A DNA stretch of 53,258 bases from the IMG/VR virus record IMGVR_UViG_3300036046_000007, positions 1 through 53,258 of that record. One strand, written 5' to 3'. The stretch comes from a virus. Below the pieces are notes generated by a model. The model worked only from the letters and a program-made list of their open reading frames with translations, had not been told where the DNA came from and searched no databases. Shown here piece by piece: positions 1 through 53,258 of the stretch (positions are counted from its first letter, which is position 1; every line of letters begins with the position of its first letter). The position numbers and the translations under genes were made by a program.

Positions 1-1426
1 CTACCTCGGACAGCTGTGGCAGTAAATCCAGTATGACAGATCGAGCCTGACCGCTGACTGTCGCGAGCCGAGGGTCGCCCTCGCCCAGGCGGACAATCCG
101 CTCCTCGGCGGGCGGATCGGACGTGCGCGGAGTGAGCACGACGATGTCTGCCGTGTGCGCGTGGGTATTGTCGTTGGCCGCGATCGTGGCGCGCGGGATC
201 AGCCCCGGCTCGGCGGCGGCGTGGCCATGCAGCCCGTCGCTGCCCTGTACGCGGGGAACGTGCACCAGGGTCGGCGAGGTCGAGATCAGACCGTGCGCGG
301 CGCTGGCCGGGGTGAGGCTCCAGCGCGCCACCAGCCCCGGCTCGGCGGCGATGTGCGCGTGGGTCGAGGAGCCGACCAGCAGGCCGGAGCGGGACGAGAG
401 GGCCGAGGCGGTGGCCGCGTGGCCGTGCGTGCCCGAGGCCGCGACGAGCGCGCTCCTGGCCGCCAGGGTGGGCGAGCTGGCCGCGTGGGCATGCGCCGCT
501 CCGGCGATGGTCAGGCTGCCCCCGATGCCCAGGGAGGCGGGACCGCCCTGGTGCGCGTGGAGACCGTCCGCCGCGACCAGGGCCGCGCGGGACGCCAGGG
601 TGGGCGAGGTAGCCGAGTGGCCGTGCAGGCCGTCCGCCGCCGCCAGAGCGGCGCGCCCCACGAGCGTCGGGGAGCCACCCTCGTGGCCGTGCAGCCCCGC
701 CGCGACCGTCAGGGCCGCGCGGGACGCCAGGACCGGGGAGGTCGAGGCGTGTCCGTGCACAGCGTCCGCCGCGACGAGCGCGGCGCGGGAGACCAGAGCC
801 GGGGACGTGGCCGTGTGCGCGTGGGTCGACGAGCCGACGAGCAGCGCCGCCCGGCTCGCGAGCGTCGGACTGTTGGCCGTGTGGACATGACTGCTCGCCG
901 CGATGACCAGGGCGTTGGAGAAGATGACCGAGGGGCTGGTAGCACTGTGCGCGTGGCTGCCCGCCGCGACGGTCAGTCCGGCGCGGGAGGTCAGGGTCGC
1001 GTTGTCAGCACTGTGCGCGTGGCTGCCCGCCGCCGCGACAATCGGACTGACGGTGGCCAGGGTCGGCGAGGTGGCGGTGTGAGCATGCGCGCCAGACGCC
1101 ACGACGAGCGCCGCGCGGGCGACGACCGCTGGAGAGGCGGCAGTATGCGCGGAGATGGCATCGCCGATGACCAGGGCCGCGCGCCCCACCACGGCGGGGC
1201 TGGTGGCCGAGTGGGCATGCGCGCCGCTCTGCAGGGCCAGAGAGGGGGCGGTCCCGAGAGTGACGTTGTCAGCCGCGTGTGAGTGAGCCGCGTTGTCCGG
1301 TGCGATAGCCAGGCTGGATGCCGCGAAAAGCTCCGCCTCCAGGAAGGGGCGGATCCTGTCATTGTTCCAGTGCCATGATCCCGCCTTCGGCGGGATCAGA
1401 CCGCCCGGAGTGCGGTACTGGGTCAT
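1..1426 (-). CDS. Histidine-repeat (HxH) tail fibre/spike protein, partial
   Basis: An uninterrupted minus-strand frame starts at ATG 1426, just after the stop of the upstream gene (TGACATG), and runs off the left edge, giving about 475 codons with no end. After a unique N-terminus (starts MTQYRTPGGLIPP) the chain is built of about 18 degenerate 22-30-residue repeats of the type HxHxAxSPxLxxRAAL, for example SHAHSATSP, THAHTATSP and LHGHSATSP. Most repeats keep an H-x-H pair; the periodicity decays near residue 430. In known phage fibres such as the T4 short and long fibre tips, HxH motifs of a trimer bind metal ions, so a metal-clamped trimeric fibre is the inference. The antisense strand is also open here because the repeats are GC-rich; the conserved repeats prove the minus-strand reading. 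The C-terminus lies outside the window. Confidence 0.82.
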   Translation of the reverse strand, partial: MTQYRTPGGLIPPKAGSWHWNNDRIRPFLEAELFAASSLAIAPDNAAHSHAADNVTLGTAPSLALQSGAHAHSATSPAVVGRAALVIGDAISAHTAASPAVVARAALVVASGAHAHTATSPTLATVSPIVAAAGSHAHSADNATLTSRAGLTVAAGSHAHSATSPSVIFSNALVIAASSHVHTANSPTLASRAALLVGSSTHAHTATSPALVSRAALVAADAVHGHASTSPVLASRAALTVAAGLHGHEGGSPTLVGRAALAAADGLHGHSATSPTLASRAALVAADGLHAHQGGPASLGIGGSLTIAGAAHAHAASSPTLAARSALVAASGTHGHAATASALSSRSGLLVGSSTHAHIAAEPGLVARWSLTPASAAHGLISTSPTLVHVPRVQGSDGLHGHAAAEPGLIPRATIAANDNTHAHTADIVVLTPRTSDPPAEERIVRLGEGDPRLATVSGQARSVILDLLPQLSEV

Positions 1427-1427
1427 G

Positions 1428-2264
1428 TCACTTCACCGCCTGGTGAACGGCCCCCAGAAGCGCGCGGGTAGACGTGGTGATGCACAGCTGCGAGAATGTA
1501 AGGCAGGCATTGTCAGGGATCTTGGCCGCTCGCGTTCCGTCCCACCCTTTCTCCTCTACCCGGTTGGCAATGAGGGGGACGATCAGAGACCTCCGGCGAA
1601 CGGCTGTTACCCCGAAGTTTCCGGCGGTGCCCGTCGACACCGACAGAGTAACGCTGTCCACGGAGCGAATGAACTTTCCGTTGGTCGGCACAATCTTGTA
1701 GCGCCTGCCCGCCGCCACCGAGGCGGGCAGGGCCGTGGCCCCGTTCACCCAGACGTTGCAAGTGCCAGTCGTGCCGTCATGATAGGTGACATTTACGGTG
1801 GGAGTGGCGATCGTCGCCCCGGTGGCGGTATACCAGTCCAGAAACCACTCTACCTCGGAGTAGTCACTCGCACCGATCCGCTCGGTGAGGTTGCTCACTC
1901 CCAGATTGGCGAACAGGCTGCAGTTGACAGTCTGGGCGGTCGTCAGGGTGCCGCTCAGACCACCCATGTGCATCAGGCGGTCCTCGACGAAGTGGCACAG
2001 TCCGGCGGTATCCGCCGTCAGCTCCAGAGCGGATATGATGCGCTCCTGGCCCCCGGACCGAGAGACCAGGGGCAGCGCTCCGACCGTGGCATCGCTGCAT
2101 ACAGCGGCGGCGGCGGGCGTGGTGCCAGCCGCCGGAAAGCCTGCAGAGGCCCAGAGGTGGGCCTCGCTGCCCGCCACCTGGGTAGCGATGCTGGCCTTGT
2201 TGATTGGCATGCGGCGACCCGCGATATATCCTACGCCGAAGTCACCGAGAGAGGCGAAGGCCAT
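1428..2264 (-). CDS. Putative virion/tail-associated structural protein (278 aa)
   Basis: 278 aa, start ATG 2264 preceded by TAGGAG at good spacing. The N-terminus (MAFASLGDFGVGYIAGRRM) and the beta-rich, Ser/Thr/Gly/Val-rich body, with few charges and no signal peptide, look like a phage structural protein. It sits directly upstream of the HxH repeat protein and directly downstream of another short beta-rich protein, so a role in the distal tail or fibre, or as a capsid accessory, is plausible. I do not recognise a named family. Confidence 0.7.
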   Translation of the reverse strand: MAFASLGDFGVGYIAGRRMPINKASIATQVAGSEAHLWASAGFPAAGTTPAAAAVCSDATVGALPLVSRSGGQERIISALELTADTAGLCHFVEDRLMHMGGLSGTLTTAQTVNCSLFANLGVSNLTERIGASDYSEVEWFLDWYTATGATIATPTVNVTYHDGTTGTCNVWVNGATALPASVAAGRRYKIVPTNGKFIRSVDSVTLSVSTGTAGNFGVTAVRRRSLIVPLIANRVEEKGWDGTRAAKIPDNACLTFSQLCITTSTRALLGAVHQAVK

Positions 2265-2276
2265 TGGCGGCTCCTA

Positions 2277-2651
2277 TCAGGTCGGGTCGGCGATCTCGAC
2301 CTTCCAGGTGCCGAAGTCCACGGTGCCACCGGTCGACACACCCTGGGCGGTGCAGGTGGTCACGTAGAGGAGCTTCGAGTTGGTAACGTCGAGAAGAGCG
2401 ACATGGTTGGCGGTGCCGCTCGTGGTCACACTCACGCCGGTCTTCGAGGCGACAGTGAGCTTGCGTCCCGATGTATCTCCATTGGCGGCGGTAAAGTCGC
2501 CCGAGGCCATTGTTACGTTCGCAAGCGCGAAGGTCGCGTTGGCCTCGGTGAAGGTCGTCGGCTGAGCCGAGCATGCGACCATGCGGGTGCAGTTGTTCTT
2601 GATGATGTTGAGCGCGCCGTCGAGCACGTCGTCGTGGACAGACTTGGCCAT
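2277..2651 (-). CDS. Small beta-rich structural protein (124 aa)
   Basis: 124 aa, starting MAKSVHDDVLDGALNIIKNN. After an amphipathic N-terminal helix the chain is beta-strand-rich (Val/Thr/Ser/Gly). Its ATG overlaps the stop of the preceding gene (TAATG at 2649-2653), so translation is probably coupled. The composition and the neighbours (278-aa and HxH proteins) suggest a virion component. I do not recognise a family. Confidence 0.68.
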   Translation of the reverse strand: MAKSVHDDVLDGALNIIKNNCTRMVACSAQPTTFTEANATFALANVTMASGDFTAANGDTSGRKLTVASKTGVSVTTSGTANHVALLDVTNSKLLYVTTCTAQGVSTGGTVDFGTWKVEIADPT

Positions 2652-2899
2652 TAGGCGTCACCTCCCAGCACCAGCTGGCCCTTGCGGGGGCCAGATCCGT
2701 GGATGGTCTCCGGGTCGATGTCGACCTCGCCGAGAGTGAAGACCTTGACCGGCTCCTTGTCAGAGACAGTCGCCCAGCCCATGGCGGTGAAATAGGGGGC
2801 CGCGTCGAGATCCTCGAAGCCGTAGGCCACCCCCGGCATGAACTGATGGATGCCGTGCTTTACGACCTCAGAGAAGATGATGGTTGATGGCTCGCTCAT
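2651..2899 (-). CDS. Small phage protein (82 aa)
   Basis: 82 aa, MSEPSTIIFSEVVKHGIHQF at the start. A strong ribosome-binding site (CGGAGG, 5-6 bases before ATG 2899) fixes the start. The second half contains a segment rich in Val/Pro/Asp and ends in GDA. The TAA stop overlaps the ATG of the next gene. No known domain is recognised; it is probably a minor structural or assembly protein by position. Confidence 0.65.
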   Translation of the reverse strand: MSEPSTIIFSEVVKHGIHQFMPGVAYGFEDLDAAPYFTAMGWATVSDKEPVKVFTLGEVDIDPETIHGSGPRKGQLVLGGDA

Positions 2900-2954
2900 G
2901 AAGACCTCCGCTCAGGCCCTCATAGTCCTTCTCACCTCGTTGGGCAAGCCCAAT

Positions 2955-3275
2955 TCAGGCGGCGCTGGAACATCCCGCGCAGCCCCGCGCCGGGGGCACC
3001 CGCGCCTCCGCCTGGTGGCGCAGTGCCACGTCCTCGGGGAAACTCTCGTCGAACTCGACGGTCCAGCCCAGAGGGGCGCGCCAGCCGGTTGCCCAGCGGG
3101 GCGTGGCCACCACGATCGGCAGCCGTCCGTCGCCCATCTCGACGATGACGCGGCGCAGCTGCAGCGGCCCGGTCTCCTGGGTCAGGTAGCCCACGTCGCT
3201 CCGGGTCTCCCAGTTGAGACGCTCGGCGACAAGCATCGCCTGGGCCTCGCTGGCGAACACCAGCCGCCCCGTCAC
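2955..3275 (-). CDS. Hypothetical phage protein (106 aa), GTG start
   Basis: The coding segment begins MTGRLVFASEAQAMLVAERL. The chosen start is GTG 3275, which overlaps the upstream stop as GTGA. A longer frame exists upstream, but its extra 66 residues are Arg/Gly-rich and lie inside the neighbouring gene, so they are rejected. The protein has a mixed alpha/beta look, a cluster of Trp residues in the middle and a Cys-containing tail. No family is recognised. Confidence 0.6.
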   Translation of the reverse strand: MTGRLVFASEAQAMLVAERLNWETRSDVGYLTQETGPLQLRRVIVEMGDGRLPIVVATPRWATGWRAPLGWTVEFDESFPEDVALRHQAEARVPPARGCAGCSSAA

Positions 3276-3598
3276 AGGATGTCTCCGTGCTTGGTATCGA
3301 AGACGGTGTCCTCGATCTTGGCGCGGCTGACCGTGAGCCCTAGGTCGCGCAGCTCGGTGACCTTGTCGATTAGCATGGTCATGGCCTGGGCCTGGGTCGG
3401 CGCGCGGCTCGTAAGGAACCACTTGCCCTGTATCCCGTCCACGTCGTCCTCGCTGAACGCGCTGAAGAGCCACTGGTTGGCCCGCTCGGGCGTGTCCCCG
3501 GCCACCAGCTCTCGAAACTCGCCGGTCGACATGACCGCAGGCTCCACCGTGATATGCATCTCGCAGTAGAGACGCTCTACGATGCCCAGGCGGCTCAC
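3272..3598 (-). CDS. Hypothetical phage protein (108 aa), GTG start
   Basis: 108 aa starting at GTG 3598, which overlaps the stop of the 45-aa gene upstream (GTGA); an alternative GTG at 3613 would overlap that gene by 19 bases. The protein contains a conserved-looking region with TPERANQWLFSAFSEDD and a helix with QAMTMLIDKVTELRDLG. It is probably cytoplasmic and soluble. Function unknown. Confidence 0.62.
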   Translation of the reverse strand: MSRLGIVERLYCEMHITVEPAVMSTGEFRELVAGDTPERANQWLFSAFSEDDVDGIQGKWFLTSRAPTQAQAMTMLIDKVTELRDLGLTVSRAKIEDTVFDTKHGDIL

Positions 3599-3732
3599 GC
3601 CAGCAGGTCCCACAGGGTGACCAGCGGGGCCACGAGGCCGTAGAGGCTGCCCGCGCCCGCGATCACCATGAGCGCCCGCTCGCCCCAGGTCAGGGGCGGC
3701 GCGGGCATCCGGTCCTCGAAGTCGATCATCAT
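3595..3732 (-). CDS. Very small membrane protein (45 aa)
   Basis: A 45-aa frame starting MMIDFEDRMPAPPLTWGERA, followed by a hydrophobic, Gly/Ala-rich segment (LMVIAGAGSLYGLVAPLVTLW) that would make one transmembrane helix, and ending DLLA. It fills the gap between the MazG-like gene and the 108-aa gene and is linked to the latter by a GTGA overlap. The coupling and the sensible composition support it. A single-pass membrane peptide of unknown role; a holin-like or superinfection role would be a guess. Confidence 0.55.
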   Translation of the reverse strand: MMIDFEDRMPAPPLTWGERALMVIAGAGSLYGLVAPLVTLWDLLA

Positions 3733-3733
3733 G

Positions 3734-4192
3734 TCACTCACCCACCCCGTCTGCCACCTTCTCGGCCTGCTTGGCGCGCATTCGCTCCCGCATGCCCGGT
3801 CCGGAGATGCGGGCCAGCTCGGTCTCGCCCTCGGCGCGCATGTCGAGGCCGACCGCCGCGCAGAGCGCGGCCAGGCTCACCATGGTGCCGCCCACCTCCT
3901 GGTGGGGCTGCCCAGCCGCGCGCTGAAGCACCCGGCTCACGTTGCGCATTATGTCCAGGTCCGGCAGTCCGACCGCCTGGGCCAGCTCGATGGCCTCCTC
4001 GACGAAGCGCCGCGCCCGCTCCGGGACGTTGACGCCGTGCTCGGGGAAGAAGTCGTGGACCCAGGCGTGGACCCGCTCCTGGAAACTCTCGTCCGGGCCG
4101 GAGTATCCCGCCGCTATGAGGACGCGCTTGACGGTCTCCCGATCGGTGCCAGCGACCTCGGCCACGTGGGTGTAGAGATCAGCGGTTGCCAC
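3734..4192 (-). CDS. MazG-like nucleotide pyrophosphohydrolase
   Basis: 152 aa. The middle contains FVEEAIELAQAVGL, then a second helix bearing QEVGGTMVSLAALCAAVGLD, the acidic helices that bind Mg2+ in all-alpha NTP pyrophosphohydrolases (MazG/dUTPase/HisE superfamily). These enzymes hydrolyse (d)NTP to (d)NMP and PPi. In a phage that replaces or modifies a base, such an enzyme can remove the competing dNTP; that role is inferred. The start at ATG 4192 overlaps the end of the upstream gene by 14 bases. The N-terminal ~45 residues are of unclear function. Confidence 0.7.
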   Translation of the reverse strand: MATADLYTHVAEVAGTDRETVKRVLIAAGYSGPDESFQERVHAWVHDFFPEHGVNVPERARRFVEEAIELAQAVGLPDLDIMRNVSRVLQRAAGQPHQEVGGTMVSLAALCAAVGLDMRAEGETELARISGPGMRERMRAKQAEKVADGVGE

Positions 4193-4490
4193 GGCGATAC
4201 TCCGGGTTGTCGCTCTTGGAGGGCCTGCGGCGATGAGACTTGACCATCGGCGGCGGGGGCAGCAGTCGAGCCACGCGGCGGCGCGCCTCGTGCAGCGCCT
4301 CGACCGCGTTGTAGGCCCCGGTCGCGGCCAGCAGCGCCTGCTGGGTGGCGATGGCCCCGTCGACCCGCGCGTTGGGGACAGGGATGAAACCGGGGCGGCG
4401 GTCCAGCTGCCGGATCCGGCGCTCGGCCAGCCGGGCGCGGCGCTCCTCCTGGGTCTCCGGGCGGCTCAGTCTCTTGCATGGGGTCTTCAT
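4179..4490 (-). CDS. Basic hypothetical protein (103 aa)
   Basis: 103 aa, very rich in Arg/Lys (QEERRARLAERRIRQLDRR near the start, HRRRPSK near the end) with an Ala-rich middle helix. GAGGAGCACCA precedes ATG 4490. It could bind nucleic acid by charge, but no domain is recognised. The last 14 bases overlap the MazG-like gene. Confidence 0.6.
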   Translation of the reverse strand: MKTPCKRLSRPETQEERRARLAERRIRQLDRRPGFIPVPNARVDGAIATQQALLAATGAYNAVEALHEARRRVARLLPPPPMVKSHRRRPSKSDNPEYRRGNR

Positions 4491-4543
4491 TGGTGCTCCT
4501 CGCTTTCTTGGGTAAGTGTGCCTCGGGGTGCCGGAAAGAGCAA

Positions 4544-4855
4544 TCAGCTAGTGCCCAGCCGCCTGAAGCGCGGCCTGCGGACACCGTCCGCCCACTCCAC
4601 CTCCTCCCCGAACTCGCGCTCTGAGCGCGCCCATAGCTCGCGCTCGTGAGGGTAGCAGTGCTCATAGATCACGACCGGCTCCAGGTTGGCCCGGTAGGCG
4701 AGGGCCTCACCGGTCATCGCGTCTCGGCAGGGGCCGAGGAGCCGGTAGAGGCCCCCCTTGTAGTGCTGGTGGGTGGCCTCCCCGGCCATGAGCCGAAGCT
4801 CGCGGTCGGGGAGGCCCAGGAGGGCCGTGTGGTCTGGGCGGTTGTTGTGGTCCAT
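4544..4855 (-). CDS. DUF1653 family protein
   Basis: 103 aa from ATG 4855. An in-frame ATG at 4861 is possible, but AGGAG sits directly against it, whereas its spacing to 4855 is ideal. The signature YKGGLYRLLG, a central VVIYEHCY and a C-terminal FGEEVEW segment are typical of the DUF1653 family of small SH3-like proteins. The molecular role of the family is not established. It is followed upstream by a strong hairpin. Confidence 0.72.
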   Translation of the reverse strand: MDHNNRPDHTALLGLPDRELRLMAGEATHQHYKGGLYRLLGPCRDAMTGEALAYRANLEPVVIYEHCYPHERELWARSEREFGEEVEWADGVRRPRFRRLGTS

Positions 4856-4879
4856 TGTCATCTCCTGGCAGGGTGGGTG

Positions 4880-4909
4880 CCCCCACCACCGACGGGACGG
4901 TGGTGGGGG
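4880..4909 (-). terminator. Perfect 12-bp GC hairpin after the AAA+ gene
   Basis: CCCCCACCACCG / CGGTGGTGGGGG with a 6-base loop, lying between the end of the AAA+ ATPase gene and the start of the DUF1653 gene. There is no T-run, so it may be a weak terminator or an mRNA-stabilising stem. Confidence 0.6.
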
Positions 4910-4953
4910 CTGGGCCGCGCGACACGCCGGAGCACACCGCGCATCCTGCGGCC

Positions 4954-6603
4954 CTAGCTCACCTCGTCGAGGATCTTCTTGGTGCGCTCGTCGACCTCCT
5001 CGAGGGTATCGGCCATGGCCGCGACCTTCTTGGCCGAGGAGCCAGCCGCGCGGGTCATGCCGCCGACCGCGTCGGTCAGCTGATGAGCCGTGCAGTGCGC
5101 CTCGTGGACCGACTTGGTCAGGTCGCCGAGGAGCGGGTCGCCCTCGTCGTCCTGGAGGCCCAGCCGCTTGGCGATCAGATCACCGAACGCCTGGCCCACG
5201 CGCTCCTCGACGGTCGGCTCGGGGGTCTTGCCCGCGAGCAGGCTGAGGTGCCGCTCCATGCCACGCGCCGAGATCAGCAGATCCTCGGCGGCGACCTGGT
5301 CGCGACCGTTGGCCACCATGGCCAGCTTGGACCGCTCGACGACCTCGCGCACCGTGGCCGGGATGTTGCCCGCCAACGCCGCGCCGACCTCGCTCAGGTC
5401 CTCGCCCTGGGCCACCAGGCCCCGGCCATAGAGCCGGATGAGCCGCTCGACCGCCTCGGCCTCGGGAGGCCGGATGGAGATCACCGCGTCGAGGCGACCG
5501 GGGCGCAGCATGGCGCTGTCGAGCCGCTCGACGAAGTTGGTGGTCAGCACCGTGATGACCTGGCTGTTCTTGGACAGCACCCCGTCGATCGTGTTCAGCA
5601 GGTCATTGCCGCGCTGATCGCGATCCTCGGCCACCCGCTCGGCGTCCTCGGCGAAGACGACCGCCGGAGCGTAGCGCTGTGCGAACAGCAGCGCCTCCTT
5701 CAGCGCCCGCACGTCGTCGAGCAGGATGTAGGTCCAGCCGTTGTCGACGCAGACCTTGGACGTGACGTTGGCCGTCATCGTCTTGCCGGTGCCGTAGGTG
5801 CCCTCCAGCAGGACGCCGCGCTTCAGCGGGATCTTGTGCCGGATGCAGGCCTCGGTGTTCTGGACGGGTGCCCAGAGCGCGGCGCGCACCTGCTCCAGCT
5901 CGTCCGGGTTGAGGACCAGCTCGTCGGGGTTGATGTAGGCGGTCGACAGGAAGGTCGGGGCCTCGCTCTGCACCAGGTCGCCGTCGTCGTCGACCTTGAG
6001 GCGGATCGCCTTGCCCTTGTAGATGGAGCCCTCGCCGAGGATCTGGCGAGCCAGGTTGGCGAGCTCCTTGACCACCGGCGCTTCACGCTTGCGCACCGAG
6101 CCGGTGATGATGAGGACCATGCGATCGCCCATGCGGTGGCGGTGCGTCTGGATCGGGTTCTCGACGCCGGGCAGGGTGAACTGGCCGAACGGCACCTGCA
6201 CCTCGTCGCCGATGTTCGGGCCGGTCTTGACCGTGATCAGGTCCGGCGCGATCGGGCCGAAGAAGGTCATCTTGGGGGTCGGCGACGCCCAGCCATACTT
6301 CTGGCGCATGGCCTCGTTGAAGGCGACCAGCGCGTCCTCGGGGAAGGCGTCGATCAGCTCGTGCACGTCAAGCTCGGTCTCCTCGTCCTGGGCCTTGCGC
6401 TCCAGGGCTTCGATCGCGGTGCGCAGCGGCATCGGCGAGGGATCGGCGGGCAGCGTGATCTTGGTGCCGGTGTGGTCGATGTCCACATCGCGCTTGGCCC
6501 ACGCCTGGGCCGGGTCGAACTGTGCCATGAATTCGCCGATCATGGCCGCGCCGATGTTGTCGGGCACGGCGGCGCTGGCACGCAGCTTGGTCTTGGTACT
6601 CAT
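4954..6603 (-). CDS. AAA+ ATPase (p97/FtsH/proteasome-ATPase type)
   Basis: 549 aa. Walker A GTYGTGKT lies at about residues 268-275, Walker B VVFAEDAE at about 315-322, a sensor-1 region with TTNF follows, and then the MLRPGRLD motif carrying the arginine finger. The ~260-residue N-terminal region is unique and may bind substrate; the ~110-residue C-terminal tail is Ala/Asp-rich and helical (ends TKKILDEVS). The family couples ATP hydrolysis to unfolding or remodelling of proteins. Such an ATPase is uncommon in a ~50-60 kb siphovirus; it stands alone, flanked by hairpins. The substrate is unknown. Confidence 0.8.
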   Translation of the reverse strand: MSTKTKLRASAAVPDNIGAAMIGEFMAQFDPAQAWAKRDVDIDHTGTKITLPADPSPMPLRTAIEALERKAQDEETELDVHELIDAFPEDALVAFNEAMRQKYGWASPTPKMTFFGPIAPDLITVKTGPNIGDEVQVPFGQFTLPGVENPIQTHRHRMGDRMVLIITGSVRKREAPVVKELANLARQILGEGSIYKGKAIRLKVDDDGDLVQSEAPTFLSTAYINPDELVLNPDELEQVRAALWAPVQNTEACIRHKIPLKRGVLLEGTYGTGKTMTANVTSKVCVDNGWTYILLDDVRALKEALLFAQRYAPAVVFAEDAERVAEDRDQRGNDLLNTIDGVLSKNSQVITVLTTNFVERLDSAMLRPGRLDAVISIRPPEAEAVERLIRLYGRGLVAQGEDLSEVGAALAGNIPATVREVVERSKLAMVANGRDQVAAEDLLISARGMERHLSLLAGKTPEPTVEERVGQAFGDLIAKRLGLQDDEGDPLLGDLTKSVHEAHCTAHQLTDAVGGMTRAAGSSAKKVAAMADTLEEVDERTKKILDEVS

Positions 6604-6715
6604 CGTGGGTGTGCTCCCGTTATGGGCAGAGGAAGAGTGGGCCAGTCTCCCCCGGTTGGTTATCCCTCCTGGCCGAGGGCACTTGCCTTCTGCGCTAATC
6701 CAGCGCAGGGCGAAA

Positions 6716-6931
6716 TCACTTCTTGGTGGTCAGCTCCCTTTCCAGGACTTCCCGAGAGACGGACATGAAGAAGCCCCTCTCACGAGCAACCTCCAAGTGG
6801 AGCGGAGCAATGCGAGCGCGCAGCCCCTTGAGCTCCTCTTCGAGCGCGCGTTCACGTGCCCAGAGGGTGCGGAGCTTCGCCTCCTTCTGGGCGCTGTCCT
6901 CGCTCACGATGGGGACAATCTCTGCGGACAT
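6716..6931 (-). CDS. Small coiled-coil protein (71 aa)
   Basis: 71 aa, highly charged, with a predicted coiled coil (WARERALEEELKGLRARI). ATG 6931 follows the leader GGAGCACACCC, the same ribosome-binding leader that precedes several neighbouring genes. Function unknown; its place just upstream of the AAA+ gene could mean an adaptor role, which is speculation. Confidence 0.6.
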   Translation of the reverse strand: MSAEIVPIVSEDSAQKEAKLRTLWARERALEEELKGLRARIAPLHLEVARERGFFMSVSREVLERELTTKK

Positions 6932-6953
6932 GGGTGTGCTCCTGCAAGAGGGT

Positions 6954-6979
6954 GGCCCCGGCGCGTGGACACCGGGGCC
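6954..6979 (-). terminator. GGCCCCGG/CCGGGGCC hairpin
   Basis: An 8-bp perfect stem with a 10-base loop just after the stop of the 134-aa gene. A possible terminator or attenuator; it lacks a T-run. Confidence 0.45.
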
Positions 6980-6986
6980 GGGGCGG

Positions 6987-7391
6987 TCAGTTGAGGGGCA
7001 CCTCGACGACGCCGCTGTCGCCGTCGCCAGCGACCATCTTGCCGCCGAGCGCCTTGGCGATCATCTCGCCGATGTTCAGGCCACCCGGCCCGCCCATCTG
7101 CATCGGCTCGTCTTCGGCCTCGGAGAGGAAGGCGACGCCGTGCTCTTCCAGGTGTTCCGCGCAGAGCGAGTGGTTGGTCTCGGGATCCAGGCCCATGGCC
7201 TGTTCCAGGTCGTTCCAGGCCGCGCGGTGGCGCTCCTTGTAGGAGGCGTTCAGCTCGTCGAGCTGGCGCTTGGCCTCCTCCTTGATCTTGTCGGCCGATG
7301 CCTCGAATTCCTGCGGCAGGGTGTGGATGGCCAGCGCTGCCGCTGCCGCCGCCGGATGGGACGCGGTCGTGATCATGATGGACTTCTTCAT
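6987..7391 (-). CDS. Hypothetical protein (134 aa)
   Basis: 134 aa with an Ala-rich N-terminal segment, a charged helical middle (ADKIKEEAKRQLDELN), and an acidic, Gly/Met-rich C-terminal half (PMQMGGPGGLNIGEM) ending VVEVPLN. The start at ATG 7391 follows an AGGAGCACACCT-type leader. The N-terminus is not a convincing signal peptide. No family recognised. Confidence 0.6.
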   Translation of the reverse strand: MKKSIMITTASHPAAAAAALAIHTLPQEFEASADKIKEEAKRQLDELNASYKERHRAAWNDLEQAMGLDPETNHSLCAEHLEEHGVAFLSEAEDEPMQMGGPGGLNIGEMIAKALGGKMVAGDGDSGVVEVPLN

Positions 7392-7402
7392 AGGTGTGCT
7401 CC

Positions 7403-7570
7403 TCAGTCGGTCGGGGTGAGCGTAAGCTGAAGCCGCTTGGGGGCGCGCTCACCCCTGAGCGCCGCCTTGCGGATATAAATGGTGGTGACGCCCTCGTCGC
7501 CGCTGACGCACTTGTAGCGGTGAGAGCCAGGGGTATCCTTCTCGTGTTCGAAGGTGGCGATGATCTGCAT
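7403..7570 (-). CDS. Small conserved-type phage protein (55 aa)
   Basis: 55 aa, beginning MQIIATFEHEKDTPGSHRYK and ending in a basic beta-strand-rich segment with IYIRKAALRGE. TAGGAGCACTGAC precedes ATG 7570. It resembles short beta-sheet proteins seen in the early region of many phages, but I cannot name a function. Confidence 0.6.
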   Translation of the reverse strand: MQIIATFEHEKDTPGSHRYKCVSGDEGVTTIYIRKAALRGERAPKRLQLTLTPTD

Positions 7571-7580
7571 GTCAGTGCTC

Positions 7581-7679
7581 CTACAGGTCCAGGGAGATGA
7601 AAACCTCTTCGCCGGGCTTGGTCTGCTCGACGCGCGCCCGGATGCCCTGGGCGTTCAGGTCGGTGATGGCGACGTTCAA
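7581..7679 (-). CDS. Possible mini-protein (32 aa), TTG start
   Basis: The frame ends ...VEQTKPGEEVFISLDL, which looks like real protein. The only start not deep inside the neighbouring gene is TTG 7679, which overlaps that gene's stop as TTGA. An ATG at 7820 would give 79 aa but overlaps the neighbour by 145 bases with an Arg/Ala-rich shadow-like N-terminus. The C-terminal strand-helix-strand look suggests a small domain. The start is uncertain. Confidence 0.4.
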   Translation of the reverse strand: MNVAITDLNAQGIRARVEQTKPGEEVFISLDL

Positions 7680-8146
7680 GGCGCGTCGGAGCGCAGCCAG
7701 GCGGTGGGTGACTGCGTTGCCCTGTGGTCGGGCTGCGGTGCAGGTGCGGGCTTGGGTGCGCGCTTCAGCTTCGGCTTGTCGCCACGCACCACGATCTCCA
7801 GCACCCCGTCGTCGGTCCAACGGAGGAGCTCGCCCTTGTGGGCCTTCTTGCGGATGGAGGGGAGACCAGGGATCTCGTTGTCGCGGAGCGACCAGGACCA
7901 GGTCAGGTATTCACGGTCGCCGCCGCTGCCGCCCGGCAGCTTGTGGATCGCGGGCACGTTGCCGTTGGCGCGCTTGCGGAAGCTCAGGAGCCACCGGCCA
8001 TCGCTCAGGGCCTCGGCTTCCCACCAGATGCGCGGCTGGCCTTCGCCCCAATAGCTGCGCGCCAGGCGCTCGTCGCCCTCGCTGAGGGTGAGCCGCAGAA
8101 CGCGCTTGTCTGCCCCCTGGGTGCCTGCTCCTACGGTGATGCTCAC
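7676..8146 (-). CDS. Hypothetical protein (156 aa), GTG start
   Basis: 156 aa from GTG 8146, with GGGAG at good spacing in the leader GGCAAGAAAGGGAG. The first ~115 residues are a compact, Trp-rich alpha/beta region (SYWGEGQPRIWWEAEALSDG; REYLTWSWSLRD). The C-terminal ~40 residues are Lys/Pro/Ala-rich and probably disordered. No family recognised. Confidence 0.62.
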   Translation of the reverse strand: MSITVGAGTQGADKRVLRLTLSEGDERLARSYWGEGQPRIWWEAEALSDGRWLLSFRKRANGNVPAIHKLPGGSGGDREYLTWSWSLRDNEIPGLPSIRKKAHKGELLRWTDDGVLEIVVRGDKPKLKRAPKPAPAPQPDHRATQSPTAWLRSDAP

Positions 8147-8175
8147 GTTATCTCCCTTTCTTGCCTTTCCTTACT

Positions 8176-8418
8176 TCAGGCGTGCCTCGAAGGCAAGTCA
8201 GTTTTGCCCAGGGCCTCTCGAAGCAGTCGCCGGATGCCCGCCCGGCTGTTCAAGAGAGACCTATGGTCGCTCGCACTGCCAGGAAAGGTGTATTTCCAGC
8301 AGCGCCCGCCGCATTTGAAGCGGGCCTGGGGATGATTGCCGCGTTGGACGAGCTCGGGCTCCAAGCCCGCCGCCTCGATCTCGGCAATCACCACTTTGGC
8401 TATGCTCATACGCGCCAT
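8176..8418 (-). CDS. HicA-like small RNA-binding-type phage protein
   Basis: 80 aa from ATG 8418 (AGGGAG six bases upstream). It has an N-terminal helix, then GNHPQARFKCGGRCWKYTF, then SASDHRSLLNSRAGIRRLLR. The pattern (helix, G-x-H turn, beta hairpin, SDxRxxxNxRxxxRR helix) is common in small phage proteins with a dsRBD/HicA-like fold. RNA or DNA binding is inferred. It is the first gene after a predicted promoter. Confidence 0.6.
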   Translation of the reverse strand: MARMSIAKVVIAEIEAAGLEPELVQRGNHPQARFKCGGRCWKYTFPGSASDHRSLLNSRAGIRRLLREALGKTDLPSRHA

Positions 8419-8442
8419 AGCGATCTCCCTAGCTACCTGATC

Positions 8443-8471
8443 ACCATACTCCATTGCTGCGCAAAAGGCAA
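8443..8471 (-). promoter_or_regulatory. Predicted sigma70-like promoter, copy 1
   Basis: On the minus strand TTGCCT, 17 bases, TATGGT, followed by GATCA. The upstream flank TCTTGCCTTTT and the downstream GTGATCA are shared with a second copy near 23.67 kb. It lies in the gap between the primase gene and the HicA-like gene, about 25 bases before that gene's ATG. Confidence 0.55.
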
Positions 8472-8537
8472 GACCTTTCTGCTGACCTTAACTGATCAGT
8501 TTCTCAAGACTCACATGTGCGCGACGAAAAATAATTT

Positions 8538-10928
8538 TCAGAATGGCACGTCTCCCGTGGACGGCAATGACCCTTGTGCAGGCGTCGACCAGTCCCGTGC
8601 CCCATGCAGCTCAACCCACCGCGCTCGGCACGTCTCCAGGTCCGGCAGCAACCAGTGCCACAAGCGCTTCTCGACCTTGACAACATAGCCGTCGCCGGTC
8701 GGCACCTCAACCTTGGCCAGCTTCTGGATCGGCTCCAGCTTAGGACACATGCGGTGCATGAACTTGCCCAGGGCGGTCTGGTTGCCCCTGCGCGACACGT
8801 TCCAGCGCTTGGTGTGCTCGATGTAGTCGTCCGTGAGGTGGTCCTTGATGACTTCAGCGGGCCAGCCATCCTGGTCGGGGAGCAGCACGCCCTCCTCCAG
8901 CTTGTTGAGCCACCAGTCCTCCTCGGCGGTGAGGCTGAGATCCTTCTGGTCGCGCAGCGCCTGGGTCTGCGGCACGTCCTGCACCCGGTAGCCGGACAGG
9001 TCATAGGTGAGCAGGTGGTGAAGCAGGGCTTCGCGCCCACCGTTGTCCATCTGATCAGCGATCGCGCCGAAGTATTCTGCCTTCTGCTGCTGGGCCTCGC
9101 CCACGTCCAGCACGAAGAAGCGGCGCTCATCACCCGACGCAGGCACCACATGCTCGTCGTTGGCCGCCATCATCAAGTGGACATAATTGGGAGCGGTCTC
9201 CACGTCAACGCCCTTGGCCTCGATCTGCAAGGTGTCCTCGGTGATCAAGGTCTTGAGAATGGAGGCGTGCTTCTTGTCCCCGGCGTAGAACGCCTCGTCA
9301 GCGAACAGGAACACTGCATCTCGCAAGTGCGAGTTGAAGTTGCCGATCAGGTGGCTCGGGTTGGAGATGTGGAGGAAGTGCCGCCCGAACAGCATGCCCA
9401 CCTGCCGCGCGACGAAGCTCTTGCCGACGCCCTTGCCGCCCCGCATGACCACGGCCACGTGCCCAGGGGTGCCAGGGTGCTGCACCATCCGCGCCAGCCA
9501 GCCCATCAGGTAGCGGTAATGGTCCTCGTTGCCCTGACAGACGTTGTCCTTCAGGTGGGCCAGGAACAGGGAGCAGTCGCCGGGCCGCGCGGCCACGCTG
9601 AACCCCTTCCACAGGTTGTAGGCGTCAGGCACCTCACGATTGGGAGCGAACACGATCTTGCCGAACTGCCTCCGCATAGGATGGTTGATCCACCAGGCCC
9701 CCACCGGCTTCATGATGGGGTTGCCCTTGCTGTCCTCGCCGACCTTCACGAACTTGTTGCAATAGAAGTTTCGGAAGTCATCGAAGCTCTGGCGCGTCAG
9801 CCGGGACCGGCCCAGCACCTCGTCCTCCACCTCCTCGACCACCCGGCACCGACCACCAATGTTGGCGATGACCGCGTAGCGGTTGTTCAGCTGCGTCAGC
9901 CAAGGGTCGATGGCATATTCATGCGCGCGTTCGATCTGTCGCACCGCATACTTCTGGGCGTTGGCCCCATGCTGGAGCACGCTCTCGCTGATCCCGAAGT
10001 CCGGGTCAGTGATGATCGAATACATGACATCGTCGGGGACACCCGACCGCACCATGCCGCAGAGCGCGTCGAAGACCCAGGCCGACCGGCTGTTGTCTTT
10101 CTCCTTCCGCTCGTCAGGATGGTGGCCCTGCACGATAATGACCTTCACGCGGTCCGGAACCGACCACTGGTCGAGCTCGCTGACGTCTGCGATGCGCTCC
10201 ACGTTGCCAGAGATCTGGACCGTCTTGGCCGCGCCGGAGAAGCCCTCGTCGCCGGGGCTCTGCTGCGTAGGCGCGGGGGTGAAGGTGTCGAGCGGGTAGG
10301 CGTGGTCCTCGAACGAGATCAGCTCAGCCAGGGTAGGCACCCGGCCCTTCTTGGCCTTCTTGGCGTCCGGCAGGTTGATGGTGCCGGGCAGCCGCATGAT
10401 GCGGTCGACGTTGTGGCAGTGGTCCGCGCCGAACAGGATCTCCAGCTGCTGGTTGTAGCGCTTGGCCTCTTCAGCGAGCTCCAGCTCGCCATTGATCGGC
10501 ATGGGATCGGTCAGCCGCCAGAAGCCCTGGTAGCCGCCGCCCGAGAATACCACGGCGGTGGGCGCAGGCACTCCCTTGGGCAGCTTCTCAGTGAGCAGCC
10601 TCAGTGCGCGCTGGCGTTCCTCCTCGATGTCCTCCCCGGCGCGCGGATCGATGTCCACATGAAGCCATGCGAGTTCCTTGATCTCCTCGCGCTTGGTCTT
10701 CTTGTCGCCACCCTCATAGAGCGGCGGGTTGACCTGGAAGTAGATGTTGAAGCGCCCGTTGTATTGCTCCAGCCAATCGCGCAGCTGAGCGATCGTCTTG
10801 GGACCGAAGCTCTGCGTATCAATGGACTTGCGGTCCGGGCGGATCGCAGTGAGAACCCAGGGGCCAGCGGGAGCCCAACGCTCAAGGAATGATACAGCTG
10901 CGTCGTTGTCAGTCTTCGGTGCAGCCAT
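8538..10928 (-). CDS. Primase-helicase (primase-like N-terminus, D5/SF3-type helicase)
   Basis: 796 aa. The N-terminal third has the look of a RepB/archaeo-eukaryotic primase-like domain (HVDIDPRAGED; VVFSGGGYQGFW; NVDRIMRLPGTINLP). The second half carries Walker A RGGKGVGKS at about residue 497, then VFLFADEAF as Walker B and MMAANDEHVVP as sensor, matching phage D5/DUF5906 superfamily 3 helicases. It should prime and unwind at the phage fork together with the family A polymerase encoded downstream. Start ATG 10928 lies almost directly after the HTH gene's stop. Confidence 0.85.
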   Translation of the reverse strand: MAAPKTDNDAAVSFLERWAPAGPWVLTAIRPDRKSIDTQSFGPKTIAQLRDWLEQYNGRFNIYFQVNPPLYEGGDKKTKREEIKELAWLHVDIDPRAGEDIEEERQRALRLLTEKLPKGVPAPTAVVFSGGGYQGFWRLTDPMPINGELELAEEAKRYNQQLEILFGADHCHNVDRIMRLPGTINLPDAKKAKKGRVPTLAELISFEDHAYPLDTFTPAPTQQSPGDEGFSGAAKTVQISGNVERIADVSELDQWSVPDRVKVIIVQGHHPDERKEKDNSRSAWVFDALCGMVRSGVPDDVMYSIITDPDFGISESVLQHGANAQKYAVRQIERAHEYAIDPWLTQLNNRYAVIANIGGRCRVVEEVEDEVLGRSRLTRQSFDDFRNFYCNKFVKVGEDSKGNPIMKPVGAWWINHPMRRQFGKIVFAPNREVPDAYNLWKGFSVAARPGDCSLFLAHLKDNVCQGNEDHYRYLMGWLARMVQHPGTPGHVAVVMRGGKGVGKSFVARQVGMLFGRHFLHISNPSHLIGNFNSHLRDAVFLFADEAFYAGDKKHASILKTLITEDTLQIEAKGVDVETAPNYVHLMMAANDEHVVPASGDERRFFVLDVGEAQQQKAEYFGAIADQMDNGGREALLHHLLTYDLSGYRVQDVPQTQALRDQKDLSLTAEEDWWLNKLEEGVLLPDQDGWPAEVIKDHLTDDYIEHTKRWNVSRRGNQTALGKFMHRMCPKLEPIQKLAKVEVPTGDGYVVKVEKRLWHWLLPDLETCRARWVELHGARDWSTPAQGSLPSTGDVPF

Positions 10929-10929
10929 C

Positions 10930-11280
10930 TCACTGCTCCCAATACTGGACTAGCTCCGTGCTGTCGACCTCACCGCGCTCCATCTGGCGCACCCACATCT
11001 TGCAGCGGTTGAGATCCTCGGCCACCTTGGCCTGCGTCACGCCGACACGCCGACGGTAGAGCAGGCACTTCTCGTGCGGCTTGAGCGGACTGACGCGGGG
11101 GAGCACCGGCCCTGGGCCCAGGGTCTCGATGGGGTCGTCGAGCCCGCGCTCCCAGCGGCTGTAGCGGCTCTGGCTGACCTTGTATCGAAGCGCCGCCTCC
11201 GCCTGGGTTTCGTCACGCCGACGACGATCGACGAGCAGCCGCTCCGCCGCCGTCAGGCTCCCTAGATCTGCATGAGGCAT
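10930..11280 (-). CDS. Tandem helix-turn-helix DNA-binding protein
   Basis: 116 aa with two similar halves. The first has DETQAEAALRYKVSQSRYSRWERG, and the second has VGVTQAKVAEDLNRCKMWVRQMERG. Each looks like a Cro/XRE-type helix-turn-helix (TQAxxA turn S-x-x-x-WExG). It could be a regulator or an initiator-like protein for the adjacent primase-helicase. The start overlaps the end of the nuclease gene by 19 bases. Confidence 0.7.
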   Translation of the reverse strand: MPHADLGSLTAAERLLVDRRRRDETQAEAALRYKVSQSRYSRWERGLDDPIETLGPGPVLPRVSPLKPHEKCLLYRRRVGVTQAKVAEDLNRCKMWVRQMERGEVDSTELVQYWEQ

Positions 11281-11663
11281 CGCTTCAATTCCTTCATCTC
11301 AATTCCACCGTGCCATACCCGCACGGCCATTTCCTCCAGCCTGGCCCTGGGCACGTAGCCCAGCTCGGCTGCCGCCCCCGCACCGGGGAGCAGAAGCCAG
11401 TCCTGCCCCACCTGGAGCAGAACGTGGACGCGCCCCCCGGCGCGAGCTCTTCGCTTGATCCAGACGCGCTGTCCGGTGCGGAAGTGGACGCACGGCACCA
11501 CTGCATCGGGATCGCGGGGCCAGCGCCGGAGCTTCTTTAGCTCGATCCAGCCCTCGACGTAATTCACATCTGGCGTGCCGGGTCGGGCTGGGTTCTCGAC
11601 AGAGACCGCGTCCAAGGACCGGAGCCCCCGGACGACACGCTGTCTCATAGTTTGCTCGCTCAT
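11262..11663 (-). CDS. PD-(D/E)XK nuclease-like protein
   Basis: 133 aa. The core RPGTPDVNYVEGWIELKKL has the G-x-PD and E-x-K spacing of the PD-(D/E)XK fold, as in VRR-Nuc and Holliday-junction-resolvase-like phage proteins. A basic C-terminal half follows (WIKRRARAGG). Probable role: structure-specific nuclease in replication or recombination. Overlaps the dCMP deaminase gene by 4 bases (ATGA). Confidence 0.7.
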   Translation of the reverse strand: MSEQTMRQRVVRGLRSLDAVSVENPARPGTPDVNYVEGWIELKKLRRWPRDPDAVVPCVHFRTGQRVWIKRRARAGGRVHVLLQVGQDWLLLPGAGAAAELGYVPRARLEEMAVRVWHGGIEMKELKRCLMQI

Positions 11664-12118
11664 GCATCGCTCTCAACTTTCGAGGGAGCCCAGCCGCTGA
11701 CCTCAATACCAGCCTCGCGCAGCATGGCGATCGACTTGCGCGTGCTGTCCGCCCACCGCTCCTGGAACGAGTAGGGCACGTTCTCGGGCCACACCACCCG
11801 GCTGAGCCCGGCCTGCACCAGGTGCACCGCGCAGCGCTCGCAGACCGGATGGGAGCAGTAGAGGGTGTAGCCACGCACCGGCTCATGGGCCGACAGCACC
11901 GCGTTCATCTCAGCATGGACGACGCGCGCCAGCTTCTGCTCGCGGTCTGCATAGAGCGCGGGTGCGTCGCTCATCCCACGCGGGAAGCCGTTGAAGCCCA
12001 GGGAGGCGACCGACTTGTCAGGGCGGACGATCACCGCGCCGACTTGCGAGCTCGGATCCTTCGACCAGTCAGAGACATGGCCGCACAGGTCGAGGAAGCG
12101 GGTGTCCCACTTGCTCAC
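11660..12118 (-). CDS. Deoxycytidylate (dCMP) deaminase
   Basis: 152 aa from GTG 12118 (GTGA overlap with the cupin gene; a longer frame upstream lies wholly inside that gene). Zinc-site motifs are visible: VVHAEMNAVLSA (HAE, proton shuttle Glu) and HPVCERCA (C-x-x-C). The FNGFPRG region is typical of dCMP/CMP deaminases. It converts dCMP to dUMP, the substrate of the phage ThyA-family enzyme at 16 kb, so it feeds the predicted modified-thymidine pathway. Confidence 0.85.
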   Translation of the reverse strand: MSKWDTRFLDLCGHVSDWSKDPSSQVGAVIVRPDKSVASLGFNGFPRGMSDAPALYADREQKLARVVHAEMNAVLSAHEPVRGYTLYCSHPVCERCAVHLVQAGLSRVVWPENVPYSFQERWADSTRKSIAMLREAGIEVSGWAPSKVESDA

Positions 12119-12597
12119 GCCGCCTGCTCCTTGGGCCAGGAGCGGTCGCCATGGATCTCGACGAAGTCCTTGTAGTGGACCCAGCCCGCGTCGGTCATGA
12201 AGCCCCACTCACGGACCTTCGGCCCGGTAATGAACAGGCTGACCGTGCGCTCGACGCCGGGCAACAGCTCCAGCCGGTGCAAGGCATCCGCCGGGCGGTG
12301 AACCACTTCGCCCTCGTGGCGTTCGAACACGCCCTCCGGTGTGTGCTCCAGGTAGCCACCTCGGATGACCACTGAAGTGTTCGGCCAGGGATGATCGTGC
12401 AGCGCGCGGTCGTCGTCCGGCCCGAGCATCTCGTGCAGGTAGACGTTGGAGAAATAGTTGCGGGGGATGACCCACCAACGGCGCAAGTAATTGACACCGA
12501 TCTCGAAGTCGCGGGGCCGGGAGACCATGATACCGTCTGCCCACTTTTGCATCTCTGGCAGGTCACAGCGGAATTCAGTGTGGGGCTGGTAAAGCAT
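12115..12597 (-). CDS. Cupin-fold protein
   Basis: 160 aa. The motif HDHPWPNTSVVIRGGYLEHT followed by a second His (DALHRLELLPG) fits a single cupin barrel with a metal site. Similar cupins occur in phage replication regions, but the substrate is unknown. It lies between the DNA polymerase and dCMP deaminase genes, so a role in nucleotide or base metabolism is possible but not shown. Confidence 0.7.
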   Translation of the reverse strand: MLYQPHTEFRCDLPEMQKWADGIMVSRPRDFEIGVNYLRRWWVIPRNYFSNVYLHEMLGPDDDRALHDHPWPNTSVVIRGGYLEHTPEGVFERHEGEVVHRPADALHRLELLPGVERTVSLFITGPKVREWGFMTDAGWVHYKDFVEIHGDRSWPKEQAA

Positions 12598-14574
12598 CTA
12601 GATCTCCTTGGCCTCGCCCCAGCTGGGGCCGATTTCTGTGTCAACTTTGAACGGCACCTCAGCGAGGCGAACGGTCCGCATGGTGTGCCCGATTGCCTTG
12701 CCTTCCTCAACCGAGGCCACCGAGCAATCGATTTCGTCGTGCACCTGCAATTGAATGAACCTGCCCTCGCGGTCAAGCGCGACCAGGGCCTCCTTGGTCT
12801 GGTCCGCCGAGCTGCCCTGGATGATCCGGTTCAGCGCCTTGTGGCACCAGTCGTAGGAGCCGTCGTTGCGCTGTGGGAAATGCAGCCGCCGCCCGCCGAT
12901 GGTCGTGACGTAGCCGCGCTTCTTGGCAGTCTCCTCAGCCTTCTTGGCCAGCTGGCGGATGAACGGAGCGCGTTCGTCGAAGGCGTCCAGCACCCCCTGG
13001 GCCTCTTCACCGGCTGCCTCGAACACATAGCCGCTCTCCCGTTCGCGGCGCGCGTTGAACGCCTCCTGCTGAGTGGCGAAGTATTCAATCTCGCGCCGTC
13101 CCATCGACCACTTGCCTGCGAGAGCCCAGCGGGTGGGGAGCCCCAGGTCGTGGCTGAGCTTGGCCCCGCCTTCACCATAGCACAGGCCCAGGTAGACGTT
13201 CTTGGCGTACTTGCGCGGCAGGCCGGTGAGCTCCGCCATGAAGGTATGGTTGTCCAGCAGTGGATCGTCGTGATAGGCCTGAGCCGCCTGGCGCGCCTTC
13301 TCCAGGTCCATGACCGCAGCGAAGTGGGTGGTCCAGCGAGGTTCCTGCTGGGAGTAGTCGTTGGTGGCCCAGAGGGAGCCCTCCTCGGGCTCATAGATCG
13401 AGCGCCAGCGGGCCGCGAACTCATCCCGGCTGGGCTGCTGCTGGAGGTTCGGGTCGACGCAGCTGAGGCGACCGTAGCGCGCCCCCTTGATGCCGCCCCC
13501 GGTCCCGTCGTCCACCGCGATCTGGTTGAAGGTGCAGTGGATCCGTCCGTTCACCTCGTAGCGTCGCACGGAAGCAGCGAAGGTTGTCCTGAGCTTGTTG
13601 ACTTTCCTGGCCCAGCCCAGGGCCTTGGCCACCGGGTGATCGATGCCGGACAGCACGTCCTTGTCGATCTGGGGTTGGCCGGTGCTGGTGGTCCCGAGCT
13701 GAATGCCGATGGCTTCCAGTGCCGGGGCGATCGCTCCAGCCTTCCACACGTCGCCTACAGCCACGCGGATGCCGCTCTCGTGCTGAACGCGCGCGAGCGC
13801 TTCTGCCTCCTGGGCCAGCGACCATTCCTCGATCCCGGCGAGCTTGTCCATGTTGACGCGCACGCCCCGGCGACGCATCCGGACCAACACTGGCAGCACC
13901 TGGCTCTCCAGGTTCCAGATGTCCCACAGATCCTTCTCGTCGATCTCACGCTCTTGACGTCGCAAGATCAGGAGCGGCTGCGCGGTGTCTGCTTCAGCGT
14001 AGCGGCCCACGAAGCGCGCGGGCAAGCGCCACATGCCGTTCTTGGGGTCGACGCCGAAGGCCCGCGCTGCCTCGCGCAGCTTGTCCTCGTCCTTGCCGGG
14101 GAGCCCCCGGCGCTCGGCGATGGACTGCAGCGAGTAGCTGTTGTGCAGCTCATTGATGAGCGGATCAGCCACCTGAATGTCACGGTAGAAGCGGACGTTG
14201 GGGAATTCAACGCCCTCCTCCCAGAGATAGTCCAGGTCATAGGCCAGGTGCGCGCCGACCAGGTCGCCCTTGAACAACCGGGCCTGCTCGCGCAGGTAGC
14301 CGAACACAGCCTCGACCGGAAGGTTGTCCCCGCCCTCGTGCCGCACAGGCAGGTAGTGGGTGGGGCCGTCCTCGATGGAGAAGCTGACGCCTGTAATGTA
14401 GCCACCGCGCCGCACACCGATGCCGAGCTCCTTGAGATGAGTGTCTCGGGTCTCGCAGTCGATACACAGTCGCTTGGCCTCTGCCCAGGAGGGCAGGTCA
14501 CCCATGGTCGGAGGACGCCAATCGCTCTCCGGCTCGAACAGGGGCATCTGGAGGTAGGTGGATGCCTTGGCCAT
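12598..14574 (-). CDS. polA: Family A DNA polymerase with 3'-5' exonuclease
   Basis: 658 aa. The N-terminal DnaQ-like exonuclease starts with LCIDCET (D39, E41), and AHLAYDLDYLW is the second exonuclease motif. The polymerase has motif A as DYSQQEPRW (~residue 406), motif B region with KNVYLGLCYGEGGAKL, and motif C as VHDEID (~residue 612). This is the replicative polymerase; there is no 5'-3' exonuclease domain, as usual for phages. The TAATG overlap at 14574 couples it to the upstream gene. Confidence 0.92.
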   Translation of the reverse strand: MAKASTYLQMPLFEPESDWRPPTMGDLPSWAEAKRLCIDCETRDTHLKELGIGVRRGGYITGVSFSIEDGPTHYLPVRHEGGDNLPVEAVFGYLREQARLFKGDLVGAHLAYDLDYLWEEGVEFPNVRFYRDIQVADPLINELHNSYSLQSIAERRGLPGKDEDKLREAARAFGVDPKNGMWRLPARFVGRYAEADTAQPLLILRRQEREIDEKDLWDIWNLESQVLPVLVRMRRRGVRVNMDKLAGIEEWSLAQEAEALARVQHESGIRVAVGDVWKAGAIAPALEAIGIQLGTTSTGQPQIDKDVLSGIDHPVAKALGWARKVNKLRTTFAASVRRYEVNGRIHCTFNQIAVDDGTGGGIKGARYGRLSCVDPNLQQQPSRDEFAARWRSIYEPEEGSLWATNDYSQQEPRWTTHFAAVMDLEKARQAAQAYHDDPLLDNHTFMAELTGLPRKYAKNVYLGLCYGEGGAKLSHDLGLPTRWALAGKWSMGRREIEYFATQQEAFNARRERESGYVFEAAGEEAQGVLDAFDERAPFIRQLAKKAEETAKKRGYVTTIGGRRLHFPQRNDGSYDWCHKALNRIIQGSSADQTKEALVALDREGRFIQLQVHDEIDCSVASVEEGKAIGHTMRTVRLAEVPFKVDTEIGPSWGEAKEI

Positions 14575-15089
14575 TACTGCGTTGGCCCCGGCAAGCCCTG
14601 CTCTAGGCTGCGCGCGCGGCGGTAAGCCTGTATGTCGTGATCGCGATCCTCGCGCCGCCCAATGATAGCAAAATAGTCCATGTCGTGATCCAAATAACGC
14701 TCAAGCATTACACCAGAGCAGTTGAACACCCAGCATTCCGTATAGACCGGCCCCAATTCGAGGATCGACATTGCATAGTGTCCATACAAGTGTAGCTTGA
14801 TAGGGGTCACCGGAGACGTGTGCACAACCTCGGCCAATATCAGACGATGGTTTCCGTCGTCGCTTCGATCCAGGCCCCAAAGGTCGGGATGCCGTGGTAT
14901 CTTTGGCAGCTCCTGGTTGAAGTAGGCCTCATCACGGTAAGGCGGCTCCTCTTCTTGTTCATCAACAAAGAGCGAGAGGAGCCGCCCACGCAGCCGCTGG
15001 CTCTTCAAACGGGTCTCAGCCGGTGGCTTGAGCTGTGGGAACAGCTCTGACACGCGACGAATGCCACTCTCATGAAGAGCGCCAGGCAT
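14574..15089 (-). CDS. Hypothetical protein (171 aa)
   Basis: 171 aa. Its start ATG 15089 overlaps the stop of the gene before it (TAATG), and its own stop overlaps the polymerase start the same way. The first 50 residues are basic and helical, then an acidic segment (VDEQEEEPPYRDEAYF) and a beta-rich half (LAEVVHTSPVTPIKLHLYGH). No family recognised. Translational coupling to polA suggests replication-related expression. Confidence 0.62.
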   Translation of the reverse strand: MPGALHESGIRRVSELFPQLKPPAETRLKSQRLRGRLLSLFVDEQEEEPPYRDEAYFNQELPKIPRHPDLWGLDRSDDGNHRLILAEVVHTSPVTPIKLHLYGHYAMSILELGPVYTECWVFNCSGVMLERYLDHDMDYFAIIGRREDRDHDIQAYRRARSLEQGLPGPTQ

Positions 15090-15294
15090 TACGCGCCCAG
15101 GAGCTGAGCCACGCGGAACTGTGCGGCCAAGCGCCGGGCGGAGTAGCGCTTCCAGCCCTTGGTCGGGTGCAGCGCATCATAGCCACGATCGTCAGCGTGC
15201 ATCCCCGCACCGGCTGGGTCGGGCGAGGATACATCTCGTTGTAGGTCTTGGGGCCGAGGCGCTTGCGGCGGATCTTGCGAGCCAGTGAAGTCAT
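15089..15294 (-). CDS. Small basic protein, apparently split by a frameshift
   Basis: Two frames look like one protein. ATG 15294 starts MTSLARKIRRKRLGPKTYNE and reads well to PTQPVRG, after which that frame turns into Trp/Ser/Arg-rich shadow-like sequence ending at 15070. The -1 frame from the same place reads MHADDRGYDALHPTKGWKRY and SARRLAAQFRVAQLLGA, and its TAA overlaps the next gene's ATG (TAATG). The switch point is a GGGG run at 15203-15206; one extra G would fuse both parts. A single-base deletion, a programmed shift, or two small genes (the second from ATG 15202) are the alternatives. Confidence 0.5.
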
Positions 15295-15295
15295 G

Positions 15296-15682
15296 TCAGT
15301 TGTCCTTGTTGAGTTGGATGAGCTCGCGCAGATCCTTCTGCACAGCCTCCAGGTGGGGGCGGCAATCCCAGCGGCAGAGCAGCTGGATGATCGACCGCTC
15401 CACCACGTCCAGCGGAGCGACGAATGCGCTGACCAGGTCCATGCGCGCCACCCCCCTGGGCAACCGCACGCCCTCGTCGTGCAGCTCGATCAGCTTCTGC
15501 ACATAGTGCTCAGCCTTCTCGAGATCCTGGACGCCACCCTTCTGTCGCCAGCGCGCCACATACTTGGTCGCGCAGCCCTCCAGGTAGCCGATGCCCGATC
15601 GTTCAATCAGGTCCCAGTGTTCAATTCCCCCATCCCGCTTGTAGTGGCTTCCCCCGATCTGCCGATCGTTAGCTTGGCTCAT
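15296..15682 (-). CDS. SaV-like / DUF3310 protein
   Basis: 128 aa from ATG 15682. The signature IGGSHYK at residues 8-14, IEHWDLIERSGIGYLEG, and KYVARWRQKGGVQDLEKAEH define the DUF3310 family of small nucleotide-kinase-associated phage proteins. The extra 50 residues possible upstream lie within the ThyA gene and are rejected. The exact function of the family is not established; it is often found with phage nucleotide metabolism genes. Confidence 0.8.
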   Translation of the reverse strand: MSQANDRQIGGSHYKRDGGIEHWDLIERSGIGYLEGCATKYVARWRQKGGVQDLEKAEHYVQKLIELHDEGVRLPRGVARMDLVSAFVAPLDVVERSIIQLLCRWDCRPHLEAVQKDLRELIQLNKDN

Positions 15683-16694
15683 TGACCTTCTTCTCTCGCC
15701 TTTCCAACCACTCCAGGGCGGCGCGCCGCCAGTCAGTGGCCTTGCAATTCTCCAGGGCTTCACGAGCCAGGTCGAAGCGCTCCTGCCCGTCCGTGCTCTT
15801 GTAGGCTTCATGCGCCACCCACATGGGGATGGCAACCCGACGGAAGAACGGATCTCGCAGCCCAGGGGTGGGACCTACGTCCATGAAAACGGACAGGTCT
15901 TCACGCCAGCGAGCGAGCTCCGTCGACATCAACGGGAAGGGCTCCACCTCCTCGTTGTGGTAAGGGTCGTCGGTGAAGTAGTGGCCTCCCGCCGCGACCA
16001 GGGGCTCCAGGGTCGCGTGATAGGCGTGGAGGTTGTTTGACAGCTGGAAGAAGCGCCCCACCTCGACGCCGATCGCCGTGGCGAGATACTCGTGCAGATA
16101 GCTGAAGTGAACAGCGTTCGCACCGTAGGCTCCCCAGATGATGTCGTTGCTGCGGTTGAGCAGCGTCATCTCAAGGCGGCCATCGACGCCGATCGACACG
16201 AAGATCTGCGTGTTGCAGGGCACGTCCTTGCCGGGCTTCTTGTGGTTGCCGGCACCGACCGCCAGCGGCAGGTCGACCGTCGGGTCCCACATGCCGATGA
16301 CACAGCGGCGACTGTCTGGGTTCTTGCGCAGCTCGTCGATCACCATCTGCAGCTGGTCGTAGCCGAACCAGCTGATCCAGCGGCGACCATACGCGCCATG
16401 CAGGGTCTTGCCATCGTCGCTGAAGGTCCGCATGCGCTTGACGAAGCGCTCGACGAACTTGACGTCGTCGCGCCCCGACAGCATCCACAGGCTCTCGAAC
16501 AGGTGGAAGAACGGGTTGGCATCGCGGGGCGGGTTGAACAGCACCCGCTCCCTGGGCCGCTCGTAGGTCGTCATGACCGGCTCGCGGAACAGGGAGACGG
16601 GGCCGTTGCGACTGTCCCGGTGCTCCCCGCGCTCAGCCAGAAGCTGAAGCGCGGCGGGCAGCGCGTCGTTCACATTGCGGACACGAAGCTCCAT
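15669..16694 (-). CDS. ThyA-family enzyme (thymidylate synthase or dUMP hydroxymethylase)
   Basis: 341 aa. ThyA-fold landmarks: NPFFHLFESLWMLSGRDD near the N-terminus, the catalytic Cys in KDVPCNTQIF (~residue 159), RSNDIIWGAYGANAVHFSYL (substrate-binding Arg/Ser and the Asn of the dUMP/dCMP discrimination site) and NNLHAYHATLEP. In hypermodifying phages a ThyA homologue makes 5-hydroxymethyl-dUMP rather than dTMP. The neighbouring predicted 5-hmdU kinase makes that plausible here, but the reaction cannot be decided from sequence alone. Start ATG 16694; the gene overlaps the DUF3310 gene by 14 bases. Confidence 0.85.
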   Translation of the reverse strand: MELRVRNVNDALPAALQLLAERGEHRDSRNGPVSLFREPVMTTYERPRERVLFNPPRDANPFFHLFESLWMLSGRDDVKFVERFVKRMRTFSDDGKTLHGAYGRRWISWFGYDQLQMVIDELRKNPDSRRCVIGMWDPTVDLPLAVGAGNHKKPGKDVPCNTQIFVSIGVDGRLEMTLLNRSNDIIWGAYGANAVHFSYLHEYLATAIGVEVGRFFQLSNNLHAYHATLEPLVAAGGHYFTDDPYHNEEVEPFPLMSTELARWREDLSVFMDVGPTPGLRDPFFRRVAIPMWVAHEAYKSTDGQERFDLAREALENCKATDWRRAALEWLERREKKVNEPS

Positions 16695-16695
16695 G

Positions 16696-17310
16696 TCAGG
16701 CTGCCGCCTTGAGGCCGATCTCGGCGTTCAGGTCGGAGATCAGCAGTGCCGGCAGAGTGCCCTTCGGCCCAGCGTGAACCTCCGGCAGCAGCTCAGTCAC
16801 TTCCGGCCACACCTCGACCAGGCGCGCCACCGACGTGACGCTCTCGACGACAGCCTTGACCCGGCTACGCAGGGCGCGCTCGCGTTCGCTCAGCTCCTTC
16901 TGCATCGCGTCGAGGATCGCCTTGGCGTCCCGCACCGCGTTGCGCGCGGCCATGTAGGGGTGGTCGGGGCTGATGATCGAGGCGATGTGGGTGCCGTGAC
17001 GATTGTCGTGCACCTCGTAGGGCACCCGCTGAGCCTCGGCGAACTGGATCTGGATAACCTCGTTGGTCTCCTCGACCGCGACCTTGACGGACGTGCTCTT
17101 CGGGAACCAGCCCTCCGGAGCGGCGCTCAGGCGCTTGCGGTCGACTTCGCTGAACGCAGCTTCATAGCCAACCTTGTCGCGTTCCTGGGTGAGCTGACGG
17201 ACTTGTTCCTCCTGCTCGGCGATCTGCAGCTTGTCGGCGGCGAACCGCTGGGCAACTGCGTTGGCGATGATCCCATCACGGATCTCGGCGGTGATACGAA
17301 TGTAACCCAT
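16696..17310 (-). CDS. Hypothetical protein of the modification cassette (Nmad5-like?)
   Basis: 204 aa from ATG 17310 (AGGAG nine bases upstream), directly after the 301-aa gene. Starts MGYIRITAEIRDGIIANAVA, then a helical coiled-coil region (LQIAEQEEQVRQLTQERDK), a beta-rich middle and a C-terminal helical part. The opening and helical layout recall small phage families annotated as nucleotide-modification-associated (Nmad5 type), but this is weak recall. Its position between the ThyA and DNA-transferase genes suggests a part in the modification pathway. Confidence 0.55.
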   Translation of the reverse strand: MGYIRITAEIRDGIIANAVAQRFAADKLQIAEQEEQVRQLTQERDKVGYEAAFSEVDRKRLSAAPEGWFPKSTSVKVAVEETNEVIQIQFAEAQRVPYEVHDNRHGTHIASIISPDHPYMAARNAVRDAKAILDAMQKELSERERALRSRVKAVVESVTSVARLVEVWPEVTELLPEVHAGPKGTLPALLISDLNAEIGLKAAA

Positions 17311-17311
17311 G

Positions 17312-18217
17312 TCACTGATCTCCTGCATTATGGGGAGTGAACCTTTGCTTGGCGCGGCCCTCCCCGAGGCGCACACGCTCATACTTGTCGAACTCGCACA
17401 GCCAGTGCTGCACGGTAGCTAGCTCCCAGCGCGGCCAGTCCTCCGGCCAATAGTCGGGGTGGCTTGCCAGGGCCAGCAGCCCGCCCATGTGAGCCACCAT
17501 TTCCTCGCGCTGCCGCGCATTGTTGTAGTCAAAATGCCCCACCTCACCGTGCAGCACCCGGCTCAAGCCGCGCGCGCTCCCTGGGCCAGGGCACGTCCAG
17601 GTCATCGTGTCGGTGGCGTCGGCCAGCAGCGGCGAGTGACGCATGTCACAGACCATCTGGTAGGCCATGAATGGGCCCAGGTAGGGGAAGGGTAGCAGCT
17701 CCTCGTGGGCTCGCTGCAAGGTGTGATACCACTGGATGCCAGCCACCCGGTCCATGTGCCGCGCGCGCACCTGGTCGATGCAGTCCAGCAGCCCGTCAAC
17801 CTTGTTCACGCGCAACGGTGACTTGATCATATAGGCCGCGCCGAGGATGGTCTCTTTGCGAGCTACCCGTTCCTTGAGCAAGCGGCGAGCCTCTTCCGTG
17901 TCCCAATCGCCCAGGAGGAGGGGCTTCAGCAGCTCGCCGGTCTCGATCTTGTTGAACCAGCGGAACACCACCGCCGCCATATATTGGCGCGCCAGGTCAT
18001 CACCCAGCGGCTCGGTGAGGTTGGCGCGCATCCACCGGGTGACCCGATCGTCCTCGCGGAACACGTTGCAGAAGCGGCTGCCAGCGTAGATGGGATCATC
18101 GGTCCAAGGTGGGCCAATGGGCTGCTCACCGAGCGCAACCCGTTCCTCGTCGACTTGACGGCGGGTGAGTATATCGTAGCGCTCGCGGGCCGTGGCGAAG
18201 AAGGCTTCAGCCGTCAT
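17312..18217 (-). CDS. Thymine-hypermodification helical protein (HMUDK-helical / aGPT-PPlase superfamily)
   Basis: 301 aa from ATG 18217 (ATGA overlap with the 67-aa gene). The N-terminal pattern PPWTDDPIY, FCNVFREDDRVTRW (residues 36-62) and later YLGPFMAYQMVCDMRH are hallmarks I associate with the helical, glycosylase-like family annotated as 5-hmdU DNA kinase helical domain or alpha-glutamyl/putrescinyl-thymine pyrophosphorylase. These enzymes replace pyrophosphate on hypermodified thymine with an amine or amino acid. Which clade it belongs to needs an HMM. It lies next to the predicted P-loop 5-hmdU kinase and the ThyA-family gene. Confidence 0.78.
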   Translation of the reverse strand: MTAEAFFATARERYDILTRRQVDEERVALGEQPIGPPWTDDPIYAGSRFCNVFREDDRVTRWMRANLTEPLGDDLARQYMAAVVFRWFNKIETGELLKPLLLGDWDTEEARRLLKERVARKETILGAAYMIKSPLRVNKVDGLLDCIDQVRARHMDRVAGIQWYHTLQRAHEELLPFPYLGPFMAYQMVCDMRHSPLLADATDTMTWTCPGPGSARGLSRVLHGEVGHFDYNNARQREEMVAHMGGLLALASHPDYWPEDWPRWELATVQHWLCEFDKYERVRLGEGRAKQRFTPHNAGDQ

Positions 18218-18417
18218 GCCGGTGGCCGATCGTGGGTGATGACCTTCAGGAATGCCCCGGCCATAGCCATCAGGACCAAGGTCACACCAGCCGTGACCCA
18301 TTCCCGTTCGTCGACGAGCTTAATGAGAACGAAGATGGATAGCACGTCCCACATCGAGCAACGCTCGTCGAGCAGATACCAGGCGACGCGGCGCATGAAC
18401 CAGAGCAGCTTCTTCAC
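18214..18417 (-). CDS. Small membrane protein (67 aa)
   Basis: 67 aa, MKKLLWFMRRVAWYLLDERC followed by two hydrophobic segments (VLSIFVLIKLV and AGVTLVLMAMAGAFLKVI), so two membrane spans are predicted. ATGA overlaps tie it both to the kinase upstream and to the 301-aa gene downstream. Its function is unknown; membrane targeting inside a DNA-modification operon is odd and it may simply ride along. Confidence 0.6.
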   Translation of the reverse strand: MKKLLWFMRRVAWYLLDERCSMWDVLSIFVLIKLVDEREWVTAGVTLVLMAMAGAFLKVITHDRPPA

Positions 18418-18983
18418 AGTCCCAGCTTCCCTCGGATATGGGCCAGCGCCTCTTCGCGGCTGCCCTCGAACACTGGCACCTCAGCGGCGCGCAGCCGCTC
18501 CAGCGACTTCTTGACGCCGTTGAACTTGGAGATCGTGTTCTTCTCCTTGACCGGAGGCAGGTCCGGGTTGCGGGCCTTGCGCCGCGCGTTGACGCTGTCG
18601 AGGCATTCCTGGAGCTCGGTGGTCAGCGCCACCACTTCGAGCTCCTGCCCGTTCTCCTGGGCCCACTGGTGTAGGTCCACGTGGCGGTTCACGTCCGCGG
18701 AGATGAGCAGACCCTCGAAGATCACGTCCATGCCCCGGCTGGCGCTTTCCTTGACCAGCTCGAAGATGGTCTCCATCTTGGCGATGGTGTCGCAGCCCCC
18801 ACAGGCCGTCTCGTAGTGGCCGATGATGGCCAGCGAACGGCGCTCGGGATGGGCCATCACGTAGCCGATGGGCTGCTTGCGGCCCTCGACCTTGTGCCGG
18901 AGCTTGGTAGGATACTCGGCCATGATCTGACGCACAAGGTGCGTCTTCCCCGATCCGGACGTGCCACGAATATTGATGATCAC
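18414..18983 (-). CDS. Predicted 5-hydroxymethyl-dU DNA kinase (P-loop kinase)
   Basis: 189 aa. P-loop GTSGSGKT at residues 7-14. A downstream GHYETACGGCDTI segment and VIFEGLLISADVNR are the features I recall from the phage 5-hmdU DNA kinases, which phosphorylate the hydroxymethyl group on DNA as the first activation step of thymidine hypermodification. The start at ATG 18983 follows the GGCAAGAAAGGGAG leader. General P-loop nucleotide kinase is the alternative. The stop overlaps the 67-aa gene. Confidence 0.78.
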   Translation of the reverse strand: MIINIRGTSGSGKTHLVRQIMAEYPTKLRHKVEGRKQPIGYVMAHPERRSLAIIGHYETACGGCDTIAKMETIFELVKESASRGMDVIFEGLLISADVNRHVDLHQWAQENGQELEVVALTTELQECLDSVNARRKARNPDLPPVKEKNTISKFNGVKKSLERLRAAEVPVFEGSREEALAHIRGKLGL

Positions 18984-19019
18984 AGGGCCACTCCCTTTCT
19001 TGCCTTAACCATGCCGCGC

Positions 19020-19484
19020 TTAGAAGGCGACCGCAATCAGCTTCTTGGCGCAAGCCTTGGTGGCTTGCTCAATCTCACGCACGACATGGTTGAACTCGTT
19101 CGAGCCAGTCTTCATGAAGTTGGGGTCAGCGATCCGGCTCAGGCCGATGAAGGAGCCCAGGGAGACCCACTGCTTGCCCGGCCCAGGGGAAGGACGGATG
19201 CGGGTGAGGCGCTTGTAGTTGCCGCCGTCCATGAAGAGGACCGCGTCAGCCCACTCCAGGTCGTCCTCGGTGATGGCTCGGGAGCGATGGGGCTCCAGGT
19301 CATAGCCCAACCGGGCTGCCGCCTCCCGCATCTTCTTGGCGGCGCGCTCGGGCTTCCACCGCTCGTTCTGCCACGCCTTCAGCGCAGCCTCACGGATCTC
19401 CCAATCGGGGCGCTCTTGGCGCAGGATCGCGGCGCTCAGGGCTGAGCGGTTGATGTTGCCGTGGCAGACGACGAGGACTTTCAT
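19020..19484 (-). CDS. Low-molecular-weight phosphatase (LMW-PTP family)
   Basis: 154 aa from ATG 19484 (GGGAAG upstream; ATGA overlap with the 67-aa gene). The P-loop VVCHGNINRSA has the catalytic C-x5-R-S pattern (Cys7, Arg13), and IADPNF supplies the general-acid Asp of the DP loop. Family members dephosphorylate protein tyrosine or small phosphomonoesters. In this cassette the natural suspicion is a phosphorylated nucleotide or base intermediate, which is inference. I know of no standard role for such an enzyme in phage DNA modification. Confidence 0.8.
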   Translation of the reverse strand: MKVLVVCHGNINRSALSAAILRQERPDWEIREAALKAWQNERWKPERAAKKMREAAARLGYDLEPHRSRAITEDDLEWADAVLFMDGGNYKRLTRIRPSPGPGKQWVSLGSFIGLSRIADPNFMKTGSNEFNHVVREIEQATKACAKKLIAVAF

Positions 19485-19684
19485 ATCATACTTCCCTTGC
19501 ACAGCTCCAGCGCCTGGGCCTCGGTGAAGCCCTCGTTCATGTAGGCGATGAAGAGCGACCGGCGCGCCTTGGCCACCGTCGCGGCATGCTGGGGGATGGC
19601 CCGCATGAACTTCATCTGTGCTTCCAGCGCAGCAAGCAGCTCGTCCGGCTTGGTCGGCAGCGCTGTTACCTTCTCATCACTCAT
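19481..19684 (-). CDS. Small helical protein (67 aa)
   Basis: 67 aa from ATG 19684 (a GTG-type extension to 19696 is possible). It overlaps both neighbours by ATGA. Composition is helical (DELLAALEAQMKFMRAIPQH, then ARRSLFIAYMNEGFTEAQAL). The second half resembles short phage HTH-like or UBA-like helices, but no function can be assigned. Confidence 0.6.
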   Translation of the reverse strand: MSDEKVTALPTKPDELLAALEAQMKFMRAIPQHAATVAKARRSLFIAYMNEGFTEAQALELCKGSMI

Positions 19685-19815
19685 GACAACCACCATGCAC
19701 CCAAGCCAATTATGGCCAGGACGATACCGATCGTCACCACTGCGTTATAGCAGCCCACAGCCGGGCTGCCCTCTTCGATAACGAGCGGTCCCCACCGCCT
19801 GGGTTCCTCTTTCAT
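19681..19815 (-). CDS. Very small membrane protein (44 aa)
   Basis: 44 aa, MKEEPRRWGPLVIEEGSPAV then one strong transmembrane helix (VVTIGIVLAIIGLGAWWL). GGAGAGGCGACC precedes ATG 19815. ATGA overlaps couple it to the amidoligase upstream and the 67-aa gene downstream, which argues that it is genuine despite its size. Confidence 0.58.
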   Translation of the reverse strand: MKEEPRRWGPLVIEEGSPAVGCYNAVVTIGIVLAIIGLGAWWLS

Positions 19816-20729
19816 GGTCGCCTCTCCTTGAGAACAGCCGCGATGTTGAGCGGCAATTGGTCCTTGGGGATGGTACCGTCGTGCACCGTGCGCCGGTAGC
19901 GCTCCTCCAGCCAGTGGTCGTAGGGCTGGAAGGGGATGATGCCGTTCGGATAGTGGGCAGCCATGTTGTCGATCAAGTCCTGAACCGGCTCGCCTTGGAG
20001 CGCGCGGATCAGGTATCCCTCGCACCAGGTGAAGGCCATTGACAGCAGCTCTGGGTCCATCGTCCCAGGGAAGTGCCTGAACTCGATCGTGTCGGTCTCG
20101 CGCAGCTGCCGCACGTTGACGGAGAGCCGGGGCTGAAGGTGCATCTGTGGCACCCCAGCCTGGGAGCAGGGGGCCTCGGCACGGAAGAAGTCCTCGACCG
20201 TCTCGGCGGCGAGTTGCCGCGCCACCCGATCAGGCTTGAGGAGGGTCTGGTGGCTGGCCCGCATGCGCCGGAGGCGACGCTTCCACCCCTGGGTGTAGCC
20301 GGGCATCTTCTCCTGGGCCTCGATCTTGGGCAGCACCAACGGCTCGATCACCGGCAATGCCTTGGGCATCCACTCATGGATATGGGTCTGCACCCGCTTG
20401 AGGGTCTCCAGGTCGTCCCTAAGCCCAGGGACACGAATGTGCAGGTGGAGGTTGGACCGATAGTTGATCGTGGCCTCTGGGTAGAGCTCCTGTAGCTCTC
20501 GCATACAGGCCATCTGGCCCTCGATCGTGCTGGTGGGCGGCGTGTTGATCTCCCCACCGCGCTGGTGCAGCCGGTCCTTGGGGTCGTTGGCCACCCCGGT
20601 CGAGTTGACAATCGTGATGTCCTTGCGGTCGCGACCGTAGCCGGGCGGCAGCGGGCGGGTGGTGTCCCAGTCGGCCCACTCGTGCTCCGCGCCGTAGGTC
20701 CAGTTGCCGACGTTGCGATCCCAGCTCAT
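19812..20729 (-). CDS. Amidoligase (COOH-NH2 ligase superfamily)
   Basis: 305 aa from ATG 20729 (ATGA overlap with the FAD gene). The N-terminus YGAEHEWADWD, then ITIVNSTGVAND, GGEINTPPT, and later RLSVNVRQLRETDTIEFRHFPG fit the glutamine-synthetase-fold amidoligase family (COOH-NH2 ligases), whose acidic residues bind Mg-ATP. These enzymes join a carboxylate to an amine. Aravind and colleagues linked amidoligases to phage thymine hypermodification, so attaching an amino acid or polyamine to the modified base is a reasoned inference. Confidence 0.75.
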   Translation of the reverse strand: MSWDRNVGNWTYGAEHEWADWDTTRPLPPGYGRDRKDITIVNSTGVANDPKDRLHQRGGEINTPPTSTIEGQMACMRELQELYPEATINYRSNLHLHIRVPGLRDDLETLKRVQTHIHEWMPKALPVIEPLVLPKIEAQEKMPGYTQGWKRRLRRMRASHQTLLKPDRVARQLAAETVEDFFRAEAPCSQAGVPQMHLQPRLSVNVRQLRETDTIEFRHFPGTMDPELLSMAFTWCEGYLIRALQGEPVQDLIDNMAAHYPNGIIPFQPYDHWLEERYRRTVHDGTIPKDQLPLNIAAVLKERRP

Positions 20730-21604
20730 CCAAGTCTCCGTGCAATCTCGTGCGCCGCCCAGCCTGCCGCCAGGGTGCCGTTCTTCGCGCCACCCGACGC
20801 GGCCCATAGCCCCGGCCCCACCTCCTGAAGGAGGCAGGGCTTGTGGCCCTTGGCGTAGGGCCGGATGCCGTGGAGCAAGCGCGCTCCGTCATTGGGCGTC
20901 AAGCCCAGGGGGCTGAGCAACCCATCAGCGAAGTGTCGCTCACGCTCATACACCGTCCGGGTGCGGTCGTCGTCCCAATTCTCAGCCTTGATGGCGGTGC
21001 CGTCGCCGATCCACATGCCGTCGCCCCGGTCGAAGCCTACCAGCTGGCGGTAGGGAGCCCACACCTTGATCTTCCCGCGCGGCGGGTGGTGGTCGGGGAA
21101 CAGCAGCGCCATGCCGCGCTGGCCCTGCTGGCGCACCTGGGGCAACAGCCGCTCAGTCCAGATGCCAGCCGCCACCACGATGTTGCGTGCGAACACACGC
21201 TCCAGAGAGCGCGCCGGGCCGGGGCCAGACACCTCGACAAAGCGGCCCCCGTCCATCTTCTCGCCCACCCTGGTCACCGACCAATGCTCCGTCGGCCCTG
21301 CCAGGATCTTCGCCGGGTCACACCAGTGCACGGTCGCCTCAGCCAGTTTCCCGGTCTTGCCGACCGCTACGTCGAAGGGCAGATCCTTCACCCCGTAGAG
21401 GCGGTCCAGGAGGGCCAGGGAGGGCTCATAGACGTCCTTGCCCAGGGCGCTGAACCAGCTCGGCTTCATGAGGCAGGCAGCGGGCCTGGAGCCTGCCATC
21501 GGTTCACGATTGTCGAGCACCCGAACCTCTTGCCCCTGGGCACGCAGCTCAGCAGCGATGATCTGGCCGAACAGGCCCCCACCGATGATGATGGTGTCAG
21601 TCAT
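20726..21604 (-). CDS. FAD-dependent oxidoreductase / lyase (DAO-like)
   Basis: 292 aa from ATG 21604 (GGAGGGGAA upstream). Dinucleotide-binding N-terminus IIIGGGLFGQIIAAEL with an Asp at the end of beta-2 (VLDN), an ARNIVVAAGIWTE loop, and a C-terminal GPGLWAASGGAKNGTLAAGW segment are typical of D-amino-acid-oxidase-like FAD proteins. In characterised thymidine-hypermodification pathways a flavin-dependent lyase trims a glycine attached to 5-hmdU to an aminomethyl group; that role is the best analogy here. Confidence 0.78.
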   Translation of the reverse strand: MTDTIIIGGGLFGQIIAAELRAQGQEVRVLDNREPMAGSRPAACLMKPSWFSALGKDVYEPSLALLDRLYGVKDLPFDVAVGKTGKLAEATVHWCDPAKILAGPTEHWSVTRVGEKMDGGRFVEVSGPGPARSLERVFARNIVVAAGIWTERLLPQVRQQGQRGMALLFPDHHPPRGKIKVWAPYRQLVGFDRGDGMWIGDGTAIKAENWDDDRTRTVYERERHFADGLLSPLGLTPNDGARLLHGIRPYAKGHKPCLLQEVGPGLWAASGGAKNGTLAAGWAAHEIARRLG

Positions 21605-22013
21605 TTCCCCTCCAAGTCTGCCGCCCCAAGGTTCCAGCGGCATGTTGTTCCTTGGCGCGCTCAGACAGCAACGAGCGAGTTTCCGCAGAAAAGTCCGGTG
21701 GCCGTCTCGCGTCCCGACGAAGATTAAACATCTCGCCCTTGTATTGATCTAAGAAGGTTTGTTCGCGATCTTTTACCTGTTCCTTGGAGCAGTAGTCCAA
21801 CTCTTCCCACTTAAAGTTACTCTCACCATAAGTCATCCAAGCGAACTGAAGCGCTCGGTTGTGGCCGCACCCGTCATTATAGAGCCGCCAGTGGCGACGT
21901 CTCCTAGCCTCGAGATCAAGCGAACTGCCGATGTAGACCCACCCACTCGTCATGCAAGTGATCTTGTATATGCCAATGCGACGCTGGCGGGGAGGCCTAC
22001 CAATCCTTGGCAT
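21597..22013 (-). CDS. GIY-YIG homing endonuclease, free-standing
   Basis: 138 aa from ATG 22013. GIYKITCMTSGWVYIGSS is the GIY...YIG pair, RRRRHW the following Arg helix, and the Glu of the catalytic site is in ESNFKWEELDY. The C-terminal ~35 residues look like a short NUMOD-type DNA-binding tail (TRSLLSERAKEQHA). The stretch 21.68-21.99 kb is visibly richer in A+T than its neighbours, consistent with insertion of a mobile gene between the two DNA-modification genes. Confidence 0.85.
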   Translation of the reverse strand: MPRIGRPPRQRRIGIYKITCMTSGWVYIGSSLDLEARRRRHWRLYNDGCGHNRALQFAWMTYGESNFKWEELDYCSKEQVKDREQTFLDQYKGEMFNLRRDARRPPDFSAETRSLLSERAKEQHAAGTLGRQTWRGND

Positions 22014-22911
22014 CGGGCCTACCCGCCGGCATTGCATGCAGCATGGAGCGAGCAGTTTCACTATGGGGTGCCCATGTCTCAAGACCTGCACGTATCTCAT
22101 TGATATCATTGTAAGGAGGGTAGTGCCCGTTGAGCATAGACTTCCACTTGCAGAGGATAGTCTCGATCTCCTGAAGAGCCACCGCGCGCTCGTGCCGGGG
22201 CGGGGCGGTGTGGGCCTTGAAGTGCTCGGTCAGGTGCGCCACGACGTTGTCGATGATGAGGTGCTTGGTCGCCTCGTCCTTGGGCTCAGCGTTGTCCGGC
22301 AGGTTCTCGTGGGCGCGCCACAGCCGGAGCGCGGCCTTGACCGGGTCGGCGAACATGAAGACCGACGCCTTGTCGAAGTCGATGGGGGCGATGCCCAGGC
22401 GGTCGAGCATGTCGCAGACCTTGAAGGCGATCCAGGGGCCGAACAGCGGCAGCCCCTTGGCGCGCGCGGCCACCTCGGCGAAGGGCTGGGGCCGGGCGGT
22501 CACCGGCACGATGTGATTGGGCGGGATGCCGTAGGCGATGTCGTGCACGGCCCGCTCCGGCATGTCTTGGAAGCGGGCGCGCAGGCGCTGCACCGCGTCC
22601 ATGGCTGCCTTGCCCCGGAAGTGCCGCCGCTCGCTGCCCCTGGGCCACCGACCCCCATCGGGAGCCGGGGTCACGTTGGCGGCGGCGGTCGCCATGGCAC
22701 CCCAGAAGCCGTCGCCCTGGTGCTCGCTGATGAAGCTGGCCGCGCCGCAGTGGTAGAAGCACCAGTAGGCCAGAAGCCACCGCTCCAGGTGGGCCGGGTC
22801 GGCCCACTCCATCTTGTCGAGCGCGATATAGACAGGGTCCAGGTCACCGCTGTCCAGCAGGTGCTTCCCGAACTCATAGATGTCAAGACGGGGGTAGTTA
22901 CGTTTCGCCAT
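21997..22911 (-). CDS. Amino acid:DNA transferase-like protein (aGPT-PPlase2 type)
   Basis: 304 aa from ATG 22911 (AGGGAG upstream). The characteristic block is AYWCFYHCGAASF (48-60), then GGRWPRGSERRHFRG (86-100), then GPWIAFKVCDMLDRLG. This matches the second clade of alpha-glutamyl/putrescinyl-thymine pyrophosphorylases, later shown in M6/ViI-like phages to install amino acids on 5-pyrophosphomethyl-dU in DNA. It is the first gene of the cassette. The gene overlaps the GIY-YIG gene by 17 bases. Confidence 0.82.
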   Translation of the reverse strand: MAKRNYPRLDIYEFGKHLLDSGDLDPVYIALDKMEWADPAHLERWLLAYWCFYHCGAASFISEHQGDGFWGAMATAAANVTPAPDGGRWPRGSERRHFRGKAAMDAVQRLRARFQDMPERAVHDIAYGIPPNHIVPVTARPQPFAEVAARAKGLPLFGPWIAFKVCDMLDRLGIAPIDFDKASVFMFADPVKAALRLWRAHENLPDNAEPKDEATKHLIIDNVVAHLTEHFKAHTAPPRHERAVALQEIETILCKWKSMLNGHYPPYNDINEIRAGLETWAPHSETARSMLHAMPAGRPDAKDW

Positions 22912-22968
22912 CGGCTCCCTTTCTGGTCGCGCCTGGGCAGCGGGGGAGGGATCGGGGGGATCGCGGGG

Positions 22969-23001
22969 CCACCCAGGCGCTCGGTGAGGATGCCTGGGTG
23001 G
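22969..23001 (-). terminator. CCACCCAGGC/GCCTGGGTGG hairpin
   Basis: A perfect 10-bp stem with a 13-base loop between the winged-helix-like gene and the first modification gene. No T-run; either a terminator or a processing/stabilising hairpin at the head of the modification operon. Confidence 0.55.
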
Positions 23002-23015
23002 CGCGCCGAAGGCAA

Positions 23016-23621
23016 TCACTTCTTTCCGGTGTGCACCCAGATCTTGGTAGCATCCGGGTCGAACGGGCCGTCGGTCTGTGCGAGCCCATAGCCGGAGTAG
23101 TAGTGCAGCAGGCGGATGCCCTCATATGCCTGCTTCTCGTTCCAGCCGGTGGCCTTCTGCACCTCGGCGAAGGTCGCGCCGCCCTTCTGGCTGAGCAGGG
23201 CAAGCGCCTTGCCGCGCGCGCTGTCCGCGCGGACCGGCTTCACTTCGCTCTCGGCGGGGAACACGAAGCGCATGCCGCGCTTCTTCTGGGGCTGCTTCTT
23301 GCCCTCGTCCTTGGGCGGAGCGGGCGTCGGCGTAGGAGCCGGGGCCGGAGCCTTCTCGGGCTCGGTGGGGGCTTCCGCCGGGCCGTCGTTATCATATTCC
23401 TGGAGGATGGCCCAGGTGCGGCGCTGGGCAGCGGTGTTGTCGCTGAAGCGCTTGGTGCCGGTGCGGCCCAGGTTGCTGGCCACCAGGTTGTGAAGGCTCA
23501 GGAGCTCGGGGCCAGACATCTTGTCGAGCGGCTGGGCCTCCTGGAACTGCGCGTTCTTGAGGTCCTCGCCGGTCAGGCCGTCGAGCGTGGGGACATATAC
23601 CTTGTGCAGAAACTTGATCAT
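23016..23621 (-). CDS. DNA-binding-like protein with C-terminal winged helix
   Basis: 201 aa. The N-terminal half has a helical region SGPELLSLHNLVASNLG; then a Pro/Ala/Lys linker (APAPAPTPTPAPPKDEGKK); then a compact C-terminal domain with ARGKALALLSQKGGATFAEV, QKATGWNEKQAYEGIRLLHY, like a DUF3489-type winged helix. It probably binds nucleic acid and may regulate the adjacent cassette. The start at ATG 23621 follows a predicted promoter. Confidence 0.68.
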   Translation of the reverse strand: MIKFLHKVYVPTLDGLTGEDLKNAQFQEAQPLDKMSGPELLSLHNLVASNLGRTGTKRFSDNTAAQRRTWAILQEYDNDGPAEAPTEPEKAPAPAPTPTPAPPKDEGKKQPQKKRGMRFVFPAESEVKPVRADSARGKALALLSQKGGATFAEVQKATGWNEKQAYEGIRLLHYYSGYGLAQTDGPFDPDATKIWVHTGKK

Positions 23622-23666
23622 CAGGATCTCCCTTTATCTGGATCGGGAGCCTTTCCCGATGATCAC

Positions 23667-23695
23667 CTCATACTCTCGCCTTTTCCAAAAGGCAA
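23667..23695 (-). promoter_or_regulatory. Predicted sigma70-like promoter, copy 2
   Basis: On the minus strand TTGCCT, 17 bases, TATGAG, then GTGATCA. It shares the flanks TCTTGCCTTTT and GTGATCA with the copy at 8443-8471 and the same 17-base spacing. It lies upstream of the winged-helix-like gene and could drive the modification operon. Confidence 0.58.
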
Positions 23696-23739
23696 GACAT
23701 TTCTGTCGATCTGCTCAATTTTCTTGATGAGGCCCCGGC

Positions 23740-24972
23740 TTACGCCGAGGCCACCATCCGAGGGCGATCGCCGGTCAGGTATTCATGCAGGTCGTCGTAG
23801 CCACCGATCAGCGTCCCGTTGTGATACACCTGCGGGAAGGTCCGATGGCCCTGGGCCTTGAACGCAGCGATCTGCTCCTCGGTCGTATGCTCCTCGATCC
23901 TGTGTGAATGGCCCAGGGAGGCGAGCAGCTCCTGGGCGTGATCGCAGTAAGGGCAGCCGGGCTTGGCCAGCACCAACCAGTCGTCCTTGGGCGCGGCTGG
24001 CGCGTCGAACTCTGCGAATGCATCGTCCCAGGAGCCAGTGACGCTGGCCTTGGCATAGTCGGTCGCTCGGTTCTCGAAGAAGTTGGTGTGCTCCTTGCCG
24101 GAGACGATCACGTCCACCCAGGGCAGCGGGTTGGTCACCACGCCGAATACAGCGGGCAGCCCCAGCTGAGCCAAGCGGCGATCGGCGATGTAGCGAATGT
24201 AGCTCTTGACCTCATCGGCGGTCAAGCCCTCCACCTCGGCTTCGCCATAGGCCAGGTCGATGAAGCGGTCCTCCATCTCGACCATCCGGACGCAAGCGTC
24301 GGTGATGCGCTGCCGGAGCTCCGGCGTCCACAGCTCAGGGTGCTCGTCCAGGAGCGCATGGAACACCTGCACCATGGAGGCCACGTGGTGGCTCTCGTCC
24401 CGGATCGACCAGCTGACGATCTGGCCCATGCCCTTCATCTTGCCGAAGCGGGTGAAGTTGAGCAGGATCACGAAGCTGGCGAACAGCTGAAGCCCCTCGC
24501 CGAAGGCGCTGAACACAGCGATGTCCCGAGCCAGGCCATCCAGTCCGTCACTGGCCTCACTCATGAACTCGTGCTTCTCGCGCATGGCCTGGTAGTCCAT
24601 GAACGCAGCGTATTCCGCCTCCGGCATGCCGATCTCGTCGATGAGCGTCGAGTAGGCCTGAATGTGCACCGCCTCGCGCGCCGCAATCGAGGCCATCATC
24701 ATGCGCAGCTCCACCGGCTTGAACAGCGGCAGGTAGCGGTCGATGTAGCATTCCGCGACGTCCACGTCCGCCTGGGTGAAGAAGCGGAAGATCTGGGTCA
24801 GCAGCCCCTGCTCGTCCGGCGACAGCCGCGTCTTCCAGTCCTGGACGTCCTGGTTGAGCGGCACCTCGCGGGCGAGCCAGTGCATCTGCTCGCTCTCGAC
24901 GAAGGCTTGGTAGGCCCAGGGATACCAGAATGGCTTGTATGCAGCGCGTCGGGCGAACAGGGAAGGTGTCAT
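23740..24972 (-). CDS. nrdB: Ribonucleotide reductase beta subunit fused to glutaredoxin
   Basis: 410 aa from ATG 24972. The first ~320 residues are an R2 subunit: metal ligands in DVDVAECYIDRYL (Asp/Glu), AAREAVHIQAYS (E-x-x-H), AFGEGLQ and RDESHHVASM (E-x-x-H). The C-terminal ~75 residues (from VLAKPGCPYCDHAQ, ~residue 336) are a complete glutaredoxin with CPYC, then FPQVYHNGTLIGGYDDL. The fusion would provide the reductant for NrdA in one chain. Such fusions are known but not common. Confidence 0.9.
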   Translation of the reverse strand: MTPSLFARRAAYKPFWYPWAYQAFVESEQMHWLAREVPLNQDVQDWKTRLSPDEQGLLTQIFRFFTQADVDVAECYIDRYLPLFKPVELRMMMASIAAREAVHIQAYSTLIDEIGMPEAEYAAFMDYQAMREKHEFMSEASDGLDGLARDIAVFSAFGEGLQLFASFVILLNFTRFGKMKGMGQIVSWSIRDESHHVASMVQVFHALLDEHPELWTPELRQRITDACVRMVEMEDRFIDLAYGEAEVEGLTADEVKSYIRYIADRRLAQLGLPAVFGVVTNPLPWVDVIVSGKEHTNFFENRATDYAKASVTGSWDDAFAEFDAPAAPKDDWLVLAKPGCPYCDHAQELLASLGHSHRIEEHTTEEQIAAFKAQGHRTFPQVYHNGTLIGGYDDLHEYLTGDRPRMVASA

Positions 24973-24976
24973 GTCA

Positions 24977-26731
24977 TCAGGCCTCACATGCCACGCAGTC
25001 GGACTGGCCGATGGCGGGGGCGTGGCGGACCCGCGTCTCGACGACGGTATTGACAGCCTCAGTGCGCTTCACGCTGGCTGACCGGAGATAGTAGAGCGCC
25101 TTGAGCCCACCCTGCCAAGCCATGAAGTGCAGGCGGTTGAGCTCCTGGGCGGAGACGTTGGCGGGCAGAGCCAGGTTGACCGATTGGCTCTGGCAGATGT
25201 CAGGCTGGCGGTCGATGGCGTGCTGGAGCAGAATGCCTTGGTCATGCTCGATGTGGGTGCGAAACACCAGCTTGTCACGATCCGAGAGGAAGTCCAGGTG
25301 CTGCACCGAGCCCGCGTTGGTCACGATCGACGACCAGACTTCGGGGGTGTCTTGGCCCAGGGAGGCGAGGAGGGTCTGGAGCGCCGGGTTGCGCACCTCG
25401 TGGGTGCCGCTCAGCGTCTTGTGGGCGTAGGCATTGCCGGGCACCGGCTCGGTCGATGGGCTGACGCAGCCGCAGATCAGCGAGCTCGTAGCATTGGGAG
25501 CAATGGCCATGCGGTGGGCGTGGCGCAGGCCGGTCCCCGCCATGTCGGGCGCTTCGCCGCGCTCAGCGGCCAGGCGACGAGACGCGGCTTCAGCGTGCCG
25601 TGCGATCTTGCTGTAGAGCTGCTTGTTCAGGAGCAGCGCACCCTCGTCTTCATAGGTGAGGCCCTCCTGCTGGAGCAGGGTCGCCCAGCCCAGGGTGCCC
25701 AGGCCGATGGAGCGCTCGCTGCGCGCTGAATTGACCGCGCGCCACATTTCCGGCGGGGCCTGCTCGATAAACACGTCGAGCACGTTGTCCAGCATGGTGA
25801 CGATGTCGTCGATGAACTGCTCCGCGACTGGCCCCCACTCGCGCCACTTGGCCATGTTGATCGAGCTGAGGCAGCAGACCGCCGTGCGGTCCGGAGCGGT
25901 GGGTAGAGCAACCTCCGTGCAGAGGTTGGCATGCTGAACGCGCAGGCCCAGGGCCTTGAGCGGCTCGGGCAGCGCGCGATTGGCCGTGTCCGAGAAGAAG
26001 AGATAGGGCTCGCCGGTCTGCACGCGCTTCTGGAGCAGGCGAGACCAGAGCTGGCGCGCGTCGACCGTCCCTTTGATGTTGCCGCTGTTCGGGTCGACCA
26101 GCTGCCATTGGCCCCCGGCGCGGACCGCCTCCATGAAGGCATCCGGGATGCACACACCGTGGTGGAGGTTCTCGTTCTTCCGGTGGACGTCGCCCCCGGT
26201 CGAGGTGCGCATCTCAATGAACTCGATGATCTCGGGATGGCTGATGTCAACGTAGGCTGCTCCCGCGCCGCGCCGCGTCGAGCCCTGGTGATAGGCCAGC
26301 ATCTGGCTGTCCATGACGTGCATGAAGGGCATCAACCCTGGCGTCTCAACGCCCTTGGTCGTCCGTTCGCCTACCGAGCGCACCCGGCCCCAATAGGTGC
26401 CAATGCCGCCGCCATTCGTGGAGAGGAAAGCGTTCTCCTCGAAGTTGGCGGCCAGACCGGAGATGCTGTCGTCGACGAAGTTGAGGAAGCAGCTGATGGG
26501 CAGCCCGCGCGTCGTGCCACCGTTGGAGATGAGCGGAGTGGCATAGCTGAACCACAGCTGTGAGCTGTAATCATACAGCCGCTGAGCCAGAGCCTCGTCG
26601 CCGCCGCTGAACGCGCGGCTGGCGCGGGCGAACACGTCCTGGGTGCCTTCCCCCGGCTGGCAGTAGCGCTCCTGAAGAGTGATCCTCCCGATATCGGTCA
26701 ATAGGTCGTCGCGGCTATGGTCGATCTGCAT
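24977..26731 (-). CDS. nrdA: Ribonucleotide reductase alpha subunit (class I)
   Basis: 584 aa from ATG 26731 (GGAAAG five bases upstream). Catalytic residues are visible: PISCFLN (first active-site Cys), NLCTEVALP (N-x-C-x-E), and CCLSSINM (second Cys), plus the radical-transfer region near the C-terminus and a redox CVAC pair at the extreme end. There is no obvious N-terminal ATP-cone, so allosteric activity control is probably absent. It converts NDPs to dNDPs for phage DNA synthesis and is co-transcribed with the beta-glutaredoxin fusion. Confidence 0.92.
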   Translation of the reverse strand: MQIDHSRDDLLTDIGRITLQERYCQPGEGTQDVFARASRAFSGGDEALAQRLYDYSSQLWFSYATPLISNGGTTRGLPISCFLNFVDDSISGLAANFEENAFLSTNGGGIGTYWGRVRSVGERTTKGVETPGLMPFMHVMDSQMLAYHQGSTRRGAGAAYVDISHPEIIEFIEMRTSTGGDVHRKNENLHHGVCIPDAFMEAVRAGGQWQLVDPNSGNIKGTVDARQLWSRLLQKRVQTGEPYLFFSDTANRALPEPLKALGLRVQHANLCTEVALPTAPDRTAVCCLSSINMAKWREWGPVAEQFIDDIVTMLDNVLDVFIEQAPPEMWRAVNSARSERSIGLGTLGWATLLQQEGLTYEDEGALLLNKQLYSKIARHAEAASRRLAAERGEAPDMAGTGLRHAHRMAIAPNATSSLICGCVSPSTEPVPGNAYAHKTLSGTHEVRNPALQTLLASLGQDTPEVWSSIVTNAGSVQHLDFLSDRDKLVFRTHIEHDQGILLQHAIDRQPDICQSQSVNLALPANVSAQELNRLHFMAWQGGLKALYYLRSASVKRTEAVNTVVETRVRHAPAIGQSDCVACEA

Positions 26732-26957
26732 TCTTGCTTTCCACTCGGTATGCGGCTGAGCTCCCATCTTGCCCGCTTGGGGCCGCTCCGCCAATGATTT
26801 CCTCCAGCAATTGTGTCGCGAACTTGAGTAACTCGACTGACTTAACCAGATCTGCCCTGCTGGCCTTTCCCCTCACGAGCGCCATCCCTGGGCCGTGCAA
26901 GGACTGACAGATCACTTTGTGTGCTTCAGCCAGTTTCCGCTGCGTCGCCGACGACAT
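26715..26957 (-). CDS. Small helical protein (80 aa)
   Basis: 80 aa, with a helical first part (QRKLAEAHKVICQSLHG) and a hydrophobic helix (LVKSVELLKFATQLLEEIIGG); it overlaps nrdA by 17 bases. The tail GGAAPSGQDGSSAAYR is low-complexity. No function assigned. Confidence 0.5.
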   Translation of the reverse strand: MSSATQRKLAEAHKVICQSLHGPGMALVRGKASRADLVKSVELLKFATQLLEEIIGGAAPSGQDGSSAAYRVESKNADRP

Positions 26958-27111
26958 CGACTTCCACTCCGATGCAGGTGATCGTGACCCGGTTCAAGTC
27001 ACCGGCCTCGATCTCGATCTTCGTGACCTTCATATCAGCAGTGATGTCGTTCCCCTGATCGTCCAGGATCTTCGTATCGTGCGAGAAGCCGGTTGTGTTC
27101 ACTACGCGCAT
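26926..27111 (-). CDS. Small beta-rich protein (61 aa)
   Basis: 61 aa, MRVVNTTGFSHDTKILDDQG, then NDITADMKVTKIEIEAGDLN and VTITCIGVEVDVVG. The alternating strands look like a genuine small beta-barrel/sandwich protein common in phage early regions. Its start lies inside the end of the HNH gene (77-base overlap), which suggests the HNH reading frame extends into this older gene. Confidence 0.62.
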   Translation of the reverse strand: MRVVNTTGFSHDTKILDDQGNDITADMKVTKIEIEAGDLNRVTITCIGVEVDVVGDAAETG

Positions 27112-27421
27112 GGGCTTGCCTCCTTACCTTCCGTTCTTGATTGATTTCCTTGGGCACCACTTCGATATGCTCTGGGTTCACGCACATGGAGAAATGGCAG
27201 GTGTGGTCGCGGTGATGCCCAGGAGGGCACTCCTCGCCCTTCAGCACCTCGCTGGAGAAGCGGTGGGCGCGGACCGTCTGCTTGCCCAGGCGGAAGGATC
27301 CATACCACTTCCGGTTGCCCTTGCCCCGGCTGCGCGCGCCGGTCCAATACCAGCAGCCGTTGGGGAGCTTCTCCACATAGCCGAAGAAGCGCTTGATGTC
27401 ATTGATCGACGCGCGCAGCAT
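27035..27421 (-). CDS. HNH homing-type endonuclease
   Basis: 128 aa. N-terminus FFGYVEKLPNGCWYWTGARS, then HRFSSEVLKGEECPPGHHRD, HTCHFSMCVNPEHIEVV: the His/Asn/His and Cys pairs of an HNH/beta-beta-alpha-metal nuclease. The last ~25 residues overlap the 61-aa gene in another frame and look degenerate (ARYEDPGRSGERHHC), as though the mobile gene inserted and read through. DNA cleavage near its own insertion site is the family expectation. Confidence 0.78.
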   Translation of the reverse strand: MLRASINDIKRFFGYVEKLPNGCWYWTGARSRGKGNRKWYGSFRLGKQTVRAHRFSSEVLKGEECPPGHHRDHTCHFSMCVNPEHIEVVPKEINQERKVRRQAHARSEHNRLLARYEDPGRSGERHHC

Positions 27422-27824
27422 GAGCCCTCACTTTCTCAGTCATCTCGTCCAGCATGGCGTGGGTCCACATGCGCGCAGCCGGGTGCGGCATGAAGATGGT
27501 GTGCTCGAACTCGTGGCCGCTCAGGCCATAGGTCTTCTCAGCAACCTTGCCACAGACCAGCAGCAAGTCGAAGGGCGCAATCAGCTCCAGGTTCTCCAAG
27601 AGCCAGGCTGGGTCGGGGGTGCCGTGTTGGTTGGGGCCAGTGACCAGCTGTGGGCAGGCATTGGTGACCACCAGCTCGTGGTCGTGCCCCACGATGCGGT
27701 AGAGGCGCTTGCCAGTGAAGTTGGCCGGGTTGATCCGATACTGACGCGGGGCCTGGGTGTAGCCAGCACGGCTCGTGCGCTGCCGCCAATCCCACATCGT
27801 CTCCAGGACCGCGACCACCTTCAT
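27399..27824 (-). CDS. Uracil-DNA-glycosylase-superfamily-like protein
   Basis: 141 aa. The features VVTNACPQL, HGTPDPAWLLENL, LLLVCGKVAEKTYGL and FMPHPAARMW recall the core of UDG-fold proteins (catalytic-loop Asn, LxxGxxA strand, HP motif near the C-terminus). The match is by pattern only and the canonical motif A is not obvious. Possible role: base excision or recognition of modified bases. ATGA overlap with the helicase gene. Confidence 0.5.
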   Translation of the reverse strand: MKVVAVLETMWDWRQRTSRAGYTQAPRQYRINPANFTGKRLYRIVGHDHELVVTNACPQLVTGPNQHGTPDPAWLLENLELIAPFDLLLVCGKVAEKTYGLSGHEFEHTIFMPHPAARMWTHAMLDEMTEKVRAHAARVDQ

Positions 27825-29056
27825 ACCTTCACCACCGTCAGCTTGTCCGCCGCGCGGGTGATGCCAGTGTAGAGCCAGCGGTGCCGGTCAGCGCGGAAGC
27901 AGAAGCTCTCGTCGAACAGCAGCACGTTGCTCCACTGGCTGCCCTGGGCCTTGTGGACGGTCATGGCGTAGCCGTAGTCGAACTCCTCGGCTTCCCTGCG
28001 CTCCCACCAAGCCATCTGCTCGTCACAGTCGGTGAAGTAGGAGCGGTGAGCTTCTACCTGAAGCGGCTCCCCGCCATCCTCTGGGCTGACTTCCATGAAC
28101 ACCCGGTCGTCGGTGACCGCGCCCACATCTGTGGCGTGCCAGACGGCTCCGTTCAGCAGACCCTTCTCATGATTGTTGCGCAGGCACACCAGCTTGTCGC
28201 CGGGCTCAGGCGCGTCCATCCTCGTTCGGCCCAGGAGGTTGCGCATGCGCCGGTTGTAATTGTGTCGCGACTTGTTCCGGCCCACCAGCAACTGATCTGC
28301 ACCCAGGGCGATCTCGGCGTTCATGTCCTCTACGTCGATGACACGGCACATGTCGTCGCCCCCAATGGAGACGCGGTTGCCCTGGCGCACCTCTGTGGCC
28401 AAGCGGATGATGGGGCTCTCGGCAGCTTGCCGGTGGATCTCTTCCAGCATCACATCAGGCGTGTGGTCCTCGGTGAAGAAGCCACCGCCCATGACCGGGG
28501 GCAGCTGGGCCGGGTCGCCCAGGACGAGCACCTTGGTCCCGAAGCTGAGCAAGTCCTCGCCCATGCGCCCATCGACCATCGAGCACTCGTCGATGATGAC
28601 CAAGTCTGCGCTGCGAACCTCACTGTCGGGGTTCAAGCTGAACGCAGGCTGGCTCAGGTGGGCACGCTCACGCTTCAGCATGTCACGCAGATCCTGCACG
28701 CGGCGATTGTCGTCGATCTGTGCGTCGGTCGCGCCATCGCGCCGGAGCTCCAAGAGCAGCTGAGCCAGCTGCGCTTCAGTCTCCTTGAGCTGCGCGCGGC
28801 TCTTGTCCTTGGTGTGGTAGATTAGGGAGTGGATCGTTGAAGCGCCGTCGCATCCCTTGGTGCGCAGCACATGTGCCGCTTTGCCAGTGAACGCCGCGAA
28901 CAGAGGATAGTGCGCCGCCTCAGCCAACAGCATGGCCAGCGTGGTCTTGCCGGTGCCCGCGTAACCGAACAGGCGGAACACCTGCTGAGCAGTCGGGTCA
29001 GTGCGCCAGGCTTCGACAGCCTTCAGCGCCCGATCCTGTTCAAGGGATGGGGTCAT
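27821..29056 (-). CDS. DNA helicase, SF1 (RecD/Dda/Pif1-like)
   Basis: 411 aa. Motif I GYAGTGKTT (~residue 31), motif Ia (FTGKAAHVL), motif II VIIDECSM, motif III GDPAQLPPV, motif V/VI regions YAMTVHKAQGSQW and YTGITRAADKL. This is a 5'-3' SF1B-type helicase of the Dda/RecD2 class. It would act in replication fork progress or recombination. Start ATG 29056 has a GGAGCACACCC leader. Confidence 0.88.
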   Translation of the reverse strand: MTPSLEQDRALKAVEAWRTDPTAQQVFRLFGYAGTGKTTLAMLLAEAAHYPLFAAFTGKAAHVLRTKGCDGASTIHSLIYHTKDKSRAQLKETEAQLAQLLLELRRDGATDAQIDDNRRVQDLRDMLKRERAHLSQPAFSLNPDSEVRSADLVIIDECSMVDGRMGEDLLSFGTKVLVLGDPAQLPPVMGGGFFTEDHTPDVMLEEIHRQAAESPIIRLATEVRQGNRVSIGGDDMCRVIDVEDMNAEIALGADQLLVGRNKSRHNYNRRMRNLLGRTRMDAPEPGDKLVCLRNNHEKGLLNGAVWHATDVGAVTDDRVFMEVSPEDGGEPLQVEAHRSYFTDCDEQMAWWERREAEEFDYGYAMTVHKAQGSQWSNVLLFDESFCFRADRHRWLYTGITRAADKLTVVKV

Positions 29057-29078
29057 GGGTGTGCTCCAGCGAAGGGGT

Positions 29079-29165
29079 GGAGGCGGTGGGGTGGGCCGCT
29101 GTTACGCAAGCCTCCAACCCACCCGGAGATGGATCAGGCGTGGCCCACCGCCTCCTGTTCAGCCT
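29079..29165. repeat. Long-armed inverted repeat upstream of the SF1 helicase gene
   Basis: GGAGGCGGTGGG (29079-29090) and CCCACCGCCTCC (29154-29165) are perfect 12-base inverted repeats 63 bases apart in the intergenic region. Could fold the leader or terminator region of the preceding transcript. Confidence 0.5.
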
Positions 29166-29176
29166 GAGGTCAAGCC

Positions 29177-30004
29177 TCAGAACGGAACGTCGTCGTCCCC
29201 GTCGCCGGAGCCACCACCGGAGCCCCCGGTGGCCTTGCCCTCGTTGGCGTAGTCGGCCTTGGCCGCGCCGGAGCGGACCATCTCGATGAGGCCGGTGGCC
29301 GCTTCGAGCAGGTGGCGCTCGCCGCCCGGATCGATCATGGAGCCGCGCCAGTCGGTGCCGGTCGGCTTGGCCATGAACTGATACCAGACGCCGCTGTCGT
29401 TCTTCTCCTTGGTGCACTTCAGCATCACCTTGAAGGCGAACAGCGGGGGCTTGCCCTTGATCATCCGCAGCGCGGTGAGCAGGGTCCGGAACGGCTTGAT
29501 GTTGGTCGACTTCAGCGGCAGCACCGCGAAGCTCTCCACCTGCGACAGATCCTGCGAGAGGATATTGCCGTAGGCGTAGTAGGTCTCGACCAAGTCGTTG
29601 CCGTTGGCGAGCTTGATGCCCACCACCGAGCCCTTGTTCTTCTGGATCTCTTCGAGGACGAAGGGATCGTCGGGCTGGTAGCGACCGGCAATGCCGCCGC
29701 CACTGTCGCGCGGGATCCACTCGACGAACATGCGCTCGAAGTCGACGAGCTGGAAGGGCACGCCCTCCTTCTCGCCATCGTAGAGATCGCCGGTGATGGT
29801 ATTGTAGTACCGCCCCGGCTTCGCGTTGTCGTTGTCGCCCTCGGTGACAATCGGGCTCATGGGCTGGAGGATGGCGAGGAACGGGATGAGAAGCTCATCC
29901 TTGCCCACCTTGTCCATGCCCATGCCGGCATATTCACCGTAGTCGTATGCTGCCACCGCGCCGCCTTCCGGCTGCTTCGCGGGGACGTTCTTGGTACCGG
30001 CCAT
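29177..30004 (-). CDS. Single-stranded-DNA-binding-like protein
   Basis: 275 aa. A beta-rich core of about 240 residues, then a Gly-rich linker (ATGGSGGGSGDGDDDVPF) ending in an acidic tip with DDDVPF. That tip copies the acidic, Pro-Phe terminal motif by which SSB proteins recruit partners. The core contains no sequence I recognise as a classical OB fold, so the assignment rests on the tail, size and location between helicases and primase genes. Confidence 0.62.
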   Translation of the reverse strand: MAGTKNVPAKQPEGGAVAAYDYGEYAGMGMDKVGKDELLIPFLAILQPMSPIVTEGDNDNAKPGRYYNTITGDLYDGEKEGVPFQLVDFERMFVEWIPRDSGGGIAGRYQPDDPFVLEEIQKNKGSVVGIKLANGNDLVETYYAYGNILSQDLSQVESFAVLPLKSTNIKPFRTLLTALRMIKGKPPLFAFKVMLKCTKEKNDSGVWYQFMAKPTGTDWRGSMIDPGGERHLLEAATGLIEMVRSGAAKADYANEGKATGGSGGGSGDGDDDVPF

Positions 30005-30098
30005 GTGTGGCCTCCTTCCGTGTTGCGCTGGGGAAACACCCGCCCGAGCTCAGGTTGTGCCCTGCCGGGCCGCTCACCACTAACCAGGTGACGGTAAC

Positions 30099-30665
30099 TC
30101 AGTCCTTGTCGCGCAGCGTGATCTTGGTCGAGCGCTGACGGAACACCCCGAAGGCGTCCATGGGAATATCAACCCCGGCCTCCAGCTGCTCCGTGACGAA
30201 GCTGGCCAGGGTCGAGGGGTGAATGGTATCGGAGCGGGCAACATTGACCGGCTTCTTGCGCTTCTTCAAGTCCGCCTCGAACTTGCGCGCCCACGCCTGG
30301 TCATCCTTGCCGAACTGGATCTTGAACTCGCGCTTGATCAGATCATCGTGGCCGTGTTCCTCCAGCCAATCGAACGCGGGCTTCTCGCGCCCCTTGGGGA
30401 GCGACCCACGGATCTTTTCCTGCACCTTGACGATGATGCCATCGCGGGTCTCACAGGTGGACATCTCTGCCTCGTCCATGAGCGCGGGCAGCGTTTCCTC
30501 GGAGATACGGCGCAGCCGCGCCTGGGCTTCCTTCAGCGCGTCCTGGCAGCGCTCCACCTCAGCCTCGGCTTCCTTCTGCTCCAGAGCGGTGACGCTGATC
30601 TGGGCCAGCAGGTTGTCGCCCGGCCCTTCCTTGAATTCACTGTAATCGGGGATCTTGGCAGCCAT
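30099..30665 (-). CDS. Hypothetical protein with coiled coil (188 aa)
   Basis: 188 aa from ATG 30665, following the leader AAGAAAGGGAG. A central coiled coil (EQKEAEAEVERCQDALKEA and QARLRRISEETLPALMDEA) is followed by a basic alpha/beta part (KREFKIQFGKDDQAWARKF) and a C-terminal VTEQLEAGVDIPMDAFG segment. A host-factor-inhibitor or DNA-binding role is possible; no family recognised. It is conserved-looking in phage early regions. Confidence 0.6.
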   Translation of the reverse strand: MAAKIPDYSEFKEGPGDNLLAQISVTALEQKEAEAEVERCQDALKEAQARLRRISEETLPALMDEAEMSTCETRDGIIVKVQEKIRGSLPKGREKPAFDWLEEHGHDDLIKREFKIQFGKDDQAWARKFEADLKKRKKPVNVARSDTIHPSTLASFVTEQLEAGVDIPMDAFGVFRQRSTKITLRDKD

Positions 30666-30666
30666 G

Positions 30667-31077
30667 TTACTCCCTTTCTTGGTCTTGGTCGATGTATGCC
30701 CCACTCGGTTCCTCGCCGCAATCAGCATCGTCGCGGAAGATGTCACGAGCTTCGATCGCAGTATATGACCCAGAGCGACCATGCCACTGCAGCACCTTGA
30801 TGTTGCCGTTATTCCGGTCGGCAGCGATCGCGAACGCAAGGCCCAGGAGGGTGGGGTTGCCGGTCAGCAAAAGGTAATCGGCTGGGCCGAAGCCTGCCAG
30901 CTTCTCGTGCAGCTCGTTGATGATCGGGGCCAGGACGAAGGGGCGCGCCTGGTCGTTCAGCAAGAACTGGATCTCGCCGAACTCCTCCGCCGGGCCGTAG
31001 TCGAACTTGGGCACCAGCTCCCCGGTGCGGTTGTCGCGGTGCAGCGCGTTCTGGACAACATAGACAGTCATAGCCAT
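30667..31077 (-). CDS. Hypothetical protein (136 aa)
   Basis: 136 aa (or 134 from the Met at residue 3). N-terminus MTVYVVQNALHRDNRTGELV; the middle LLNDQARPFVLAPIINELHE, then YLLLTGNPTLLGLAFAIAAD and LQWHGRSGSYTA look like a Rossmann-like alpha/beta fold. The acidic tail (DQDQERE) overlaps the SNF2 gene by a few bases. It recurs in early regions of phages but has no named function that I can give. Confidence 0.62.
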   Translation of the reverse strand: MAMTVYVVQNALHRDNRTGELVPKFDYGPAEEFGEIQFLLNDQARPFVLAPIINELHEKLAGFGPADYLLLTGNPTLLGLAFAIAADRNNGNIKVLQWHGRSGSYTAIEARDIFRDDADCGEEPSGAYIDQDQERE

Positions 31078-32546
31078 TCCCTCAGCTCGTCGCCGGTGAT
31101 CTGGGAGGCGATGTCACGCTTGCCCCGCAGGTTATTGATGATGTGGCGAGCCACGGTCGGTCGACCATCGGCCAGCCGCGCCTCGAAGTCAGTATACTCC
31201 ACCTGGTCATCTTGGCCAATACGGTGCGCCCGGTCCTCGCTCTGCACCCGGTCGACGTAGCGGAAGCTGTTCTCTGGGTAGAGCACGAACTTGGCCTGCA
31301 CCAGCGTAAGCCCGGTCGCGCCCTTCTGGCTGTTGCCAATGAACCACTGAGCGTCCCCGGCCTGGAAGGCGAGCTTGGACCGTTCATTCTCATCCTCGTC
31401 GAGGGTGCCGTCGTAGCGAACGGCTGACTTGCCCAGGCGCTCCATGAGGAGATCGATCGTGCGGGTGAAGCGGCACCAGATGATGCCGGGCCGATGGATG
31501 GCGGCGCACACCTCCTCCACCTCGTCGAGCATTGGGTTCTTCTTGCCAATCAGCTCATAGGGCTCTTCCAGGCCCTCCACTCCGACATAGCCAGAGATGA
31601 TCTGCTGCAGCCGGAGCAGTCGCACGATTGCGAGCTCCGCGTCGATGAGCCCGCCACCCTCGGTCTCGGCAGCATATTCGTCGCGCACCTGCGTGTAGAG
31701 CGCGTTCTGCTCGGGCGTGAGCGTGTAGTAGCGGCGGGTATAGAGCTTGGGTGGCAGATCCAGCACGTCGTCCTTGGTGACGCGCGAGCCAATCGTGTCC
31801 ACATGTGCCTTCAGCTGGTCGAGGTTCTTGTAATCGATCAGCTTGTCGTAGCCGGGATCGTAGCCGTGATCCTCCTGAAACTCAGCGGCGGTATACCACT
31901 CGCCGAACTTGAACTTGAACACGCGGAAGCTGCCCAGGCGGAGACGCTCCCAGAACTGCTCAGCCAGGAACTTCACCTGCGTGTAGAGATCAAACGGGCC
32001 AGTGGCGATGGGCGTCCCGGTCAGCAGGCGACGGAACGGCGCGTAGCGACCTGAAGCGACCAGGCGCTTGGTGCGCTTCGCCCCCGGCGTCTTGATGTAG
32101 TGACCCTCGTCCAGGATATAGAGCGCGCGGCGATTGCGCAGCATGCGCCAGAGGTAATTCTTCCCCCGGTCGGTCATCACTGCGTCGTAATTCATGAACA
32201 ACCAGGACAGGCCCTGGTGCTTGATGAGCGCATCCTGCTCGGCGATGTTGCCCTTGTTCCCGGCGCGCTTGGTGTCCCAGATCAGTGCTTTGGACTTCGC
32301 CGCCACCCGCTTGGGCAGGTGGGCCGGGATCTCGTCTGTGAGCCAGTTGCGGTGCACACCGGAAGGGGCGACGATGATGACTGCGTCGATCTTGCCCTGC
32401 TCCCAAAGCCAAGCAGCCGTATCGATCATCGGCTTGGTCTTGCCGGTGCCCTGCTCCCAGAACAGCGCGCGCTCGCTCATCTCGCGGGAGAGCTCGAACT
32501 CCTCGCGCTGGTGGGCGAACGGCTCGGTCTTGTATTCGTAGTCCAC
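31068..32546 (-). CDS. SNF2/DEAD-type helicase or translocase
   Basis: 492 aa from GTG 32546 (AAAGGGAG four bases upstream). Walker A EQGTGKTKP (~residue 32), VIIVAPSGVHRNW (motif Ia), ILDEGHYIKT (motif II DEGH), LLTGTPIATG (motif III), and the C-terminal RecA-like half with FQAGDAQWFIGNSQKGATGL and DRAHRIGQ (motif VI). Phage SNF2-type helicases remodel nucleoprotein or drive recombination. It is the first replication-module gene after the palindromic region. Confidence 0.86.
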   Translation of the reverse strand: MDYEYKTEPFAHQREEFELSREMSERALFWEQGTGKTKPMIDTAAWLWEQGKIDAVIIVAPSGVHRNWLTDEIPAHLPKRVAAKSKALIWDTKRAGNKGNIAEQDALIKHQGLSWLFMNYDAVMTDRGKNYLWRMLRNRRALYILDEGHYIKTPGAKRTKRLVASGRYAPFRRLLTGTPIATGPFDLYTQVKFLAEQFWERLRLGSFRVFKFKFGEWYTAAEFQEDHGYDPGYDKLIDYKNLDQLKAHVDTIGSRVTKDDVLDLPPKLYTRRYYTLTPEQNALYTQVRDEYAAETEGGGLIDAELAIVRLLRLQQIISGYVGVEGLEEPYELIGKKNPMLDEVEEVCAAIHRPGIIWCRFTRTIDLLMERLGKSAVRYDGTLDEDENERSKLAFQAGDAQWFIGNSQKGATGLTLVQAKFVLYPENSFRYVDRVQSEDRAHRIGQDDQVEYTDFEARLADGRPTVARHIINNLRGKRDIASQITGDELREWL

Positions 32547-32604
32547 TCAGCTCCCTTTCTTGCTCCCCTCGTCGCGGGCCGTCCGGGTCCGGGGCAATCA
32601 CGAA

Positions 32605-32756
32605 CTCGACCTGCCCAGGGAGGCACCGCAAGTCGAGTGCAGTCGAGCGCGGATTTTGCTGGAATTCCGGAGGGTTCTTAACTAACTCTACTTACTCTAC
32701 TAGAAGAGAAGTAGAGTAAGAAGGCTGCCGTCCTCCGGAACGCCTGGGCAGTCGAG
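32605..32756. promoter_or_regulatory. Nested palindromic region, candidate origin or control element
   Basis: Three near-concentric inverted repeats surround an A+T-rich centre: CTCGACCTGCCCAGG (32605-32619) with CCTGGGCAGTCGAG (32743-32756, one base shorter); TTCCGGAGG (32665-32673) with CCTCCGGAA (32732-32740); CTTACTCTACT (32691-32701) with AGTAGAGTAAG (32710-32720). Located between the end of the lysis genes and the first replication gene, a typical place for an origin, promoter or terminator switch. No gene is present in 32547-32786. Confidence 0.7.
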
Positions 32757-32827
32757 CTCGTCGAGTAAGTCGAGCGAGCCCTGCAATTACAACGACTTAG
32801 CAGCCTCCAGCTTGGCCTGCAGTCGAG
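32631..32827 (+). repeat. AGTCGAG direct repeats
   Basis: Copies at 32631, 32641, 32750, 32760 (GTCGAG only), 32768 and 32821, with an inverted copy (CTCGAC) at 32605. The 6-7-base unit is short, but the density around the palindrome is well above that of the neighbourhood. The last copy lies inside the 70-aa gene. Iteron-like sites for an initiator or repressor are possible. Confidence 0.5.
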
Positions 32828-32999
32828 CGTGGGCCTCGTCGTTGTCGAGGCGCTTGTCGGCCAGAGCGGCCTTGGCCACCTCCTGGTCGTCCTCGCCCAG
32901 GGTGGAAGCCACCGCCTCGTAGAGCTCGACGAAGCGGTCCGTCAGCTCATCCACGTTGACGCGCATGAGCACGTCGAGAAGGGTTGCAAGCAGGTTCAC
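32787..32999 (-). CDS. Small acidic helical protein (70 aa)
   Basis: 70 aa, GTG start overlapping the lipoprotein gene's stop (GTGA). Sequence is helical (NVDELTDRFVELYEAVASTL) with a charged C-terminal helix. It is the last gene of the structural/lysis transcript. No family recognised; no signal peptide or membrane span. Confidence 0.55.
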   Translation of the reverse strand: MNLLATLLDVLMRVNVDELTDRFVELYEAVASTLGEDDQEVAKAALADKRLDNDEAHARLQAKLEAAKSL

Positions 33000-33358
33000 G
33001 ACTGGTCTCCCCGGACAAGGGCCATCGCCTCGGCGATGAGCTGGGTCGCGGCGGCGGTCGCCTCCGCATATGTGGCAGTGTTGCCGGCATCGTAGGCCTG
33101 ACGAGCGAGCAGAACCGAAGTGTAGATGCGACGGTCATAGTCCTGCATGGTAGCTGCCAGTGGACCCTTGATGAGCCCCAGGTCGACGCCGGTTTCGACG
33201 AAGGCCACCCAGCCCTGGTAGACGGTCTCGACGCCCAGGGCGACGCGCTCGTCCACGATGGTCTGGTCAGCGACCGGGCCGGGACCAGGTGCATTGGTGA
33301 GCGCGCAGCCGCTGAGCAGAGCCAGCGCGGCGAGCGGAGCGAGGAAGCGCTTCAGCAT
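32996..33358 (-). CDS. Lipoprotein (possible spanin-like lysis protein)
   Basis: 120 aa from ATG 33358. Signal peptide MLKRFLAPLAALALLSGC with a clear lipobox (LLSGC), so an outer-membrane-directed lipoprotein is expected. The mature part is helical and Ala-rich (AEATAAATQLIAEAMALV). The place after endolysin and holin-like genes suggests a role in outer-membrane disruption, but no separate inner-membrane spanin partner is apparent. Confidence 0.7.
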   Translation of the reverse strand: MLKRFLAPLAALALLSGCALTNAPGPGPVADQTIVDERVALGVETVYQGWVAFVETGVDLGLIKGPLAATMQDYDRRIYTSVLLARQAYDAGNTATYAEATAAATQLIAEAMALVRGDQS

Positions 33359-33359
33359 A

Positions 33360-33599
33360 TCAGTATCCCCGATCCTTGGCAGTGATCTGGGGCGCGTAGC
33401 GCTGCACGATGCGAGAGCGCATCGCCCAGATGTCGGCGACACCGCCCGCGACGAGCACGATCAGGTTGACGAGTTGTTCCTGGTCCTCGGGCGCGACATT
33501 GTCGGACAGCCCGGTGAGGACGAAGACCTTCGAGAGGATGGAGACGATCGCGGCCCAGATGACCTGCGAGCGATACCATGGCATGGTGCTGGGGATCAT
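33360..33599 (-). CDS. Holin-like membrane protein
   Basis: 79 aa. Two hydrophobic segments (VIWAAIVSILSKVFVLTGL and LVNLIVLVAGGVADIWAM) and a basic C-terminal tail (RSRIVQRYAPQITAKDRGY), directly between the amidase and the lipoprotein genes. Size, topology and neighbours match a holin that permeabilises the inner membrane for the amidase. Confidence 0.72.
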   Translation of the reverse strand: MIPSTMPWYRSQVIWAAIVSILSKVFVLTGLSDNVAPEDQEQLVNLIVLVAGGVADIWAMRSRIVQRYAPQITAKDRGY

Positions 33600-33600
33600 G

Positions 33601-34371
33601 TTACACTCCTAGATGATCGGCGATCGCGTCGGCGATGGCCTGACCCGCACGCGTCGACCAGTCCGGCATCTCGGCGACCGGGGGCTTGTCTGGGTTCTGC
33701 GCATGGATGAAATAGGGCTCGACGAGAACGGCGGTTGGCACTCCAGCGGCGCGAGCACCGCTGAGGACTGCCAAGCCCATCTCGCGGGCTCCCTTGTTGG
33801 TGATGCCGAGCTCCTTGGCCACCCGCTCCGCCACGAGCTTGGCGAGCGTCTTGTCGCCTTCCGTGGTGTTGCGCGAGCCGTAGAGAGCGAGCGAGTATTG
33901 CGCCGGGCCAGCCGCCGCATTGTGGTGGAACGACACCAGCACGTCGAAGCCCTTGGCCGCGAGCCCTGCGTTGTAATTCTCCAGGCTCTCATCGGCCACA
34001 CGGCTCTCGACGCCGCGCTCAGCCAGGCGTGCCGCCAGGGCCTGTGCACCGATTTCATTGAGCGTATGCTCGTTGGGGCCATTCGGCGCGTGCACCGCGC
34101 CAGGATCGAAGCCGCCCGGCTTCTGGCCGTGACCGATGTCGATGAAGACCCGCTTGCCGCTCTTGGAGGGCTTGACCGCAGCGGGCTTGGGCATCGTGGT
34201 TGCGCCGCCCAGGGCGTCGAGCACTGCGTTGAGGGTTTCGGAGTTGTCCCAGAAGGTCCGGGGACCGAGATCTCCGTCGACAGCAATGTCGTATCCCTGT
34301 TCGCGCAGCCGTCGCTGAATGTGCCAGACGGTGAGCGAGCCGGTGGGCTTAGTTGCGATGCTCTTGGCCAT
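33601..34371 (-). CDS. Endolysin, N-acetylmuramoyl-L-alanine amidase
   Basis: 256 aa. An N-terminal ~60-residue part (VWHIQRRLREQGYDIAVDGDLG) resembles a peptidoglycan-binding-1 domain; the catalytic part is Amidase_3-type with zinc ligands in FIDIGHGQKPGG, NEHTLNEIG, SFHHNAA and VLVEPYFI. It cleaves the amide bond between MurNAc and L-Ala. No signal peptide, so export depends on the holin. Confidence 0.9.
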   Translation of the reverse strand: MAKSIATKPTGSLTVWHIQRRLREQGYDIAVDGDLGPRTFWDNSETLNAVLDALGGATTMPKPAAVKPSKSGKRVFIDIGHGQKPGGFDPGAVHAPNGPNEHTLNEIGAQALAARLAERGVESRVADESLENYNAGLAAKGFDVLVSFHHNAAAGPAQYSLALYGSRNTTEGDKTLAKLVAERVAKELGITNKGAREMGLAVLSGARAAGVPTAVLVEPYFIHAQNPDKPPVAEMPDWSTRAGQAIADAIADHLGV

Positions 34372-34410
34372 GGTCGTCTCTTACCTCATGCTGATCAATA
34401 GGGCAAGCCG

Positions 34411-37400
34411 CTACGAACGAGGCAGCGGCGAAGCAGGTGGGGTGAAGTTGGCGGTATAGACAGCCTCACCCTTGCGGATCCGAACCTCTTGGATGCGTCC
34501 AGCCGGGTTGCGACCAGTATTCTGCGCGTCGCGACCGATGCTGACCCCAGTGTTGCCAATGGTGTGAGTGCCGGTTCGGGTCGTCTCGATCACCTTGGTG
34601 CCGTTCACGAAGAAGCGCACCGTCGAGCCCTCCTGGGTCATGGCCAGATGATACCAAGTGCCGGTGCTCAGTGCGCCGCCACTCGAAGAAGCGTCAATGG
34701 AGCTGGAGCCCCACAACAGAATGCGAGGCACACCGGTATCGAGGTAGATCTGCCAGCCAACCGAGCTGCCGCTGCGCTTGCCGATGACGCCCTTGAGGCC
34801 AGAGCCAACGCTATCGAGGCGGATCCAGCACTCGACCGTCCAATCCTCCCAGATCGGGAGCTCGTGGTCAGTGCGGCTCGTCATGGTGATGTAGTCGCCG
34901 TTGCCATCGAGCAGCAGAGAAGTGGTGTAGCCCAGGGTGGCTGCGCCATTGTCCAGCTTGGCGTTGCCGTTGAACACCAGTGCGGACGCCCCGGCGCTTT
35001 CGTCAGTAGCCGTGGTCGCTTCATCCGCACCATCGAAGCTGATGAGCAGAGAGGTGCGCGCGTCGGGCACCGTGAAGGTGTCAACCAGACCGAATGAGAA
35101 GTCATCCCAGGCCGGGTTGGGGGTAGTGTCGTTGCGGCAGATGAAGCCACCCGCCGTGGCCGTATCAGCGTGCGTGCCGATAGTGCCCTTGCCGAGGATC
35201 TTGCCATCGACGATCAGCTGGTATTCGTCGCCAATCACCTCCAAGCGCGCAATGCTGTCGGTCTTGAAGACCGAAGTCATCTGCCACCGGCCTAGCACAG
35301 TGAAGGTGCCACCCACCCGCTTGTAGACCGCCCATCCGCTGTCAGTATCAGCAAGGCGCGCACCGACGAAGTTGTTACCATCCTGAATGCGGCAGGCAAG
35401 GAACCATTCGGCCTCAGTTGCGCTAGGCCGCTTGGCCTGGACGAAGTGGTCCGGAGAGCCATAGCTAGGGCCAACATAGGCGGTGGCATCGGTACTACTC
35501 GTGAAGTGCAGTGCATTACTGATAATCTGAGCCGCGCCAGCCGTGCCGCCAATGCGGGTCCAATCACTGCTGGCTTCCAGGTTCTCGTTGGCGCGATTGA
35601 AGTCGTCGATGAAGTCCTCCGGGTCACCACCATACTGGAAGGTGTGGCTCGGAGCCTGGTAGGAATACACTCCGTCGCGCTTGGCGTGAACGCGCACAGT
35701 GTAGGTGACGCCGGTCACACTCGGCGTGTAGGAATGGCTCGTGCCGCTGATATCGTCGATTTCATCAACGACGATGCCGCTGACCAGACCCTGCACCCGA
35801 TACACAGTGCCATCCTCTGGGCCGATACCTGCGTCATAGTGATCCGCGAGGGTGCCACCCGTCTGCTGGAGCCGGTCCCGATGCACCCAGGTGAGCGCGA
35901 GCTCCCCGAAATAGTGCTGGTCGGGCTCATAACTCTCGGCGTTGACCTGGAAATCGCCCGGCGCATAGGGCCGATAGGGACGACCAACGATCTCTACCGC
36001 ATCCGCCATGATGGAGGAGAGCGCGACAGTGCCTGAACCAGAGACCGGCTGGAGCTTGACGTTGATCGTTTCGCCCTCGACATATTCAGTAGGGTCGTAG
36101 CCACTGAATTCGTCCCAGAAGAAGATGTCCGCACCAGTCGTATGGAATTCCGGGACAGTGTCGAGCACACCGCGACCAACCGTGATGGTGCCCGCGCCAG
36201 TGTTGATGGCATCAACTCGCATGAGCTCGTCGTCGATCTGACACCAGGTGCCCAGGGTGACCTGGTCGAGATCCGAGCCCGCCGTGTAGGAGAGCACAGT
36301 CTCATGCTTGTCGATGTCTTCGTCGAGCTGCGCATAGGGACAGAAGTCGAAGCCGCCCACGTCAATGTAGGTGCCGTCGCCGTCCGTCCAGATGCGCCCA
36401 TTGATCGCCGAGGAGGGGCGAGGAGCTGCACCCAAGACATAGCCGATGTCGCTCTTGCCAGCCAGGGACGAGTTGACCTGAGCCTCGCCAATGGTCTGCA
36501 CGAGCTCCAGGTAGGGCGCTTCCGTTGCCATGGTGGCGGAGATGGCCGTCGGTGGGCGGCTGGGGTCGACCCACCCACCCCCGCTGGGCTGCACCGTGGA
36601 GACGACCGGAGTGGCGTAGACATCTTGCGTGCAAGTGATGCGGACCTGGTTGGACTTGCCGTCACCGAAGGCGATGCCGGTGACACGCATGATCATCTCA
36701 CCGATCTGCCAGCGATCCCAGCTGAACTTGAACGTGTCACCGATGTTCAAGTCCTTGGCCGTGCTGTCGGCATAGATCGTGCACGACAGGAACGGAGCGG
36801 ACAGCACCCGCAAGTCGCGCTGAGCGGCCAGGGCAGCATTGGCACCATTGGAGAAGCCGGGATACTGAAGCGTGGTGCCGATCACTGCACCCTGCATCTG
36901 GACCAGGGCCGTGTCCTGAACCGAGATGCTGGCGTCCTTGGCCGTATTGCTGTCCCAGTAATTGACAGTCACCGAGTTGACGAGCTCGCCGAAGGTCAGC
37001 TTCGAAGGATTGGTGACCTTAGAGACATTGCTCTCGTCGAGGGTGATCAACGAGCCTTCATCATAGTCCGCGCGGATGAGCTTGAGCACGAACTTGCCGG
37101 TCTTGCGATCAACATAGAGCGCCGCGTCGATATGGCGCACGATCTCTTGAATGAAGGCTTCAATGGTGATCTGGCGATCCCACAGCAGCGACATGCCCAG
37201 GCCCTCATCGTAGAGGGTGTCCGCCGCCGCTTCGAAGCTGGTGCTGTCGATGTCCGCAGAAAGGTAGCCCATGCCCCAATCAGGATCGGTGAGGCACTCC
37301 CGGATCATGTGTGCCGGGTTCATGTCTACCTGCGTCAGATCCTCCAGGTAGAAGTAAGTGTTCTGTCCAGAGACCAAGTCGTCAGTGGCATAGACAGCCA

Positions 37401-38199
37401 GCTCATGCTCGCCCACTTCCAGGTCCACCAGATCGATGGTGAATTCCTGCAGCGTGCTCACCTGGGCGTTGCCTGCGTTCTGGGAGTGAACGAGCTCACC
37501 GTCCAGGAAGATGTAGCAGGCGTTCTCGACGTGGCCATGAAGTGACAAGGTGCCACCCAGGGGCACGGAGATGGTCTTGCGCAGCCACAAGCCGGTGGTG
37601 TGGGGCCACTCGGTGTTGACCGGGTAGGGCGCGCTGAAGCCGGTGCCCTGGCCGAAGGGAGCCGGGCCGGAGTTGTCCCAACCGGAAGAAGGGATGGCAG
37701 GAGGGCTAGAGCTCACCGTCGTGATCTGGTAGTCCCAGGTCGCGTTACGCGCGAGCACACTTGCACCAACGATGGAAGCCTTGCCGCTATACCACTGCGT
37801 CGCGCCGCCCGTCGACTTCATGACGCGGGTGCCCCGGAACGACCACTTCTTGAGATAGGGGTTGTTGCCCAGGTAGCACTTGCGCAGGATTGCGCTGACG
37901 ACGCCTCGGTAGGCAGGCACGGTGCTGCCGAGCACGCTCACCAGGTAGCTGTTCTGGGTCTGGGAAGGCCCGCCCATAGCGATATCGACGGTGCCGCTCA
38001 CACCACCTTCGCGGCTCTCACCACCGAACAGATCTTCAGCGTCCACCGTGATCGAGCCACCAGTGGTCGAGCCCTGCCAAGCCACGCGCTCATCGACGCG
38101 GATGCGGGTGATATTGTCGATGGGGCCATGGCAGAGCACCATGTGCTCGCCGAGGTAGTGCTTGTAGCCTACCGTTACGGCCTTACTCTTGCCGCCCAC
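34411..38199 (-). CDS. Tail tip / host specificity protein (gpJ-like) with LamG-like end
   Basis: 1262 aa. The N-terminal part opens MGGKSKAVTVGYKHYLGEHM; the central part is the beta-rich tip-attachment region, with a fibronectin-like stretch in the middle. An inserted domain near residues 150-290 (HVENACYIFLDGELV) recurs in the 528-aa tail protein. The last ~180 residues are a LamG/concanavalin-like domain (WTVECWIRLDSVG, WYHLAMTQEGSTVRFFVNG), likely the carbohydrate-binding receptor module. It ends the tail module, before lysis. Confidence 0.82.
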   Translation of the reverse strand: MGGKSKAVTVGYKHYLGEHMVLCHGPIDNITRIRVDERVAWQGSTTGGSITVDAEDLFGGESREGGVSGTVDIAMGGPSQTQNSYLVSVLGSTVPAYRGVVSAILRKCYLGNNPYLKKWSFRGTRVMKSTGGATQWYSGKASIVGASVLARNATWDYQITTVSSSPPAIPSSGWDNSGPAPFGQGTGFSAPYPVNTEWPHTTGLWLRKTISVPLGGTLSLHGHVENACYIFLDGELVHSQNAGNAQVSTLQEFTIDLVDLEVGEHELAVYATDDLVSGQNTYFYLEDLTQVDMNPAHMIRECLTDPDWGMGYLSADIDSTSFEAAADTLYDEGLGMSLLWDRQITIEAFIQEIVRHIDAALYVDRKTGKFVLKLIRADYDEGSLITLDESNVSKVTNPSKLTFGELVNSVTVNYWDSNTAKDASISVQDTALVQMQGAVIGTTLQYPGFSNGANAALAAQRDLRVLSAPFLSCTIYADSTAKDLNIGDTFKFSWDRWQIGEMIMRVTGIAFGDGKSNQVRITCTQDVYATPVVSTVQPSGGGWVDPSRPPTAISATMATEAPYLELVQTIGEAQVNSSLAGKSDIGYVLGAAPRPSSAINGRIWTDGDGTYIDVGGFDFCPYAQLDEDIDKHETVLSYTAGSDLDQVTLGTWCQIDDELMRVDAINTGAGTITVGRGVLDTVPEFHTTGADIFFWDEFSGYDPTEYVEGETINVKLQPVSGSGTVALSSIMADAVEIVGRPYRPYAPGDFQVNAESYEPDQHYFGELALTWVHRDRLQQTGGTLADHYDAGIGPEDGTVYRVQGLVSGIVVDEIDDISGTSHSYTPSVTGVTYTVRVHAKRDGVYSYQAPSHTFQYGGDPEDFIDDFNRANENLEASSDWTRIGGTAGAAQIISNALHFTSSTDATAYVGPSYGSPDHFVQAKRPSATEAEWFLACRIQDGNNFVGARLADTDSGWAVYKRVGGTFTVLGRWQMTSVFKTDSIARLEVIGDEYQLIVDGKILGKGTIGTHADTATAGGFICRNDTTPNPAWDDFSFGLVDTFTVPDARTSLLISFDGADEATTATDESAGASALVFNGNAKLDNGAATLGYTTSLLLDGNGDYITMTSRTDHELPIWEDWTVECWIRLDSVGSGLKGVIGKRSGSSVGWQIYLDTGVPRILLWGSSSIDASSSGGALSTGTWYHLAMTQEGSTVRFFVNGTKVIETTRTGTHTIGNTGVSIGRDAQNTGRNPAGRIQEVRIRKGEAVYTANFTPPASPLPRS

Positions 38200-38380
38200 G
38201 AGCCACCTCCACTACTTGCAGGGCCATGGCGTCACCGGTCTCGATGAGCCGCTCGGCGGGGATGCCGTTCTTGAGGAAGTCGCTCCAGTCCAGGTTGTGG
38301 CGCTTGAAGAAGCCACGCGCGCCGCCACTGCACATGTGGGCGACACGAATGTCCTTCATGGTGACGATCAGCTCGCTCAC
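38183..38380 (-). CDS. Small conserved tail-module protein (65 aa)
   Basis: 65 aa: IRVAHMCSGGARGFFKRHNL and DWSDFLKNGIPAERL, GDAMALQVVEVA. This pattern belongs to a short family that regularly sits between tail-tip genes of siphoviruses of alpha- and gammaproteobacteria. Probable tail-assembly accessory. It overlaps gpJ by 17 bases. Confidence 0.7.
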   Translation of the reverse strand: MSELIVTMKDIRVAHMCSGGARGFFKRHNLDWSDFLKNGIPAERLIETGDAMALQVVEVARGRQE

Positions 38381-38622
38381 TTCTTGCCGCCCTTCTTCTT
38401 GATCGGCACGAGTTGGATATCTCCATACCAGACCACGTTGGGAGCATTCAGCTCCCTCGTCCCGAACAGCACCGGGATCTCCCGCCCCTCCTCGGCGGTG
38501 GGCACATTGAGCTCGTTCAGACCAGGCGGAGGCGTGCTTTGCGGCTTCGGCATGGTGGCATAAGCCACCACCAAAGCTACCACAAAGACCGCGATGAACC
38601 AGAACACGTCGTTATACCTCAC
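38377..38622 (-). CDS. Tail-module membrane-anchored protein (81 aa)
   Basis: 81 aa from GTG 38622, which overlaps the preceding stop as GTGA. One transmembrane helix (FWFIAVFVVALVVAYATM), then a soluble part with REIPVLFGTRELNAPNVVWY and a Lys-rich end (PIKKKGGKK). Similar short proteins occur beside gpJ-like genes; a tail-assembly or tail-tip role is inferred. Confidence 0.65.
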   Translation of the reverse strand: MRYNDVFWFIAVFVVALVVAYATMPKPQSTPPPGLNELNVPTAEEGREIPVLFGTRELNAPNVVWYGDIQLVPIKKKGGKK

Positions 38623-39398
38623 ACAATCGAAGAGCCGCCCATTGGGTTCTTGGACGGGATCCAGTCGAAGCCCCCATAATTGAGCAGATTGTCGAACTTG
38701 GCAATGCACACAGCGCGCGTATGAGCACAGCCGGGGTAGATCGTGACATCGAACGGGAAGCCATCCGCCGCCGCCTGCTGGATCGAATACGGCACCCGCT
38801 GCATCGTCAGCTCCTCACCGGTGTGGGAGATGATCCAGCCCAGAGAGCCGTCAGGCCCGCGCGCCATGCCACCAGAATAGTAGCCGTTGCCCTGGGCGGC
38901 AGCCTCGGTCACGGTCAGCACATTCCCAGCAAGCGCCGTGCAAGAGCCGACCGTGGCGAAGTCCTCCGGATCGAGGTTACAGCCCCGACCATACAGAGCG
39001 TGGCGGCAGCTCTTCTGGAAGCGAGCCCTGAGCCCAGGGCGACGGAGGCTGGTGAAGACGCTCTCGAACACGAGGGTGAGGTTCGCGTCGCCGGGCCGGA
39101 GACTGGCCAAGCGACCCTTCCAGGTGATCTCGACCGTGCTGTCGCGCTTGGTGAATACGTCGAGGCGAACGATCTCCTCAGAGAACGACGAGAGCAGCAG
39201 GATAGCCAGCTCATTGTCCAGCGGCACGCGCACTTCGATGTTCGCCTTGGACAGCTCGTTCTTCTGCTCGAAGCCGCTGCGGCCCACGGCAGCGGGCACA
39301 TAGGTGTCACCGCTGTAGGTCTGCTGTGTGTCGGCGCTGGTGAAATACCAGTCGTTGTCGCCCATCGTGATGTGGTAGAGCTCTACTTGTGTGGTCAC
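38619..39398 (-). CDS. Minor tail protein (phage BR0599 / DUF2163 family)
   Basis: 259 aa. The N-terminal part is a DUF2163-like beta domain (MTTQVELYHITMGDNDWYF), and the C-terminal part is the BR0599-type domain with CRHALYGRGCNLDPEDF, GCAHTRAVCIAKFDNLLNYG and the final IPSKNPMGG. The paired Cys residues probably bind metal or form disulfides. Equivalent to the distal tail proteins of gene transfer agents and lambdoid alpha-phages. Confidence 0.86.
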   Translation of the reverse strand: MTTQVELYHITMGDNDWYFTSADTQQTYSGDTYVPAAVGRSGFEQKNELSKANIEVRVPLDNELAILLLSSFSEEIVRLDVFTKRDSTVEITWKGRLASLRPGDANLTLVFESVFTSLRRPGLRARFQKSCRHALYGRGCNLDPEDFATVGSCTALAGNVLTVTEAAAQGNGYYSGGMARGPDGSLGWIISHTGEELTMQRVPYSIQQAAADGFPFDVTIYPGCAHTRAVCIAKFDNLLNYGGFDWIPSKNPMGGSSIV

Positions 39399-40981
39399 GG
39401 TTCAATCTCCAACAGTCGCACTTCGAGCTCGCAGACCCCAGCGCCAGGCCAGTTGAGGTCGACGCTGTCAGTGTTGAGCCGCTTAAGCCCCAGCCAGCAC
39501 ACGCGGATGATGTTGCTCGCGTTGGTGGCCAAGGAGGTGTCCAGGGTCAGCCGTAGCACATTTTCACTCACCAGCTCGGTGCCAGTGATCGCCCTGGGCA
39601 GCCACCCAGCCTTGGTCTGGACAGCGATGTGCGTGCGGTCCCCAGCATAGTTGAGATAGTCGTCCGGCAACACGTCCAGGGTCGTGGTCAACGCCCCGGT
39701 GCTCACCACGCGCAGGTCATCCTCGAAGGAGGGCTGCCAGAAGGGCCGGAGACGCCCAGCGCGGCGGTAGAGCCACTGCCGCAACGCCCAGGCCTCCACA
39801 GGCCCTTCGGCCACTACACGGTGCGTATGGGCGACCTTGGTGTAGAGCCAAGGCGCGTAATAGCTCACGATCCCGAGCTCTTCGTCCTGGAGATCGAAGT
39901 TGCCGACGATGTCGTCGCTCAAGGTGTCACCGCTGAGCAGGGTCTCGTCGTAGTAGATGTCGTTGCTGAGATACTGCGTGGGGGCGCTCACGGTCAAGGC
40001 GACATTGTCCTCGATCTGGAAGCGCACCTCCAGCTCGGAGCGATGGCCGGTCAGCACCTTGCGTGGGTTCTCAGGAATGAAGCCTACCCGCGCAGGCATC
40101 AGCCAGGCATCAGTGAATTCCTCCGTCAGGTTGTAGAAGGTGATGGACGAGCCACTGGTGCCCGCGACCGACAGCAGTTGAAGTTGTGTGGGCGACTGCC
40201 ACAGCAGTGCATAGTCGCCCTCTCGGAATTCTGAATAGTCTGGCTCTGCCGAGATCGTGAATTCTCCGGCGCTTACCGCGCCAATGTGCTGAGCCTGGTG
40301 CCACAGTGGCACAGTCCATTGGCCATGGCGGCGACCATAGATCATGTTGAAGCCCCGGCGCATGTTCTCATTGCCCAGGGGGTAGTTCATGCGGAGGCTC
40401 TGGCGCGCCGAAATGCGCATCTGCGCACGGTCTTCGGTCCCATCCTTGGACGTCTGGATATCCGTGAGCCACGACAACGTCTCGCTCATGGGCGCGCGGG
40501 GTTGGAACGGCATCAGAGTGGGAGCTTCTTCAGCCACAACGCTGATGTAGGTATTGCCGCCCTCTCCGTCGAGCTCATCTGCGCACAGCAGAGCGAGCTC
40601 ATGCACGCCGATAGTAGCCAGGGAAGGCGGCACCGCGATCAGCCATTCCGGCGTCGAGACGAGCTGGTCGTTGTCCGGATTGTAGGAGCCGATGTAGGTG
40701 CCATCGAAGAACACGTAGCAAGCGTTCTCCACCCGGCCACGCAGGATCACCTTGGTCGGCACCGTGAGCTCGAGAGCACGCCGGATCCACAGCGACGTTG
40801 CTGCCGTCCAGTTGGTCTCGATGGCCGCTGCAGCACCCACGGGAGGGGTGCCAGAGCCGAAGGGGGCTGGGGCCGGGCCAAGCCAGTCAGTGGTCGGCAC
40901 CACCAACGAGCTCGGATCTGCCGGTGTCTCGTTGGTGACCTCCTGGTATTCCCAGAGAGCGTTGACCGGAATGAATTCCAT
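39395..40981 (-). CDS. Minor tail protein with duplicated sugar-binding-like domain
   Basis: 528 aa. The N-terminal ~160 residues contain GRVENACYVFFDGTYIGSYN and GVHELALLCADELDGEGGN, the same beta-sandwich seen inside the gpJ-like protein, hence probably a galactose-binding-like domain. The remainder is beta-rich and typical of minor tail proteins (FRPRQWLY-like Arg/Trp patches). ATGA overlap with the BR0599-type gene. Confidence 0.72.
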   Translation of the reverse strand: MEFIPVNALWEYQEVTNETPADPSSLVVPTTDWLGPAPAPFGSGTPPVGAAAAIETNWTAATSLWIRRALELTVPTKVILRGRVENACYVFFDGTYIGSYNPDNDQLVSTPEWLIAVPPSLATIGVHELALLCADELDGEGGNTYISVVAEEAPTLMPFQPRAPMSETLSWLTDIQTSKDGTEDRAQMRISARQSLRMNYPLGNENMRRGFNMIYGRRHGQWTVPLWHQAQHIGAVSAGEFTISAEPDYSEFREGDYALLWQSPTQLQLLSVAGTSGSSITFYNLTEEFTDAWLMPARVGFIPENPRKVLTGHRSELEVRFQIEDNVALTVSAPTQYLSNDIYYDETLLSGDTLSDDIVGNFDLQDEELGIVSYYAPWLYTKVAHTHRVVAEGPVEAWALRQWLYRRAGRLRPFWQPSFEDDLRVVSTGALTTTLDVLPDDYLNYAGDRTHIAVQTKAGWLPRAITGTELVSENVLRLTLDTSLATNASNIIRVCWLGLKRLNTDSVDLNWPGAGVCELEVRLLEIEP

Positions 40982-40983
40982 GG

Positions 40984-43977
40984 TCAGCCCCCCTGACTGA
41001 TGGAGCGGACAGCGTCTCCGTTGCGGCGCATGACGTTGATGAGCATCTGCTCGCCTTCAGGCGTTTCCAGGAAGTCACCAACCAGCGCGGGATCGAGCAC
41101 GTTCACGATGCGCGCGTTGAGCTGCGGCGAGCCACCGTCGCCCCCTCCTTCGCCGAACGAGCCGGTGCCCTTGCGGACCTGGTGCGGGGTGCGCACATCA
41201 ATCTGCTCGCCGGGCGAAGCGCGGAAGGCGACCATCTGGCTATCCGGGCCACCCGAGCCGCCAACGCGCATCGAGCCACCGGTCATGAAGTTGGCGTTCT
41301 GGCTCAGGATGCCCGCAACATTGGCAGCCGTCGCCGCGCCGACCGCAGCCGCCGCGATGAAGTTGAACGGAGGCGGGAACGCCGACAGCGCCTTCTGCAC
41401 GGCCAGGTAGCCGTCGATGGTCGCCTGGGTGATAGCTGCCGCCTTACCGATCGCTGCGAGCTCTCGGTTCTTGGACGAGGACAGCTGAGCTAGGGTGCCG
41501 AAGAAGCTCTTCTGCTGCTGCAGCCGGGCCTCCAGCATGGCCACCTCGACGTTGGCAAGCGCCTGGGCGGCGCTCTCCTGGTCGATGAGGTTGGCATCTC
41601 GCATGGCCGAGATCTGGTCGTAGTAGGTCTGGTAGGTCGCGAGGGTCGCGTCCAGCTGAGCGCGCGTGCCTTCGAAGAAGCCCGCCAGGTCACCCCCGGC
41701 CAGACTGTTGAAGGCATCCTCGCTGGTGAAGCCAGAAGTCGGGTCAGCCAGCAGCGCCTGAACGTCGCTCAGGTCATCGTAGAAAGCCTGCCGCGCGCCG
41801 ACCGTGCTTTCCAGCAGGTCGTTCTGGTTGCGGAGGGCCTCGTTCTGGCCCAGGAGGGTGCGTAGGTATTCCTGCTCGACCGGCGTGAGCTCGCGGCCAA
41901 GATCGCGCTCTACGCGCAGCAGACCGGCCCGGATCTCGTGCTCGCGCCCGGTATACTGGAGCAGCATGTTCTCGTCTTCGAGATCCTGCACATAGTCCTT
42001 CAGGTAGCGCTGGTCGCGGGCCACCTGGAGGCTATCGATGCGCGCGTTCACGAGCTCACGTTCCGTGTCTGTGAGACGTCGCTTCATCTCGTCTTCCAGG
42101 CGGTAGAGCATCTCTGCTCGTTCGCGCTCGCGGTTGGACATGCCCAGCAGCTCGATCTCCCGATCGATCTCCAACAGGAAGCGAGCCAGCGCCTCGCGGG
42201 CCTCCTCCTCAGCGTCCTTGAGCTTCTTGGTCTTCTTCTCTGCTTCCTCCAGCTCACGCGGCAGGGCGGTGCCCGCCTGGGTAAGGTCGACCGGCTGCTC
42301 GGCATTGCGGGCTTCAGCAATCTGGCGAGCGCGAGCCATGACCACATCAGCGGCATTGCCGATGTAGTCCGTGGTGAACGCCTGGCCAGCGGCAGCAGCC
42401 AGATCCTCGCCCACTTGGCGACCGGCATCGCTGAGCTGCGCGCGCGGAATATTGATATTGAAGTTGTTCAGGAAACCGTTCAGCGCGGCCCCGGCTTCAT
42501 CATCGATCAGGCTCAAGCCACCCGCAATCAGGCGGAGCGGCACCTGCCAGGCATTGAGCAGCGCCTCGGCAGCGGTCGCGCCCAGGTTCACCACCTTTAC
42601 GAAGATCTGGTCCATGAAGCCGGGGAAGTTGTTCCAGATGATCTGGATGGCGCGCCCCGCGAAGGCAAACAGGCCGATGAAGTTGTTCGCGAACGCCTTG
42701 GCGAACGCCAGCACCGCGCCCAGCACCGTCTCGAAGGTCGTGCCAAGAGCTCGCAGCACTGCGTCAACCGCCTCGAAGGTGGCTTCCCAAGCCGCCTGGA
42801 AATAGGCCGTCACCTGGGAGAGGCTCTCTCCGATGAGCTGGAAGGTCGCCACGAATACGTCTTGGAGCGACACCACCCCATCCTCGGTGACCTTGATCTC
42901 GTCGCCGAAGGTATAGAGCAGCGCGATGGTGGCCGTGATGGCAACCAGAAGAGCGCCCAGGGGGTTGGCGGCGATCGCGACGGTGAAGCTGTTGACCGCC
43001 GCCTGAGCACCCTTCATCGAGATGCCGAACAGGGCTGCGGCGAGCGACGATGCGCCGAGAGCGCGCTCCAGGGCGATCAGCGGGCCGAGCACCGCCGCAA
43101 TAGACGAGCCAATCGTCCAGGCAGCGAACGCTGCCCCGGTGGCGACCACCAAGGGGATGATGTTGTCAAGGTTTTCACCAATCCACAGGATGCCCTGGGC
43201 CACCGTCTGGGCCAAGGCAGAGGTCGTGATGAATTCGCCCCACAGCTCCATGAAGCGGTTCTTGAGAACAGTCAAAGATTGCTCGATCGTCGGCGTGGTC
43301 TGGGCGAACAGCTCAGCGAGCTCGCCGCGCGCACCCTTGAAGGCGTCGAGAACGATCTCGGCAGTGACTGCGCCTTCCTTGGCCAGGGTGCGCAGCTCGC
43401 CGCGCGTGACAGTGCCGAAGCGGCCCAAGGAGGTCATGTAGTCGGCGATCACGTCTGCCACCAGAGGCAGCTGCTCCAAGACCGAACGCAGCTCGTCGCC
43501 TTGCAGCGTGCCAGAGGCCAAGCCCTGGGACAGCTGAATGAGCGCGCCCTCGGCTTCGCGAGCGGACGCACCAGACAGGATCACGGCCTGGTTGAGGCTC
43601 TCGGAGAAGTCCAGCAGCTCACGTTGAGAGCGGCCCAGGTTGGCCGCTGCCAGAGCAACGCGCGAGTAGATCGAGGCGGTAGCCTCGAACGACGAGCGGG
43701 TCTCATTGGAGATACGGAAGAGCTCCTCGGTCACCGCGCGCAGCTCTGCTGAGCCATTGGTGACGACCTTCAGTCGGTTCTGGATATTCGTGTAGGTGTC
43801 CGCCAGCAGCGTGAGCTCACGCACCAGCAGACCAACGCCGATACCGCCGAGGGCGCGCTTGAGGAGCGTCACCGCGCCCCCGGCGGACGACGCGCTCGAC
43901 CCGATGTCTTCGAGGTTACGGCGAACCTCGCGGGCTCCGCGCTCCGTTACTACAATCTGGATCCGCTCAGTCGCCAT
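40984..43977 (-). CDS. Tail tape measure protein
   Basis: 997 aa. The N-terminal tape-measure domain shows LADTYTNIQNRLKVVTNGSA, EELFRISNETRSSFEATASI and YSRVALAAANLG. The middle is hydrophobic (putative membrane-inserted segments) and the C-terminal ~300 residues are charged coiled coils (LLEIDREIELLGMSNRERER) plus a Gly-rich end. Length suggests a tail of about 150 nm if 1.5 angstrom per residue applies. Confidence 0.93.
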   Translation of the reverse strand: MATERIQIVVTERGAREVRRNLEDIGSSASSAGGAVTLLKRALGGIGVGLLVRELTLLADTYTNIQNRLKVVTNGSAELRAVTEELFRISNETRSSFEATASIYSRVALAAANLGRSQRELLDFSESLNQAVILSGASAREAEGALIQLSQGLASGTLQGDELRSVLEQLPLVADVIADYMTSLGRFGTVTRGELRTLAKEGAVTAEIVLDAFKGARGELAELFAQTTPTIEQSLTVLKNRFMELWGEFITTSALAQTVAQGILWIGENLDNIIPLVVATGAAFAAWTIGSSIAAVLGPLIALERALGASSLAAALFGISMKGAQAAVNSFTVAIAANPLGALLVAITATIALLYTFGDEIKVTEDGVVSLQDVFVATFQLIGESLSQVTAYFQAAWEATFEAVDAVLRALGTTFETVLGAVLAFAKAFANNFIGLFAFAGRAIQIIWNNFPGFMDQIFVKVVNLGATAAEALLNAWQVPLRLIAGGLSLIDDEAGAALNGFLNNFNINIPRAQLSDAGRQVGEDLAAAAGQAFTTDYIGNAADVVMARARQIAEARNAEQPVDLTQAGTALPRELEEAEKKTKKLKDAEEEAREALARFLLEIDREIELLGMSNRERERAEMLYRLEDEMKRRLTDTERELVNARIDSLQVARDQRYLKDYVQDLEDENMLLQYTGREHEIRAGLLRVERDLGRELTPVEQEYLRTLLGQNEALRNQNDLLESTVGARQAFYDDLSDVQALLADPTSGFTSEDAFNSLAGGDLAGFFEGTRAQLDATLATYQTYYDQISAMRDANLIDQESAAQALANVEVAMLEARLQQQKSFFGTLAQLSSSKNRELAAIGKAAAITQATIDGYLAVQKALSAFPPPFNFIAAAAVGAATAANVAGILSQNANFMTGGSMRVGGSGGPDSQMVAFRASPGEQIDVRTPHQVRKGTGSFGEGGGDGGSPQLNARIVNVLDPALVGDFLETPEGEQMLINVMRRNGDAVRSISQGG

Positions 43978-44407
43978 CGAGCACTCGTGCCCCTCTTACT
44001 GCTGCTGCCGCTCGGGTGACCGCTGCCTGGACGAAACCAGACGGGGCCTGAGCGGAAGAGCCGTCATTCAAGCGACCAATATAGTCCACATTGTTTGAGA
44101 TGTATATATCTTGTCCAGGCTTGGACAGAGCAATTCGAACAGTGCCCTGCTCGATTGCCGCCTGGGCGTTGCGGCGCTCACCCTTGCCCAGCTTTTCGCC
44201 GGGTGCATAGGGCTCGCGCGCGTCCAGGACCGGAGCGCCTAGGGAGACGATCCAGTTGGAACGCGCACGGCCCGTATCGACCGGCGTTTCGAGCACGAGC
44301 TCGCGGTCCGCGATGAGGGCGACTTGGCGCTTGGCCTTGTTCGCCCCATCCTCGACCTGTCGCCCGCGACGGCGCATGCGCGCAGAGAAGCCGTTCAGGT
44401 CCGTCAC
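43967..44407 (-). CDS. HK97 gp10-like tail-completion/neck protein
   Basis: 146 aa from GTG 44407 (overlaps the chaperone fusion stop as GTGA). ETPVDTGRARSNWIVSLG is the conserved signature of the HK97 gp10-like family. It would be part of the head-tail interface or tail completion. Its position next to the tape measure rather than the neck genes is slightly unusual. 11-base overlap with the tape measure gene. Confidence 0.8.
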   Translation of the reverse strand: MTDLNGFSARMRRRGRQVEDGANKAKRQVALIADRELVLETPVDTGRARSNWIVSLGAPVLDAREPYAPGEKLGKGERRNAQAAIEQGTVRIALSKPGQDIYISNNVDYIGRLNDGSSAQAPSGFVQAAVTRAAAAVRGARVLDGD

Positions 44408-45221
44408 TTCTTGGGCCTCTTCGAAGCGCGAAACTGGAGGTAGCAGTTATCCAGCTGCCGGACCAGATAGTGCATGTCCTCGCGCTCCTCCTCATTGAGT
44501 TGAAGCGACCCGCACCATTGCTCGATCGCTCCCCATGGGATCGGCCCTTCAGCCATCCCAAAGGGCCTGCTCGCGTCGAGCTCGTAGAAGGCCCGGAGGT
44601 AGAGATCAAGTCCTGGCCCAAGGACAGGCGCGTTCTGGATCCGCTCGGGAAAGGGCAGGCCACGCCTGATGCAGTCCCGAATAATCCTTTGCTCTACCGG
44701 GCCTTGCTCCAGCTCGTAGAGCAGGACCTCTCTCAGTTTCCCGCGTCGGCTTCCTGGCCAGCCTGGCGGAAGAGACCCATCTTCCCGGACTGCTCGCGGA
44801 TATCCGCGAAGAGCTCGGGCAGCGCCTGGAAGGTCGCGACCACGTTCTCGACGTTGAAGGGGAGGACATCACCGTCCGGGCCTTCGATGCCCTGGACGAA
44901 CACGGTGTTGCCATCACCCTCAGTCATCAGCTGCAGCGGCTCGACCGGCTTGCCCTTGTCGTCGGCCTTGACGCGGACGGACCACATCAGAACGACGCCT
45001 TCAGCATAGGCTTCGCGCATCAGCGCTTCGGCACGCTTGTTGTCGAGGCTCTCGGTCTGCACGGCGCGGCGCACCGGCTTCATCTTGGCTTCCAGCACGC
45101 GGGCAAACTTCTTGTTGCCGCCGCCCGCGCGGGCTACCTTGACGATGAAGTCACCGTAGTTGAGATCGATGCCTTCCTTCTCCAGGTCGGTATCGGTCTT
45201 GAACTGCTTATACATGGACAT
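44404..45221 (-). CDS. Tail assembly chaperone fusion (gpG-GT-like, -1 frameshift product)
   Basis: The -1 frame continues from the upstream chaperone at the slippery heptamer: LREVLLYELEQGPVEQRIIR, DCIRRGLPFPERIQNAPVLG, YLRAFYELDASRPFG and IEQWCGSLQLNEEEREDMHY, ending RASKRPKK at 44404. No start codon exists before this stretch makes sense as protein, so it is expressed as a fusion with the upstream chaperone, as in lambda gpG/gpGT. This fusion is needed for tape measure packaging. Confidence 0.85.
44733..45221 (-). CDS. Tail assembly chaperone, 0-frame product
   Basis: 162 aa from ATG 45221 (a second Met at 45215); the GGAG at distance resembles the other leaders. MYKQFKTDTDLEKEGIDLNY at the start, FARVLEAKMKPVRRAVQTES in the middle, then a helical end LFRQAGQEADAGN. 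It is equivalent in position to the short tail chaperone (gpG). It carries a frameshift site just before its stop codon. Confidence 0.8.
   Translation of the reverse strand: MSMYKQFKTDTDLEKEGIDLNYGDFIVKVARAGGGNKKFARVLEAKMKPVRRAVQTESLDNKRAEALMREAYAEGVVLMWSVRVKADDKGKPVEPLQLMTEGDGNTVFVQGIEGPDGDVLPFNVENVVATFQALPELFADIREQSGKMGLFRQAGQEADAGN
44736..44742 (-). promoter_or_regulatory. Slippery heptamer GGGAAAC
   Basis: On the minus strand GGGAAAC, in the frame G GGA AAC, is followed directly by the 0-frame stop TGA. It matches the X-XXY-YYZ consensus for -1 ribosomal frameshifting. Confidence 0.8.
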
Positions 45222-45250
45222 GGTGTGAGCGCTCCTTCTCACAGGTGGGT

Positions 45251-45270
45251 GGGGGCACGGCCCGGCCCCC
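45251..45270 (-). terminator. GGGGGC/GCCCCC hairpin after the tail tube gene
   Basis: A 6-bp GC stem with an 8-base loop just after the tail tube stop and just before the chaperone start. Perhaps a partial terminator to limit chaperone expression relative to tube protein. Confidence 0.5.
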
Positions 45271-45277
45271 GTAGGGA

Positions 45278-46801
45278 TCAGCTATCGGCCGCATCCGGCA
45301 GATAGTCGAAGAACACCAGCATGAGGGTGTAGTCGAGATTGGCGTCGATACTCGCGGCAGTCGCAGCGTCCATCGAAAGCGGCAGGGTGATTGCCTGGTC
45401 CTGCTCGATGTTGGCCCGACCATCGCCCAGGGAGATGAGCGGCAGGTCGACGATCCAGCCCGCGTTGTTCTTCACGGCGGCGAAGTCCAGCGTGACGCTG
45501 GAGTTGGCGCGCACCGCAGCCATCGCGGAGACGTTCGAGAAGTAGGCGGTCACGTTGCCGGACACCTGGAAGGTGCCGACGATCGTGTCGAAGCCACCGA
45601 GCACGCCCACCGCCTTGGCGGCGGACACGTTGTTGTTGATTGCCACCGAGAGCTCGGTCACGAACGCAAACAGCGGCGTGGGGGCCTCGTTGCCAGCGAT
45701 CACCACGGCCATGTTCAGGCGAGTGATATCCGAACTGGTATTGAAGGCATCCGCCTCTACCAGCGCCGGGCGGGTGCCGCTCTTGACGCCGGTCGCGGCA
45801 TCGCGGGTCTCGTAGTCCAGGCCCACGAAGGCCAGATCTGCGGTCACCTTGTCGGCGGTCGGGATATTGAGCGTGAACTCATTCGGGACCGCGCCGACCA
45901 GATATTCGCTCTGGATCTGAGTGGGCTGGCTATCATCCGGGGCACCAAGGGTGCGCTCCAGCTGATAGGTCCGGCGCTTGATGAGCGAGCCCGTCTCGTT
46001 CTTGAGCACCCGGCCCAGGAACACTCGGATGGTCTTGCCGGTGCCAGCATCGGTGACCATGGCGCTGTCGCTCTTGTCGAGCGTGATGGCGTTGGTCGAG
46101 ACCGAACGGACGCGCTTGAAGCCGTTGTTGGCGGCGGTGGCGAACTGCGTGCCAACAGCATCGCCGCCGATGTAGATCCACTCGCCAGGGATCACGCCTA
46201 GCTCAGTCAGATCCTTGGTGGTCGAGACCAGAGCGGGCAGGGAGCCGGAAGCATCGATCTCCAGGTCCGCGGAAGCGCCCTGGAAGCCCACGACGGTGAG
46301 CGTGCCGTCCGGCGAAGCATCGTCGACCAGGCTGCTGGTCGTGCCGACGGAAGTATCTGCCGTGACTGCATCGAGGTAGTGCACCCCGTTGTTGGCGTCG
46401 TCAGCGAAGCCGGTCGCCAGGACCAGGCTACCGACGTAGAAGCCCTCGGTGTCAGCGACATCGAACTCATCGTCGGTGCCGTCCACATTAGTCGGCTCTT
46501 CGACACCCTTGGCACGCGCGTCGGCGAACATGAAGCCCTGGAGGAGATCCTGAAGGTTGGTCTGGGTCAGGTCCGAGGAGAAACCACCCGCCGTTTCCAG
46601 GTCAGTGATCACACCCTTCTTGCGCTGGCGCGAGGGGTTGATGGGGTTGCGCGCAACCATCGACAGATTGCCGCCGAAGTCGTTGTAGCTGTTCGGCTCC
46701 AGTGGATACCACACCGGGCTGCCGGGAAGGGTCTTGAGCGACGCCTCCTCGGCGTAGCGCAGCCCCGTGATGTTGCCGTCGATCTTGTTTACTTGGGCCA
46801 C
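45278..46801 (-). CDS. Major tail (tube) protein
   Basis: 507 aa, rich in Thr/Ala/Gly/Val. N-terminal [20 protein letters not shown] and [20 protein letters not shown] are typical of tail-tube proteins in this class of siphoviruses. The protein is large for a tube protein (often 200-300 aa), so extra Ig-like or surface domains are likely in the middle. Position between the tail terminator and the chaperones supports the call. Confidence 0.8.
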
Positions 46802-46810
46802 ACTTGCCTC

Positions 46811-47239
46811 CTACCGGATCTCGTCATACTCAAAGTCAGCCAGCACATTGAACTGCTGCCAATTGCCGTCCACGCCAACCTCGCGCAGTCGGACATCACG
46901 GAACCAAACGCCCCCTGCTGTCGTCTTGCCCTCGAAGGCTCTCATGGCGACTATAGCCATCTCATCGAGCCGAGACAATCCCTCGTTTGCAGGTGCGAAT
47001 AGCTGCACGAAGATGGTCCCTTCGCGCCGCCAACGGCGGACACCACCAATGCTGGCCAGCGTGGCTTGCCCGCCATCGGCGTGGCGCACAGAGAAGCGAG
47101 CCCAGGGGGAGCGGGCGGCACCTACCGGCTCTCCAACGTCATCCCACATGACCGGGAAAGCGGCATACGCCGAGGCTTCCCAGGCATCATTGAACAGCGT
47201 GGACATCTCGTCGCGGGCTTGGGTGATCGTGAGGCTCAT
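46811..47239 (-). CDS. Tail terminator-like protein
   Basis: 142 aa. It has an alpha/beta build with MSLTITQARDEMSTLFNDAW at the start and FRDVRLREVGVDGNWQQFNV, LADFEYDEIR at the end, like tail terminators of the DUF4128 type, which cap the tail tube. It lies between the neck protein and tube genes, as expected. ATGA overlap with the preceding gene. Confidence 0.7.
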   Translation of the reverse strand: MSLTITQARDEMSTLFNDAWEASAYAAFPVMWDDVGEPVGAARSPWARFSVRHADGGQATLASIGGVRRWRREGTIFVQLFAPANEGLSRLDEMAIVAMRAFEGKTTAGGVWFRDVRLREVGVDGNWQQFNVLADFEYDEIR

Positions 47240-47640
47240 GCTTCCACCCCGATGAAGTAGAGCAAGGTCTTGTCCGCTGGGCGGAGCGTGTCGAGCTCCA
47301 CGATGCGGAACACAGAACTGCCATCGACCAGCTCATCATAGCCGGACAGATCTTCCGGCCCACCTTCAGCAGTGGCCGCGATATATACCGCCGAGAGCCG
47401 CTGGGCCAGCTCATCGTTGGCCAACATGCGTCCACCGAGATTGATCATGGACGCGGGCGGCACAGATACCGCGCTCAGCGTCACCTCCTGGGCAGCGCTC
47501 ACCCCACCCCCGGTCGCGCCGCGCCAGGGCTTGGAGGGATCTGCAGCGGACGTGCCGAGGCGGCGGACCACTACGTCCTTGCCCGCGTTGTCGACCAGGC
47601 GACGCGCCGTGGCGGCCAGGGCATCATAGTCGATGGCCAT
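47236..47640 (-). CDS. Head-tail joining (stopper-like) protein
   Basis: 134 aa, starting MAIDYDALAATARRLVDNAG, with VYIAATAEGGPEDLSGYDEL and the terminal VELDTLRPADKTLLYFIGVE. Strand-rich neck (stopper) protein is inferred from the gene order after the adaptor and before the tail terminator. The final segment VFRIVELDTLRPAD is typical of neck proteins. Confidence 0.68.
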   Translation of the reverse strand: MAIDYDALAATARRLVDNAGKDVVVRRLGTSAADPSKPWRGATGGGVSAAQEVTLSAVSVPPASMINLGGRMLANDELAQRLSAVYIAATAEGGPEDLSGYDELVDGSSVFRIVELDTLRPADKTLLYFIGVEA

Positions 47641-48164
47641 CAGCGATACACATACCGTCCCGGTCGGCCAACGAGCATGGCGATCATGCGGTCGGCCAAC
47701 GGGTAGGCCCGTAGAAGCGGCGTCTGCTGGGAGACGTCTGCATAGGTGGTTTCAGTCTCGATGGGACCAACACGCTCGCGCACACCGGTCACGAACCCAG
47801 AGGAGCCGGGCACCGTCGGGTCAGGCAAAAGCTCTGAGGTGAGCGCGCGCAGCGCGTATTCGGCGGTGGCGCGCTTGAGGAGCTCCGGAATGCCAGTAAC
47901 GAGCAGACCATTGCGGTCATAGAGGTAGAGCCGGGGGAAGCTCAGGGCCTGCAGAGGGTCCGTGAATTCAACGCGGCCCAAGAACTTATCGGCCCACCTG
48001 GTCTCGATGTAGTCGGTCGCGCGAACGATGGCCTGCTCCTTGGCAGTATCGTCGCCCGTCCATTCCGCATTGCCTCGCTCGGCGTGATAGGTATCGGCGT
48101 AGGAGATGGTGATGTAGGCGTTGGCTCCAGCTACTCCGGTGCCATCCTCGACCGTGAAAGCCAT
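47640..48164 (-). CDS. Head-tail adaptor (DnaT-like domain) protein
   Basis: 174 aa. EDGTGVAGANAYITISYADT and YHAERGNAEWTGDDTAKEQA, then VRATDYIETRW and LYDRNGLL, make the DnaT-like (DnaT_2) phage adaptor family, which forms the ring under the portal. It is followed without a gap by the stopper-like gene (shared single base). Confidence 0.78.
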   Translation of the reverse strand: MAFTVEDGTGVAGANAYITISYADTYHAERGNAEWTGDDTAKEQAIVRATDYIETRWADKFLGRVEFTDPLQALSFPRLYLYDRNGLLVTGIPELLKRATAEYALRALTSELLPDPTVPGSSGFVTGVRERVGPIETETTYADVSQQTPLLRAYPLADRMIAMLVGRPGRYVYR

Positions 48165-48171
48165 TGCTCAC

Positions 48172-48297
48172 CTACTCCTCAGTCTCCTCCTCTGCCGCCG
48201 CCTGGCGAAGAAGCCGGGCACGCTCCCGGATATGATAAAGCACGGCTTGGAGGCGACCTGCCCACCTGCCTCGCAGGGTTGCAAATCGCCTCGCCAC
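48172..48297 (-). CDS. Possible small basic protein (41 aa), GTG start
   Basis: An open frame starting at GTG 48297, just after the stop of the 321-aa gene, gives a basic helix (RRFATLRGRWAGRLQAVLYH and IRERARLLRQAAAEEETEE). It has good phage-like composition but a weak ribosome-binding site. It fills an otherwise gene-less gap. It may be a small head-completion factor or an artefact. Confidence 0.42.
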   Translation of the reverse strand: MARRFATLRGRWAGRLQAVLYHIRERARLLRQAAAEEETEE

Positions 48298-48300
48298 CTG

Positions 48301-49266
48301 TTACTCGGCCTTCGGGAGATCGCGGCGCGGGCGCGGGCGGGTAGCCAGCGACTGATCGAGCGGGCTGGAGCCGATGCCGCGCGACTGCATGGCGAGCTCA
48401 CGAGCCAGACGATCGTCCCCGGCGCGCTCGGCGCGGGCAGCGGTCTGCCGCTTGATGAAGGCCAGACGATCCTTCATGTCGGCCTGGGGATCGACCTTGC
48501 GGTCCCGGCGCTCCACGAGGGCATCGCGCTGGGCGCGCACTCGCTCCGCGCGGCGGCGGCGCTCGTTGAGCTCCTCCTCCTCGGCGGCGAGCTGCTCGTC
48601 CAGCTTGGCCAGCTCAGCATCGAGATCGTCGATCTCGCCCTGGTCCTTTTCCGAAGCATCGTCCGGATTGGTCCGCTCCAGCTCGTTCATTTCCTCGTCG
48701 GCGCTGTCGGGCTCGAAGCCCGCGCGGCGCGCGGCGTCTTCGTCATTGGTCTGACGATTGGACGTGATCGAGCCATCCGCATTCTGTGGAGGCGGCATGT
48801 CCGACGTGCCAGCAAGCTGCTCGTTCTCGCGCGACGCAGTGGGCTCGCCATCGGCGTCCACATGCAGCGCTTCATCCGAGCGACCTTCGTTGCGGTCGTT
48901 CTCCGCCGAAGCAGTCAGGGTGCCGTCGGCATCCTGGCGCTCGCCCGGCTTGGCCTCGCGGACGTTCTCCTGGGTATCGTCACCCTTGATCTCGTCGTTG
49001 GTCTCGCCGGGCATCGTCGGATTGGGATCTGCGTCCGTCCCCTGGGCAGTGGTGCCCGAGGGCTCAGGGGCCTCGCCCTTCTCCGTGGACGGGTTGTCCT
49101 TGGTGAAGTTGGGCGCGGCCTTCGAGACTTCAGCGCGCGTCAGCTCGCTGTTGCCGGTCATTTCATGGAGCACGTCCATGCGCGGGAGCCCATCGGCGGT
49201 CCAGTGATCCGCGTTCTTGGTGTCCAGCTTCTTGAGAGCCTGCTCCAGGGTCACCGTCTTCGCCAT
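48301..49266 (-). CDS. Disordered/coiled-coil virion-associated protein (321 aa)
   Basis: 321 aa. The N-terminus MAKTVTLEQALKKLDTKNAD with DHWTADGLPRMDVLHEMTGN is a compact domain; residues ~60-190 are acidic and low-complexity; then a coiled coil (LDAELAKLDEQLAAEEEELN) and a basic end (ATRPRPRRDLPKAE). The order after capsid and decoration genes suggests an internal head or head-associated protein. No family assigned. Confidence 0.65.
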   Translation of the reverse strand: MAKTVTLEQALKKLDTKNADHWTADGLPRMDVLHEMTGNSELTRAEVSKAAPNFTKDNPSTEKGEAPEPSGTTAQGTDADPNPTMPGETNDEIKGDDTQENVREAKPGERQDADGTLTASAENDRNEGRSDEALHVDADGEPTASRENEQLAGTSDMPPPQNADGSITSNRQTNDEDAARRAGFEPDSADEEMNELERTNPDDASEKDQGEIDDLDAELAKLDEQLAAEEEELNERRRRAERVRAQRDALVERRDRKVDPQADMKDRLAFIKRQTAARAERAGDDRLARELAMQSRGIGSSPLDQSLATRPRPRRDLPKAE

Positions 49267-49278
49267 TATGCTCGCTCC

Positions 49279-49797
49279 TTAGTCGTCGCCCAGCACGATG
49301 TAGGCGATGTCCACCGTACCAGTGACGGTGATGTCCACGTCCTCGCCGTTGGTCACCTCATCGGCGTCCAGCAAGACGTTCAGGTTGACCTCCATGTCGC
49401 CAGCCGTGTTGTCGATGATCGCCTGGGTGGCGTTCGTCGCACGAACATTCGCCGACACCTCAGCGGTGGCGGCGGGGATGGGAGTAGAGGCGATGATGTT
49501 GGCCTCGTTGGTGTCCGACAGGTCGTTGTCCGCCGTCGGCGCGGTGCCGATGGAGTAGTCGCCCTGGAAGTCGTTCGCCAGATTGGCCGAAGTCGGGCCG
49601 GTGAAGGTCAGGTTCGATACAGCGCCCAGGAGGAGAATGTTGCCCTCGGGCAGGCCCTCCAGAGCCTTGGTGGCGAACACAGCCGCGCCGGTCGCGCCAG
49701 TGAAAGTCAGCGCCTCGTCCAGGGTTAGCCGGATCGTGTTGCTGTCCTTCTTGGCCTTGTTTCCGCGAGCCAGACCGCGAGGATATCCCTTTGCCAT
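49279..49797 (-). CDS. Capsid decoration-like protein (172 aa)
   Basis: 172 aa from ATG 49797. After a basic N-terminus (MAKGYPRGLARGNKAKKDSN) the chain is beta-rich, Thr/Ala/Asn-rich (LTLDEALTFTGATGAAVFAT; VTVTG-type strands at the end). A decoration or capsid-stabilising protein is suggested by its location after the capsid gene and its jellyroll-like composition; no specific family was recognised. Confidence 0.62.
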   Translation of the reverse strand: MAKGYPRGLARGNKAKKDSNTIRLTLDEALTFTGATGAAVFATKALEGLPEGNILLLGAVSNLTFTGPTSANLANDFQGDYSIGTAPTADNDLSDTNEANIIASTPIPAATAEVSANVRATNATQAIIDNTAGDMEVNLNVLLDADEVTNGEDVDITVTGTVDIAYIVLGDD

Positions 49798-49815
49798 CTC
49801 TGTTCCTTTCAGCTT

Positions 49816-49836
49816 GGGGGAGGACAAGCCTCCCCC
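49816..49836 (-). terminator. GGGGGAGG/CCTCCCCC hairpin after the capsid gene
   Basis: An 8-bp perfect stem with a 5-base loop (ACAAG) nine bases beyond the capsid gene stop. Likely a terminator or transcript-end stabiliser that sets the high capsid mRNA level. Confidence 0.65.
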
Positions 49837-49844
49837 GCGCTCAG

Positions 49845-50897
49845 TTAGGCTTCGCGGGTGATCAGTCGGGCGATCTTGATCATCTTGCGATCAGAGAACA
49901 CACGCTGCCAGCTCGCGGCGTTGGCCAGGTTGTTGGAAGTCGAGGCGTTGCTCGGGCCACCGTTGGGCGGCGTGCCGGCATACTTGTGACCCACCGGGTG
50001 GATCATCCACTCGACGCGGTTGTAGAGCGTCTCCGCGCCACCGCCGTTGCCCGCGCCGGGCAGACGGTGGATCTCGGTCGGCACCTCCGGCGAGCCCATG
50101 CCGAGCCGCACCGCACCAGCCCCGAAGATCCAGGTCTGGTAGATGTTGCCGCTGTGGGGCACGTTGTCATCGATGATGACCTGCTTGCCGAGGAAGGTCG
50201 GGATGGTGACCTGACCATTGCTGTCCGGGATGAAGTCGATCAGGTTGTTCTTCTGCATCCGGTTGTAAACAACCGAGTGCACCATGACCAGACCGAGGCC
50301 ATCCTGGCTGTCGCCGAGGGTGAGGCCCGCGTCGAGGAACGCCTCCGCAGAGAAGTCCGTGACACCGGCGGAGTAGCTCGCGCCGGAAATGTCGTTGGTC
50401 ATGTCGCCCTGAACGTGCTCGGAGCCGCTCGGAGCCGCATCGTTGTCGGCGAAGACGCCGGTCATGGTCGCGATAAACGCGGCCTGGAGACGACGGGTCC
50501 AGTAGGCACCGACGCGCGCAGCGATCGCGGAAGCCGGATCGGCACCGGCCAGCGTCGACGCAAGGTCGGCAGTGGCCCAGCTCTGGTTACGGCTGAGCCG
50601 CACCGCGAGCTCGGTGTCGCTTTCGATCTTCTGGGGATCGGGGTCAGCGACGCCGTTGGTGTATTCGGCCGGAACGCTGTCGGTCGAGACGCGCTCGGCG
50701 TCATCGTCCAGATCGCGCCACGACGGCACGTTGAAAGTGAGACCGCCTCCAGCGAGCATCGCGTCCAGCTGGGCATCGCGAACGATCGCGCCGCTGGCAA
50801 TCAGCCGAGACTTGGTCTCGGTGAGCTGCTGCGAGTACGGGGTGAAGATCTCGGGAACGACGACGTCCGAGATCTGGGTAATGGGTCCTGCGGCCAT
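49845..50897 (-). CDS. Major capsid protein (HK97 fold)
   Basis: 350 aa. Residues ~1-60 (ISDVVVPEIFTPYSQQLTET and FNVPSWRDLDDDAERVSTDS) and the central region LGLVMVHSVVYNRMQKNNLI, DFIPDSNGQVTIPTFLGKQV, IIDDNVPHSG fit the coat-protein family common to alphaproteobacterial siphoviruses. It makes the icosahedral shell over the scaffold. Start ATG 50897 with GAGGGAG upstream. Confidence 0.9.
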   Translation of the reverse strand: MAAGPITQISDVVVPEIFTPYSQQLTETKSRLIASGAIVRDAQLDAMLAGGGLTFNVPSWRDLDDDAERVSTDSVPAEYTNGVADPDPQKIESDTELAVRLSRNQSWATADLASTLAGADPASAIAARVGAYWTRRLQAAFIATMTGVFADNDAAPSGSEHVQGDMTNDISGASYSAGVTDFSAEAFLDAGLTLGDSQDGLGLVMVHSVVYNRMQKNNLIDFIPDSNGQVTIPTFLGKQVIIDDNVPHSGNIYQTWIFGAGAVRLGMGSPEVPTEIHRLPGAGNGGGAETLYNRVEWMIHPVGHKYAGTPPNGGPSNASTSNNLANAASWQRVFSDRKMIKIARLITREA

Positions 50898-50991
50898 GAC
50901 TGGCTCCCTCTAGTGAAAGCGAGATCTCGGAGCCACCGCCGCATGGCCTGGTCTCCCTGTTCGGAGCAACCCTGAGCCATGTCACGACTGC

Positions 50992-51022
50992 CCCAGATGA
51001 CAGCTGTATAGTGTCATCTGGG
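50992..51022 (-). promoter_or_regulatory. CCCAGATGACA/TGTCATCTGGG hairpin between scaffold and capsid
   Basis: A perfect 11-bp stem with a 9-base loop in the 145-base gap. It may attenuate or process the transcript so that capsid is made in excess of scaffold. Confidence 0.6.
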
Positions 51023-51042
51023 ACGTCGGGCAACTAGAAATC

Positions 51043-51852
51043 TTACGAAGCGGGCATCGGCCCACCAACCGTGGTCCCAGCCAGCTTGGCAAGGCGCTCC
51101 GCGTTCTCAGGATTTTCGCGGAACAGGCGACCCTGCTCGGTCATGTTCCACTGATCCTTCTTCCAGGGGTTCTTGGTGGAGCTGCCGCCGCCACCGCCGC
51201 CACCCGCGCCGCCGCCTTCACTCGCAGGCCACCAGTGCGGACGCCGCTCCTGCATCTCCTGGAGCCAGGCTGCCGGATCGACGCCGGGCGTTACGCCCAT
51301 GCCATCCTTGGCCGTGACGGTGCCGTCCTCGTTGACTTCGAAGACCCGCTCAGCGAGCATGATGACATCGTCCAGGGCGGTGTCGACCACCTTGCCCTTA
51401 ACCGCCGCATCCATCACCTTGGACTTGATGTCGCGGCTGCGGATCTCGTTGCGGGCGGTGTCGGCTTCGGCCTTGGCCTCATCGCGCTCCTTGATGGCGC
51501 GATCGCGTTCCCGTTCGACCGGGGCGAGCTTGGTGCGGATGCGTCCTTCGACGATCTCCTCGATCTTGGCCTCGTCGAGCTTGTCGCCCGCCGCCGCTTC
51601 CAGCTCCGGAAGGCGGTCCAGCTGGGCATGGACTTCCTCGGGATCGAGGTCATTGAACAGCGCCAGCTTGTCCTTGGTCTTCTTGTGCTCGTCGCGCTCC
51701 TTGTTCAGCGCGGTCTGCACCCGCTCCACATCGGCTGGGGTCTTGATCCCTTCGATGCCGGTGAGCTCCCACTTCCCGTTCCGCTCGGTGAAGAGATCGC
51801 GATACTGTTCGGGAATGTCGTCCTGGTTATCGTAGATCGTCTTGAGAGCCAT
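51043..51852 (-). CDS. Scaffolding protein
   Basis: 269 aa. The N-terminus MALKTIYDNQDDIPEQYRDL and FTERNGKWEL are followed by long charged coiled coils (RDEHKKTKDKLALFNDLDPE; ERERDRAIKERDEAKAEADT), then a Gly-rich linker and a C-terminal helix-rich end that could bind the capsid. Standard scaffold features and position before the capsid gene. CAGGAG precedes ATG 51852. Confidence 0.86.
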   Translation of the reverse strand: MALKTIYDNQDDIPEQYRDLFTERNGKWELTGIEGIKTPADVERVQTALNKERDEHKKTKDKLALFNDLDPEEVHAQLDRLPELEAAAGDKLDEAKIEEIVEGRIRTKLAPVERERDRAIKERDEAKAEADTARNEIRSRDIKSKVMDAAVKGKVVDTALDDVIMLAERVFEVNEDGTVTAKDGMGVTPGVDPAAWLQEMQERRPHWWPASEGGGAGGGGGGGSSTKNPWKKDQWNMTEQGRLFRENPENAERLAKLAGTTVGGPMPAS

Positions 51853-51992
51853 GTCTCAATCTCCTGATTATCGGCACATGCCGTGTCACCTCCGGCCATC
51901 CGGCGGCTGATCGGGATATAGGCCCAGGGGAGCTCGGAGGGCAAGGGCAAAAGATGATTGCCGTGGAAGGCAAGGCTGGGCATAGAGGCTGG

Positions 51993-52047
51993 ACCGGCCC
52001 CTCGAAGGGGAGACCCCTCGGGTAAGCCTCCCTGGAGAGGGGCCGGT
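51993..52047 (+). other. Structured element with 11-bp outer stem
   Basis: ACCGGCCCCTC (51993-52003) pairs with GAGGGGCCGGT (52037-52047), and a second small stem GGGG/CCCC lies inside. It directly precedes the tmRNA acceptor piece and may be a leader hairpin or a separate small RNA. The 51853-51992 interval before it holds no gene that I can support, only TTGCC-rich repeats on the minus strand. Confidence 0.55.
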
Positions 52048-52049
52048 AT

Positions 52050-52400
52050 GGCCGTAACACGGTCTGCTGATTGATGCGTGAGGACGCGGGGGCAGTACCC
52101 GCCACCTCCACCATCGGCACAGAGGGCTGTCCAGATAGCGAGGGGCAGCAGCGTATGGGAAGTAGCTGGTCTGGTCGCGTTCCCCTTGGGAAACCTTGCT
52201 GCGACAGAGCCTCATGGGGGTAACGCGCCCACTGTGCCGTTGACGGGGGTGAACTAGGATCGACTGCGCGGAGAGATGTAGGACGCGGCCCGTTAGGTCA
52301 GCCCGTTATGCTGGCAAGAAGACTTAACTGTCAACGACAACGACGAGGGCACTGCTCTCCGCCTGGCGGCGTAAATTCACAGGGGCGGGTACTGCCTGGC
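52050..52400 (+). ncRNA. ssrA: Permuted, two-piece tmRNA (ssrA)
   Basis: Acceptor piece: T-stem GCGGG/CCCGC (52086-52102), then CACCTCC, discriminator A and an encoded CCA (52111-52113). After a ~131-base spacer, the coding piece starts GGGGGTGAACTAGGATCGAC (52245). GGGGGTG pairs with CACCTCC along all seven positions, including the G3-U70 wobble that alanyl-tRNA synthetase requires. The tag frame then reads NDNDEGTALRLAA-stop (52333-52374). The order acceptor piece then coding piece is the circular permutation of alphaproteobacterial tmRNAs. Exact ends are uncertain, and the T-loop GGCAGTA lacks the usual TTC. It should release stalled ribosomes and tag proteins for degradation. Confidence 0.85.
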
Positions 52401-52418
52401 AACAGAAGTGCCACCTGA

Positions 52419-52488
52419 AGGAGAGCCACAGTGGGACAGGGGGCTCATAACCCCCGCGTCGTTGGTGCAAATCCAGCCTCCCCTACCA
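52419..52488 (+). tRNA. tRNA-Met(CAU)-like element, reduced D-arm
   Basis: Anticodon arm GGGGG-CTCATAA-CCCCC, T-arm GTTGG-TGCAAAT-CCAGC, acceptor CTCCCCT with encoded ACCA. The 5' acceptor AGGAGAG pairs at six of seven positions (A4xC69). Only 13 bases separate acceptor and anticodon stems instead of about 19, so no normal D-stem is possible. It may be a decayed tRNA-Met or a tRNA-like RNA with another use. Confidence 0.5.
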
Positions 52489-52506
52489 TTCTCGTTGGCA
52501 CGAGAC

Positions 52507-52539
52507 GCGGGCCAGGCCAGATCTCCCTGCCTGGCCCGC
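52507..52539 (+). terminator. GCGGGCCAGGC/GCCTGGCCCGC hairpin after the RNA genes
   Basis: A perfect 11-bp stem with an 11-base loop, preceded by a small CTCGT/ACGAG stem (52491-52504). Probably ends transcription of the RNA island on the plus strand. Confidence 0.6.
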
Positions 52540-52595
52540 AACCTCCTAGCCCCATGACCGTTGATCTCCCGAGGAGCTCTGAAGGAGAGACCATC

Positions 52596-52751
52596 ATGGC
52601 AGATGCTAACAGCCAAGGCGCGCCGAAGCCCGACATGAGCAAGGCTCGGTCGAAGCCCACTCGTGCTCCCAAGCCGAGCACCAAGCCTGCGAAGTCCGGC
52701 AATGCGTCGGGCAGCGAAGTGTCGACGGGCGGCAAGCCGCGCGTCAGTTAA
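52596..52751 (+). CDS. Small plus-strand low-complexity protein (51 aa)
   Basis: 51 aa from ATG 52596 with a strong GAAGGAGAG site. The protein is Lys/Ser/Pro/Ala-rich (ARSKPTRAPKPSTKPAKSGN), basic and probably disordered. It is the only protein gene I find on the plus strand; its stop overlaps the stop of the convergent minus-strand gene (TAA/TTA). DNA- or RNA-binding is possible by charge only. Confidence 0.55.
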   Translation: MADANSQGAPKPDMSKARSKPTRAPKPSTKPAKSGNASGSEVSTGGKPRVS

Positions 52752-53258
52752 TCTCGGAAGCCCTTCGGGTCCAGTCCTGCGGCCCTGAAGGCGTCCTCAT
52801 GAAGGGTGGCGAGCTGGCTGAGCGTCAGCTCGTCGCCCCTCCGGTTCACGAACTTGTCGAGCGTCAGTCCACCCCGGCGGAATAGCGCCGCGCGGGTCGG
52901 CCCCAGCACATCGTCCTGGAAGGCCGCGCTCTGAGTCGAGAGCCATTCCTGGTAGGTGGTGCGGCCCGGCACCCGGCCCGTCAGCTCCCGAACGCGGCGG
53001 CGAGCGAATTGGTCGAACGCGGTCTTGTGACCGTAGGGCAGACCGTCACGGGTCTTGGGCACCTTCAGCCCGTTCTGCTCGGCATATTCGCGCAGCACCT
53101 GGGCGCGGGTTGCCGCCACGAAGGGACGCGAGCCCAGGGCATCGCCGTCGAGCACCGGCACGCGCAGCGAGCGGCAGTTGAAGTGCAGCGGGGGGATCGG
53201 CCCCTTGCCCACGTCGAAGCGCTCGCCATCGTAGGAGCGACAGACCGGCGTGGTGCGC
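52748..53258 (-). CDS. Head morphogenesis protein (SPP1 gp7 / Mu F-like), C-terminal part
   Basis: The frame is open to the right edge of the window, so the 5' end is missing. The visible part has TPVCRSYDGERF, VGKGPIPPLHFNCRSLRVPV (the conserved P-x-H-x-NCRS signature of the minor head protein family), then a charged helical end. This protein is injected with or helps scaffold the portal region. Portal and terminase genes should lie next, outside the window. Confidence 0.8.
   Translation of the reverse strand, partial: RTTPVCRSYDGERFDVGKGPIPPLHFNCRSLRVPVLDGDALGSRPFVAATRAQVLREYAEQNGLKVPKTRDGLPYGHKTAFDQFARRRVRELTGRVPGRTTYQEWLSTQSAAFQDDVLGPTRAALFRRGGLTLDKFVNRRGDELTLSQLATLHEDAFRAAGLDPKGFRD

Follow-up and report, generated by a model that had tools for sequence, protein, structure and literature searches.

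The window analysed here, a stretch of viral DNA of 53,258 nucleotides, carries on its minus strand (15669-22911) an operon-like cassette for thymidine hypermodification of the PaMx11/M6 type, in which a predicted amidoligase (AML) and a phosphatase are located where a related phage encodes a capping acetyltransferase. We propose, with moderate confidence, that AML links a base-bound amine through an amide to a small carboxylic acid once a core pathway has yielded 5-aminomethyl-dU, and that the phosphatase assists in this reaction.

Gene content and organization of the cassette

The cassette comprises an amino acid:DNA transferase, an FAD enzyme, a kinase with its helical partner, an Nmad5 protein, a ThyA-type hydroxymethylase, AML and a phosphatase (Table 1). 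The seven genes named in an earlier note on this DNA are all present at the positions and on the strand proposed there, but Nmad5, a GIY-YIG ORF, three small ORFs and the kinship of the FAD protein to lyases had been missed. The cassette type and family assignments also hold, with Pfam matches to PF18724, DAO, LMWPc, PF18723 and Thymidylat_synt and relatives among PaMx11 and M6 proteins, and neither the kinase nor the two transferase-like proteins were placed in unrelated families.

Table 1. Coordinates, strand and principal matches of the cassette genes and of one gene outside the cassette
Feature	Position	Strand	Length and matches
ADDT/AADT amino acid:DNA transferase	21997..22911	-	304 aa; PF18724 4.6e-20
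GIY-YIG homing-endonuclease-like ORF	21597..22109, likely start nearer 22013	-	TIGR01453 2.5e-18; PF01541 4e-6
FAD-dependent lyase relative, DAO fold	20726..21604	-	292 aa; Pfam DAO 1e-14; phrog_16743 6e-70
AML amidoligase	19812..20729	-	305 aa; PF12224 below cutoff; predicted GCL/GS-like fold
44-aa ORF	19681..19815	-	one hydrophobic stretch; ATGA-coupled
67-aa ORF	19481..19684	-	phrog_26408 (1e-4); ATGA-coupled
Low-molecular-weight phosphatase, Wzb/LMW-PTP fold	19020..19484	-	154 aa; PF01451 (LMWPc) 4.9e-19
P-loop kinase, predicted 5-hmdU DNA kinase	18414..18983	-	189 aa; 50% identity to PaMx11 gp49
67-aa predicted membrane ORF	18214..18417	-	GTGA-coupled to kinase
HMUDK_hel, helical partner of 5-hmdU kinase	17312..18217	-	301 aa; PF18723 1.8e-42
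Nmad5 protein (nucleotide modification associated domain 5)	16696..17310	-	204 aa; PF18757 9e-26
ThyA-type deoxyuridylate hydroxymethylase, predicted 5-hmdUMP maker	15669..16694	-	341 aa; Thymidylat_synt 6.6e-21; phrog_5131 2e-126
dCMP deaminase, outside cassette	11660..12166	-	PF00383 7.5e-17

Four-base ATGA overlaps, as the earlier note had described, are present at five junctions (FAD enzyme to AML, AML to the 44-aa ORF, this ORF to the 67-aa ORF, the latter to the phosphatase, and the small membrane ORF to the helical protein), but the junction from the kinase to the small membrane ORF is GTGA. The 67-aa ORF upstream of the phosphatase is partially conserved in lineage L005. The GIY-YIG ORF, whose TIGR01453 score exceeds the cutoff, is wedged between ADDT and the FAD lyase, occupies the identical slot in L025 and L036 and a different slot in L054, and is probably a selfish insertion outside the pathway. 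Chance assembly of the cassette is excluded because the gene set and a near-identical order recur across many independent viral contigs. The dCMP deaminase is plausibly an accessory that could supply dUMP.

A predicted core route to 5-aminomethyl-dU

The first four steps of the proposed pathway are suggested by homology to characterised enzymes. The ThyA-type enzyme, which shares 51-54% identity with the PaMx11 and M6 enzymes (53-54% with the M6 and Bhz59 homologues) and has CMP 5-hydroxymethylase as its best PDB match (6e-18), would generate 5-hmdUMP, which would then be polymerised into DNA. There, the kinase and its helical partner (45% identity to PaMx11 gp50) would phosphorylate the 5-hydroxymethyl group. 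The kinase matches Zeta_toxin (6e-9) and, weakly and below the cutoff, HMUDK PF18748 (8e-4); PaMx11 gp49 likewise remains below the Pfam cutoff, whereas M6 gp54, to which the window kinase is 27% identical, matches HMUDK PF18748 at 7.7e-18. The PHROG label 'terminase small subunit' was rejected for the kinase because the gene adjoins HMUDK_hel in the cassette and because M6 gp54, which bears the same label, is an HMUDK.

In phmmer searches of the PDB, ADDT matches 25qc (2.9e-91) and the 'Glycinyltransferase' 8z2m (1.6e-78), while the FAD protein matches the 'Flavin-dependent lyase' entries 8z2o and 8z79 (2e-74), the alignment to 8z2o (2.1e-74) spanning residues 2-291 of 292. Because of this close relationship to a solved glycinyltransferase and flavin-dependent lyase, the core probably makes 5-aminomethyl-dU. 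Specifically, ADDT is predicted to be a glycyltransferase, with a specificity for glycine that we infer, and would replace the phosphate on phosphorylated 5-hmdU in DNA to give N-alpha-glycyl-thymidine, which the lyase relative would subsequently cut to 5-aminomethyl-dU.

The earlier note had taken M6 and ViI as its reference, and the M6 cassette is indeed related, but its nearest counterpart among known pathways is the PaMx11 one, which consists of ADDT, flavin lyase and acetyltransferase. PaMx11 gp46-gp51 share with the window the order ADDT, flavin lyase, capping slot, kinase, helical partner and ThyA-type enzyme, at 45-51% identity each, whereas Nmad5 and the GIY-YIG ORF are additional in the window. 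The capping slot of PaMx11 contains the GNAT acetyltransferase gp48; no relative of this protein was found in the window, where AML and the phosphatase occupy the slot. The M6 cassette (gp51-gp58), which makes 5-aminoethyl-dU, shares ADDT, the kinase, the helical partner, Nmad5 (gp56, 2e-33; located between the helical protein and ThyA in the window) and the ThyA-type enzyme, but carries one PLP and one radical-SAM enzyme in the slot and lacks the flavin lyase, AML and phosphatase. As the earlier note had observed, M6-type PLP and radical-SAM enzymes are absent from the window, and its suggestion of a final base possibly unlike those of M6 and ViI stands, with AML and the phosphatase in the capping slot.

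The amidoligase and phosphatase in the capping slot

AML scores 18.9-19.3 bits against Pfam Amidoligase_2 (PF12224), below the gathering cutoff of 22, and all seven A1 members match this family with E-values of up to 0.05 (best 8e-5). Foldseek comparison of the predicted structure (pLDDT 95.5) with the PDB yields GCL, GS and YbdK matches (1.7e-4 to 1e-2) with modest TM-scores of 0.3-0.4; an AML profile searched against PDB sequences gave chance-level matches only and no sequence relative. Residues G13, E15, E17, D20, E60, H97, R201, E216 and R218 are invariant in 27 homologues; of these, E15, E17, E60, H97, E216 and R218 are the putative active-site residues that would correspond to the metal ligands of GCL. 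AML is predicted to adopt a glutamate-cysteine ligase/glutamine synthetase-like fold with an acidic/His/Arg active site and to acylate a base-bound amine by putative ATP-dependent amide synthesis. From its fold, its conserved residues, its substitution in the gene slot and the genes with which it co-occurs, we infer that AML would use ATP to join the carboxyl of a small acid to the primary amine on the base, producing an amide-linked base and taking the place of the acetyltransferase.

Relatives of AML are present in 53 viral lineages, 35 of which also encode the phosphatase; single-sequence searches recovered only 3 loci, the wider set coming from alignment-based searches. Of 30 lineages with the FAD lyase, 17 carry AML, 6 carry the acetyltransferase and none carries both (Fisher p=0.003, counting lineages as independent). 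In the lyase tree, AML and acetyltransferase swap 2-5 times, and the AML-bearing L025 and acetyltransferase-bearing L050 are supported sisters. The remaining 7 lyase lineages have neither gene, as would be expected if the endpoint were 5-aminomethyl-dU itself, a known chemistry to which AML contributes little; we consider this very improbable for the window, since the window has an intact AML whose putative catalytic residues do not vary among the homologues and which four-base overlaps tie to the operon.

The phosphatase has a C(X)5R(S/T) loop and a general-acid Asp-Pro, its active site is intact with C7, R13, S14, D120 and P121 invariant in 23 homologues, and its model (pLDDT 96.3) best matches Wzb (7dhd, 7.5e-12). 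Since it never appears without AML in the loci examined, while AML does occur without it, and since it also lies beside AML in L021, a locus whose examined 21 kb yielded no relative of the 5-hmdU kinase, the phosphatase would appear to be an optional partner of AML rather than of the kinase. Our guess, from this linkage, is that it may assist AML, for example by dephosphorylating the added group or the donor. With an intact active site and a phosphorylated DNA intermediate in the pathway, it could alternatively do no more than reset or clear away 5-phosphomethyl-dU that remained unreacted after the kinase step, unrelated to AML chemistry; this seems unlikely, however, given its association with AML, its absence from acetyltransferase-type cassettes with the same kinase, and its presence with AML beside QueF in L021, where ADDT also went undetected.

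Low-molecular-weight phosphatases usually act on phosphoproteins and peptides are the predicted targets of other amidoligases, which, together with the structural match to Wzb, would fit a pair that targets a protein or free metabolite (a host regulator or nucleotide precursor) and merely shares the operon. This is still less probable than a clean-up role: almost every lineage with a resolved context has AML within a base-modification cluster, with four amine routes represented, and AML substitutes for a DNA-base acetyltransferase and was found in neither of two scans of bacterial and archaeal genomes.

Putative amine sources accompanying the amidoligase and implications

At least one putative amine-generating gene accompanies AML in 45 of the 53 lineages, namely the FAD lyase in 21, a glutaminase-like GAT in 15, PLP in 7 and QueF in 2 (one also with GAT), and no two of FAD lyase, PLP and GAT are found together in any AML lineage. 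In L021, whose AML falls within a supported clade containing the window AML, the gene directly adjoins a QueF-II preQ1 synthase above the NCBIfam cutoff, and no ADDT was found in the contig; the feature common to this context and that of the window would be a -CH2NH2 group on the base. An AML relative also adjoins QueF in Vibrio phage 2.275.O, whereas no QueF was found in the window. DpdA identity of an AML-adjacent Vibrio phage protein, a motif impression only, is unsupported by Pfam, PHROGs, NCBIfam and PADLOC. The most divergent AML relatives are those of L092, L094-L096, L100 and L102; QueF and QueC are absent from these contigs and that of L098, and no ADDT was detected in them by a search that had no positive control.

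Some AML lineages combine GAT and ADDT with no known decarboxylase or lyase, such that a base-bound carboxylate could persist and the polarity of AML may be reversed. AML would then activate the carboxylate of N-alpha-glycyl-T and add ammonia or another amine, giving for example a glycinamide base, and would form with GAT a split glutamine-dependent amidotransferase. GS-fold enzymes activate carboxylates, and 16 lineages pair AML with GATase_6-like proteins, which frequently adjoin ADDT or AML and in no case co-occur with the FAD lyase. Nevertheless, we assign this polarity a low probability, because the FAD lyase, whose known reaction strips that carboxylate, is present in the window and in 20 further AML lineages, PLP/radical-SAM contexts likewise yield an amine, preQ1, expected beside the L021 AML, is an amine with no carboxylate, and no GAT is seen in the window.

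Returning to acylation of an amine, we suggest more tentatively, at somewhat short of even odds, that AML (usually with the phosphatase) is a portable amine-capping module that places small acids onto aminomethyl-dU, aminoethyl-dU and 7-aminomethyl-7-deazaguanine, with GAT and ADDT a further amine route replacing the lyase. The respective routes would be the FAD lyase to aminomethyl-dU, PLP/radical-SAM to aminoethyl-dU and QueF to 7-aminomethyl-7-deazaguanine.

The gene combination, called new in the earlier note, is indeed new when set against the named isolates, yet many uncultivated viruses have it as well, and so does phage Simon (PQ683277, unannotated). Simon shares ADDT, the FAD lyase, AML (48% identical), phosphatase, kinase, helical protein, Nmad5 and ThyA, but has unrelated ORFs inserted between ADDT and lyase and between lyase and AML; the phage is from a sewage sample. 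The CmoA/CmoX/CmoY carboxymethylcytosine system likewise employs an ATP-dependent amide ligase to lengthen a handle on a base of phage DNA, but there a cytosine carboxylate serves as the handle and the ligase is homologous to asparagine synthetase (PMC12783734); no C5-cytosine methylase homologous to CmoX (PF00145) was found in the window. The likeness to phage 7-deazaguanine modifications, including dPreQ1 (PMC6884629), lies in the AML relatives beside QueF in other phages, and the portion of that paper available to us mentions no amide extension of dPreQ1. Within an incomplete coverage of the literature, we found no earlier description of an amidoligase and phosphatase pair in such cassettes.

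If the proposed scheme is true, phage DNA would bear amide-linked, possibly aminoacyl, bases that are undescribed in the literature covered, representing a general way of adding chemical groups to DNA bases, and the enzymes would be usable to label amine-bearing DNA. In the phage studied here, the added small molecule would shield the DNA from bacterial defences. One ligase module would serve both thymine and 7-deazaguanine chemistry, and the final modification step would become predictable in dozens of uncultivated viruses. Should the module indeed be portable, dozens of virus lineages would between them carry several amide-linked DNA bases that are as yet undescribed.

Composition of the cassette

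The 53,258-base IMG/VR viral record has its kin among Mesyanzhinovviridae phages, and its cassette consists of consecutive genes with 4-base overlaps as joints, running in the direction of transcription from the amino acid:DNA transferase (ADDT) through a GIY-YIG ORF, the FAD enzyme, the amidoligase-like protein (AML), two small ORFs, a phosphatase of LMW-PTP fold, a P-loop kinase, a small membrane ORF, the helical partner of the 5-hmdU DNA kinase (HMUDK_hel) and Nmad5 to a ThyA-type enzyme. The genes named in the earlier note were correctly identified, whereas Nmad5, the GIY-YIG ORF and the small ORFs had been left out. The slot of the GIY-YIG-like ORF is also occupied in the viral loci L025 and L036, and in L054 such an ORF is placed before AML, which suggests repeated homing into the cassette.

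Coordinates of features in the window and in two viral loci used for comparison
Feature	Source	Position	Strand	Description
Cassette	window	15669-22911	minus
AML	window	19812-20729	minus
GIY-YIG-like ORF	window	21597-22109		resembles a GIY-YIG homing endonuclease; between ADDT and FAD lyase
NrdB	window	23740-24972		fused to C-terminal glutaredoxin domain (PF00268 + PF00462)
QueF to QueE	L021	about 9264-12307		tight run of QueF, small ORF, AML, phosphatase, small ORF, QueE
AML with QueF/QueE	L003	9866-11940		adjoining genes

Among PDB structures, the AML model (mean pLDDT 95.5) matches glutathione/glutamate-cysteine ligases, glutamine synthetases and YbdK, with E-values of 1.7e-4 to about 1e-2 and TM-scores of 0.3-0.4. 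None of the residues G13, E15, E17, D20, E60, H97, R201, E216 and R218 varies among 27 homologues, and by analogy with GCL a metal/ATP carboxylate-amine ligase would be expected to show such a set. The PDB match of the phosphatase model (pLDDT 96.3) is Wzb, and the Cys, Arg and Asp-Pro of the phosphatase do not vary among homologues.

The FAD protein matches PDB 8z2o/8z79, titled 'Flavin-dependent lyase' (2e-74), and ADDT matches 25qc (3e-91) and 8z2m, 'Glycinyltransferase' (1.6e-78). The gene order in Pseudomonas phage PaMx11 is ADDT, FAD enzyme, GNAT acetyltransferase, kinase, HMUDK_hel and ThyA-type enzyme, and the window proteins are 45-51% identical to their PaMx11 counterparts, but AML and the phosphatase take the slot of the acetyltransferase, which in phage M6 is filled by PLP and radical-SAM enzymes. 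Work by Lee in 2022 and Wen in 2024 is said to have found glycine joined to 5-hmdU, from which the lyase then yields 5-aminomethyl-dU. The window kinase falls below the Pfam kinase model cutoff, as does PaMx11 gp49. We note that the 5-hmdU kinases phrog_800, M6 gp54 and PaMx11 gp49 carry the label 'terminase small subunit' in both PHROGs and GenBank, which looks like an annotation error.

Distribution and partners of AML

Alignment-based searches of IMG/VR recovered 31, later 66, AML loci, which together with phage Simon and Vibrio phage 2.275.O form 53 lineages (under 85% identity). Among these lineages, which are not wholly independent of one another, lie on contigs that are often fragments and carry HMM labels built from the same locus set to which the counts apply, ADDT is present in the fetched stretch of 42/53 and the phosphatase in 35/53, the latter starting within 150 bases downstream of AML in 22 and adjoining it on the opposite strand in 5. 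In the first survey, every locus with the phosphatase also had AML. Acetyltransferase-type cassettes with the same kinase lack the phosphatase, whereas L021, with no kinase detected in the fetched 21 kb and no ADDT on the contig, has it, which ties it to AML rather than to the kinase; one possibility is that it would take a phosphate off the added group or off its donor. Two or three AML-like genes stand in tandem in L072, L073, L075, L076, L091, L092 and L095, and might serve successive couplings.

Seventeen of 30 FAD-lyase lineages carry AML, 6 an acetyltransferase, 7 neither and none both (p=0.003). The two states alternate in the lyase tree, many inner branches of which are weak; a supported pair of sisters in it is formed by L025, with AML, and L050, with the acetyltransferase. 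FAD-lyase cassettes with neither gene (L013, L014, L057, L060, L061, L062, L066, L067) may have 5-aminomethyl-dU as their end product or rely on a different capping enzyme.

Across the 53 lineages, AML accompanies the FAD lyase in 21, a GATase_6-like protein (GAT) without QueF in 15, a PLP enzyme in 7, QueF in 1, QueF plus GAT in 1 and none of these in 8; the last include the L085 group, where a protein beside ADDT, recognized by neither Pfam nor PHROGs, has an N-terminus resembling a divergent FAD enzyme. The contigs of L029 and L034 are short. Not one of the 53 lineages combines the FAD lyase with GAT (p=4e-5), and the pairings of FAD with PLP and of PLP with GAT are likewise absent. Lyase and GAT look interchangeable from the combinations in L070 (TET/JBP dioxygenase and a DAO protein from the same PHROG as the lyase, no GAT) and L084 (ThyA-type route and GAT, no lyase). 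GAT, a class II glutaminase by resemblance, adjoins ADDT and AML, with the FAD lyase always absent, in L030, L032, L035, L038, L040, L072-L078, L081, L084, L086, L091, L093 and L101, and could either use ammonia to make an aminomethyl base or assist AML in an amidation. The main rival to acylation of a base amine, in which AML would amidate a carboxylate linked to the base, is most plausible in these GAT contexts and not in the window. The most divergent AML relatives (L092, L094-L096, L098, L100, L102) lie in clusters with a UvdE-like protein, a LuxC-like reductase and methyltransferase-like genes.

PreQ1 contexts and the proposed reaction

The L021 QueF scores above the QueF-II preQ1 synthase cutoff, QueC is present on the same contig, and the L021 and window AMLs fall within one supported clade of ten members in a quick tree. 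AML likewise adjoins QueF in Vibrio phage 2.275.O. According to PMC6884629, phages with QueF-type proteins can have dPreQ1 (7-aminomethyl-7-deazaguanine) in their DNA, and the AML genes next to QueF/QueE in L021 and L003 could possibly extend preQ1-type bases.

Amide ligation on a phage DNA base is already known from CmoY, which acts on the base handle of carboxymethylcytosine (PMC12783734), although its fold differs from that of AML and its polarity is opposite. Text searches of openly available papers, a set that does not include the most relevant ones, returned no account of an amidoligase taking part in DNA hypermodification of the thymidine or preQ1 type. What these AML contexts have in common is a base that bears a primary amine, and we therefore favour, judging from sequence, gene context and predicted structure, a reaction in which AML would use ATP to acylate that base-bound amine, with some carboxylic acid as donor.
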